A DNA stretch of 46,078 nucleotides from Patescibacteria group bacterium (GTDB lineage Bacteria > Patescibacteriota > Patescibacteriia > Patescibacteriales > JAQTRU01). The position numbers were made by a program, and so were the translations under genes. Numbering within the stretch: the first letter of the stretch is position 1; each line of letters starts with the position of its first letter. This document shows positions 1-46,078 of the stretch, one piece after another. The stretch spans positions 1 to 46,078 of the forward strand of contig JAQUPG010000013.1 in assembly GCA_028716725.1 (NCBI GenBank), given 5' to 3'. The notes below the pieces were generated by a model. It ran no database searches. It was not told where the DNA came from and was given only the letters and a program-made list of their open reading frames with translations.

Positions 1-116
1 AATCGGCAATCGCCCGGGCCGGCCGGCTTATCGCACACCGTCGTCTTTTAAATATCGGAAAAGCTTGGAAGTGGAGAGGGGGAAAATAAAGAGATAAATT
101 ATTTAAGAAAAATAAA

Positions 117-158
117 AAAGCCGCCTATGGATGTTGTGTCTAGCAATGGCGGCTTTTT
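117..158. terminator. Intrinsic terminator-like hairpin
   Basis: aaaaagccgcc...ggcggcttttt stem followed by T-run. Confidence 0.6.
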
Positions 159-186
159 GCGAAGAAGGAGTTATGCCATAATTCCC

Positions 187-552
187 TTAGGAAGCCTCAA
201 TTGAGACAATACCCCATTTTCCCTGCGGGAGTTCAGTGGTCGTTTCGCTTTGCATTTTTTCGCGGGACCACAGAATCACGACCACGGACTTGGCCGGCGG
301 TTTCGGGACGCCGGCCGAAAAATTCCCGATAGAAACCTTGGCGAAAAAGCCTTCGGGCGGTACGGGGACGATTAATGTATCCGGAAATTTTCCCCTTGTA
401 GCTTTTCCGAAGTTCTCCCTTACCAATCTTGCCAGTTCCTCATCTGTCCCGGCAAAATGAGAACAGTGGCTTTTTTTCGTTTGGCGGAGCTGGGTAGTTT
501 GGTGCAGGAAAATTTCGGGGCTAGCCGGAATAGGTTGGTCATCTTGGGGCAT
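187..552 (-). CDS. DUF3228-like small protein
   Basis: 121-aa ORF; motif 'LIVPVPPEGFF' and C-terminal 'WGIVSIEAS' resemble the DUF3228 family; AAGGAGATATATT RBS before ATG. Confidence 0.55.
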   Translation of the reverse strand: MPQDDQPIPASPEIFLHQTTQLRQTKKSHCSHFAGTDEELARLVRENFGKATRGKFPDTLIVPVPPEGFFAKVSIGNFSAGVPKPPAKSVVVILWSREKMQSETTTELPQGKWGIVSIEAS

Positions 553-672
553 AATATATCTCCTTGTGGTTTGAATGTTATACCTTGAAAAGGACAGGAA
601 AGATAAATAGGAAACAGATTTAACTGCGTTAATAAAATATCCTATTATATTTTTAGAATTTTGTCAAATAGA

Positions 673-700
673 AAACAGTCCCGAATTCTCGGGACTGTTT
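673..700. terminator. Perfect palindromic terminator
   Basis: AAACAGTCCCGAATTCTCGGGACTGTTT with flanking A/T tracts, just after the stop of the ATP-grasp gene. Confidence 0.7.
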
Positions 701-712
701 TATTTATGAAAA

Positions 713-3133
713 TTACATAAAGTTTCCCTGCAAGTGGTAATACGGCGGCCGGTTTTTATACCGCCTGATGGCCATTCTGATAATTTCTTCCAGGAAATCG
801 GCGTAATTCATGTTGATGAATTCGGCTGCGCCCGGCACGCAGTCGCCGATATTGATTGAAGGGTTAGGGTTTAACTCCAGGACATAAGGGTTATTGTTTT
901 TGTCCACCCGGACTTCCACCCGTCCGTAATCGTGGCAGTCCAGAATATTATAGGTATCAAGAGATATTTCCGTAATTAAAGATTCCAGTTTTTTGGGGAT
1001 ATTTTTGGCCGGCCTCTGCACCGTAATGCCTGTTTTATAAGCCGGATTGTCCGTCCATTTGGCGTCAAAAGGATAGATATGCCAATAGCCTTCCGGCATT
1101 TTGTCAAAAATAGAGCGCGACAAAGGCAGGACGCGCAAATCGTCTTCCTCGCTGCCCAAAATTGAAACATCATATTCGTCGCCGTCAATATATTCTTCTA
1201 TCAAGGCCGGCTGGTCCATATCCTCGGTTATTTTTTTTATCTGCCTGTCCAGGCCCTCTTTGTTCGTGACCACGGAATCATTGGTTATGCCGATGGAATT
1301 ATCGGAATTAGCCGGCTTGATAATAAGGGGATATTTTAAATCTTCGTCAATTTTATCTTCCAGACTGTAAGCGTAGTCCCATTTCGGCGTCGGGATGCCA
1401 TGATAATTAAGCAATTTTTTTACCCGGATTTTATCTATGCATAAACCGAGGGTAAAGGGGTTGGAGCCGGTGTAGGGGATTTGCAGGGTGTCTAAAATGG
1501 CGGCCACGTGCGGCTCCAGTAAGCTTGAATTATTAATCCTTTCGCAGACATTAAAAACCAAATCGACGTTGCTTTTTCTTAAATCGTTAAAGGCTTTAGG
1601 CAGATTGTTAAAATCAAAAAAGGTAACTTTATAGCCTTTTTCTTTCAAAGTTTTCTCTATATTTCTTCCGACTGAAGTAAGGTCTGCTTCCACGGCCGCC
1701 TGCTCATCCTGGTAAATATTGCAGGCAACGCCGATATGAAGTTTGCGCTGGTCTTCAACTTTAAACCTTTTGATCCTTTCAATTTTAGCCATGCCTTTAA
1801 GCAAATCTTTATTCATGGCGGCGGAAGAAAAGCGGTTGCGGCGCAGAGTTTTTCCGATTGAAGAAGACGGGTCGAATTTTACCACTTCGTACCTTATGTA
1901 TTTCAGGATGTCTTTTAAATTATCTTCGGCATCAAGGGGGTTATTCCCGGAAACGCTTACCCAGCCCAGATATTCATAGCCTTCGGGCGGGACCAGGATC
2001 GGATCGCCGATTTTTTTAAAAATATATAGTTCTTCCAGATGCTCATTTTTTTTAATATTTTCATCCACGTCAAGCTTAACCAAAATTCCGGAATAGTCGG
2101 GGATAAAGTCGTAGCTGATGAGGTATTTATAAGGTATATCCGGTTTTTTTATTCTTTCTATGTAGACGCCCAGGGCGATTTTTACTATATTTTCTATTAG
2201 ATCAACCTGCCAGGCCTCTTTGGTAAAAGAATAAGTTTCATCTCCGCCCATGCGGAGGTTGGCTTCTATCGGCACCGGCCCGTCCTTGGTAACTTTGGCT
2301 TCAAAATGGATGCAGCCGTTCTGCACGCCCAGTTTCTCTAAAATCATTTCCGCCATTTCATTAAGAGCCTGCTGGTCGTTTTTGTGCAGGCGGGAGGGGA
2401 TAGCCCATTGGGTTTCCACAAAGAAGGGCTCGTCGGTTTTGTAATTATCGACAATGGAAGAAAATTTTATTTTTCCGTTCTGGAGAATAATATTTATATC
2501 AACCTCTTCCCCGTCAATATATTCTTCTACCAATATATCAAGGCCGTCCGACAGCGCCGATTCCGTCGTGGTGGAAATATTTTTCTTTATGTAATTATAG
2601 GTTGCGGCCAGTTCTTCCTTATTTTCCACTTTAACGACAAAAGCGCTTGAGGAACCATAGGCCGGTTTTATTACTATGGGAAAATTAAAATTCTGGCCGA
2701 CATAATCAAGGTCTTTGGATTTTATCAAGGCGTATCGGGGAGTCTTAATTTTATTTTCTTTGCAGAATTCCCGGAATAAATATTTATTTCTGGCTTTTTT
2801 GGCAATTTTAAAAGGAATGCCGATAAGGCCAAGCCGGTCTGAAATTTTGGCGGTCAGAAGAACATCATCCTCCCAAAAAGTGATCACGCCGTCGATTTTG
2901 ACGGCCGGATTGGCGGACAAAAAAGATTCTAAAGCCTCAAGCGCCTGGCCATGATTATTAGTATCGGCTAAAACCCAATGGTCGATATAACCGTCCGCCC
3001 AATTTTTTTCCTTGTTCAGGGCGACCACGGTCAATCCCATTTTTTTCAATTTTTTTAAAATGAATTTTTTCTTTATGGAGCCGGTGTTGACCAAGAGGAT
3101 GGTTTTACCCGGGAAACTTCCGTTTGGACTCAT
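713..3133 (-). CDS. Tandem double ATP-grasp protein (N-terminal carboxylate-amine ligase-like half, C-terminal D-Ala-D-Ala ligase-like half)
   Basis: ORF 820 aa; first half 'PIVIKPAYGSSSAFVVKV...VEEYIDGEEVDINII...IEANLRMGGDE'; second half 'YTGSNPFTLGLCIDKIRVKKLL...PLIIKPANSDNSIGI...EVRVDKNNNPYVLELNPNPSI'. Internal ATG at 3133 preceded by GGGGGGAG is the better start. Confidence 0.85.
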   Translation of the reverse strand: MSPNGSFPGKTILLVNTGSIKKKFILKKLKKMGLTVVALNKEKNWADGYIDHWVLADTNNHGQALEALESFLSANPAVKIDGVITFWEDDVLLTAKISDRLGLIGIPFKIAKKARNKYLFREFCKENKIKTPRYALIKSKDLDYVGQNFNFPIVIKPAYGSSSAFVVKVENKEELAATYNYIKKNISTTTESALSDGLDILVEEYIDGEEVDINIILQNGKIKFSSIVDNYKTDEPFFVETQWAIPSRLHKNDQQALNEMAEMILEKLGVQNGCIHFEAKVTKDGPVPIEANLRMGGDETYSFTKEAWQVDLIENIVKIALGVYIERIKKPDIPYKYLISYDFIPDYSGILVKLDVDENIKKNEHLEELYIFKKIGDPILVPPEGYEYLGWVSVSGNNPLDAEDNLKDILKYIRYEVVKFDPSSSIGKTLRRNRFSSAAMNKDLLKGMAKIERIKRFKVEDQRKLHIGVACNIYQDEQAAVEADLTSVGRNIEKTLKEKGYKVTFFDFNNLPKAFNDLRKSNVDLVFNVCERINNSSLLEPHVAAILDTLQIPYTGSNPFTLGLCIDKIRVKKLLNYHGIPTPKWDYAYSLEDKIDEDLKYPLIIKPANSDNSIGITNDSVVTNKEGLDRQIKKITEDMDQPALIEEYIDGDEYDVSILGSEEDDLRVLPLSRSIFDKMPEGYWHIYPFDAKWTDNPAYKTGITVQRPAKNIPKKLESLITEISLDTYNILDCHDYGRVEVRVDKNNNPYVLELNPNPSINIGDCVPGAAEFINMNYADFLEEIIRMAIRRYKNRPPYYHLQGNFM

Positions 3134-3271
3134 ATTTTTTTTCTCCCCCCAAAATTTTTTAATGATTAAAAACAAAAAACGCTCTCACTGACTAAATTAT
3201 AATTTTTTAATAAGCAATTGTCAATGACAAAGGGGAGATTTTTCTAGTTTTAAGCTTAATCTTTCAAACCC

Positions 3272-3299
3272 TTGACATATTTGTAGGGTGTGTTATTAT
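3272..3299 (+). promoter_or_regulatory. Sigma70-like promoter for rplJ-rplL
   Basis: TTGACA-N16-TATTAT. Confidence 0.7.
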
Positions 3300-3318
3300 G
3301 GGAATAATCAAATAATTT

Positions 3319-3391
3319 ACCGCAGACAGCAGGCGAAGGATAAGACCTGCCGAGGTAAGAAGCCAATTTTTTGGTTTTTCATGTCTGTGGT
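3319..3391 (+). ncRNA. Ribosomal protein L10 leader
   Basis: ACCGCAGACA...TGTCTGTGGT closing stem and GCAGG...CCTGC internal stem with 'ccgaggtaagaag', located directly upstream of rplJ. Confidence 0.8.
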
Positions 3392-3410
3392 TAAAACACA
3401 GATTTTTTAT
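3384..3410 (+). terminator. Candidate attenuator overlapping the L10 leader
   Basis: TCTGTG-gttaaaa-CACAGA-TTTTTTATTT; 5' arm shared with the closing stem of the leader. Confidence 0.55.
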
Positions 3411-3458
3411 TTACTATGAATTAACTAATTATTATTTTGTCCTGAATGGAGCAAAAAT

Positions 3459-3498
3459 AACGGGATCCTTCGACTCGCTTCGCTCACTCAGGATGACA
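3459..3498. repeat. Palindromic dispersed repeat (GGATCCTTCGACTCGCTTCGCTCACTCAGGATGACA type)
   Basis: Related copy at 37110-37153; same core 'GTCGCTTCGCTC..CTCAGGATGACA'. Confidence 0.75.
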
Positions 3499-3506
3499 TT
3501 CGTCAT

Positions 3507-4031
3507 ATGCCAAAAAGCAGAGAACAAAAAAAGGAAATTTTAAGAGATTTGGCGGAAAAGGTGAAAAAAGCCAAATCCGTTGTTTTTGCCAAGTTCGACG
3601 GCCTGGGAGTCAAGGAAAATGAAAATCTTAGAAATAAGCTAAAAGAAGAAGGAAACGAATATTACGTAGCCAAAAAAACCTTGCTTGACTTAGCTTTTAA
3701 AGAAAAGGGGATTAAAGATTTAAATATAAGAAATCTTGAAGGGAAGGTGGCGGCGATTTTCGGCTATGAGGACGAAGTGGCGCCGGCTAAAATCACGGGT
3801 GAGTTTAAAAAAGGGACGCCGGACAAAATTAGCTTTATCGGCGGAATCTTGGAAAATAAATTTATTTCCGCGGAAACGGTAGAGACCCTATCTAATCTGC
3901 CGGGCAAGCAGGAATTATACGCTAAGATGGTCGGATCAATGAAAGCGCCTGTTAGCGGTTTCGTCCATGTCCTTTCCGGCAATCTGCGCGGTTTAGTCTG
4001 CGCCTTAAAGGCGATTGGTGAGAAAAAATAA
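3507..4031 (+). CDS. rplJ: 50S ribosomal protein L10
   Basis: 174 aa; 'MPKSREQKKEILRDLAEKVKKAKSVVFAKFDGL'; followed by rplL. Confidence 0.95.
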   Translation: MPKSREQKKEILRDLAEKVKKAKSVVFAKFDGLGVKENENLRNKLKEEGNEYYVAKKTLLDLAFKEKGIKDLNIRNLEGKVAAIFGYEDEVAPAKITGEFKKGTPDKISFIGGILENKFISAETVETLSNLPGKQELYAKMVGSMKAPVSGFVHVLSGNLRGLVCALKAIGEKK

Positions 4032-4062
4032 TTAATTTAATAAATAATTAAAATAATATTTT

Positions 4063-4503
4063 ATGCCAGAAGAAACTAAAACAACCGCCCCGGCTGAAGC
4101 TGGCGCGGAAGAAAAAAAAGAAGTAATCGTCCCGGAGAAATTTAAATCTCTCGTGGAAGAAATTGAAAAAATGTCTGTCCTTGATTTAGCCGAATTGGTT
4201 AAAATCTTGGAAGACAAGTTCGGCGTTTCCGCCGCGGCCCCGGCCATGATGATGGCGGGTCCGGCAGCCGCCGCCGCTCCGGTTGAAGAAAAAACCAGCT
4301 TTGACGTTGAGTTGACCGAAGCCGGCGGCAACAAGATTGCCGTAATTAAGGCGGTTCGGGCTGTCACTGACATGGGCTTAAAGGACGCTAAAGATTTAGT
4401 TGACGGCGCTCCGAAAATGGTGAAAGAAGGCGTTAAAAAGGAAGACGCGGAAGCCATGAAAAAGGCTTTAGAAGAGGCTGGAGCCAAGGTCACATTAAAA
4501 TAA
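4063..4503 (+). CDS. rplL: 50S ribosomal protein L7/L12
   Basis: C-terminal '[49 protein letters not shown]'. Confidence 0.97.
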
Positions 4504-4526
4504 AAAATCAAAAATAAAATATAAAA

Positions 4527-4552
4527 AAGACGGGGTTTACTCCCGTCTTTTT
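4527..4552 (+). terminator. rplL terminator
   Basis: GACGGGGTTTACTCCCGTCTTTTT. Confidence 0.8.
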
Positions 4553-4637
4553 ATATAGCAAGCGTCTAAAATAAAGTAATTTTATTTAGCTCGCGAACCG
4601 GATACACCTTATTAGGCGATGAGAATGAGCCGTTTTT

Positions 4638-5453
4638 CTAATTAGAGACTTGTAAATCCTTATCGATAACACAAGCTAAGCAAAATTGTTTTCCGAGAGT
4701 AGTTAACGAAATCTCTTTTCTATTAAAACTTAAAGTCCAACCTTCTTTAGCTTCAACCTGCTTTTTAATTGGATCTAGCGCCTTATCCGATTCTAGCTCC
4801 TCGTATAAACCCTCGGCAACAATATGTACCATTGGAGGAATTTCAAGCAAACCCAATCTACACAAATTATCTAAATAATTTGGTAAGAGCTGCTGATGTT
4901 CACACCCCGCCTTCTTGCCTATATGTGAAAAATTTCTGTACAAAATACGATATCCATCTTTTACATTTGCTCTAACATCAATAAGCGGTTTATCGCCACC
5001 AGTCGTAAAAAATTTTAAAACCCTTGCTTCGTCGGGTGACATGTTTTGAATTATTTGCACAAAGCCAGGATGAGCATTTTGCGCCGTTGCCGAGTCGATA
5101 GAGGTCGCAAGCAAATTAGCATAAAGCTCTCTTAGTGTTTCTTCATGAGCTGCAAATCTTAATGATTCTACGACAGGGCCAGCCACTAAAAGGTTCGGAG
5201 TCACAATTCTTTCTGGAGGAACATTTTTTAACTTATCTGTAAGTTTTGCAGAGAGAAAAACACTTATTTTTTCATAACCCCATACTAAAGCGCTCACGGG
5301 AGCTAATGCGATATTGATTGTTTTAGTTATAGTTTCTAAACCCTTGCCGATTTGCTTAGCGGCAGGTTGAAGTGCATCCTGATAAACGGGCACGGCTTTA
5401 ACTATACCTTCGACTGCTTTTGCAGCTTGTGTAATTTTGTCATCATCACTCAT
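4638..5453 (-). CDS. Abi-alpha / DUF4393-like protein
   Basis: 271 aa; 'PERIVTPNLLVAGPVVESLRFAAHEETLRELYANLLATSID...HPGFVQIIQNMSPDEARVLKFF' is characteristic of DUF4393/Abi-alpha. Confidence 0.8.
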   Translation of the reverse strand: MSDDDKITQAAKAVEGIVKAVPVYQDALQPAAKQIGKGLETITKTINIALAPVSALVWGYEKISVFLSAKLTDKLKNVPPERIVTPNLLVAGPVVESLRFAAHEETLRELYANLLATSIDSATAQNAHPGFVQIIQNMSPDEARVLKFFTTGGDKPLIDVRANVKDGYRILYRNFSHIGKKAGCEHQQLLPNYLDNLCRLGLLEIPPMVHIVAEGLYEELESDKALDPIKKQVEAKEGWTLSFNRKEISLTTLGKQFCLACVIDKDLQVSN

Positions 5454-5511
5454 ATAGTTTAGTTATTAAGTGCATTAATTTCTCATAAGAAGTTATATGC
5501 ATGAATTTATT

Positions 5512-7881
5512 TTATTTTTCAAAATGCGTGGCATCAATGGCAAAAACCTTAGTTCCGTCCAGAAAATATATCTTTTTCGCGGTTTCATCAACGTCAAAAT
5601 CTTTTAAATCATTAAGTCCATTAAATTGGTACTGGCTTAAGAATTGTCCGGTTTTGTTAAAAATTACAAGGCGTTTGGTTGCCGGCTCTAAAATATAGAT
5701 ATATTCCAAATCCTGCGAAACGATAATTTTAGTGGCGGCCGTAAGAGGCGGGTCAATCGGTTTCAAGGAGAAATCCTGCTTTTCGCCTTTTAAATATTTA
5801 GAGACGCCGCCGTCGGAATTTAAAACGTAAATTTGGCCGTCAATGGAAAAACTTACGGCTTGCGAGAAATCCGCTTTATCTCTCATCCATTTTTCTCCGG
5901 CAGAAAAACCGGCTTCGGCTTTGCGGTAACGGTAAATCTGCCCGCTTGATTTTTCTAAGAGATAAAGCAGGTTATTATAGCCGGCAGCGGCAATAATATT
6001 TTCCCGGCCGGCGGGCAGGCCAATGGTTAAATTGGAAATTTCTTCGGTTTCCGTATTGAGCTGGATTATGGAATTATCATTGAGATAATAAATTTTTTTA
6101 TTTTTATCAAGGACAGGGGAGTTGAGGGCTTTTATCGGTTGGTTAAGGGCGGCCACGGCCGTGACAAGATTTTTAGATAAATCCAGAGTGTAAACCGTTT
6201 TCTGCTTCCCGTCGCCGGCGTAAATTTTATTGCCCGCTAAAATTATATTGGCGACTTCGGCTCCTTTGTTGAGATTGGCAAAATCAGCCATCGGCGCCCC
6301 GGTTTCCACGGCGACAACATGCCTTATTTTTTCCAGCTGCTGGTTATTCTTTTCAATAATTTTTCCGTAATATTCTTTTTGCGCGTCCGTTTCCTGGGGG
6401 AGCTTCTCAATCAGCCCTTTTAGCTCATCAAGAATAGTTTTCGCCCCGTCTTCGTTATTGTAGAGAAGATGGGCGTCAACCTGGTTTTGTTTCTGCTCAA
6501 CCGTTTTTATCAGGCCGTCTAAGGCGATTTTTTCCGCTTCCATTTTATTTTTTACGCCGGTTGCCGACAGGCTGATGATAAACAGCAAGAGGCAGACGGC
6601 GGCGGCAAAAAGAAGGATTTTATTCCTCTTATTCAGGCCTTTGACCCAAGAATAAACCTGTTGGCCTTTGGCTTCTAAATTTTGTTTGCTTGACCTTATT
6701 TTGGCAATAATTTTACCTATTAAGATTTTTGCCTGCTCTCTGCTGGTAAAGGCGCGGAAAAGGTAGATAATAAAATTAAGGAGGTTAGCCAGAATATCCC
6801 GGCCGAGGAGGATTATCTTTTTGCCAAAAATCCAGGTTTGTTTTTTCTTAAAAAATATTTTGTCCTTTATCAAAAAGGTTTTCTTGCTTCTGTCGGCGGC
6901 ATTGGGAGTTTTTATCTTGGCCGCAACCAGCCCCGGAATTTTAAGCCATTTTTTAAAGTTTATAAAGCCGGACGGCATAAGAAGTTTTTCCGTCTTCTCT
7001 TCCGTGGAGTTCAGGCGGCTGATTGAAGTTTCAACTGAAACTTCCGCGGTCGGCTCTTTTTCCGCTACCACCTTTAAGCCCGTCGTGTTTTTTACGAGAA
7101 TGCCCAAAAAAGAAACATAAGCGTTAATGCCGCCCAGAATATTTTTTATCTGGGCAATGGCGCCGGCCGGAGGCAGTTTCGTTATAGTGTCAATCAGCTG
7201 TTTGCTTGAGAGATATTCGGGCAGAGTCTCATTGGTGAATAAGAAATAACCGCCGGTCGGGATTGTTCCGCTTACGATATTGGAGAATAATTTTACGGCC
7301 CCGCCCCCCTTGGCTATGGCCTTTTTGTTTTTCCCGTTGCCGGCCGGAGTTTGGGCTTTGCTGCTTTGGCTTAAGTCAGCGATTTTATAGCTTAATTCCG
7401 GCTTGGGGCCGGTGACGCTTCTTATCTTTCCGGGCGCCGCCGTCGGCTCTTCCCGGTGCTTATAAATAAGCAGGCAGCGGTTTTTCCCGAGATTGGAAAA
7501 ATGCAGTTCATTTTCATAAACTATGCCGGCCGTTATATTAAAATCCGCCAGCGGGATATTTATTTTTTCCCTGGCCAGAAACTCAACCAGTTCCTTGTTG
7601 GTTTTAGCCAAAGCGGTTTCAAAAATATGCTCTACCTTAAGCGTGCTTATTCTTTCCCGCAGGATTATTTTTTCGTTCTGGTAGTAATTATGGTTTAAGG
7701 TGTTAACTAAAAAATTAATGATTTTTAAGGCCTCGCTCCTCCGGGAATTAATTTCAACCAGGGCGAAAAGTTTCCCGGCCAGAGCCTCTTTATTGGCATC
7801 GGGCTGGGCGATAAAAACTTCACTGGTTGAGCTGGGATTTTGGGCCGAACTTAATATTAGAGAAATTATTTTATAATACAT
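5512..7881 (-). CDS. PP2C-like N-terminal domain, one transmembrane segment, C-terminal beta-propeller-like domain
   Basis: 789 aa; N-terminal phosphatase-like segment, TM 'KILLFAAAVCLLLFIISLSATG', then NHL-like repeats. Confidence 0.55.
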   Translation of the reverse strand: MYYKIISLILSSAQNPSSTSEVFIAQPDANKEALAGKLFALVEINSRRSEALKIINFLVNTLNHNYYQNEKIILRERISTLKVEHIFETALAKTNKELVEFLAREKINIPLADFNITAGIVYENELHFSNLGKNRCLLIYKHREEPTAAPGKIRSVTGPKPELSYKIADLSQSSKAQTPAGNGKNKKAIAKGGGAVKLFSNIVSGTIPTGGYFLFTNETLPEYLSSKQLIDTITKLPPAGAIAQIKNILGGINAYVSFLGILVKNTTGLKVVAEKEPTAEVSVETSISRLNSTEEKTEKLLMPSGFINFKKWLKIPGLVAAKIKTPNAADRSKKTFLIKDKIFFKKKQTWIFGKKIILLGRDILANLLNFIIYLFRAFTSREQAKILIGKIIAKIRSSKQNLEAKGQQVYSWVKGLNKRNKILLFAAAVCLLLFIISLSATGVKNKMEAEKIALDGLIKTVEQKQNQVDAHLLYNNEDGAKTILDELKGLIEKLPQETDAQKEYYGKIIEKNNQQLEKIRHVVAVETGAPMADFANLNKGAEVANIILAGNKIYAGDGKQKTVYTLDLSKNLVTAVAALNQPIKALNSPVLDKNKKIYYLNDNSIIQLNTETEEISNLTIGLPAGRENIIAAAGYNNLLYLLEKSSGQIYRYRKAEAGFSAGEKWMRDKADFSQAVSFSIDGQIYVLNSDGGVSKYLKGEKQDFSLKPIDPPLTAATKIIVSQDLEYIYILEPATKRLVIFNKTGQFLSQYQFNGLNDLKDFDVDETAKKIYFLDGTKVFAIDATHFEK

Positions 7882-7884
7882 AAC

Positions 7885-8022
7885 TTTTAATAATCAATAA
7901 CCAATAATCAAATTACAAATAATATTTAATAACGAAATTTCAATAACCAAACTGTTTGATTATTGGTTATTGAATATTGGGATTTATTTGATTATTGTTT
8001 CCTGGTTATTGGTTATTCCCGC
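7885..8022. repeat. AT-rich palindromic repeat (AATAACCAATAATCAAA... type)
   Basis: Long inverted-repeat region, clearly similar to 45250-45368. Confidence 0.75.
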
Positions 8023-8092
8023 TAGAGCAGTTGACTTATACCTTTTTATATTATACTATAAATTCATAATTTAAGTAAGGTATAAGACATTT

Positions 8093-8776
8093 ATGCTGGG
8101 GAAATTATTCGGTTCAAACACCAGGGTAAAAATTTTAAAGTTATTTTTGCTCCATCCCGAAGAGAAATATTATATCAGGCAGCTGGCCCGTGATTTAAAG
8201 TTGCAGGTTAATTCTGTCCGGAGGGAACTGGAAAATCTCGAGGAATTCGGTTTGTTGATTTCTAACACCGGAATCGGGGAGGAAAATATTAGAGAGCAGT
8301 CCCTTGAAGAAAAAAAGAATTTAGAAAAATTATTGCGGGGGGAAATAGTAAACGTGGCTCCGAAAAAGGTTGAAGTAGCCAGCTTAAGCGGCGGAGAAAA
8401 GAAATATTATAAGGCCAATAAAAATTTCGTTTTATTTGAAGAGATAAAAGCTTTAATCGTGAAGTCCCAAGTTTTGTATGAAAAAGATTTTATTAAGAAG
8501 CTTAATAAGCTGGGCAGCCCGAAACTTTTTATTTTAACCGGAGTTTTTATTAACAGCCACCATTCGCCGACGGACATGCTTATTGTCGGCCGGATAAATA
8601 AGGACAGGTTGGCTAGAGTGGTAAAGGAGCTGGAAAAAGAAATGGGCCGGCAGATTAATTATACCCTGATGGATACGAAAGAGTTTAAATACCGCAAAGA
8701 CATAACAGATGTTTTTCTTTATAGCATCCTGGAAGGAAGCAAGATAGTAGTCGTTGATGAAATAGGCATAAGCTAG
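8093..8776 (+). CDS. Winged-HTH regulator with nucleotidyltransferase-like C-terminal domain
   Basis: N-term 'NTRVKILKLFLLHPEEKYYIRQLARDLKLQVNSVRRELENLEEFGLL'. Confidence 0.7.
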   Translation: MLGKLFGSNTRVKILKLFLLHPEEKYYIRQLARDLKLQVNSVRRELENLEEFGLLISNTGIGEENIREQSLEEKKNLEKLLRGEIVNVAPKKVEVASLSGGEKKYYKANKNFVLFEEIKALIVKSQVLYEKDFIKKLNKLGSPKLFILTGVFINSHHSPTDMLIVGRINKDRLARVVKELEKEMGRQINYTLMDTKEFKYRKDITDVFLYSILEGSKIVVVDEIGIS

Positions 8777-8804
8777 GACAGGTATTATTGATTTTTCATA
8801 AATT

Positions 8805-8828
8805 CCGCTATTTTTATAGCGGTTTTTT
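8805..8828 (+). terminator. Intrinsic terminator
   Basis: CCGCTATTTTTATAGCGGTTTTTT. Confidence 0.85.
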
Positions 8829-8845
8829 ATTATTTATTTCACCTA

Positions 8846-8874
8846 TTGACATAAAATGATAAATATGCTAATAT
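8846..8874 (+). promoter_or_regulatory. Strong sigma70-like promoter for the envelope cassette
   Basis: TTGACA-N17-TAATAT. Confidence 0.7.
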
Positions 8875-9123
8875 CTTAAGTTAAATATTAATTAATGAAA
8901 AAGCCTATTTTTTTAAGTATTTTTAATAATTTTGGGCAGTCAAACCTGGATAATTAAGAATTATTTAAGTTTGAAGGCCTGAATTTTTTCCGCGAATGCG
9001 GAACTGCCCGTAATCGGAGCAGAATATTAAGGGCCAGTACTTTGACAATTGAAAAAAATAATTAGCCAAGTTGGCTAAAACGTGGCTAGAGCCACAGAAC
9101 CTCCAGAGAGGAAGGAGCAACAA

Positions 9124-9897
9124 ATGTTAAGGACAATCACAGTACTCGTCGTCGCAGCCGTGATTATTTTCTCGGCGCCCTGCTTTGCGCAGGGGATAGT
9201 GGCAGCAGGAGATTCTGCTTTTGCCGCTCTTGCAGCCTTACAAGAAGATGCCCAGGTGATAAAAAAATCAACCGCTCGTATTGAGCAGGATATTCAGGGG
9301 TTGAAAGATACCCAGGTCGAAACGCAGAAAAAACTCGGCCAGATTGAAAAGTCCGGCCAGGAGAGTCTGCGTAAAGTCGAGGAGAAGATCAACGACTCCA
9401 AAACCGAAATCCAGAAAAATTTGAGCCAGGCGCTCGGAGACAGCCTGCGCAGAGTTAAGGAAAACCTTGGTCGCGAGATTAAGGATTCCGAAACCAAAAC
9501 GCAGGAAAAGCTCGGCGAAATTAGCGGTGGCGTGAAAAAGATTTTTTATCTGATAATCGCGCTCGCCATTGTTTCCGTTCTGGTGATCGTCGTTATTTCG
9601 GTGCAGAAGCGCCGGGACAAAAATATCTGGTTAACCGTCGAAGTCGAAATTGGCAGTGAAAAAAAGACTTTTAAGGTCCTTACCGGATATTCCCCCCGCA
9701 CTGGAGTTTATACTTCTCCGTTCACAACATCTGGAGAGAAAAACGGAAAGAGGGGAGCGATAGACAGAAACACTGAAGACGCTATGGTCAAACATTACAG
9801 GAGTGCTATAAAAAAAGCTTTGGAAAATCCGAAATCAGATTTCGCAGTTCAAATGAAAACCCTTCTTAGGGGAGGAAAGATTAAAGAAATCAGGTGA
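9124..9897 (+). CDS. Secreted/membrane coiled-coil protein
   Basis: ATG at 9124 with GAGAGGAAGGAG RBS; signal peptide 'MLRTITVLVVAAVIIFSAPCFAQ', heptad-rich 'IEQDIQGLKDTQVETQKKLGQIEKSGQESLRKVEEKI', then TM 'IFYLIIALAIVSVLVIVVISV'. Confidence 0.7.
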   Translation: MLRTITVLVVAAVIIFSAPCFAQGIVAAGDSAFAALAALQEDAQVIKKSTARIEQDIQGLKDTQVETQKKLGQIEKSGQESLRKVEEKINDSKTEIQKNLSQALGDSLRRVKENLGREIKDSETKTQEKLGEISGGVKKIFYLIIALAIVSVLVIVVISVQKRRDKNIWLTVEVEIGSEKKTFKVLTGYSPRTGVYTSPFTTSGEKNGKRGAIDRNTEDAMVKHYRSAIKKALENPKSDFAVQMKTLLRGGKIKEIR

Positions 9898-9946
9898 TTT
9901 CTTTGGAAGCAAATCTGTAAAATCGACATACAAACAATCACTCGGG

Positions 9947-9974
9947 AAGGGGTTGGTCAGAAAGCCAGCCCCTT
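9947..9974 (+). other. Intercistronic hairpin
   Basis: AAGGGGTTGG-tcagaaag-CCAGCCCCTT, 10 bp including one G.U. Confidence 0.6.
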
Positions 9975-9997
9975 CAAAATCCGAAAGGAGTAGCATC

Positions 9998-11425
9998 ATG
10001 AAGAAGTATGGAATTCCCATCGCGATATTGGTCCTCGCGGCCATTGTCGTTGGTATTCTTTACGGCCCCGATTTTTTCAAGAGTTCGGCTGCCGAGATCG
10101 CCGAGCTTGAAGTCGCGGGTCAGAAAGGCGAGATATCGCAGGCGACAAACGAAGTTGGTGTCACCGTGCCTTACGGCACAGACTTGACTGCGGTGAATCC
10201 GACTATAACGGTATCTCCCAAAGCAAGTATTTCCCCGGCTTCCGGCAAAAAAGTTAACTTATCCAACGGGTCGGTAACCTATAAGGTCATAGCCGAGAAT
10301 GGAAAGGTCAAGAGAGACTGGACCGTAACCGTGAATACGGCACCGAACACGGCAACCGAAATTACCGGCTTCAGTTTCCCCGGCATGGAGAAATGGTCTA
10401 CCCAGCCGGACGGGAATACCGTAACAATCAATGCCGTTGCCCAATACGGAACCGACATCAATGACCTGGCCCCAATCTTTGAAATATCCGAAGGGGCGAC
10501 CGTCGAACCGGGCAGGAATACGAAGCATGATTTTTCCAAACCGGTAGTCTATACGGTTACGGCAGAAGACCGGGAAACCGCCCAGGAATGGACGGTAAAA
10601 GTATCCCTGGCCGAACCGAGCAAGAAGATCGAGATCACAGAAGTTATTCTCGGCGGGAAATCGGCTGACATCGATACTACGAAGCATACGGTCCGGGTTC
10701 AAGTCGCGGACGACATCAAACTCGACTCCGTTGCTCTTTCAAAGCTGGAAGGAAACTTCGGGAAAATCGAGCCCGGGTTAAAACCCGGAGATAAACTCGA
10801 TTTCACCAAGGGAGCCAAGACGTATGTCTTCTCCCCCGAAGATACGAAGGTGAAAGCCGCCGAAAAATGGACGTTCATCGCTTATCACCCGGTAGCCGAG
10901 GCGGATTCAGCCGATGTCGCTATCGGAAAGGGTGAAGGCGTGGAACATGCCCTTATCCGCCAAATCAAGGAGAATCCGGTCTATTGGGGTTATACCGGAG
11001 CTTTGACCGATTCCGCTTCTGTAAAGAAGTGGGTCGGCAATGAGGCCCACAAGCTCGCCATTCTGACCGGTTATGTCGGTTCAAAGGCCGATAGTTCAAA
11101 GGCCGGTTGGGAAGTTCGGGTGGCAAAGGTCGGAACGGTTTACGAGTTGGGGAAAGATAACGACGGGAAGACCGTTATCAAAGAATATCCCGACTTCAAA
11201 TCCTACAAAGATTCGAACATCGAACCGATCGAAACCAACGTGGCGGCGCCTTCTTTGAAAGACGCCGTATTCGCCAGTGTTGACAAGGATGTTGCGGGGC
11301 CGCATGTCCAGGGGTATGAATATATCTTTACGCCCTCAACTTGCGCGCCTCCTTGTTCGCCCAAAATCATACCGGTTTCCTTCAACGATCTGCCCGACAT
11401 GCCGATTTTCCCGGCGGATGAATGA
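9998..11425 (+). CDS. Signal-anchored protein with repeated DUF5018-like Ig-fold domains
   Basis: ATG at 9998 with GGAG RBS; repeats ending 'VTYKVIAENGKVKRDWTVTVN', 'VVYTVTAEDRETAQEWTVKVS', 'KTYVFSPEDTKVKAAEKWTFIAY'. Confidence 0.65.
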   Translation: MKKYGIPIAILVLAAIVVGILYGPDFFKSSAAEIAELEVAGQKGEISQATNEVGVTVPYGTDLTAVNPTITVSPKASISPASGKKVNLSNGSVTYKVIAENGKVKRDWTVTVNTAPNTATEITGFSFPGMEKWSTQPDGNTVTINAVAQYGTDINDLAPIFEISEGATVEPGRNTKHDFSKPVVYTVTAEDRETAQEWTVKVSLAEPSKKIEITEVILGGKSADIDTTKHTVRVQVADDIKLDSVALSKLEGNFGKIEPGLKPGDKLDFTKGAKTYVFSPEDTKVKAAEKWTFIAYHPVAEADSADVAIGKGEGVEHALIRQIKENPVYWGYTGALTDSASVKKWVGNEAHKLAILTGYVGSKADSSKAGWEVRVAKVGTVYELGKDNDGKTVIKEYPDFKSYKDSNIEPIETNVAAPSLKDAVFASVDKDVAGPHVQGYEYIFTPSTCAPPCSPKIIPVSFNDLPDMPIFPADE

Positions 11426-11475
11426 GAGGCAGACCCTGAAAAACAAGAAAAAACTTCTTATCGACTTTGTCCTTT

Positions 11476-11621
11476 AACAAGATAACTTGCTTCATAACTT
11501 AACGCCACTTTTTTGCCGGCAAAGATCCCTAGAGGGATTTGTTTATTAGTTAGAGCTAATAGACCGCTATTGCGACCAGGTAAAAAAGCAGGATAAGTTA
11601 GAAGAAGCAAAATATCTTGTT
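11476..11621. ncRNA. Candidate structured RNA or inverted-repeat element (unassigned)
   Basis: Nested helices 11476-84/11613-21 (9 bp), 11487-93/11604-10 (7), 11495-501/11594-600 (7), 11508-17/11579-88 (10, one G.U) enclosing hairpins ATCCC-TAGA-GGGAT, TATTAG-TTAGAG-CTAATA and CGC-TATT-GCG. Confidence 0.6.
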
Positions 11622-11713
11622 GGGGAAAGTAAGACCGTTTTTTCTGCAAAAAGGAATAAATTTGATATAGATTGCAACTGACAGAAAATATCAATTCACG
11701 GAGGAAAGAGAAC

Positions 11714-12289
11714 ATGAAGAGAATCACTGCGGTTCTTCTGGCCATTATCGTGGCCGTCACTTTCTCGAGCTTGACCGGCTGCGGAACCAAGCCGCCGGTC
11801 CGGGCGACGAGACCGATCGTTGATAGGCCGGTCGTTCAGAAACCGGTTGTTTCCGAACCGGTTACTCCCGAGCCGAAAGAAAAACCGTCTTTCCGGATCG
11901 AGAGTGTTATAACCGGCGAGCGGAAGGTTATTGTCGCTTTCCCGATAACGGAAGCGGCGATGGAAGATTCCTCGCTCGTGGTATATTCCAGATCCTATAT
12001 CTACGCGGACAATAACTGGAAACCCCAGGAAAGCCCCAGCGGCTACAAGGTCGCCGAGGCCGTCATGGATTATCCGTATATCCGCGGGTACATAATCCTG
12101 CCCTTCGCAAAGTATCTGACCAACAGCGACTGGTATGCGGTAAGGGTCTGGGTGAAAACGGCAGCCGGAACAGGGCTTGCCGTACAGCCCGACAGTCCCT
12201 ACTACCGGGAGAACGAAGCCGGCGTTGGCGGGTATCAGTTCTACGTCAATATGACAACGGGCGAGAATCACCCCGTCAAACGCGAATAG
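11714..12289 (+). CDS. Lipoprotein
   Basis: ATG at 11714 with GGAGGAAAGAG RBS; lipobox 'SSLTGC' followed by a Pro-rich linker 'VDRPVVQKPVVSEPVTPEPKEKP'. Confidence 0.7.
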   Translation: MKRITAVLLAIIVAVTFSSLTGCGTKPPVRATRPIVDRPVVQKPVVSEPVTPEPKEKPSFRIESVITGERKVIVAFPITEAAMEDSSLVVYSRSYIYADNNWKPQESPSGYKVAEAVMDYPYIRGYIILPFAKYLTNSDWYAVRVWVKTAAGTGLAVQPDSPYYRENEAGVGGYQFYVNMTTGENHPVKRE

Positions 12290-12306
12290 TTTGTACATTA
12301 TATAAC

Positions 12307-12354
12307 GAAGCCGTGTGTTGTGTGTTTTATCCACAACCGCGGCTTCTTTTTTTT
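12307..12354 (+). terminator. Intrinsic terminator
   Basis: GAAGCCGTG...CCGCGGCTTCTTTTTTTT. Confidence 0.7.
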
Positions 12355-12402
12355 GCTACAAATGCCTCGAATTATGGCATCCGAATTAAAATATTAATAA
12401 CA

Positions 12403-12431
12403 TTGACAGAAATTAAAAAATTTGTTAAAGT
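12403..12431 (+). promoter_or_regulatory. Sigma70-like promoter
   Basis: TTGACA-N17-TAAAGT. Confidence 0.55.
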
Positions 12432-12494
12432 TTTTTATCAAATTGTTTTGTCCTTTCTCAACTGAATATAACAATCTAAGCGGAGGATAAGAAG

Positions 12495-13325
12495 ATGAAA
12501 AGTTTTGTTATACTTGCGGCGGCAGTTCTGTCCTTGCTCGTTTCCGCTGCCTATGGCCGGGCAGAAGACAACCTTAATCTTGAGGTCTCTGACGTCATGG
12601 CCGGAATGAACTATTACGAGGAAACGGAAAAAGCCCATGAAGCCAGCGGTTATTATAGCTGGCTAAAGGCAAGATATCGGCCTTTCTGGCTGGTGGGACA
12701 GGAAACCGAAATCGGTTTCGGAATTTTCGCCCAAGGGGAATATCCTTTCGGCTCGTCAAAAGGCGCAGATTACAAAAATCTGCAAGCGAGCGGCGGCCTT
12801 AATTTTTTCTGGAGGCGGCCGGGCTTTATCGGCGACTTGGATCTTGGAGCCGGTCGGCTGATTTGGGCAAAAGTCAAAAAAGATCTGTACGAAAGCGAGC
12901 AGAAAGAAAATATAATGCTGGCTTCCGCCTATTTTGGCTTTGACAGCCGGCGTTTGGAAGGAAACTCTTTCCTGCCCAAGACCGCTTTTAACCTTTCCTT
13001 GTCAGTTCCTTTTGACCAGTCTTCGGAAAGGGAATACGGCGGCCATGCGCTTGCTCCTATGATTTATAACAACCGTAGGTGGGAAGTTTCGCTTTTGCAG
13101 GAGATCGTTGATTTTCGTTCCGGCGGCTGGCGAATAACTCCGGGAATCGGGGGCAGTTACGGCCGGGAAAGCGACCCGCAAAAGAATTTTTACAAAGCCG
13201 GGCCGACCCTTTCCTTTTACCGCGACCGCAACCTTTTCCGCTTCTCGGTAAATTACCAGGAACAACTGGCCGGAAATAAAGACCGGTGGTATGCCAAGGT
13301 ATTTTATTGGCGCCATCTCGAATAA
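12495..13325 (+). CDS. Secreted beta-barrel-like (outer-membrane-protein-like) protein
   Basis: Signal peptide 'MKSFVILAAAVLSLLVSAAYG'; alternating aromatic strands with charged turns, terminal strand 'DRWYAKVFYWRHLE'. Confidence 0.5.
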   Translation: MKSFVILAAAVLSLLVSAAYGRAEDNLNLEVSDVMAGMNYYEETEKAHEASGYYSWLKARYRPFWLVGQETEIGFGIFAQGEYPFGSSKGADYKNLQASGGLNFFWRRPGFIGDLDLGAGRLIWAKVKKDLYESEQKENIMLASAYFGFDSRRLEGNSFLPKTAFNLSLSVPFDQSSEREYGGHALAPMIYNNRRWEVSLLQEIVDFRSGGWRITPGIGGSYGRESDPQKNFYKAGPTLSFYRDRNLFRFSVNYQEQLAGNKDRWYAKVFYWRHLE

Positions 13326-13335
13326 GGAGGAAGTC

Positions 13336-14241
13336 GTGAAAAAATATTTTCGGCAAGTTGAAATCGGGCTGTTGTTTTTGCCTCTCGCGGTTTTGTTAAA
13401 CTGCGCCGCGGTCGTGAGAATGCCGTTGCCGAAGAAAATTCCCGCGGATTTTATCAGGTCAGACGCGGTTCTTTTCTATAACGGTTTTGAGCAGGCGCCG
13501 CTTGGTTATTATGAAAAGTGGCGGCTAGCTTGGGACTGGGGAGACAGCGTCTATATCAAAGACGGCGTGGCGGGAGGCCGGACAACGATCGTCCAAGACA
13601 AAGACAAGAACCGCGGCAAGGTTCTGTGCGTGCTTTATCCGGAGGGGACTTTCGGCCCTAAGGAAAACGGTGCCCAGTGGCTCCTGAAATTAGGAGCACA
13701 GTATGAAGAGCTTTATTGCTCTTACTGGGTGAAGTTTCCTTACGGGTTTGAATTCGTTAAGGGCGGAAAGTTGCCCGGGTTAGTCGGCGGAGAGGCCAAT
13801 ACCGGCGGACAAAAGCCGAACGGCAAAGACGGCTGGAGCGCCCGCATAATGTGGCAGAAGGGTGGCGCAATCCGGCAATATGTCTATCATGTTGCCCAAA
13901 AGGATCCGCTTTATGGCGACGGCCGGCCCTGGCAGGAAGAAGGGGAGAATTGCCTTTTTACCCAAGGCCAGTGGCATCACGTCGAGAATTACGTGAAGAT
14001 GAATACTCTGGGCAAGAGTAACGGGGTTATCATCTCTTGGCTTGACGGCCGGCTGGTAATGGACGAGGAGGATTTCCGGTTCCGGGATATTCCCGAGATC
14101 GGCATTGACGCTTTTTACTTCTCCACTTTTTTCGGAGGAGCGGACGAAACCTGGGCCGCGGCCAAGAGGGAATATATATATTTTGACGATTTCGTCATTT
14201 CCCGAGTTCCAGTTCACGGGTTGATAAGGATGAACAGATAA
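13336..14241 (+). CDS. Lipoprotein with polysaccharide-lyase-14-like (jelly-roll) domain
   Basis: GTG at 13336 with AAGGAGG RBS; lipobox 'LLNC'; 'QWHHVENYVKMNT...DGVIISWLDGRLV...FFGGADETWAAAKREYIYFDDFVIS' pattern. Confidence 0.6.
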   Translation: MKKYFRQVEIGLLFLPLAVLLNCAAVVRMPLPKKIPADFIRSDAVLFYNGFEQAPLGYYEKWRLAWDWGDSVYIKDGVAGGRTTIVQDKDKNRGKVLCVLYPEGTFGPKENGAQWLLKLGAQYEELYCSYWVKFPYGFEFVKGGKLPGLVGGEANTGGQKPNGKDGWSARIMWQKGGAIRQYVYHVAQKDPLYGDGRPWQEEGENCLFTQGQWHHVENYVKMNTLGKSNGVIISWLDGRLVMDEEDFRFRDIPEIGIDAFYFSTFFGGADETWAAAKREYIYFDDFVISRVPVHGLIRMNR

Positions 14242-14253
14242 TGATAGTAAATA

Positions 14254-14290
14254 AGAGGCAGGCAAATCACTTGCCTCTTTTCTTTTTTAA
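14254..14290 (+). terminator. Intrinsic terminator
   Basis: AGAGGCAGGCAAATCACTTGCCTCTTTTCTTTTTT. Confidence 0.7.
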
Positions 14291-14336
14291 TTTTTTGGGG
14301 CTCTAGGGCAAATAGATGCTATAATTACGAATGGGG

Positions 14337-14365
14337 TTGACAAGCCAGAAAAACTGTGGTATGGT
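14337..14365 (+). promoter_or_regulatory. Promoter of the exopolysaccharide block
   Basis: TTGACA-N17-TATGGT. Confidence 0.55.
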
Positions 14366-14529
14366 TTTCTATTAAAAAATTTTAAAGATAAAAGCTTTAA
14401 AAAATGAGAGCGTTGAATAATTATGAAACGCTCTCATCCCGAGCATAGCGAGGGATCTCTTATTCTTTAAATATAAGATTTTCGTTATGATTAGAACGAG
14501 ATTTTATAATTATTTAACAGTCTAAAAAT

Positions 14530-15360
14530 ATGGAATTTAGCGAGTTTTTCAATTTAATAAGGAAAAGAAAGCAAATAATTTTATTGGCGGTCTTTTTGTT
14601 TTTGTTAATCTCCTTAGCCCTTACTTTTATTTCCCCGCTGGAATACCGGGCCACCACTAAATTATTAATAACGCAAAACAATAATTTAGGGGACGCTTAC
14701 AGCCTTTCCCGCTCCAACCAGTTTTTAAGCACGGTTTTATCGGAAGTGGTTTATTCCAGTTCATTTTTCGAGCAGGTTCTCGGGGCCGGTTTTAATATTG
14801 ACCAAACTATATTTTCCGCAGACCAGAATAAAAATATGAAAAAATGGCGCCAGTTGGTTTCGGCCAAGCCGATTAGCGACACGGGCATGATTGTCATAAA
14901 TACTTATAACGAGGATAAATACCAGGCCAGCCAGATTAACCAAGCCGTCGCTTATATTTTACAGACTAAAAACAGCCTTTACCACGGTTTGGGCGATAAA
15001 GTTTCCGTAAAGGTTATTGATAAAACGATTGTTTCCAATTGGCCGGTTAGGCCGAATGTTATTTTAAACATAGCTTTAGGAATTGTCTCCGGCTTGCTGG
15101 TTGGTTTTTGTTTTGTTTATTTGTATCCGGAGAAAAAATTCAGATTAAAGAAAGAGGCGAAACCGGCGCCTCGCCTTGAAAAAAATTATGAGCCGATAAA
15201 ATTAGTGAGCAATCGGCCGGTTTCCCAAAATTTTTCCCGGGAAACAAAAAGAGATTTTTTGAACATGAAACCGGAGGCGGCGGAAAAAGAACCGGAATTG
15301 CCGATTGAGGAGGAGAAGGATATTGATTCTTTTACCGGCGATATCAGGAATTTATTTTAA
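14530..15360 (+). CDS. Wzz/chain-length-determinant-like polysaccharide biosynthesis protein
   Basis: N-terminal TM 'IILLAVFLFLLISLALTFISPLEYRATTKLLI', C-terminal TM 'NWPVRPNVILNIALGIVSGLLVGFCFVYLY'. Confidence 0.75.
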   Translation: MEFSEFFNLIRKRKQIILLAVFLFLLISLALTFISPLEYRATTKLLITQNNNLGDAYSLSRSNQFLSTVLSEVVYSSSFFEQVLGAGFNIDQTIFSADQNKNMKKWRQLVSAKPISDTGMIVINTYNEDKYQASQINQAVAYILQTKNSLYHGLGDKVSVKVIDKTIVSNWPVRPNVILNIALGIVSGLLVGFCFVYLYPEKKFRLKKEAKPAPRLEKNYEPIKLVSNRPVSQNFSRETKRDFLNMKPEAAEKEPELPIEEEKDIDSFTGDIRNLF

Positions 15361-15366
15361 AGGTTT

Positions 15367-16305
15367 ATGGAAAAGAAAAGCAAATTAACTATTTTAGTCC
15401 CGGCTTATAACGTCGCCAAAATTTTAAAGCGCTGCCTTAAATCAGCTGATTGGGCGGACGAGATTTTAGTGGTTGATTCTTTCAGCCAGGACGGGACAGT
15501 AGCGATCGCCCGGGAAATGGGAGCGAGAGTTATCCGGCATGAATATATTTACAGCGCCAAACAAAAAAACTGGGCGATTCCCCAGGCGAAAAATAAGTGG
15601 ATTTTATTATTGGATAGCGACGAAGTTATAACCGCTAGCTTGCGGGAGGAAATTGTAAAACTCTTGGCGAGCAAAGATCTAGATAACTATGACGGTTTCG
15701 GCATTCCCCGGCCCCATTATTTTTTAGGCCGCTTCTTGCGCTGGGGCGGGCGTTATCCTCTTTATAATATCCGGCTTTTTAAAAAATCCTGCCGTTATGA
15801 AGACCGGGATGTCCACGCCCATATAATCCTGCCCAAGAATAAGGTTAAGAATTTAACCGGCGATATTCTCCATTACAGTGATCCGACTTTAAGCCATTTT
15901 TTTGAAAAGTTTAACCGCTATACCACTTATCAGGCCAACTATATGATGAAATTTGCCGAAAGAAAGAATAAAATAGAATGGAAAAAATTTTTTACTTATT
16001 ATATTTATACCAAGTCGGTCATAAAAGATTATTGGTATTTTCTGCCCCTGACTCCGGTTTTGCGCTTTATTTATATGTATTTATTCCGGTTCGGGTTTTT
16101 AGACGGCCGGCACGGGTTTTTAATAGCGGTTCTTTATTCTTTCCAGGATTATGTTTCTAAAACCAAGTATCTGGAATTAAGGGGCCGGAAACCGGCTTTT
16201 AGGTTCCTGATGCAGAATTTTGTAAAAAGTTTGGTGGCGAGGAACGGCCGGCAGCCGAAGATTATTGACCGGCTAGAGATTATAGGAAATGAAAAAATTA
16301 GATAA
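15367..16305 (+). CDS. Glycosyltransferase family 2
   Basis: 'LTILVPAYNVAKILKRCLKSADWADEILVVDSFSQDGTV...LLLDSDEVI'. Confidence 0.9.
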   Translation: MEKKSKLTILVPAYNVAKILKRCLKSADWADEILVVDSFSQDGTVAIAREMGARVIRHEYIYSAKQKNWAIPQAKNKWILLLDSDEVITASLREEIVKLLASKDLDNYDGFGIPRPHYFLGRFLRWGGRYPLYNIRLFKKSCRYEDRDVHAHIILPKNKVKNLTGDILHYSDPTLSHFFEKFNRYTTYQANYMMKFAERKNKIEWKKFFTYYIYTKSVIKDYWYFLPLTPVLRFIYMYLFRFGFLDGRHGFLIAVLYSFQDYVSKTKYLELRGRKPAFRFLMQNFVKSLVARNGRQPKIIDRLEIIGNEKIR

Positions 16306-16339
16306 TTAGAATAAAAGATAAGGGCAGTAAATAGGGCCC

Positions 16340-17743
16340 TTATTTTTTTAAACTAAAGAGACTGCCTAAGACGGCCCAGACTATAATCTGCGTGGCGATT
16401 TCCCGGGAAACGGATTCAAAAAAGCTGGCCAGAATTAAAGACAGGAGCAGGGCCAGGACACCAAAAGCCAAAGTTTTAAAATTTATTTCTATCTCTTGGC
16501 CGAAGGCATTTATTTTTATATTCCCATCAGGCAGGGAAAGGAAAGTCCGGCCGGCATAGTAGATAGCGCCGATCGTGTAGCTTAAGAAGAAGACGGCGCC
16601 GAGAAAGCCAAGTTCAAGGCCGTAAAGAAAAAAATCGCTGTGGGGCAAGGAAGTGCCGCCGCGCCAATTTTTTGCGTTTTCAATTACCATTTCCGAAGTC
16701 CCGATGCCATGGCCGAAAATCGGTTTTTTCATAATCTCTTCCCAGGAAACCCGCCAGATATTTTTTCTGGCTATCCAGGAATTAAAAAAAGAACTGGCAA
16801 ACGTTTCCGTAACCCGCGACCTGATGCTTTCGAAGATTGCTAAAATGAAAAAGGCCAGAGGCGCTAAGACCGCCAGGAAAATTAAAAGGTAGCGGGCGAG
16901 AACCGTAAAAATGAGAAGAAATAAAACAAGGCAGGCCCAGGAGACGCGGGAGTAAGTCAAAATAAGAATAACGGCCATGGCGGCCGCGAAGAGAAAAAGA
17001 AAAAAATTATTTTTTAAACCCTTGTTTTTTTTGGCGAGAAAATAAGAAAAGGTGAGGCCGAGGATGATAAATAGGTATAAGCCGAATAAATTGGGGTGGA
17101 CAAAGGGGCCGGTGATCCTAGCTAGGCTTGAATCCGGCTCAAAGAAATACGCGCCCGTAGCAATTTGCCAAACGGCGATCGCCAGAGGCGCGAGGGCGGA
17201 AATGAGAGAGGCCAGAATTATCTTTATCAGGCCCTGATGGTTAGAAAAATAACTATAGGTTATAATATAAATAGCCAGAGGAGCCAAGGAGTAAACCAGG
17301 CCGGACAAGGAAGCGCTTAGATTTTCCGACCAGGCCATTGAAATAATAAGAAAAATCGAGTATAATAGCAGGATAAATTTTAAAGGCAGAGTTTTGACTT
17401 TCGGCCATTGCCAGAAGACAGCCATTATGCCGAGGAGTATCAGAAAAGAGCAGATGATCGCCGTAAGGTTAATGGGCAGATTATAATACTTCAGGGAAGG
17501 AAAATATTTGGCAACATCCAGTTTAAAGTTGTTTAGTTTTAAAAATGTCGGCAAAGCTATAATCAAGAGTATAATTAATTTTTCCAGGCTGAAAAAGCCG
17601 ACGACCAGCAAAATTATAAAAAATAAAGAAGCAACAACAAAAAACCAGTCGTTTTGCCAATCCAGGCCGGGAAGGGCCAAAAACAGAAAAAATACAGACA
17701 GTAGCAGCAAAGAGAAGAAAAATATTTTTATTTTTTTTTCCAT
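16340..17743 (-). CDS. O-antigen ligase/polymerase-like membrane protein
   Basis: 467 aa polytopic; 'RITGPFVHPNLFGLYLFIILG...GHGIGTSEMVIENAK...LPHSDFFLYGLELGFLGAVFFL'. Confidence 0.85.
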   Translation of the reverse strand: MEKKIKIFFFSLLLLSVFFLFLALPGLDWQNDWFFVVASLFFIILLVVGFFSLEKLIILLIIALPTFLKLNNFKLDVAKYFPSLKYYNLPINLTAIICSFLILLGIMAVFWQWPKVKTLPLKFILLLYSIFLIISMAWSENLSASLSGLVYSLAPLAIYIITYSYFSNHQGLIKIILASLISALAPLAIAVWQIATGAYFFEPDSSLARITGPFVHPNLFGLYLFIILGLTFSYFLAKKNKGLKNNFFLFLFAAAMAVILILTYSRVSWACLVLFLLIFTVLARYLLIFLAVLAPLAFFILAIFESIRSRVTETFASSFFNSWIARKNIWRVSWEEIMKKPIFGHGIGTSEMVIENAKNWRGGTSLPHSDFFLYGLELGFLGAVFFLSYTIGAIYYAGRTFLSLPDGNIKINAFGQEIEINFKTLAFGVLALLLSLILASFFESVSREIATQIIVWAVLGSLFSLKK

Positions 17744-17764
17744 GAGAGCTAACTTTTAAAATTT

Positions 17765-17970
17765 ACGTGCCCCGTTAGAAATAAATTTCTAATGGGAAAA
17801 AAATATTTAAAAACAGGTTGAAATATTATTATGAACCCCGTTAGAAATTTTACCAGAAATAAACGGGTAAAAAATAAAGTATTAAAAAATCAATTAGCAT
17901 ATTATTATGAAGAAAGAAAGTAACAAGATTTCTAACGGGGTGAACGAAAAAAGTAATAAAATTTCTAACA
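17765..17970. repeat. Cluster of CCCCGTTAGAAAT / ATTTCTAACGGGG palindromic repeat units
   Basis: CCCCGTTAGAAATAAATTTCTAATGGG at about 17768, CCCCGTTAGAAATTTTACC at about 17835, ATTTCTAACGGGGTGAA at about 17928, ATTTCTAACATGGTGAA at 17961. Confidence 0.85.
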
Positions 17971-18974
17971 TGGTGAAAAAAATATTTATAATCTGGGGCC
18001 GGGAAGCGGAGCTTAGCCGCTATTTAGCCGAAGGTTTAGGCGCCGAATTAAAGCAGGTTTATATAAAAAAATGGGGGAAAGTAAAATTGCCGGCTTTAAT
18101 CCGCTACGGCCTTCAGGGCTTTAAAACTTTATTTATTTTAGCCGCCCAAAAGCCGGAAACGGTGATTGTCCAAAATCCGCCGATTTTTGCCGCTTTAGTT
18201 TGCTATTTTTATTGTACTATAGCCGGAGCGAAATTAGCAATAGATTCGCACACGGCGGCCTTCCTGGACAGAAAGTGGATTTTTTTCCATTGGCTTTTTA
18301 AATTTGCTGCTAAACGGGCTGTTTTAAATACCTGCCATAATTTTAAAAATCTGGCTGTCTTAAAAAAATGGGGGATTAAAGAAGCGATGGTAATCCAGTT
18401 TTATAATCCGGTTTATAAAGAAGAAGAATTAAGGCAAGAGATGAAGGATAAAGAAATTTCAGAATTGGTAAAAAAATCCCGGCTGCCGATTATGATGGTT
18501 AACCGCTTCGCGGGTGACGACGACTGGCCGACGGTTTTAGCTGCGGCCGCTTTATTGCCGGAAGCCAATTTTTTTATTACTGGCAATCCGCCCTCTTCTT
18601 TGAAAGAAAAATTGCCGGCTAACGTCTGCCTTACCGGTTATTTGCCGCATGGAGAATTTATGAAGCTAATGTGGCGTTGCCGGCTTATCCTCGCTTTTAC
18701 CTTAAGGCCAGATACGGTCCTTTGGTCAGTCAGGGAAATTATGGCTTTAGCTAAGCCGTTTATTACGACCGACTCCGAAATTTTAAGGCATTATTTCGGC
18801 GAGGTGGCTTTATTTACAAAATCCGACCCGGGGCAGTTAAAAGAAAGAATTCTTTCGGCCCTGAAGGAAGAAGGCCGGATTAAAGAAAAAATAAAAATTT
18901 TTTTAGAAAAAGATAAGGAAAGGTGGAAAAAAGAAATTTCTCTTGCTAATAAAATTTTAAATAATAAAAAGTAA
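17970..18974 (+). CDS. Glycosyltransferase (GT-B/family 4-like)
   Basis: 'FIIWGREAELSRYLAEGLGAELKQVYIKKWG...TVIVQNPPIFAALV...AKPFITTDSEILRHYFGEVALF'; ORF extends to 17907 through repeat units. Confidence 0.75.
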   Translation: MVKKIFIIWGREAELSRYLAEGLGAELKQVYIKKWGKVKLPALIRYGLQGFKTLFILAAQKPETVIVQNPPIFAALVCYFYCTIAGAKLAIDSHTAAFLDRKWIFFHWLFKFAAKRAVLNTCHNFKNLAVLKKWGIKEAMVIQFYNPVYKEEELRQEMKDKEISELVKKSRLPIMMVNRFAGDDDWPTVLAAAALLPEANFFITGNPPSSLKEKLPANVCLTGYLPHGEFMKLMWRCRLILAFTLRPDTVLWSVREIMALAKPFITTDSEILRHYFGEVALFTKSDPGQLKERILSALKEEGRIKEKIKIFLEKDKERWKKEISLANKILNNKK

Positions 18975-19023
18975 GGGTAAGCCGTCTTTTTTCGTAAAGA
19001 GGCGGGCTGACCAGGGGAAACCT

Positions 19024-19239
19024 ATGATTATTTTAAAAGAGTACCTTTTTACTTTTGGCTGGGCTTTAGTCGGCTCTTTGTCTATGGCGATTGCTTTAGC
19101 CATTATGCTTCGGGTATTTAGTTGGCTGACGCCGATTAACGAATGGGAAGAAATAAAAAAAGGCAATGTCGGGGTAGCGATTGTTATCGCTTCGGTTATT
19201 ATCAGCGCGGCGATTGTTATCGGCAATACGATTATCTAA
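19024..19239 (+). CDS. DUF350-family small membrane protein
   Basis: 71 aa, two TM segments, 'TPINEWEEIKKGNVGVAIVIASVIISAAIVIGN'. Confidence 0.7.
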   Translation: MIILKEYLFTFGWALVGSLSMAIALAIMLRVFSWLTPINEWEEIKKGNVGVAIVIASVIISAAIVIGNTII

Positions 19240-19274
19240 AGATTGTTTAGGTTAAGGAGGCAAGATTAATAAAT

Positions 19275-20741
19275 ATGAAAAAAATAATATTAATTTTGCT
19301 ATTTGTAATAATATTACTTTTAGGCTTGGTTTTTATCGCCCAAGAGGCGCAGGCCGGCCTTTTGGATTTTTTTTATAAGACTAAAGAAAAATTAACTATT
19401 TCCGGCAACCAATTGTTTTTCGCCGGAGGGCCGATAACTTTAAGAGGCGTGGCCGTCGGCGACCCCTATTCGCGGCAAACTACCTATAGAAGGACAACCA
19501 GCGATTACATAACAATAAGCAAAGACTGGCGGGCCAATGTTGTCCGCTTGTCAATCCACCCCAGTTACCAGAAAGAAGAAAAAAGGGTTAAAAAAATCCT
19601 GGCGGATGAAGTGGCCGCCGCCCGGGAAAATAATTTATTTGTCATTATAGACTACCACGTCATCGGCTTTCCTAACGGCTGGTATAAGTCCTGGCCGGAA
19701 GGAGAGGCCCAAGGTTATTCTTACGACAGCAGCTTTAAGGTCGCTATGGATTTCTGGAAATCTATAGCCGTCGAGTACCGCGACGACCAGGGAGTGATTT
19801 TTGAATTGTGGAATGAGCCGGCGGACCAAAAGACGAGGGCCTGGGAAGACATAAAGCCTTATTGGGAGCGCCTTTATGGTTTAATCAGGAGCCAGGGCGC
19901 AGCCAATATAATTATTGCTCCGGGCGTATATTGGACTTATGATTTAAGGGGAATAAAAGATGACCCTCTGCCCGGGGAAAATATCGGTTATGCCTGGCAT
20001 AATTATCCTTTCTCCGGCCAATATTTAAAATGGTCGCAGGCTCTGGATAATTTAAATAAATATTATCCGGTTTTTGTGACGGAATGGGGATTTAGCGCCG
20101 ATCCGGCTAAAAGGCATTATGCTAAGTTAGAAGATTACGGCACGCCTTTTAAAAAATATTTAATTGACGAGGGCTTGAATTTTACCGCCTGGTGCTGGCA
20201 TAATCCCTGGGATCCGAGAATGTTTGAAAGTAACTGGGTGGATTTAACCCCTTATGGAAAATTTGTGAAAGATTTTCTTCTTGGCGTTGAAGCGAGTGAA
20301 GAATTCAGCGAAGAAATAAATAATTTCATAAAAAACGGGGCTGATGACAATTCCCGCCGCCTGGGGGAGGGGGAGAGGCGGGCCGTGGTTTATTCTTTTA
20401 AAATGGCTTTCTCCCGCAATCCGGAAACGAGCCAGGATTTTTCTGATATTATAAAAATTGTTAACGGCCGCTGGCCGTCGCAGAAAAGCCAGGTAGCCGA
20501 GAATCAGGCTAAAAATAATTTTAAAAAAATATATAGGCGCGAGGCGGACATGGGTAATAAGAATGACGAGGCGGCGATAACGGTTATGGCTTACGGCCTG
20601 CGCCAAAGGGCGGAGAACAGGAATCTTGATAGCGAGAAGCAGGGGATAAAAATTTTTAAAAATATTTTTGGCCGGCTGCCGCAGACGACCGAGGACTGGA
20701 ATATTATGCAGGCCATAACTTATTCCGGGGCGAAGAGGTAA
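19275..20741 (+). CDS. Secreted glycoside hydrolase family 5 (cellulase-like) with C-terminal helical repeats
   Basis: 'RGVAVGDPYS...VVRLSIHPSYQ...VIIDYHVIG...VIFELWNEPA...PVFVTEWGFSAD...FTAWCWHN'. Confidence 0.88.
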   Translation: MKKIILILLFVIILLLGLVFIAQEAQAGLLDFFYKTKEKLTISGNQLFFAGGPITLRGVAVGDPYSRQTTYRRTTSDYITISKDWRANVVRLSIHPSYQKEEKRVKKILADEVAAARENNLFVIIDYHVIGFPNGWYKSWPEGEAQGYSYDSSFKVAMDFWKSIAVEYRDDQGVIFELWNEPADQKTRAWEDIKPYWERLYGLIRSQGAANIIIAPGVYWTYDLRGIKDDPLPGENIGYAWHNYPFSGQYLKWSQALDNLNKYYPVFVTEWGFSADPAKRHYAKLEDYGTPFKKYLIDEGLNFTAWCWHNPWDPRMFESNWVDLTPYGKFVKDFLLGVEASEEFSEEINNFIKNGADDNSRRLGEGERRAVVYSFKMAFSRNPETSQDFSDIIKIVNGRWPSQKSQVAENQAKNNFKKIYRREADMGNKNDEAAITVMAYGLRQRAENRNLDSEKQGIKIFKNIFGRLPQTTEDWNIMQAITYSGAKR

Positions 20742-20794
20742 AAGTCAAATCCCCCAGCCCCCTTTATCAAGGGGGTGGAAAAAGATAAAAAAAG

Positions 20795-20827
20795 ACCGGA
20801 GAGGGAAATCCTTCTCCGGTTTTTGTA
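20795..20827. terminator. Terminator hairpin
   Basis: ACCGGAGAGGGAAATCCTTCTCCGGTTTTT. Confidence 0.7.
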
Positions 20828-20838
20828 ATATGAAATAA

Positions 20839-21678
20839 TCATTTCTTGGCTGAAGCCGCCGCAGCTAAAGCCCGTTTCAAGACTTTGCTGTCGGTTTGGC
20901 CGTTGCGGCATTGGTCTAAAGCGAAGAGATACATCTCTATCGCTTTTTTGGTTTGCGGCCCCAGAATGCCGTCAACCATAATTTCCAGGCCGCAGATTTT
21001 TGTCCCGTCGGCTCGGGCATCAGCCTGGAATTCCCAGACTGCCAGATAGCAGAAATAACCGAGCCGGTTCAGTTTCACTTCCCAGTACTTGTCATACGGC
21101 TTTGGCCCGGTAGCCGGTTTTGCTGTCGGCTGGATTAAGATTACGGATTTTTTGGCCGGAGGAGAGATTTTAGCAACCGGGGAGGGCGATGTGTAAATAA
21201 TCTCCGTGGTAGCCGTTATTTCCGCTGGTTCTGTCAAGGCATGGCCGTCTCCGTCCATGAGCCAATAACCAAAACTATCCCATTTCCCGCTTGGCTCACG
21301 GTTGGGCACTAACCTCGAGACATAGCTCTTCATTTCTTCGGTTACTATGTCTTCGGTAGCGCCATTGTATAGCATAATTTGCCGGCGCCAGTTATAGCCG
21401 TCAAAAGCCAATTTGCCGGCGTAAGACGGTGTTGGTTTGCTGGAGTCACCCATCCTCACGTAGTCAATGGGCCGGTTGCTGGCAATGGCCCCCTTGCTGA
21501 TCGTAGTCGCTACCGGGGCCTGATCAGTCTTCAGCTTTGTTTTCGGCGCCTGTTTTCCGGCAGAAGTAGTGGCCTTCTCCTGATTGATTCTTTTAGCCAC
21601 GAGAGGTCCGCCGCAGGCCGAGATGAACATGGCCGCAACAAGAATAATAACTGCCGGAATGAACTTCAGATTTTTCAT
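20839..21678 (-). CDS. Lipoprotein with peptidoglycan-binding-like C-terminal domain
   Basis: Lipobox 'FISAC'; C-term 'LEIMVDGILGPQTKKAIEMYL' resembles PG_binding_1. Confidence 0.6.
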   Translation of the reverse strand: MKNLKFIPAVIILVAAMFISACGGPLVAKRINQEKATTSAGKQAPKTKLKTDQAPVATTISKGAIASNRPIDYVRMGDSSKPTPSYAGKLAFDGYNWRRQIMLYNGATEDIVTEEMKSYVSRLVPNREPSGKWDSFGYWLMDGDGHALTEPAEITATTEIIYTSPSPVAKISPPAKKSVILIQPTAKPATGPKPYDKYWEVKLNRLGYFCYLAVWEFQADARADGTKICGLEIMVDGILGPQTKKAIEMYLFALDQCRNGQTDSKVLKRALAAAASAKK

Positions 21679-21812
21679 GGTCTTACTCCTTCTTTAAACG
21701 GTGTGTTGTTTGTTGTCTGATCTATATCTAGGAAGGTCTATTTTTTGATTTTGGTAAAGAACGGGTTAATGCTTAAAATTAGCATGGCCTTCTTTATTTG
21801 TCAAGAATCCCC

Positions 21813-21841
21813 TTGACTTATTTTGCCTTTTTTGTTAATAT
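21813..21841 (+). promoter_or_regulatory. Sigma70-like promoter
   Basis: TTGACT-N17-TAATAT. Confidence 0.6.
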
Positions 21842-21888
21842 AAAACATCTTAAATATAAAGAGAAAAAAGGGGAATTTTTACGAACAT

Positions 21889-23190
21889 ATGAATAAGAGA
21901 GGAGTTTTTATAATTTTGTCAGTTTTGATTATTTTTGCCGCCGGCGGATTATTCATTCCGAAAAGCCTTGCCCAAACAGAAAAAGAGTATAGGCAGGGGG
22001 AAATGTTTAGTATTGGAGATAAGAATTATCTGGCCGCGAGCAACGGGGCTTTTGTCGAAATATTGGAAATCACCTCGGCCAATAAGCTAATCAAGATAAG
22101 CGAAATTTACGGGCTGGAAAGCGTTAATGATTTATTTGCCTGGCAGGAAAACGCCAAAACTTTTTTAGCGGTTTTAACCGGGCAATATTTAGTTAAATAT
22201 AACATCAGCGATCCGCTTTTCCCCCGCCTTGAAGTCAAGCGCGACCTTTACCAGTGGCGCGGCAAAGGCAAGTATAAGATTGGTTATATGAAATCTTTGG
22301 CTGGCAGCGGTTCGTATCTTTTTACAGGCGGCAATGGCGGCGTAAGAACTTTTTCTAAAGATACGCTGACGGTCCTTGATAACAAAATTTATACTCTGGA
22401 GCCGAGCTACGGCCTCGTAGCCAAAGGAAATATTTTAGCAATTATTATTAAGGATAAGGGTTTTTATGAAAAAGGATTAATTTTTAATATAGCCAGCGGC
22501 AGCTTAAGCGGCGAATATAGCTTAAGCAATAAAGAAAATGTCCAGAGACAGCCGGACATTGATTCAGCTGGCAATGTTTATTTTCCTTCGGACAATAGCC
22601 TAATGAAGATAGGCATAAATTATAAGATTGCGAGTGAGTATTATAATCCGGTTAAGCCGGGCCTTAATTATAGTTATAGCGCCAGGGTTTTGGGGGACAA
22701 AGTTCTTTATGCCAATGGTTTCGGCCTGACTAAATTAGGCGAGAACTTAATAAAGGATAAGTTTTTCTTTTCCGCTCCGACTAATCTCTACGGCCCTAAT
22801 TCCTGGGCCGCCGGGATAGCTATAGGCCAGGACGGCCGGGCAGCGGTTTTAAATAAATCTTCAATTCTGCTTTTAAACAAAGAATTAAATCTTTTGGACC
22901 AATATATATACGAACCTTTAGCGGACGAGCCGGAGGAAACGGATTTAAGAATAGTTTTGGGAAAGTATTGGGCGGCGGCCGGAGAAAGTTTAAATATAAA
23001 AATATTCGGCTTTTGGCCGAACGAAACGGTTACGGTAAGTCTGGGAAGCAGCGAGCAGGCGGTTAAAGTTAATAATTATGGCGCCGCTTCTATAACAATA
23101 GCGGCTCCCGCGGAGAAGGGGGTGGCGCTTATTTCCGCTAACGGCCAGGATTCAAAATTAAATTACCAGACCAGTTTTATTATAAAGTAG
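21889..23190 (+). CDS. Secreted protein, beta-propeller-like
   Basis: 433 aa with signal peptide; repeated 'YFPSDNSLMKIGINYKIASEYYNP'-type segments. Confidence 0.5.
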   Translation: MNKRGVFIILSVLIIFAAGGLFIPKSLAQTEKEYRQGEMFSIGDKNYLAASNGAFVEILEITSANKLIKISEIYGLESVNDLFAWQENAKTFLAVLTGQYLVKYNISDPLFPRLEVKRDLYQWRGKGKYKIGYMKSLAGSGSYLFTGGNGGVRTFSKDTLTVLDNKIYTLEPSYGLVAKGNILAIIIKDKGFYEKGLIFNIASGSLSGEYSLSNKENVQRQPDIDSAGNVYFPSDNSLMKIGINYKIASEYYNPVKPGLNYSYSARVLGDKVLYANGFGLTKLGENLIKDKFFFSAPTNLYGPNSWAAGIAIGQDGRAAVLNKSSILLLNKELNLLDQYIYEPLADEPEETDLRIVLGKYWAAAGESLNIKIFGFWPNETVTVSLGSSEQAVKVNNYGAASITIAAPAEKGVALISANGQDSKLNYQTSFIIK

Positions 23191-23248
23191 ATAATTCCAA
23201 AGGAGGAAGTTGATCCTTTAAAACTAAACAAGGAAATGGAGGCAAGCA

Positions 23249-24349
23249 ATGAGAAAGATTGCTTTTTCCCTTATCGTCTGGCTGATTTTGTCAGCCAGCG
23301 TTTTCGCTGAAACGACTCCGCTTTACATTTACAAAGGCACAGTTATCTGCCGAGATTTTACTGACGGTTCGATTCCCAACAGTAAGGTCCCCATTGGCGC
23401 TGATTCGGTTTTTACACAGGGCGATGATGTTTTAGCTCTGGGGGAGTTCATAAATGTTGTCGGCAAGCATAGATTCAAGGTGGAAAAATATCTAAACGGC
23501 ATTTTTTACAGTGAATATACCACGGGCTGGAAAAATCCGGAAGAAAAATGGGTCTGGGATTATTCCTATTTTGTCCATCCCCAGCCTAACGCCAGACCCG
23601 GCCGGTGGAAATGGATTATTTTCTTCGGGGACAGAGAAGGCGGGTTTGAGCAAGTAGACGAGAAGAATTTCAAAGTCATTAGAACTGATCCGCCTTATAC
23701 TTTCACCGGCGCCGTTGCCTGCCTTAGCATTGCTGATGGTGAAATCAAAAACAGCAAAGTTCCGGTTGGCGTTGACTCGGTTTTCACCGCCGGCGATACT
23801 GTCCGCGGCTTGGTAGAGTTGATAAAAGTTTACGTTAGGCACCGGTTTGGAGTTGTAACGCTTTTTAACGGTCGGTACTGGTCGGAGTATACGTCTGACT
23901 GGAGGGAAGTTGGTTTCGGCTGGGACTACTCGCATTTTACTCCCGAATTGAAGAATGCCCGCGTTGGCGATTGGGAATTCTTGATCTACCTGGAGAGTGA
24001 AGGGCATCTAGACTTTCTGGCAAACATAAAGTTCGGAGTAAAAGAAGCCGAACCCACCGCAGTTGAGTACAACGAGGTAGAGCCTCTCCGCTTTTCTCTT
24101 CACCAGAATTACCCCAATCCTTTCAACCCCGCGACAACCATCAGCTTCAACCTGATCTTCGGCGATGATACTTGCCTTGAGATTTTAAATCTCTCCGGCC
24201 AGAAAGTCGCTACTCTCCTTGACGGTTACTGCGAAGCCGGCCGTCATGAAGTTTACTGGAACGCCACCGGCTTTTCCGCCGGAGTTTATTTCGCCAGGCT
24301 CCAGTCCGGAGATTTCACGGCGACAAAAAAGATGACGTTATTGAAATAA
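23249..24349 (+). CDS. Secreted protein with two internal repeats and T9SS type A C-terminal sorting domain
   Basis: Signal peptide 'MRKIAFSLIVWLILSASVFAE'; repeats 'SIPNSKVPIGADSVFTQGDDV' / 'EIKNSKVPVGVDSVFTAGDTV'; C-term 'LHQNYPNPFNPATTISFNL...LNLSGQKVATLLDGYCEAGRHEVYWNATGFSAGVYFARLQSGDFTATKKMTLLK'. Confidence 0.85.
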   Translation: MRKIAFSLIVWLILSASVFAETTPLYIYKGTVICRDFTDGSIPNSKVPIGADSVFTQGDDVLALGEFINVVGKHRFKVEKYLNGIFYSEYTTGWKNPEEKWVWDYSYFVHPQPNARPGRWKWIIFFGDREGGFEQVDEKNFKVIRTDPPYTFTGAVACLSIADGEIKNSKVPVGVDSVFTAGDTVRGLVELIKVYVRHRFGVVTLFNGRYWSEYTSDWREVGFGWDYSHFTPELKNARVGDWEFLIYLESEGHLDFLANIKFGVKEAEPTAVEYNEVEPLRFSLHQNYPNPFNPATTISFNLIFGDDTCLEILNLSGQKVATLLDGYCEAGRHEVYWNATGFSAGVYFARLQSGDFTATKKMTLLK

Positions 24350-24368
24350 ACGTCAGACACATTTTTAC

Positions 24369-24404
24369 GGAGCCCACACTTTCACGAGTGCGGGCTTCTT
24401 TATT
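24369..24404 (+). terminator. Intrinsic terminator
   Basis: AGCCCACACTTTCACGAGTGCGGGCTTCTTTATTT. Confidence 0.75.
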
Positions 24405-24437
24405 TACAAAAATTATTTTTAGGGTTATTCTTATATT

Positions 24438-24830
24438 ATGATTTTATATATTGATACAACCAATGGGAATAAAATAGAAATCGCTTTGGGAAAAGGGGAG
24501 AGGACTTTAGTGCGCGAAGAATTTGAGGCAAAGTATTCGCAGGCGGAGAAATTACTTCCGGCGATTAAAAAAATGCTGGCCGGAAAAAAAATTAAGCTAT
24601 CAGCCATTTCCGAAATTGTTATCGCGAATAAGAGCGGCGTTAATACCGGCTTTACGGCTTTGCGCATCGGCGTGGTTACGGCTAATGCTTTGGGCTACGC
24701 CTTGGGCATTCCGGTCAGGGGGGCGGCCAATAAGCTTAAGAGCAAAAAGTTTTCCGGGTTTGATGTTATAGAGCCGGTTTATAGCCAAAATCCTAATATT
24801 ACTAAGCAAAAAGCTCCTGCTGTGGATTAA
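24438..24830 (+). CDS. tsaB: TsaB-like tRNA threonylcarbamoyladenosine biosynthesis protein (short)
   Basis: 'MILYIDTTNGNKIEIAL...ISEIVIANKSGVNTGFTALRIGVVTANALGYALGIPVRG'. Confidence 0.8.
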   Translation: MILYIDTTNGNKIEIALGKGERTLVREEFEAKYSQAEKLLPAIKKMLAGKKIKLSAISEIVIANKSGVNTGFTALRIGVVTANALGYALGIPVRGAANKLKSKKFSGFDVIEPVYSQNPNITKQKAPAVD

Positions 24831-24886
24831 CTGTTGAAAAGTTGATAAATAAGGCGCTTATTTAGTTTTACAAGGGGCAAAAGAAT

Positions 24887-24918
24887 AAACCCACTTATTA
24901 ACAAGCTGGGTTTTTTGT
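24887..24918 (+). terminator. Intrinsic terminator
   Basis: AACCCAC...GCTGGGTTTTTTGTTT. Confidence 0.65.
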
Positions 24919-24965
24919 TTGGCAATTTTACTTATATTAGGAAAAAAGTTGGATTTTTATCATCA

Positions 24966-25031
24966 TTGACTTTAGGCTAAAAGTGGAGTATAATTAAAGT
25001 ATAAAGGTGAAAAGTGGGGAATAGAGGTGAA
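24966..25031 (+). promoter_or_regulatory. mraZ promoter with GTGG-type MraZ-box-like repeats
   Basis: TTGACT-N17-TATAAT; AGTGGAGT in the spacer, then AGGTGAAAAGTGGGGAATAGAGGTGAA. Confidence 0.65.
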
Positions 25032-25088
25032 TGAATGTTATTTTTCGCTACCGCGAAAAAGCCGCACTACGAATGCGGCACATCCCTG

Positions 25089-25120
25089 CCCGCTAGCCTG
25101 CGGCAGCTTAGGCAGGCGGG
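25089..25120. repeat. GCCTGC..GCAGGC palindromic repeat
   Basis: gcccgctagcctgcggcagcttaggcaggcgggc. Confidence 0.65.
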
Positions 25121-25173
25121 CGAATTAAATTAAATCCATAAGTTTTTTAAAAATAAAAACAAAAAACTAAATT

Positions 25174-25325
25174 GGTTGGCCAAGATACTAAGCGCCAACC
25201 GTAAAAGTTCTAACCTTTTGGCTAGAGCATGGGGATGGCCTCGCCTCGGGCCTATCGGGGCAATCTTTATAAATTAAGGCAAAGAAGGGGTCTGATAAAT
25301 CAAACCTTGTTGGGAGATTATCAGA
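25174..25325 (+). ncRNA. Candidate structured mraZ 5' leader
   Basis: Hairpins GGTTGGC/GCCAACC (25174-25200), AAAAG/CTTTT (25203-25219), GATGGCCTCG/CGGGGCAATC (25234-25265), TCTGATAA/TTATCAGA (25291-25325). Confidence 0.5.
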
Positions 25326-25366
25326 CTTCTCTTGGGTCCTAATTAAGATCTACATTCTGGATAATT

Positions 25367-25798
25367 ATGTTTATTGGTGAATATCAACATAGCCTGGATA
25401 GTAAAGGAAGATTAGCTGTCCCGGCTAAATTTAGAGTTTTACTTAAAGGCGGAGCGGTTGTAACCAGGGGACTGGATAACTGCCTTTTTTTGTATCCGAA
25501 AAAACAATGGGAAATCCTGGCCACTAAACTGGCAGGGCTGCCCATAAGCCAGGCCAAAGCCCGGGCTTTTTCCCGTTTGATGCTCGCCGGGGCTATGGAC
25601 GTTGAATTTGATAATCAGGGAAGAATTACTCTTCCGGGGTATTTAAGAAAATTTGCCGGCTTAAAAAGGAAATCAATTATCGCCGGGCTTTATGACCGTT
25701 TAGAAATCTGGGACGAGGCGATCTGGAATAAATATAAAAGCGGGACAGAAAAACAAAGCAGTGATATCGCGGAAACTTTAGGCGAGCTAGGGGTTTAG
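25367..25798 (+). CDS. mraZ: Transcriptional regulator MraZ
   Basis: 'MFIGEYQHSLDSKGRLAVPAKFR...VEFDNQGRITLPGYLRKFAGL'. Confidence 0.97.
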   Translation: MFIGEYQHSLDSKGRLAVPAKFRVLLKGGAVVTRGLDNCLFLYPKKQWEILATKLAGLPISQAKARAFSRLMLAGAMDVEFDNQGRITLPGYLRKFAGLKRKSIIAGLYDRLEIWDEAIWNKYKSGTEKQSSDIAETLGELGV

Positions 25799-25978
25799 TA
25801 TTAACAATTGACAATTAACATAAAAATAAAAACAAAAATATGACGAAAAAAATTCAATGCCAGGGCCTGGGCGACACCAACGGCAGCGTTAAGATAAAAA
25901 TTATAAGGGCGCCCTTGGTCGACAGCCAGCAATTGCGAAGGATAATTTTTTCCCGAGCGCGGGCCTTGGTGCTGTAAT

Positions 25979-26006
25979 CGCATAACGCATAACGTGAAAC
26001 GCATAA
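25979..26006. repeat. Short degenerate (CGCATAA)n tandem repeat
   Basis: cgcataa cgcataa cgtgaaa cgcataa, exact 7-bp phase. Confidence 0.85.
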
Positions 26007-26033
26007 CATTTAATATTTAGATTGTTGAATCAG

Positions 26034-26996
26034 ATGGAATACAAACACGAGCCAGTAATGATAAAAGAGGTTTTGGAATATCTCCGTCCGGGCAAGGGAC
26101 AATTTTTTATTGATTGCACTTTGGGCGGAGCTGGTTATACGATCGCCATTGCCGAGAGAGTAGGGGAAACCGGAAGAGTGCTCTCAATTGACCTTGATGA
26201 GATGGCGGTAGCCAATGCCCGCGGTTTAATCTCCGATAAGAAATTAACCAATATAATTTTAGTAAATGAAAATTTTAAAAATTTATCAAAAATTATTAAA
26301 AAATATTTCCCGGAAGAAAACCAAACGGGTCGGTTTAGCGGGATTGTATTTGATTTGGGTTTATCATCAGCTCAACTCGAAGACAAGAGCCGGGGATTTT
26401 CTTTTCAATTGGCTGCACCGCTAGATATGGCTTTCGGCCCGTTGGCGGGCAGAAGAACGGAGGAGATAATAAATAATTGGCCGGAAGCGGATTTAAAAAA
26501 AATTATCTCCGAATATGGCGAGGAGAAATTCGCCGGAAATATTGCCCGGTCTATAATAAAAAGAAGAAAAGAAGGGAAAATTAAAACCACCGGCGAATTA
26601 ACGGAAATTATCGCCGGAGCCGTACCTAAAAAATATCAAAACGCCAGAATTCATCCGGCGACCAGAACTTTCCAGGCTTTGCGGATTGCCACCAATGACG
26701 AGCTTGAAAATCTAAGGCAGGTTCTGCCCACAGCCGTTAGTTTGCTAAAAAGCGGCGGCCGGATAGCGGTTGTTTCTTTCCACAGCCTTGAGGACAGGAT
26801 AATAAAGAATTTTTTCCGGCAGGAAGCCAGGGGCTGCCTCTGCCCGCCGAATTTTCCGATTTGCCAATGCGGGCATAAAGCTAGTTTAAAAATACTTACA
26901 AAAAAGGTTATTAAGCCCGGCGGAGAAGAAGTTGCCAAAAACCCGCGGGCAAGAAGCGCCTGCCTGAGAGTAGCTGAAAAAATAAAAAATTTATAA
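26034..26996 (+). CDS. rsmH: 16S rRNA (cytosine1402-N4)-methyltransferase
   Basis: 'YKHEPVMIKEVLEYL...FIDCTLGGAGYTIAIAE...GRIAVVSFHSLEDRIIKNFFR'. Confidence 0.97.
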   Translation: MEYKHEPVMIKEVLEYLRPGKGQFFIDCTLGGAGYTIAIAERVGETGRVLSIDLDEMAVANARGLISDKKLTNIILVNENFKNLSKIIKKYFPEENQTGRFSGIVFDLGLSSAQLEDKSRGFSFQLAAPLDMAFGPLAGRRTEEIINNWPEADLKKIISEYGEEKFAGNIARSIIKRRKEGKIKTTGELTEIIAGAVPKKYQNARIHPATRTFQALRIATNDELENLRQVLPTAVSLLKSGGRIAVVSFHSLEDRIIKNFFRQEARGCLCPPNFPICQCGHKASLKILTKKVIKPGGEEVAKNPRARSACLRVAEKIKNL

Positions 26997-27004
26997 AAAA
27001 TAAA

Positions 27005-27358
27005 ATGACAAACACAAACACAAAAACACAAAAAGAGTTTTGCGAAAATAAAATCGAGCCGAAGAGGAGCGGATTATTTAATTTTAAAAATTTAAATAGA
27101 TTTTTGTTTGTCGTTATTGTGGTTGCCGGGGTTTATTACTTAACCGGAATTAACGATTTAACCGTCAAGGGCTTTAAATTGCAGGAAGAAAAAGGCAAGG
27201 TTAACCTCCTTAAGGAAGAGAATATCGCTTTAGAATTAAAGAAAAACGGTTTAGAGTCTTACAATAATTTAAGCGAGCGGGCGAAGGAATTAAAGATGGT
27301 GGCCGCCGGAGAAATTGATTATATAACGGTCCAAAGCGGCATTGTTGCCAAAAAATAA
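27005..27358 (+). CDS. FtsL/DivIC-like single-pass membrane protein
   Basis: TM 'RFLFVVIVVAGVYYLTGI' then coiled coil; sits between rsmH and PBP2. Confidence 0.6.
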   Translation: MTNTNTKTQKEFCENKIEPKRSGLFNFKNLNRFLFVVIVVAGVYYLTGINDLTVKGFKLQEEKGKVNLLKEENIALELKKNGLESYNNLSERAKELKMVAAGEIDYITVQSGIVAKK

Positions 27359-27376
27359 TAGATTTATTATTCCCTT

Positions 27377-29485
27377 ATGAGGTTGTGGAGAAAGCCAAAA
27401 CAAAAAATCAGCGTTGCTAAAAATAATCGCCTTAATTTAATAATCGCGATTGTTTTTTTATTAGGAGGCTCGGTTTTATATAAATTATACGGTTTGCAGG
27501 TGAAGGACTATGATTTATACACGGCTTTAGCCGACGGCCAGCACCAAATTTACAGCGAATTAAAACCCGCCCGAGGAAAAATTTTTTTGACCGACCGCAA
27601 GCAGGGGCAGGCGCAAGAAGAATTATACCCTTTTGCCACCAATAAAGATTTTGCCTTGGTTTATGCCATACCCAAAGAAGTAAAAGAGCCGGAAATTTTA
27701 GCGGAAAAATTATATATTATTTTTAACCAGGAGAAGGTGGAGAAAGAGGTGGATGAATTATTAAAAAAAGAAGAGGACGATAAACTTGATAATGAGTTAG
27801 AATATGTGGCAAGCCTTAATCTGCCGGAGGAAGAAAGAATGAAAAGAGAAACGGAAGTAAAGACAAGACTGGAAAATTTAAAGGCAGACAAAAAATACCA
27901 GGAAACTTTAACCATAAGGAGAGAAGCGGAAATAAACTTAAGGAAAGAAAAGGTGGTGGGGGATTATCTAGCCGCTTTGATGAAGAAAAATGACCCTTAT
28001 GAGCCGATTGCCAAAAAAGTTAATGAAGAAACGTTGAAAAAATTATACGGCCTTCTTTTAAGCAATGAAGAGAAAAAAATTGAAGCATCTGATCTGGAAA
28101 TAAAAAACGGAATTATTTTTAATAACAACCAGGGGGGCAAAGCGGAGGAGCCGGCGGAAATAAAGTTTCCGGGGTTGTCTTATATAATGACGGCTTACCG
28201 CTTTTATCCGGAAGGTGATATCGGTTCCCAGGTTTTGGGCTTTACCAGCTATGCGGACGAAGAGCCAAGGGGGAAATACGGATTAGAGGGTTTTTTCGAC
28301 GAAGAACTTTTCGGGCGGTACGGCTCGATTAAAGAGGAGCGGGGGGCGGAGAAAGACGTAATTATTGTTAATGACCGGGAATATAAAAAGCCGGTAGACG
28401 GCAGCGATTTAATTTTAACCATTAACCGTTCAGTCCAGTTCAGGGTTTGCCAGACATTAAACGAAGCGGTTCTGCGGCACGGGGCGGACGGAGGCAGCAT
28501 CATAGTTATGGATCCGAAAACCGGAGCCGTAATCGCCATGTGTTCCTATCCGGATTTTGACCCCAACAATTATGACCAGGTTAAAGATATAAACATTTTT
28601 AATAATCCGGCGATTTTTGCGCAATACGAACCCGGTTCGGTTTTTAAGCCTATCACCATGGCCGCGGCCTTAGATCAGGGCAAAGTTACCCCGGAAACTA
28701 CTTATAAAGACGAGGGCCAGGTTATGATCACCGGCTGGCCCAAGCCGATAAAAAATTCTGATTTTGACAGTTTCGGCGGGCACGGCGAAGTTAATATGAC
28801 CTCCGTTTTGGAAAATTCTTTAAATACCGGAGCGATTTTTGCCATGCAGCAGACCGGGGCTGACGTTTTTGCCAATTATGTAAAAAATTTCGGCTTTGGT
28901 GAGAATACCGGGATAGAGCTGTCAGGGGAAGCTTCGGGGGATATAAGGAATTTAACTGTGGCTAAAATAAAGCCGATTGATGCGGCGGTCGCTTCTTTCG
29001 GCCAGGGCATAAGCGTTACTCCGATTCAGCTGGTGGGCGCTTACGCCGCGATTGCCAATGGCGGAATTTTGATGAAGCCTTATATTGTAAAAGAAATTGA
29101 CCATCCTGACGGGACAAAGGATATTACGGAGCCAAAAGAAATCAGGAGAGTAATTTCGGAGAAAGCGGCGACTTTATTGGGCGGTATGCTGGTCAATGTC
29201 GTGGAAGAGGGCCATGGTAAAAAGGCCGGCGTCAAGGGTTATTATGTGGCGGGGAAAACCGGTACCGCCCAGGTTCCGAAAAAAGACGGCTTGGGCTACC
29301 AATCCGGCGTTAACATCGGCTCTTTTGCCGGCTTTGCCCCGGCCGATGATCCGCAGTTTGCAATGCTCGTACGGATTGACCATCCGCGCGACGTTTCCTG
29401 GGCTGAGTCTTCGGCCGCCCCCTTGTTTGGCGAAATCGCCGAATTTCTGCTACAATATTATCAGGTGCCGAAAACCAGAGAATAA
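27377..29485 (+). CDS. ftsI: Penicillin-binding protein 2/FtsI transpeptidase
   Basis: 'FEPGSVFKPIT'-like 'AQYEPGSVFKPITMAAAL', 'SLNTGA', 'GKTGTAQVP'. Confidence 0.93.
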   Translation: MRLWRKPKQKISVAKNNRLNLIIAIVFLLGGSVLYKLYGLQVKDYDLYTALADGQHQIYSELKPARGKIFLTDRKQGQAQEELYPFATNKDFALVYAIPKEVKEPEILAEKLYIIFNQEKVEKEVDELLKKEEDDKLDNELEYVASLNLPEEERMKRETEVKTRLENLKADKKYQETLTIRREAEINLRKEKVVGDYLAALMKKNDPYEPIAKKVNEETLKKLYGLLLSNEEKKIEASDLEIKNGIIFNNNQGGKAEEPAEIKFPGLSYIMTAYRFYPEGDIGSQVLGFTSYADEEPRGKYGLEGFFDEELFGRYGSIKEERGAEKDVIIVNDREYKKPVDGSDLILTINRSVQFRVCQTLNEAVLRHGADGGSIIVMDPKTGAVIAMCSYPDFDPNNYDQVKDINIFNNPAIFAQYEPGSVFKPITMAAALDQGKVTPETTYKDEGQVMITGWPKPIKNSDFDSFGGHGEVNMTSVLENSLNTGAIFAMQQTGADVFANYVKNFGFGENTGIELSGEASGDIRNLTVAKIKPIDAAVASFGQGISVTPIQLVGAYAAIANGGILMKPYIVKEIDHPDGTKDITEPKEIRRVISEKAATLLGGMLVNVVEEGHGKKAGVKGYYVAGKTGTAQVPKKDGLGYQSGVNIGSFAGFAPADDPQFAMLVRIDHPRDVSWAESSAAPLFGEIAEFLLQYYQVPKTRE

Positions 29486-29529
29486 CGTTATTTATATATT
29501 TGCAATAATGTTAAATTATACCCCCGTTA

Positions 29530-29640
29530 TTCTGATAACCAGATATCCTTTTCCTGATAACCTGATTAAACTGATATTCTAAAAGGTCATCAGGGGATCA
29601 GTCGATCAGGGAAAGGTTATCAGACAATCTGTTTATCAAA
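29530..29640. repeat. Intergenic inverted repeat rich in CTGATAACC/GGTTATCAG
   Basis: ctgataaccagatatccttttcctgataacctgattaaactgat ... atcagtcgatcagggaaaggttatcag. Confidence 0.7.
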
Positions 29641-29673
29641 AGGTGGTGATTTTAAAATTTTTATATTTTTAAT

Positions 29674-30615
29674 ATGGAGCAAATAAAGGGACCGAATATT
29701 TGGAAGTATATTTTATTTCTTATTTTAACACTAATATTTTTTTCTATCTTTTTTTCAATGACTTCTTTCAGAGAAGGGTTTGATTCAGATGGGCCTTACA
29801 GATCTTTAATAATTGGTTTTATTCTTGGAGCAACTATTTTCCCTTTATTCTTTATCTATTATTATTCCCTTAAAAGATATTTGTATTTGAATGAGGAAAA
29901 ATTATTTTTTAAATTATTTTTAATTGTCTTGGAATCTTTTTTTGCTATATCCCTTCTTATCGGTGGAATAATAGTCATAATTACTTTAACCGGTTTATAT
30001 TTTCACGGAGAAGAAGGTATGGCATTGCTTTTAGCTCCTTGGCTTGGATATAGAATATCTATTTTTTGTTTAATTATTTTAACAATTTTTTTAGCAATAA
30101 TTAGAATTAAAACTAAACCCGTTGAAACAAAAATAAAAGTTCTTAAGGGGATGTTAATATTATTTTATCTTGTTTTAGCAATTTTTTTCGCCTTTCAATT
30201 AGTTAAAGATTCCCAAAAATGTGGTTATACTTTTATGTCTTTTTATGGTCTTTCTCCAGATGATTTTATGTCTCTTAAATATGATTGCCAAACCGTAAAA
30301 GCTTTGGTTACGGAGGACTATGATAAATATTGTAAATGGGATGATAGATGTTGGCAGAATCTTGTTTTTATGACTAAAGATGAACAATTTTGCGGAAAAA
30401 CAGATGATCCTGAATTTTATTCTTATCTAAGAGAAAAAGGTTATGGCGAAAATGATATTAACACGTATAAGGAAAATGCTCTTAGGGATAAAGAATATTG
30501 TCATAATTTGGTATTAAATCTTATTAATAATTGTGAAGAAATTTCCAGTATAAAGGGAGTTGAATCTATACGCCGTTTCAAATTTAAGGGCGTGGAATAT
30601 CCTGTTTGTGATTAG
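29674..30615 (+). CDS. Multi-pass membrane protein with Cys-rich C-terminal domain
   Basis: 313 aa; several TM helices, then 'CQTVKALVTEDYDKYCKWDDRCWQN...CGKTDD...CHNL...NNC'. Confidence 0.6.
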   Translation: MEQIKGPNIWKYILFLILTLIFFSIFFSMTSFREGFDSDGPYRSLIIGFILGATIFPLFFIYYYSLKRYLYLNEEKLFFKLFLIVLESFFAISLLIGGIIVIITLTGLYFHGEEGMALLLAPWLGYRISIFCLIILTIFLAIIRIKTKPVETKIKVLKGMLILFYLVLAIFFAFQLVKDSQKCGYTFMSFYGLSPDDFMSLKYDCQTVKALVTEDYDKYCKWDDRCWQNLVFMTKDEQFCGKTDDPEFYSYLREKGYGENDINTYKENALRDKEYCHNLVLNLINNCEEISSIKGVESIRRFKFKGVEYPVCD

Positions 30616-30649
30616 AAATTAGAGAAAAATTTAAAATTTTTCGTATATT

Positions 30650-31948
30650 ATGCGCAAATTAGTCCGATTAAAACTTAAAATTTTAGCTAAAATGATTTTG
30701 GCTAAATACAAGCCGAAAATTATTGGCATTACCGGCAGCGTGGGGAAAACCAGCACTAAGGAAGCGGTTTATACGGTCCTAAAAACTAAATTTAGCGTCC
30801 GGCGCAATATAAAAAATTATAATAATGAAATCGGCCTGCCCCTGACGATTATCGGCTCGGATTCGCCGGGAAAATCCATCTTTGGCTGGATTGGGGTATT
30901 TTTTAAAGCTCTCGGCCTGGTTCTGTTTAAAGATAAGGATTATCCCAAAATTTTGGTTTTAGAAATGGGCGTGGACCGGCCGGGCGATATGAAATATTTA
31001 ACGAGTATTGCCAGGGTCGACATCGGCATCGTGACTTTAATCAGCCATTCGCATGAGGAATTTTTTACTGATGTAGAAGAAATTCAGAAAGAAAAAGGAA
31101 TGCTTATAGAAAACCTTAAGCCGGGCGGCTGGGCGATTTTAAATTTCGATGACGAACTTACCCGCGAGCTGGCGGAGAAAAGCAAGGTCAAAGTGCTCTC
31201 CTACGGCTTTAAAGAAGGGGCAATGCTCCGGGCGCAGGAACTAGTTTTCAGCTTTGAAAAAACAAAAGATGTGGAAAATTTGCTGGGTTTGAGCTTTAAA
31301 TTGACTTATAACGGCTCGTTCGTGCCGGTATTATTACCGCAAGTAATCGGATATAATTCCATTTACGCCGCTTTAGCCGCCGCTGCGGTTGGTGCCACTA
31401 TGGGAATGAATTTAATAGAAATTTCTAATGCGATGCGCGAATTTGATTCTCCGAACGGCCGGATGAATCTAATTGACGGAATAAAGCATACCTTGATTAT
31501 TGATGATACTTATAATTCCTCGCCGACTTCAGTAATGTCGGCCTTGGATATTATAACAAAAATACCCATTGCCAAAACGGCTAGAAGATTTGCGGTTCTA
31601 GGCGATATGCTCGAGTTGGGGAGATACAGCGAAGAGGGCCATAAGGAAGTCGGCCGCTATGTGGCTAAAACAAAAATAAGTAAGCTGATTGCGGTCGGGG
31701 AAAGGGCCCGTGATATTGCCAGAGGCGCGCAGGAAGCCGGCATGCTAAGGGATAATATTTTTGAATATACGAATGTGGCCGAGGCCGGCCGTTTTATCCA
31801 GCAGAGAATTCTCTCTGGCGATTTGATATTAGTAAAAGGTTCACAAGGCATGCGCATGGAGAAAATCATTAAAGAGCTTATGGCTGAGCCTTTGCGCGCC
31901 AAGGAATTATTAGTTAGGCAGGAAGAGGAATGGGGTAATAACAGTTAA
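30650..31948 (+). CDS. murF: UDP-N-acetylmuramoyl-tripeptide--D-alanyl-D-alanine ligase
   Basis: 'KIIGITGSVGKTSTKEAVYTVL...IIDDTYNSSPTSVMSALDII...FAVLGDMLELG'. Confidence 0.92.
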   Translation: MRKLVRLKLKILAKMILAKYKPKIIGITGSVGKTSTKEAVYTVLKTKFSVRRNIKNYNNEIGLPLTIIGSDSPGKSIFGWIGVFFKALGLVLFKDKDYPKILVLEMGVDRPGDMKYLTSIARVDIGIVTLISHSHEEFFTDVEEIQKEKGMLIENLKPGGWAILNFDDELTRELAEKSKVKVLSYGFKEGAMLRAQELVFSFEKTKDVENLLGLSFKLTYNGSFVPVLLPQVIGYNSIYAALAAAAVGATMGMNLIEISNAMREFDSPNGRMNLIDGIKHTLIIDDTYNSSPTSVMSALDIITKIPIAKTARRFAVLGDMLELGRYSEEGHKEVGRYVAKTKISKLIAVGERARDIARGAQEAGMLRDNIFEYTNVAEAGRFIQQRILSGDLILVKGSQGMRMEKIIKELMAEPLRAKELLVRQEEEWGNNS

Positions 31949-31983
31949 CAATTAACTATTAACAATTGACTAATTAGGAATAA

Positions 31984-32012
31984 AAAACTGCAGATAATTT
32001 CTGTAGTTTTTT
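31984..32012 (+). terminator. Intrinsic terminator
   Basis: AAAACTGCAGATAATTTCTGTAGTTTTTTG. Confidence 0.75.
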
Positions 32013-32020
32013 GTTCCTAT

Positions 32021-32053
32021 GTCATTGCGAGGAACGGAGCGACGAAGCAATCT
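32021..32053. repeat. TGTCATTGCGAGGAACGGAGCGACGAAGCAATC dispersed palindromic repeat
   Basis: Directly read; palindromic core. Confidence 0.85.
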
Positions 32054-32084
32054 TGGGTAAAATAACCGAATCGGAGTTTAAAAA

Positions 32085-32615
32085 TTATAATAATTTTAAA
32101 TAATCCAAGCCAAGATAACCGGTGGTGATGTCTGTAAGTTGTCCGTTGCGAAGATGATCTCTGAATTCCGCCAGAGGCATTTCCACTACCTCAATAAATT
32201 CATTATCTTCTAAAATTTGTTCTTGTTTTCGGTAGCAGTTCGTGGCTACAAAGTTATATCTAAGCAAGGTTGAATAAGCGCTGCCTAAACTCGCGCCAAT
32301 AAACTGAAAATCTCCGGAGTATCCGGTCTCCTCCAAAAATTCTCTTTTAGCCGCTTCTTCCGGAGTTTCTCCTGCGTCCACGCCTCCGCCGGGCAATTCT
32401 AATAGAATTTTTTCCGGCCCAGGCCTGAATTGTTTAGCTAAAATTATCTTATTATCTTTTGTTAGGGCTAAAATACAAACTACCGGTCCTTCCTGCTTTA
32501 TATCAAAATCAGCAATTCTGTTATCAGGCATTTGAAATGTCCTTTTTACTAATTTACGGAATCCTGTCTTATAGGGCTCTTCTTTTAATTTTTTCCAAGT
32601 TGATATCATAAACAA
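32085..32615 (-). CDS. NUDIX hydrolase (ADP-ribose pyrophosphatase-like)
   Basis: 'GGGVDAGETPEEAAKREFLEETGYSGD' Nudix box. Confidence 0.93.
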   Translation of the reverse strand: MFMISTWKKLKEEPYKTGFRKLVKRTFQMPDNRIADFDIKQEGPVVCILALTKDNKIILAKQFRPGPEKILLELPGGGVDAGETPEEAAKREFLEETGYSGDFQFIGASLGSAYSTLLRYNFVATNCYRKQEQILEDNEFIEVVEMPLAEFRDHLRNGQLTDITTGYLGLDYLKLL

Positions 32616-32746
32616 ATTCTACTTCACTTTAGTGAATGTTAATTAAACTCTGACTCCCCGCAATCCTGACGGGGTAAAAAAGTCAGGGGGAATTAATTTA
32701 AATTATATCATTGGATAATAAATTAGTAAATCCTCTTTTGTTATTA

Positions 32747-32832
32747 CGAGGTGGGTTGCCCTCCTTTGAAAGGAGGGGTAGGGGAGGTTGTTTAACCCCC
32801 TTAATTTCTCCCCCCTCGAAGGGGAACTTTTC
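32747..32832. repeat. GGGGAGG/CCTCCCC-type palindromic repeats
   Basis: ccctcctttgaaaggaggggtaggggaggttgtttaacccccttaatttctcccccctcgaagggg. Confidence 0.7.
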
Positions 32833-32858
32833 GAGTTAGAAATAAAAAATCCTCGGCT

Positions 32859-33263
32859 TTATTTGTCCGAGGATTTTATGAAAGAAAAGAAATCCCAGAG
32901 AAGAAGAGAAACTGGGTATTGCCCGAATTTCTTCTTTCCTGATTTATACCACCACATCTGGCAGGGAATAATGGTTAGACCGAGTAAAACTACGATTTCT
33001 GCCAAACCTAAGGCAATCGCCGTGATATTGTGGGTGCTGAAAATAATAAGGCCGACAGCGGCAACCCTTACGGAAACCGCGGTCAAAGCCCCGCGGTAAT
33101 AAGACAGCGACAGGCCCATTGTTTCTCTTGTGCGGTAAATTTTTAAAATTTGGCTGCCATAAGCATGCGACATCAGCAGAAAATAAACTATTGCCGTTAA
33201 TGGTCCCATGGCTCTTGCCTCCTTTTGCGAAAGAACTTTTAGGTTAATACAGGAATATAGCAA
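32859..33263 (-). CDS. Small multi-pass membrane protein (PQ-loop/SemiSWEET-like)
   Basis: Four TM segments; 'GSQILKIYRTRETMGLSLSYY' PQ-loop-like motif; the most plausible start is an internal Met preceded by GGAGG (MGPLTAIVYF, about 3209). Confidence 0.5.
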   Translation of the reverse strand: MLYSCINLKVLSQKEARAMGPLTAIVYFLLMSHAYGSQILKIYRTRETMGLSLSYYRGALTAVSVRVAAVGLIIFSTHNITAIALGLAEIVVLLGLTIIPCQMWWYKSGKKKFGQYPVSLLLWDFFSFIKSSDK

Positions 33264-33347
33264 GTTTTTAATATTTTGTCCACCCTTTATTTTATAAGTT
33301 GATTGTGCTAAGGTAAAAGCAGAAATATTAAGTTTTCTACTTTAATT

Positions 33348-34211
33348 ATGGAAATATTAATTTTAGGATCCCGCGGCAATTTGGGCGGGCAATTAGTCAA
33401 AGTTTTTAAAGCTGATAAAGAATATGAAGTCGTGGCCTGGGACAGGGAAGAAATAGATATAACGGATAAAGGGCTGGTTTTCAAAAAGATACGCGAATTG
33501 AAGCCGGATATTATTATTAATGCCACTGCCTATAACGCGGTTGATAAATGCGAAGAAGACGAAAAAGAATTTACCTTGGCTAAAAAAATAAACGCCGAAG
33601 CAGTCGGTTATTTAGTGGAGGCCTGTTTGGAGGTGGACGCGGTTTTAATCCATTATTCTTCTGATTATGTTTTTGCCGGGGACAGGAAGGAGGGCTATAA
33701 GGAAGACGATAAACCGGATCCTATAAATAAATACGGGGAAACAAAACTGGCCGGGGAAGAGGAGCTAATAAAAAAAAGCGGGCAGGGCTTAAAATATTAT
33801 TTAATTCGGACTTCAAAGTTATTTGGGCCAAGAGGAGAAGGTGAATTAACTAAGCCGAGTTTTTTTGATTTAATGCTTGATTTGGCGAAAAAGAAAAAAG
33901 AATTGGACGTAGTTAATGAAGAAGTAAGCTGCTTCACTTATACGCCTGATTTAGCCCGGGCCACTAAAAAATTATTGGAAAGCGATAAAGGTTACGGGAT
34001 TTATCATATTACCAATGTCGGCCGGGCGACCTGGCATGAAGCGGCCGCGGAATTATTTAAAATTATCGGCAAAAAGATAAAAATAAATCCGGTCAAGGGA
34101 GATAAATTTCCCCGGCCGGCCAGGCGTCCGGCTTATTCGGTTTTAATAAATACCAAGTTTGACATGCAAAGGGATTGGAAAGAAGCCTTAAAGGAGTATT
34201 TGAAAAAATAA
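33348..34211 (+). CDS. rmlD: dTDP-4-dehydrorhamnose reductase-like
   Basis: 'ILGSRGNLGGQLVKVF...INATAYNAVDKCEEDE...HYSSDYVFAGD...YGETKLAGE'. Confidence 0.88.
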   Translation: MEILILGSRGNLGGQLVKVFKADKEYEVVAWDREEIDITDKGLVFKKIRELKPDIIINATAYNAVDKCEEDEKEFTLAKKINAEAVGYLVEACLEVDAVLIHYSSDYVFAGDRKEGYKEDDKPDPINKYGETKLAGEEELIKKSGQGLKYYLIRTSKLFGPRGEGELTKPSFFDLMLDLAKKKKELDVVNEEVSCFTYTPDLARATKKLLESDKGYGIYHITNVGRATWHEAAAELFKIIGKKIKINPVKGDKFPRPARRPAYSVLINTKFDMQRDWKEALKEYLKK

Positions 34212-34534
34212 AATATACCCCGCCTAAGTTCGACTGACTCAAACGGGGTATCAGCACGTGCACCGTATTCTTTTGACCGGGTTAACTCTTTTATTTTTGC
34301 CTTTTGTCGATAGGCAGATACGGCCCCACTTTTTTATCCAGGTTTGCGCTGTAAAAGGCCTGGGCGTGGATTTTGACCTATCAATACTTCTTTTTGAGGA
34401 GTGTAAGATTTGCAGGAATTTCCTGCGGGCAAGGCAAAAGTCAGGGTATGAGTCTGACTATTAACTCCGGCTTATGAAATAGAAATAATGTTCAAGGTGA
34501 TGTTATTATAAATAATAATCTTAAAAATGTCAAT

Positions 34535-35260
34535 ATGCGTGGAATTATTTTATCCGGGGGTTCGGCCACGCGGCTCCGCCCCTGCACAAAAGTAACTTCA
34601 AAGCAGCTTCTGCCGATCTATAACCGGCCGATGATTTATTACCCCTTAAACACCTTATTAAAAGCCGGGATTAAGGAAATTTTAATAATTGTGGCACCGG
34701 AGAGAGCAGGAGATTATTTAAACTTATTGGGAAGCGGAAAAGAATTTGGGGCTAAATTCACTTATGAAATTCAGGATAAGCCGACCGGGCTGCCTGATGC
34801 TTTTGTAATCGGAGAAAATTTTATTGATCAGGAAGACGTCTGTATGATTTTAGGGGATAATATTTTTGAAGATGATTTAAGCGGAGAAATAAAAGGATTT
34901 AACGGCGGAGGCAAGGTTTTTGCTAAAGAAGTTCCGGACCCGGAGAGATTTGGCGTAGTGGAGTTTGATAAAGACAGAAAGGCGATTTCGATAGAGGAAA
35001 AGCCGGCCAAGCCAAAAAGCAATTATTGCGTAACCGGCCTTTATATTTATGATAAGCGGGTGGTGGAAGTGGCGAAAAATTTAAAACCAAGCCCTCGCGG
35101 AGAAACGGAAATCGTGGATTTGCATAATTGGTATCTAAAAAAAGGCGAATTGGAAGTAGCTGTGGTAAAAGGCGAGTGGATTGACGCCGGCACTTTTGAC
35201 AGCCTGCTTCGGGCGCAGAATTTTGCCAAAGAAAAAATGCAGGGGAAAATGATAATTTAA
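34535..35260 (+). CDS. rmlA: Glucose-1-phosphate thymidylyltransferase-like nucleotidyltransferase
   Basis: 'MRGIILSGGSATRLRPCTKVTSKQLLPIYNRPMIYYPLNTLLKAGI'. Confidence 0.9.
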   Translation: MRGIILSGGSATRLRPCTKVTSKQLLPIYNRPMIYYPLNTLLKAGIKEILIIVAPERAGDYLNLLGSGKEFGAKFTYEIQDKPTGLPDAFVIGENFIDQEDVCMILGDNIFEDDLSGEIKGFNGGGKVFAKEVPDPERFGVVEFDKDRKAISIEEKPAKPKSNYCVTGLYIYDKRVVEVAKNLKPSPRGETEIVDLHNWYLKKGELEVAVVKGEWIDAGTFDSLLRAQNFAKEKMQGKMII

Positions 35261-35262
35261 TT

Positions 35263-35360
35263 CGCATAACGCATAACGCATAACGCATAACGCATAACGC
35301 ATAACGCATAACGCATAACGCATAACGCATAACGCATAACGCATAACGCATAACGCATAA
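35263..35360. repeat. Perfect tandem repeat, 14 x 7 bp (CGCATAA)
   Basis: 98 bp counted from the sequence; ends 4 nt before the next ATG. Confidence 0.97.
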
Positions 35361-35364
35361 CGAA

Positions 35365-36027
35365 ATGTCTTATATGGGCAAGAAAGAAGTTATAAATAAG
35401 ACCAAGAAATATGTGCGGGATAGATTAGGAAATGAGGCGACGGGGCATGATTGGTGGCATGCTTTTCGGGTTTGGAAAACCGCCAAATATATTGCCAGAA
35501 AAGAAGGCGGAGATTTATTTATTATAGAGCTGGCTGCGCTTCTTCACGACATTGCCGATTGGAAATTCAATAAAGGCAAAAAGGGGTTAGAGTCTAAATT
35601 GATAAAAAATTTTCTCGGAAAATTAAAAGTTAATAGGGAAATTATAAAAAATGTCTGTGAAATTGTGGAGAATATGTCTTTTTCTCTTACGGGCGCGAAA
35701 GCGAAATCAAGGATGAAGACTAAAGAAGGAAAAATTGTGCAGGATGCGGACCGCCTTGACGCTTTAGGCGCAATCGGGATTGCCCGAACTTTTGCTACGG
35801 GGAATTTTTTTAGCAGGCCGATTTTTAATCCGAGAATAAAAATTAATAGAAGAGTGGAAGATCTCAGGAAAAGAGACAGCTATTCTTCTATTCATCATTT
35901 TTACGATAAATTGTTACTTTTAAAGAATTTGATGAATACTGACACGGGAAAAAAATTAGCCACAGACAGACATAAATTTTTGGAAAAATATTTAAATCAA
36001 TTCTTTAAAGAATGGAATTTAAAATGA
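35365..36027 (+). CDS. HD-domain phosphohydrolase
   Basis: 'GHDWWHAFRVWKTAKYIARKEGGDLFIIELAALLHDIADWKF...DADRLDALGAIGIART'. Confidence 0.92.
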   Translation: MSYMGKKEVINKTKKYVRDRLGNEATGHDWWHAFRVWKTAKYIARKEGGDLFIIELAALLHDIADWKFNKGKKGLESKLIKNFLGKLKVNREIIKNVCEIVENMSFSLTGAKAKSRMKTKEGKIVQDADRLDALGAIGIARTFATGNFFSRPIFNPRIKINRRVEDLRKRDSYSSIHHFYDKLLLLKNLMNTDTGKKLATDRHKFLEKYLNQFFKEWNLK

Positions 36028-37016
36028 AATTAGCCATCGGCTTTATAACTTACGGGGAGCATACGGCAAAGTATTTGCCGTATTTTTTGCCGTCTTTGTT
36101 TAAGGCGCTGGCGGGGTTAGAAGATTATAAAATTTTTTGCTGGGATAACAGCGAAGACAATAAAAATAATGTTGAATTTATAGCCAACACTTATCCCCAG
36201 GTTGAAATCACGGAATCCGGCAAAAATATCGGTTTTGCCGCGGCTTATAATAAAATGATGGGCAAGGCCGGGAAATCAGGCGCCGAATATTTTTTAGTCA
36301 TTAACCCGGACACGGTTTTGGCACCGGAGGCGATAAAGGAGCTTATTGGTATTATGGATAAAGATAAAACTTCAGGCAGCGCCAGCCCCAAGGTTTTGAA
36401 ATGGGATTTTGACGGCAGCAGGGAAACAAACATAATTGATACTTGCGGGGTTAAATTAAAAGCAGGTTTAAAATTTGTTGATCTGGGCCAGGGTGAAATT
36501 GATAAAGGCCAACATGATAAAGCCGAAATTTTAGGACCGTCCGGAGCGGCCGGAATTTACCGGATGAGCGCTTTAGAGAGGATTACCTCACCCCTTGCCC
36601 CTCTCCTAGGCAGGAGAGGGGGATTAAAGGGGAGAGCTGGCCAATATTTTGATGAACGGATGTTTATGTACAAAGAAGACTGTGATTTAGCTTATCGTCT
36701 GAAATTAGCCGGTTTTAAGGCTAGATTAGTATCAAAAGCTATAATTTACCATGACAGGACTGTATCAAGCGCTGGTAAGGGTTTTAGGGCTTTATTTAGG
36801 GGTAGGAAAGCCAGGAAAAGACAGGAAAAAGAGCGATCTTTTCTAAATCAGCACATAATTTTCTTAAAATATTGGCATTTACAAGGGTTTTTAGGCAAAT
36901 TAGTAATTATTTTGCGAATATTAGCTATGTTTATTTATGTTTTGCTATTTGAGCAATATTTGCTTGGGCAATACGGAAAATTAAGATTAATAAAAGGAAA
37001 AATTGACAAATTTTAA
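36024..37016 (+). CDS. Glycosyltransferase family 2 (rhamnosyltransferase-like)
   Basis: 'IGFAAAYNKMMGKAG...FLVINPDTVLAPEAI...YFDERMFMYKEDCDLAYRLKLAGF'; start ATG at 36024. Confidence 0.88.
   Translation: MKLAIGFITYGEHTAKYLPYFLPSLFKALAGLEDYKIFCWDNSEDNKNNVEFIANTYPQVEITESGKNIGFAAAYNKMMGKAGKSGAEYFLVINPDTVLAPEAIKELIGIMDKDKTSGSASPKVLKWDFDGSRETNIIDTCGVKLKAGLKFVDLGQGEIDKGQHDKAEILGPSGAAGIYRMSALERITSPLAPLLGRRGGLKGRAGQYFDERMFMYKEDCDLAYRLKLAGFKARLVSKAIIYHDRTVSSAGKGFRALFRGRKARKRQEKERSFLNQHIIFLKYWHLQGFLGKLVIILRILAMFIYVLLFEQYLLGQYGKLRLIKGKIDKF
36588..36637. repeat. CCTCACCCC...GGGGAGAG palindromic repeat inside a CDS
   Basis: cctcaccccttgcccctctcctaggcaggagagggggattaaaggggag; encodes 'SPLAPLLGRRGGLKGR'. 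Confidence 0.85.
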
Positions 37017-37030
37017 TTTTCAGCTATAAT
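37003..37030 (+). promoter_or_regulatory. rplU promoter
   Basis: TTGACA-N16-TATAAT. Confidence 0.7.
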
Positions 37031-37109
37031 ATAGAAAGCTCCTAAAGAAAGAGCATTTTTTTATTAAATTATTAATTAGAGTTGGGCGTTGTCAAGAAAG
37101 ACGTATAAA

Positions 37110-37153
37110 TCCCACGGGATCCTCACGTCGTCGCTTCGCTCTTCCTCAGGATG
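37110..37153. repeat. GGATCCTCACGTCGTCGCTTCGCTCTTCCTCAGGATGACA dispersed repeat
   Basis: Related to 3459-3498; abuts the rplU start. Confidence 0.85.
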
Positions 37154-37157
37154 ACAT

Positions 37158-37472
37158 ATGGAAAAAATTGCAGTGATAAAAACCGGCGGAAAACAATACA
37201 AGGTTAAACCAGGCCAGGTTTTAAAAATAGAAAAGTTGGATGTGAAAACCGAGGGAAAAGTAAAATTTGAAACTTTGCTTACGGCTTCCGCTGACGGCAA
37301 AGAAATGAATTTGGGCAAGCCGACTTTAGGCGAAAAGGTAGAAGGAAAAATTTTAGAGCAGGGGAGAGCTAAGAAAATTGCCGTTGTAAAATACAAAAAT
37401 AAAACCCGCTACCAGAAAAATGTCGGGCACAGGCAGCCGTTTACGAAAGTGGAAATTACAAGTATTGCTTAA
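37158..37472 (+). CDS. rplU: 50S ribosomal protein L21
   Basis: 'MEKIAVIKTGGKQYKVKPGQVLKIEKLD...KIAVVKYKNKTRYQKNVGHRQPFTKVEI'. Confidence 0.96.
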   Translation: MEKIAVIKTGGKQYKVKPGQVLKIEKLDVKTEGKVKFETLLTASADGKEMNLGKPTLGEKVEGKILEQGRAKKIAVVKYKNKTRYQKNVGHRQPFTKVEITSIA

Positions 37473-37490
37473 AAAAATAGGATAAAAAAA

Positions 37491-37515
37491 GAGGCGAGTA
37501 ATTCGCCTTTTTTTA
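37491..37515 (+). terminator. rplU terminator
   Basis: AGGCGAGTAATTCGCCTTTTTTT. Confidence 0.8.
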
Positions 37516-37516
37516 T

Positions 37517-37595
37517 TACCTCACCCCGCTCATCCCGCCGCGGGCGGGATTCGCTTCCCCTCTCCTAATTAGGAGAGGGGTTAGGGGTGAGGTAT
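37517..37595. repeat. CCTCACCCC...GGGGTGAGG composite palindrome
   Basis: cctcaccccgctcatcccgccgcgggcgggattcgcttcccctctcctaattaggagaggggttaggggtgagg. Confidence 0.9.
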
Positions 37596-38191
37596 TACAG
37601 TTCGTTTCTGTATTTTAAAGCATTAGCCAGAGTTATCTCGTCCGCATATTCTAAATCCGCGCCGCTGGGCAGGCCCCTGGCTAATTTCGTAATTTTTATT
37701 TTATAAGGCTTTAAAAGTTTTACCAAATACATGGCGGTGGTTTCGCCTTCCACGGTCGGGTTTAAAGCCAGAATTATTTCTTTGATTCCGTCTTTTTCAA
37801 TGCGATTAATAAGCTGTTTTATATTAAGTTGCTCTGGTTTCACTTCTTCGATTGTGTTAATAAGCCCGCCTAAAACATGGTAAAGGCCATTATATTGGCG
37901 AGTGGCTTCAAGAGTAAGCATATCCTGCGTGTTGGCCACAATGCAAATTATGTCCGCCTGGCGCTTTTTATCGGCGCAGATCGGGCAGGGGTTTGATTCG
38001 GCCAGGCTTAAACAACGGGAACAGGTGATAGTCTTTTCCTTAAGTTCGGCAATAAATTGCGCCAGTTTTTGTAATTCCTCGGCCGGCTGCCTTAATAAAT
38101 AAAAAACATACCGCTGGGCGGTTTTCGGGCCAACGGAAGGCAGGCGGGAGAATTGATCTATTAGATTTTGGATAGCTAGAGGAAATTTCAT
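37595..38191 (-). CDS. recR: Recombination protein RecR
   Basis: 'LIDQFSRLPSVGPKTAQRYVFYLL', C4 zinc finger 'CSRCLSLAESNPCPIC', Toprim domain. Confidence 0.96.
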   Translation of the reverse strand: MKFPLAIQNLIDQFSRLPSVGPKTAQRYVFYLLRQPAEELQKLAQFIAELKEKTITCSRCLSLAESNPCPICADKKRQADIICIVANTQDMLTLEATRQYNGLYHVLGGLINTIEEVKPEQLNIKQLINRIEKDGIKEIILALNPTVEGETTAMYLVKLLKPYKIKITKLARGLPSGADLEYADEITLANALKYRNEL

Positions 38192-38200
38192 TTTTAATTC

Positions 38201-38476
38201 TTATCCCAGTCCGGGCAATCCGCCCATTTCCTGCATTTTTTGCGCCATTAACCTCTGGGTTTTTTTTATGGCTTCATTAAGGCAGTCGGTTATCATGCCC
38301 TCCAAAGATTCTTTGCCCAGGCCCTCATTTATAGACAAGGAAATAATTTCCATATTTCCGTTCATGATAACTTTTACCCCGCCTTTTTCAACGGTAACAG
38401 ATTCGGCCGCTAAAACGTTTTGTATTGTTTTAGCTTGCGAGCGGAGATCTTTCATGTATTTTAGTTTGGCAAACAT
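38201..38476 (-). CDS. YbaB/EbfC nucleoid-associated protein
   Basis: 91 aa; 'VEKGGVKVIMNGNMEIISLSINEG...DCLNEAIKKTQRLMAQKMQEMGGLPGL'. Confidence 0.93.
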   Translation of the reverse strand: MFAKLKYMKDLRSQAKTIQNVLAAESVTVEKGGVKVIMNGNMEIISLSINEGLGKESLEGMITDCLNEAIKKTQRLMAQKMQEMGGLPGLG

Positions 38477-38518
38477 AGTGATTAGTTTAAAAGTAAAAAG
38501 TTATAAACTTTCAACTGA

Positions 38519-39931
38519 TTAAAACTCCGGCGGTTCTTCTAAGCCGGTTTTTTCTACACTGGAAAAACTGGCGGTTTCTTCGTCGAAATACAGTTCAATT
38601 TTCCCGGTCGGGCCGTTTCTGTGCTTGGCGATAAAAACCTGGGCCAGATTTTTTTCGGATTCCGGCAACTCTTCGCGGTTATAATGCCGGTCGGCCGCTT
38701 TGCGGTAAATAAACATAACCACGTCCGCGTCCTGCTCAATCGAGCCGGATTCGCGCAGGTGGGCCAATTTCGGAATAGCCGGGCCGCCGGTTTGTTCAAC
38801 GGCGCGGGAAAGCTGGGACAGGGCCAGAACCGGAATATTTAATTCGCGGGCAATAGCCTTCAAGCCGCGGCTGATTTCCGCCACTTCCTGCACGCGGTTG
38901 TCGCCGTATCTGCCCCGGCCTTCCATAAGTTGCAAATAGTCAATCACTAAGAGCCCTAATCCTTTTTCCATCTGCAATCTTCTGGCCTTAGTCCTTATTT
39001 CCATAATGGAAGAAATAGGGGAGTCGTCAATATAAATTGGAGCTTCAGAAAGCTGACCCATGGCTTCGCCGATGCGGGTGAAATCATTATCCTCCTCGCG
39101 GTCAGACAATTTGCCGGTGCGCATTTTCCATAGGTTAACGCGGGACTGGGAGCAAAGCAGCCGGTCCACCAGTTGCTCTTTGCTCATTTCCAAAGAAAAG
39201 AGGCCAACTCCTTCTTTGCTTTTAATTGCGGCCTGGCGGGCGATATCCAAAGCCAAAGAAGTCTTGCCGACGCTCGGCCGGGCGGCCAAAATTACCAGGT
39301 CGCTTTTTTGCAAGCCGGCTAAAATATTATCCAAGTCAGGGAAACCGGTGGCGAGGCCGCGCAATTTTCCGCCGTGCTTATGCAGCTCGTCAATCCTTTC
39401 GAAAGCTTCGGTTAAAAGATTATCAATCGGCAGAAAGGTATTTTTTAAATATTTTTGGGAAACGGAAAAAATTTTTTGTTCGGTCTGGTCTAAAACCTTG
39501 TCTATTTCTTCTTCTTCCTGATAGCTTAAATCCATAATTTCCGAAGCGGCCGTTTGCAAGCGGCGCAGAGTAGCTTTGCGCTGGACAATATTGGCATATT
39601 GGACGACATTTGAGGAGGTGGCGACGAAAGAGGAAAGATTAGCCAGGTAAGTCCGGCCGCCGATATCAGCCAGCTGCTTTTTTTCTTCTAAGCGGTTCGC
39701 CAGGGTAAGAATATCAATCGGTTCATGATGATTGTAGAGTTCTTTGATAGTAGCAAAAATAATCCGGTGGCCGTCTTTATAAAAGTCGTTTTCCGTAATA
39801 ATGTCCGCCACTTTGATAATCGCGTCTTTATCGATCAAAAGGCAGGAAAGAAGCGATTGCTCGGCCTCAATGTTCTGCGGTGGCATTTTTTCGATTCCGC
39901 CGGTTGGCGGATTTTTTTCTTGGTTACTCAT
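38519..39931 (-). CDS. dnaB: Replicative DNA helicase DnaB
   Basis: 'MPPQNIEAEQSLLSCLLID', 'LVILAARPSVGKTSLALDIA', 'LLVIDYLQLMEG', 'LSRAVEQ'. Confidence 0.97.
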   Translation of the reverse strand: MSNQEKNPPTGGIEKMPPQNIEAEQSLLSCLLIDKDAIIKVADIITENDFYKDGHRIIFATIKELYNHHEPIDILTLANRLEEKKQLADIGGRTYLANLSSFVATSSNVVQYANIVQRKATLRRLQTAASEIMDLSYQEEEEIDKVLDQTEQKIFSVSQKYLKNTFLPIDNLLTEAFERIDELHKHGGKLRGLATGFPDLDNILAGLQKSDLVILAARPSVGKTSLALDIARQAAIKSKEGVGLFSLEMSKEQLVDRLLCSQSRVNLWKMRTGKLSDREEDNDFTRIGEAMGQLSEAPIYIDDSPISSIMEIRTKARRLQMEKGLGLLVIDYLQLMEGRGRYGDNRVQEVAEISRGLKAIARELNIPVLALSQLSRAVEQTGGPAIPKLAHLRESGSIEQDADVVMFIYRKAADRHYNREELPESEKNLAQVFIAKHRNGPTGKIELYFDEETASFSSVEKTGLEEPPEF

Positions 39932-40056
39932 GTGTTTAATCTTATCTTATCGCCCCCTTTTCCGCAAGGGCTTTTTGTCCACTATTTTTCCACTTTATTT
40001 AAATAATAAAATAACATAAAAATAAAATAAAAAAGGCCGATTTAGCCTTTATTTTG

Positions 40057-40129
40057 AGCCACCCGTCGGACTCGGACCGACGACCCACAGTTTACAAAAC
40101 TGTTGCTCTACCAGCTGAGCTAGGGTGGC
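40057..40129 (-). tRNA. tRNA-Thr(TGT)
   Basis: Minus strand GCCACCC-TA-GCTC..GAGC-A-ACAGT TTTGTAA ACTGT-..-GTCGG TCCGAGT CCGAC-GGGTGGC. Confidence 0.95.
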
Positions 40130-40143
40130 TTGATTATAATTTG

Positions 40144-40216
40144 TACGCCGTACTGGATTCGAACCAGTGACCATCAGCTTAAAAGGCTGTTGCTCTACCA
40201 GCTGAGCTAACGGCGC
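40144..40216 (-). tRNA. tRNA-Lys(TTT)
   Basis: Minus strand GCGCCGT-TA-GCTC..GAGC-, anticodon loop CTTTTAA, CTGGTTCGAATCCAG T-arm, ACGGCGT. Confidence 0.95.
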
Positions 40217-40337
40217 CCTACTTCGCTCCGATTGGTATCGGAGCTTCGCAGGGCAAGCATTCTATAATTAAAGCTGCTTGTCCTTTCGAAGCTCAAATGC
40301 AATTTGAGCGAAGAAGGAAGCTAACGGCGCCCTACTT
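40205..40337. repeat. Triple-hairpin unit bounded by 19-nt direct repeats derived from the tRNA-Lys 5' end
   Basis: AGCTAACGGCGCCCTACTT at 40205-40223 and 40319-40337; between them GCTCCGAT/ATCGGAGC, GGGCAAGCA/TGCTTGTCC and GCTCAAAT/ATTTGAGC hairpins. Confidence 0.8.
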
Positions 40338-40530
40338 TTAAAGCCCTGATAGATTGGCAAATAAAAAACTGCTTCATGCAGGCTTTAGCTTATTAAAATA
40401 ATAACAAGAAAAGATATTTTTGACAAGAGGTTATTTAGATTTTGTGTTTGCTGGTTTATTTGCTATAATGTGAATAACATAAAAGAATATAATATTCTTC
40501 TCTTTTAAAAAATTTTGGAAGGAGGGGAAA

Positions 40531-40815
40531 ATGACTACGGGCGGTAAGAAATATTGCCTAGAATGTGGGGGGTATTTACCGGAAAAAGATATTATGCCTT
40601 CCGGACTTTGCACTAGATGCTCTTTTGATCTTCTTAATGCTTTTCGCAAAATTCCCGAGACAGTTACCAAAAATATCCACAATATCCAAAATAGAGAGGG
40701 TAATCCCGTCTGTTTCAATAAGGGCTTAAAAATAAGGTGTATTCAAAAAAATTGCGAATGGCAGGAAATTTGCGATGTTGAAGTAAGAACCGAAGCAGAG
40801 AAAAAGGTTGTGTAA
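40531..40815 (+). CDS. Small Cys-rich (zinc-ribbon-like) protein
   Basis: 94 aa; 'CLECGGYLPEKDIMPSGLCTRC...RCIQKNCEWQEIC'; strong RBS GGAAGGAGGGGAAA-ATG. Confidence 0.6.
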   Translation: MTTGGKKYCLECGGYLPEKDIMPSGLCTRCSFDLLNAFRKIPETVTKNIHNIQNREGNPVCFNKGLKIRCIQKNCEWQEICDVEVRTEAEKKVV

Positions 40816-40844
40816 AAAGGGAGGAAACAATTGAAAGGTTTATA

Positions 40845-40876
40845 AAAACACCGTTTCGTTGGGAAACGGTGTTTTT
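40845..40876 (+). terminator. Intrinsic terminator
   Basis: AAACACCGTTTCGTTGGGAAACGGTGTTTTT. Confidence 0.85.
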
Positions 40877-40882
40877 ATTCGC

Positions 40883-40940
40883 TTGTACCGCCACGGGTCC
40901 GCCTTCGCCAAGGCTTCGGCGAGGCAGGGAATCGAAAGGG
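40883..40940 (-). pseudogene. Candidate tRNA-Glu 3'-end remnant interrupted by a palindromic unit
   Basis: TTGTACCGCCACGG + [gtccgccttcgccaaggcttcggcgaggca] + GGGAATCGAA, matching TTGTACCGCCACGGGGAATCGAA of the intact tRNA-Glu at 41021. Confidence 0.5.
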
Positions 40941-41023
40941 CTAAAAGCCCCATTAAACTTCGGGGTTCTCAACCCCCATGGACAGCACAAACAAAAAACC
41001 GGCGCGAGGCCGATTTTTGTTTG

Positions 41024-41095
41024 TACCGCCACGGGGAATCGAACCCCGATTACCAGGATGAGAACCTGGCGTCCTAACCGTTAGACGATGGCGGC
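41024..41095 (-). tRNA. tRNA-Glu(CTC)
   Basis: Minus strand GCCGCCA...CCAGG TTCTCAT CCTGG...CGGGGTTCGATTCCCCG-TGGCGGT. Confidence 0.95.
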
Positions 41096-41101
41096 ATATT
41101 T

Positions 41102-41201
41102 TACCTCACCCCCGGCCCCTCTCCCTGCCTGCCGGTAGGCAAGCTAATTAGGAGAGGGGAGGCGAATCCCGCCCACTGGCGGGATGAGCGGGGTGAGGTA
41201 T
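41102..41201. repeat. CCTCACCCC...GGGGTGAGG composite palindrome
   Basis: cctcacccccggcccctctccctgcctgccggtaggcaagctaattaggagaggggaggcgaatcccgcccactggcgggatgagcggggtgagg. Confidence 0.9.
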
Positions 41202-41203
41202 TT

Positions 41204-42166
41204 TCAATTTAACGTTTGTCCGACAATCTCTTTATACCCTCGTAAAAAATCTTGGGCCGTCATTTCATTTTTCCCTTCCAACTGCAGGGTCTTTATAACT
41301 AAAGCGTCTTGTCCGCACTGGACAGCTAATTGGTTGTTATGTAGAAAAGTTTGTCCTAGTTTATATTTATTTATCGGCAAGATTTTAGATTCCGTCTTTT
41401 TTATCTTTACCTGCCTGCGCAGGCAGGATTTTTTATCCTGCCAGTTTGTCCAGGTTCCTGGCCAAGGATTTAGGGCTCTTGCCATTCTTTCAATTTCTTC
41501 GGCTTTTTTCTGCCAATCTATTTTTCCGTCTTCTTTTTTCAAAGTCGGGGCATAACTGGCTTCGGAATTATTTTGCGGTTTCGGCTCTATTTTTCCTTCT
41601 ACACAATCCTTGATAACTCCAGGCAAAATTTTTGCTCCTAAGGACGATAGTTTATCATGCAGGGTTTCGGCCGTTTCTTCCGGGCTTATTTTTATTTCAG
41701 TTTGCTTTAAAATCGGGCCGGTGTCAAGGCCTTTTTCTATTTTCATTATAGTGATTCCGGTTTTCTTGTCATTGGCTAAAATCGGAGCCTGGACACAGGC
41801 GGCGCCGCGCCAGCGGGGGAGAAGCGAACCGTGGATATTAATCCAGCCAAAACGGGGAATATCTAAAATTTCCTGCGGGATTATTTGGCCGTAAGCTATT
41901 AAGACGGCTAGATCTGGATTTATTTCTCTGATTTTTTCTTTAATGTCAGCTATTTTATTCGGCTGCCAAACAGGAATATTGTTTTTTTGCGCTTCGGTTT
42001 TTATGGCCGGCGAAGTAAGAATCTGCTTCCGGCCGACCGGCTTATCCGGCTGGGTAATAGCGGAGAGTATCTTGAAATCTTTATCAGCTAGCAAGGCGCG
42101 AAAACCTGGGACAGCGAAATCAGGGGTGCCGGCAAAAATAATTTTTATGGGGAAACGATTAGACAT
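41204..42166 (-). CDS. fmt: Methionyl-tRNA formyltransferase
   Basis: 'IIFAGTPDFAVPGFRALL...INIHGSLLPRWRGAACVQAPILA...NPWPGTWT'. Confidence 0.96.
   Translation of the reverse strand: MSNRFPIKIIFAGTPDFAVPGFRALLADKDFKILSAITQPDKPVGRKQILTSPAIKTEAQKNNIPVWQPNKIADIKEKIREINPDLAVLIAYGQIIPQEILDIPRFGWINIHGSLLPRWRGAACVQAPILANDKKTGITIMKIEKGLDTGPILKQTEIKISPEETAETLHDKLSSLGAKILPGVIKDCVEGKIEPKPQNNSEASYAPTLKKEDGKIDWQKKAEEIERMARALNPWPGTWTNWQDKKSCLRRQVKIKKTESKILPINKYKLGQTFLHNNQLAVQCGQDALVIKTLQLEGKNEMTAQDFLRGYKEIVGQTLN
41408..41443. repeat. CCTGCCTGCGCAGGCAGG palindrome inside fmt
   Basis: acctgcctgcgcaggcaggattttttatcctgcc; encodes 'KSCLRRQ'. Confidence 0.8.
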
Positions 42167-42194
42167 GTTTGTTAATTATTGTTATATTGTTATT

Positions 42195-42275
42195 AAGAAT
42201 TTACTAATATTAAAATTTACAAATTTCCAAAACAATTTTTCAATTTGAAAATTTATAAATTAGTAAATTTGAATA
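42195..42275. repeat. AT-rich inverted repeat (AATTTACTAAT family)
   Basis: ttactaatattaaaatttacaaatttcc ... aaatttataaattagtaaattt. Confidence 0.6.
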
Positions 42276-42281
42276 TTTTTT

Positions 42282-42908
42282 ATGTCTGAATTCATAAATT
42301 TCTTTTTGTCCTTAAGCCATAATCTTGGCTACGATGGCATTGTTTTATTAATGGCTATTGAAAGTTCGTTTATTCCTTTCCCTTCGGAAATTGTTATTCC
42401 GCCAGCGGCTTATCTAGCTTCTCGTGGCGAGATGAATATTTATCTTATAATTTTAGCTGGCGTTATCGGCAGTTTGATCGGAGCGGTAATAAATTATTGG
42501 TTGGCTTATTTTTTGGGTCGAGCTTTAATTTATAAGATTGCCGATCATAGGACCAGCCGGTTTTTTCTTATTAATTCCGCAAAAATAAAAAAATCCGAAG
42601 ATTTTTTCCTGCGCTATGGCAATATTTCCACTCTGGTCGGCCGTTTAATCCCGGTAGTGAGGCAGCTAATATCCCTCCCCGCCGGGTTTGCCAGAATGAA
42701 TTTCAAAAGTTTTCTCTTTTATACGGCTTTCGGCTCCGGAGTTTGGGCAATAGTTTTAGCCATTTTGGGGTATGCTTTTGGAGCAAACCAGGAATTACTG
42801 GCTAAATATTATAAAGAAATTTCCTGGTTTTTTGTTATTTTGGCTATTTTAGTTGCGGCCGTAATCGTTATCAGAAAAGGAAATAACGGGAACTCTAAAT
42901 CGCTTTAA
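42282..42908 (+). CDS. DedA-family membrane protein
   Basis: 'ESSFIPFPSEIVIPPAAYLASRGEMN...YFLGRALI...RYGNISTLVGRLIPVVRQLISLPAGFARM'. Confidence 0.94.
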   Translation: MSEFINFFLSLSHNLGYDGIVLLMAIESSFIPFPSEIVIPPAAYLASRGEMNIYLIILAGVIGSLIGAVINYWLAYFLGRALIYKIADHRTSRFFLINSAKIKKSEDFFLRYGNISTLVGRLIPVVRQLISLPAGFARMNFKSFLFYTAFGSGVWAIVLAILGYAFGANQELLAKYYKEISWFFVILAILVAAVIVIRKGNNGNSKSL

Positions 42909-43371
42909 TTTTTTTTACCTCTTTAGCTTTATCGATAAACAGGATTCCGTCCAAATGGTCAGTTTCATGTTGGATAACAAAAGACAGCAGGCCCTGGGCC
43001 TGTATTTTTATTTTTTGCCCGTTTTTGTCAAAATAAACGCAGTTTATTTTTTTATTTCTTCTGACTTTGCCGTAAACGCCGGGAACAGAAAGGCAGCCCT
43101 CTTCGTTCCATTCTTTGGCCCAGGATTTATTCGTAATCTTGGGATTTATCATAATTTTTGGCCCGTCTTTCGTATTGATAGTAATCAGGCGGATACTTTT
43201 CCCAACCTGGGGCGCGGCCAAGCCGACCCCGTCTTTTTCCTTCATAGTTTTTATCATGTCCGCGCAGAGATCTTTTAGTTCATTCGGCTTTATTTTTTCA
43301 AAATCAATTTCTTTTGATTTTTCCCGCAAAAGGGGACTGGGATTTTTTATGATAGGTAATATTTTAGCCAT
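42895..43371 (-). CDS. def: Peptide deformylase
   Basis: 'GVGLAAPQVGKSIRLI', 'EEGCLSVPG', 'IQHETDHLDGILF'. Confidence 0.96.
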   Translation of the reverse strand: MAKILPIIKNPSPLLREKSKEIDFEKIKPNELKDLCADMIKTMKEKDGVGLAAPQVGKSIRLITINTKDGPKIMINPKITNKSWAKEWNEEGCLSVPGVYGKVRRNKKINCVYFDKNGQKIKIQAQGLLSFVIQHETDHLDGILFIDKAKEVKKIKAI

Positions 43372-43481
43372 AGTTGACTTATATAAAAATTTATGCTTTA
43401 ATTTTATATTAGCTCATTTCAACGAAGATGGCAATATTTCATTTTAATAAAATTTTCCGCGAAAGCGCGAGGGGGTGGATC

Positions 43482-44084
43482 ATGCCAGAAATAACCATAA
43501 CTGAATTTGAAGTGAGAAGGAAACAAGCCAGAGTAATGGTAAAATTGGGCATTGCTTCGGATACTAAAGAAGCTTTAGCCAGGCTTAAAGAAAGTGAAAA
43601 CAAAAGAAATAAAGCCGGGCTTGTGATTTTTTATACGGATACGATGGTTAAAATGTGTCTGGGCGACAAAATTATAGGTGAAAGGATGTGCTGGCCTGAA
43701 GTCAGGACGGCTTTTATCGAATCCGGATTTATTTCCAGACTGATGGGGAGGCCAGATAAATCAGAGTTTGTGGTTGGTAAAATAATTGAGCTCGTTTCGA
43801 AGGATGGGGAATGGTCGCAAATTTTCGTTGTGGTTGAAGGGTTCAGGATTTTTAGCAGGAACGGAATTTATTTTTCTACTAATTCCGCGGAAAGATTAAG
43901 AGGGGAAGGAAAAATACCCTTTAACGAAAGATATCCCGAAAAGAATCTTTACCGCTGGGAAATAGATACACCCAACAGCGGAATTGTACCAGGAATTTTT
44001 TCCGCCTGGAATCGGCATCCCGTCGCTTCTGAGTTTCCGTTGGTGTTGTATATTCCGAAAAATAAAGTTATAATTTTTTCTTGA
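43482..44084 (+). CDS. Hypothetical protein
   Basis: ATG at 43482 with GAGGGGGTGG upstream; no family recognised. Confidence 0.55.
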   Translation: MPEITITEFEVRRKQARVMVKLGIASDTKEALARLKESENKRNKAGLVIFYTDTMVKMCLGDKIIGERMCWPEVRTAFIESGFISRLMGRPDKSEFVVGKIIELVSKDGEWSQIFVVVEGFRIFSRNGIYFSTNSAERLRGEGKIPFNERYPEKNLYRWEIDTPNSGIVPGIFSAWNRHPVASEFPLVLYIPKNKVIIFS

Positions 44085-44096
44085 ACTGGATAAAAT

Positions 44097-44135
44097 AACG
44101 GCTTCAGCGATTTTTCACTGGAGTCGTTTTTCATT
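44097..44135 (+). terminator. Intrinsic terminator
   Basis: AACGGCTTCAGCGATTTTTCACTGGAGTCGTTTTT. Confidence 0.65.
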
Positions 44136-44162
44136 GGCAGATAAAATTGGTATAATAAAACT

Positions 44163-44429
44163 ATGCCAGAAGACAAAGGTTTTGAACAACTAAAGGATAT
44201 TTTTAAGGCCAAAAAGCCGACAAAAAAGCCACCGGCGTACGAGTGGCAAGATTTGGCTTTAAGGATAATAAAGGAACTGGGCATTCCGAATTTTAAAAGA
44301 AATGCGGTTTTTAAAGTCTGCAAAGAAAATCCAAAATCTTATATTGAGAGGTGTTTGAACGAGACCAAAGAACTTTGCCGGACCGGAGCCAAATGGAAAT
44401 ACTTTTTTAAGTTGATTAGTCAAAAATAA
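44163..44429 (+). CDS. Small hypothetical protein
   Basis: 88 aa, 'YEWQDLALRIIKELGIPNFKRNAVFKVCKENPKSYIERCLNETKELCRTGAKWKYFFKLI'. Confidence 0.6.
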   Translation: MPEDKGFEQLKDIFKAKKPTKKPPAYEWQDLALRIIKELGIPNFKRNAVFKVCKENPKSYIERCLNETKELCRTGAKWKYFFKLISQK

Positions 44430-45228
44430 ATTCGGCGGTTAAGTAGCCGACTCCGAAAGGGCCTTCGTAAGATAAAATTTTCGGCTCATATTTCACCCCG
44501 TCTAAAATTCCCAAAAGAATAGCGATGGATTTAAGCCCGCATTCGCCCGCGTCGGAAATCAATTTTTCATCCATTTTGAGGATTTCCGATGTTTTTTTAT
44601 TTTTAAGGTATTCAATTAGTTTTTTGTCGAATTTTGCGCCCTGGCGGGAGTAGCCGGCCGGAGCATCTTTAGTCAGGCGGTGCGACAAGTCCCCGGAAGC
44701 AATCACCCCGATTCTGTTTTTGCTGGCGGTTAATTCTTTTTTCAAAAGCTGCCCGAACTGGAAATGGGCTCCTAAGTCAAGGCCGCAGTAATAAAGGGGA
44801 ATAATTTTCGTCTCTTTCCTCTGAAAATTAGCGCTTTTAAAATTTTGGGCCAGGAGGTAAAGAGGGACGCCGCTGCCATGGTCAAGACTGGCTTCGCTGA
44901 TTAATTGCAGGGGAGCTTTAGTTTCTAGACTTTCTCTTATTTTATAGGCCAGGCCGACATCACCGGGCAATTTCATCTTCGTAACCAAATCGCCGAAATT
45001 TTCAAAACCTATAGTAAATTCCGGGCTTAAATTCATGGTAAAAGAACTGGGCGATATAAGGCCATGGGGGGAAATAATAATTATCGTCTCCGCTTCGCGG
45101 GCGTAAAGGCTTTCTTCCAGTTCCTTAAAAGCCCGGCTGGTATTTTTTAATTCGTTTAAGTTTTCTTTGCCAATCGCCGGAATAAGAATCGGCGGATGGG
45201 GAGTGATGGCAGAAAAAACGAGGGACAT
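44416..45228 (-). CDS. MEMO1 / class III extradiol dioxygenase-like protein (AmmeMemoRadiSam B-like)
   Basis: 'AITPHPPILIPAIGKENL...DHGSGVPLYLL...VIASGDLSHRLTKDAPAGYSRQGAKFD'. Confidence 0.8.
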   Translation of the reverse strand: MSLVFSAITPHPPILIPAIGKENLNELKNTSRAFKELEESLYAREAETIIIISPHGLISPSSFTMNLSPEFTIGFENFGDLVTKMKLPGDVGLAYKIRESLETKAPLQLISEASLDHGSGVPLYLLAQNFKSANFQRKETKIIPLYYCGLDLGAHFQFGQLLKKELTASKNRIGVIASGDLSHRLTKDAPAGYSRQGAKFDKKLIEYLKNKKTSEILKMDEKLISDAGECGLKSIAILLGILDGVKYEPKILSYEGPFGVGYLTAEFIFD

Positions 45229-45249
45229 AATATTAATTTCTAATTTATA

Positions 45250-45368
45250 ATTTATCTAATAATCAATAATCAAATTCCAAACAATAACTAATAACTGAAC
45301 TTCAATAACCAAACCATTTGTTTATTGGTTATTGGATATTGAAATTTGTTTGATTATTGATTATTGTA
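45250..45368. repeat. AT-rich palindromic repeat, second copy of the 7885-8022 family
   Basis: aataatcaaattccaaacaataac...cttcaataaccaaac...ttattggttattggatattgaaatttgtttgattattg. Confidence 0.8.
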
Positions 45369-45371
45369 ATA

Positions 45372-46078
45372 TTATTCACTACTGTTGGTAGCCTCGGTTA
45401 TTGGTTGCCCTTCCGGGTAAAAATAGAGGACTTTCGGCGAGATAGAGATTATATTAGTCCATTTATAACCAAGGTCTTCAAATATTTTTCCGGAAGTAAA
45501 GGGCCTTTTTTGGCCGTCGGCGATTAAATAAACCGCCTGGGAGTTTGTTGATTTCACTAATTCTCCGTCGCCGAATAAAACCGGATCAATTGTTTCATAA
45601 TCAGCCAGCTCCTTTTCTGACACCGGGATTATCTTTTTATTTTTGAATTTAGTTTTTAAGAAAATGGGATCCAAAATTGGCGCTTTTGTGCCCTCGTAGA
45701 CCCAATAAACCCCGCCGGTTTTTTTATCCTGCAGGAGCGCGCCTGTCGGGTAAGTGGAAGTAGCGGTCAAGGGTTTGCCTTCAAGATAAGCGTTTATATC
45801 TTCCCAGCCGGCATCCATAATCTCTTCCGGATTATAGCCAAATTTTCGGAAAGCTTCAGGAGAAGCGAAACCGTGCCGTTTATCGTCTACTAAGAGAAAG
45901 ACGGTTCCGCGCGGAGAACGGATTAAGGAATAGTTCTGGAATTTAATGGCGGCGCCGGTCGGGTATTTGTCAAGGTCGGACTTATCGACGACGATTACCT
46001 TGTTCGGGTCAAACCTTGAGGTCAGGGCAGCTTTGGTTAAGAATGGACGTTTTTTGCCGTTCTGAATCAGCCAGACGC
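45372..46078 (-). CDS. Partial CDS (open at window edge): repetitive surface-protein-like domains
   Basis: Frame stays open to 46078: 'VWLIQNGKKRPFLTKAALTSRFDPNKVIVVDKSDLDKYPTGAAI...LVDDKRHGFASPEAFRKFGYNPEEIMDAGWEDI...LIADGQKRPFTSGKIFEDLGYKWTNIISISPKVLYFYPEGQPI'. Confidence 0.75.
   Translation of the reverse strand, partial: VWLIQNGKKRPFLTKAALTSRFDPNKVIVVDKSDLDKYPTGAAIKFQNYSLIRSPRGTVFLLVDDKRHGFASPEAFRKFGYNPEEIMDAGWEDINAYLEGKPLTATSTYPTGALLQDKKTGGVYWVYEGTKAPILDPIFLKTKFKNKKIIPVSEKELADYETIDPVLFGDGELVKSTNSQAVYLIADGQKRPFTSGKIFEDLGYKWTNIISISPKVLYFYPEGQPITEATNSSE

Follow-up and report, generated by a model that had tools for sequence, protein, structure and literature searches.

Intercistronic stems processed by RNase III occur around rRNA and in operons of Escherichia coli, and the sponge RNAs CsrB and RsmY are hairpin arrays with GGA loop motifs. 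The element described here resembles both. Like the intercistronic RNase III stems, it is a long, near-continuous duplex that lies between co-directional genes and encloses side hairpins, but it is lineage-specific, has small internal loops and carries a branched tip of near-identical loops. Like CsrB and RsmY, it repeats one loop motif across several hairpins of a single predicted RNA; unlike them, it has no GGA in the loops (UAGA, UAGA and UAUU here, GAUA four times in a sister species), and its hairpins sit on a long closing stem. The dispersed palindromic repeats of this genome (37505–37600) are also inverted-repeat DNA with hairpin tips, but they occur in many copies here and in the sister species, whereas the element does not.

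The element lies in a window of 46,078 nucleotides (contig JAQUPG010000013.1 of assembly GCA_028716725.1, a Patescibacteria group bacterium) and, as originally predicted, between two envelope genes, which encode an exported DUF5018/cadherin-like protein and a lipoprotein. The original prediction placed 33 bp of stacked helices (9 + 7 + 7 + 10) closing three hairpins at positions 11476–11621, and an arm check and folding bear this out. All of the arms, including the 10-bp helix CTTTTTTGCC/GGTAAAAAAG, and the three hairpins were present at those coordinates, and the + strand folded at −56.6 kcal/mol (z −8.9 against dinucleotide shuffles, whose mean was −25.7 kcal/mol with an sd of 3.5; 0 of 200 were as good). 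The mean pairing probability of the named helices was 0.97–1.0. Two details changed. The second hairpin is present but folds as GTTTATTAGT-TAGA-GCTAATAGAC (10 bp, UAGA loop), so that UAGA occupies two of the three tip loops; and the fold does not stop at the predicted limits but extends outward to about 11446–11645 (200 nt; −73.5 kcal/mol, z −8.1), through partly paired stretches to a closing helix AGAAAAAAC/GTTTTTTCT. The extended structure starts 20 nt past the stop codon of the DUF5018-like gene and ends ~69–70 nt before the lipoprotein ATG (Table 1). The opposite strand of 11476–11621 folds well too, as expected of any long palindrome. When the whole window was scanned in 200-base segments with GC correction, the element was among the strongest folds but not the top one: it was equalled or exceeded by a dispersed repeat at 37.5 kb, by tRNA genes and by two further regions.

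Table 1. Features of the element and its surroundings (positions in the window). STB_181 is the sister species.
Feature	Position	Strand	Basis and comparison
Whole structured RNA element	11446..11645	+	Folding and homologue in STB_181
P0 5' arm AGAAAAAAC	11446..11454	+	Pairs with 11637-11645; 8/9 pairs unchanged in STB_181, one C-G to U-G
P0 3' arm GTTTTTTCT	11637..11645	+	Fold and STB_181 comparison
P1 5' arm AACAAGATA	11476..11484	+	Pairs with 11613-11621 (9 bp); in STB_181, outer two pairs broken and one double compensatory change
P1 3' arm TATCTTGTT	11613..11621	+	Fold
P2 5' arm TTGCTTC	11487..11493	+	Pairs with 11604-11610 (7 bp)
P2 3' arm GAAGCAA	11604..11610	+	Fold
P3 5' arm TAACTTA	11495..11501	+	Pairs with 11594-11600 (7 bp); TAGCTTG/CAAGCTA in STB_181 (two double changes)
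P3 3' arm TAAGTTA	11594..11600	+	Fold and STB_181 comparison
P4 5' arm CTTTTTTGCCGG	11508..11519	+	Pairs with 11576-11588; against STB_181, 12 pairs with 4 double changes, 3 one-sided, 0 broken
P4 3' arm CCAGGTAAAAAAG	11576..11588	+	Fold and STB_181 comparison
Tip hairpin P5 AGATCCC-TAGA-GGGATTT	11523..11540	+	Fold; homologous hairpin in STB_181 longer, GATA loop
Tip hairpin P6 GTTTATTAGT-TAGA-GCTAATAGAC	11541..11564	+	Fold; five double changes against STB_181
Tip hairpin P7 CGC-TATT-GCG	11565..11574	+	Fold; CGCC-GATA-GGCG in STB_181
Downstream flank TTGATATAGAT with TGATAT...ATATCA dyad; possible lipoprotein promoter/operator	11662..11694	+	Exact in STB_181
Upstream gene, exported DUF5018/cadherin-like protein (P0002)	9998..11425	+	
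Downstream gene, lipoprotein (P0001)	11714..12289	+	
Ordinary intrinsic terminator GAAGCCG..CGGCTTC-T8 after the lipoprotein gene	12307..12354	+	Kept in STB_181
Leader hairpin GTGGC-TAGA-GCCAC, second gene upstream	9082..9095	+	Loop as in P5 and P6

The element is single-copy in the genome assembly (1.08 Mb, 17 contigs). A homologue search, suggested with the original prediction, returned one covarying, syntenic homologue in the second species of the genus ("Patescibacteria group bacterium STB_181", G001). The blastn match consists of two arms with 76–78% DNA identity and a diverged middle. The gene order is identical (DUF5018-like homologue, element, lipoprotein homologue), and in each species ~20 nt separate the stop codon from the start of the structure. 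The flanking proteins share 45% (DUF5018-like, main match) and about 41% (lipoprotein) of their amino acids with those of STB_181; the arms are therefore far better conserved. The third genome of the genus (G002) has neither the element nor the upstream gene, and its weak lipoprotein relative is without the structure; the element thus seems dispensable.

The STB_181 homologue folds independently at −89.0 kcal/mol and on the same plan, with an outer A/U helix, P1, P2, P3, P4 and then the hairpin junction; the long interrupted helix closes a junction bearing three short hairpins in the window and four in STB_181. Helix by helix, 64 pairs were compared, with the tip alignment guided by both predicted folds: 41 are identical, 12 stay paired through a change in both partners, 8 through a change in only one, and 3 are broken. 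When the 3' letters were re-dealt 20,000 times, the 61 paired were never reached. A trimmed gap-free alignment, hand-cut to the length of the window's copy, had 97.3% of its cells paired with 12 double changes (none of 500 shuffles was as high), and sliding the partners by one to three columns lowered the pairing to at most 52%. For the arms P0–P3, which align unambiguously by sequence, the count is three double changes, three one-sided changes with pairing kept and two broken pairs. These compensatory base pairs, the mark of a conserved structured RNA, were found on two sequences, which limits the covariation statistics. Because the sister species keeps the same fold in the same place by paired mutations, the element is almost certainly a real conserved RNA structure; with two genomes, it is a candidate RNA family rather than an established one.

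Could the conservation instead be that of a DNA palindrome or of a protein? The original prediction also offered a cloverleaf-tipped MITE, and the long inverted repeats would suit one. Dispersed palindromic repeats do occur in this genome: at 37505–37600, CCTCACCCC...GGGGTGAGG with inner hairpins is MITE-like and has many copies here and in STB_181. The element, on the other hand, is single-copy in this genome, STB_181 holds only the ortholog, and it occupies the same site in two diverged species with compensatory changes. Furthermore, the one-sided changes lead to G-U on the + strand in seven cases and to A-C in one, a preference that a DNA palindrome would not show and that favors a + strand RNA. 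The strand bias is also seen in the folding of the STB_181 copy, which is 27 kcal/mol more stable on the + strand than on the − strand (zdiff −4.6 against shuffles); the asymmetry is weak in the window's own copy (zdiff −1.2). No target-site duplication was seen at 11446/11645, and no relative with an empty site was found, the third genome of the genus being also without the upstream gene. A MITE or other DNA palindrome is very improbable, and that part of the original prediction was abandoned. It had further considered that homologues might conserve the coding frame of a 110-aa minus-strand ORF instead of base pairing. The open frame exists, but it is not kept in STB_181, where it is broken into ORFs of 57 and 34 aa without clear similarity; indels between the two elements break the frame, and it has no Pfam match. 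The chance that the region encodes a conserved small protein is negligible. An integron attC site, suggested by the AAC...GTT ends, was rejected because the boxes RYYYAAC...GTTRRRY do not fit (the window's ends, CTTTAAC...GTTGGGG, have one mismatch per box) and STB_181 is without the AAC/GTT pair there.

How widely is the element distributed? Rfam (release 15) gave no match at the gathering threshold for either species, in agreement with the original prediction that no recognized RNA family is matched; at relaxed thresholds, the best sub-threshold matches were at chance level and differed between the two species. A covariance model that includes the tip (R2) found nothing besides STB_181 in 31 relatives or in 381 genomes of the class, and an arms-only model (R1) found STB_181 weakly and in fragments; since the models were built from two sequences and stricter filters applied to the large sets, distant relatives could be missed. 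The R2 match to STB_181 (2.9e-16) is circular, as that sequence trained the model. Among 111 genomes of the order, blastn gave, beyond STB_181, only short matches of ~16–43 bases, which were taken as chance, and an array search for pairs of CCGATAGG returned only the STB_181 element. A DNA pattern scan of GTDB genomes returned the STB_181 contig and an unrelated Nitrosospira match; a protein-based scan of genome contigs found nothing, and viral, phage and plasmid collections gave no match. No comparable structure was found downstream of distant DUF5018-domain homologues. The element is, by these searches, a predicted, uncatalogued and lineage-specific RNA, restricted to the genus, and to two genomes, among those searched.

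Other conserved signals lie upstream of the element. Upstream of the gene ending at 9897, a second conserved leader (8930–9053, +) has 77% identity to STB_181 over 133 aligned bases. It contains a TTTTGGGCAGTCAAAC..GTTTGAAGG hairpin followed by an invariant CTGCCCGTAATCGGAGCAG, and its GGGCAG is able to pair alternatively with CTGCCC, as in switch-like leaders; it has two compensatory pairs and no Rfam match. In the leader of the DUF5018-like gene (9945–9997, +), a hairpin, GGGG.TGG...CCAGCCCC, is conserved and precedes AATCCGAAAGGAGTA; within the latter, the Shine-Dalgarno GGAG shares bases with a second hairpin, UCC-GAAA-GGA, which STB_181 retains. Elsewhere in the window are a ribosomal protein L10 leader (3302–3417, +; Rfam, 57.5 bits), which the + strand ORF 3507–4031 follows, a gene for an Abi_alpha abortive-infection domain protein (4638–5453, −) and a strongly folding intergenic region (32740–32860) that has a relative both at another place in this genome and in STB_181.

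To which transcript does the RNA belong? Its position 69 nt before the lipoprotein start codon, on the same strand and with the synteny kept in STB_181, would suit a cis-regulatory leader of that gene, riboswitch- or attenuator-like. However, the predicted fold leaves the Shine-Dalgarno untouched, distant lipoprotein relatives have no such structure upstream, and, between the structure and the gene, a weak promoter-like TTGATA box within TTGATATAGAT is exactly conserved in STB_181, so that the RNA is perhaps instead part of the transcript of the upstream gene. Nor does the tip behave like an aptamer: its loops and hairpin number are not conserved between the two sequences (the small internal loops are, in part), and the poor conservation of its unpaired bases suits a role in structure or processing better than a ligand pocket. 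We consider a leader function improbable.

For the DUF5018-like gene we saw no separate GC-rich terminator, whereas the lipoprotein gene is followed by one here and in STB_181. The absence of another upstream terminator, together with the TTGATA box, places the element most likely on the 3' side of the upstream message. It might then itself be an oversized intrinsic terminator of that gene, a hairpin ending in the U tract of GTTTTTTCT; this U6 tract is conserved in both species and pairs with an A tract. However, the stem adjoining it is weak and AT-rich, a terminator scan gives no call at 11637, the genome uses ordinary GC stems followed by T8, and 200 nt and a branched tip are more than a terminator requires. 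Such a function is improbable.

The reading that we prefer, tentatively and with a probability of about 0.4, is an intercistronic or 3'-UTR element acting in cis. The element would be transcribed from the upstream gene, its long duplex would either offer an RNase III-type processing site or hold back 3' exonucleases, and the upstream exported protein would thereby be uncoupled from the downstream lipoprotein. The stem has sufficient length for RNase III processing, and an RNase III gene is present in both genomes that carry the element. The third genome counts against this reading in that it has neither the element nor the upstream gene and its RNase III was not found; the search there gave no PF14622 match despite a 97% complete rating, which could be an assembly gap. 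Furthermore, neither an RNase III site nor an exonuclease barrier needs tip hairpins and repeated loops as elaborate as these.

Because processing leaves the tip hairpins and their shared loops unexplained, we keep a second role in view, that of a protein-binding sponge or scaffold RNA, which is possible but on the unlikely side. The tip hairpins would be repeated sites for one RNA-binding protein, with which the loop (UAGA here, GAUA in STB_181) would have co-evolved; such an RNA would work either in trans or jointly with the leader of the second gene upstream. All four STB_181 tip hairpins are capped CC-GAUA-GG and share the 8-mer CCGATAGG, and two of the three hairpins here share UAGA, though the stems differ. 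Three tip hairpins are homologous between the species, and the extra one in STB_181 (AGCTTTCCCGATAGGGTAGCT) resembles the third (AGCTTGACCGATAGGTTAGCT), with a compensatory C-G/A-T difference (CCC-GATA-GGG against ACC-GATA-GGT); hairpins 1 and 3 there thus look duplicated. The tip, compared between the two sequences, is fast-evolving. A sample of ~446 kb of this genome, scanned on both strands, has only two UAGA hairpins with at least 4 pairs and at least 3 G-C, and both belong to this locus and share one strand; a looser setting (stem of at least 5, 2 G-C) gives seven, of which three lie here. The matching leader in STB_181 contains two GAUA hairpins (CATGCCT-GATA-AGGCATG and GCCC-GATA-GGGC), with loops as in its tip. 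This sharing of loops between the element and the upstream leader is suggestive; it was noticed after the fact and on small numbers, which weighs against a binding role. Moreover, GAUA is a stable GNRA loop that also occurs elsewhere in STB_181 in unrelated repeats, the third window hairpin has UAUU, no candidate partner protein has emerged, and hairpins copied locally would produce the same pattern. A wider form of the idea, which we regard as unlikely, is a locus-wide system in which one RNA-binding factor would read one loop shared by the intercistronic RNA and the leader of the second gene upstream, the loop code having switched as a set between the sister species (UAGA against GAUA) and the stems having been kept by compensation.

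Searches of an open-access full-text library on Patescibacteria and the candidate phyla radiation brought up little on structured RNAs. That an envelope-gene locus carries an RNA with comparative support and no database entry indicates that lineage-specific RNA elements persist in such reduced genomes, and its repeated, species-specific loops lend themselves to testing whether an RNA tip can evolve as a set.
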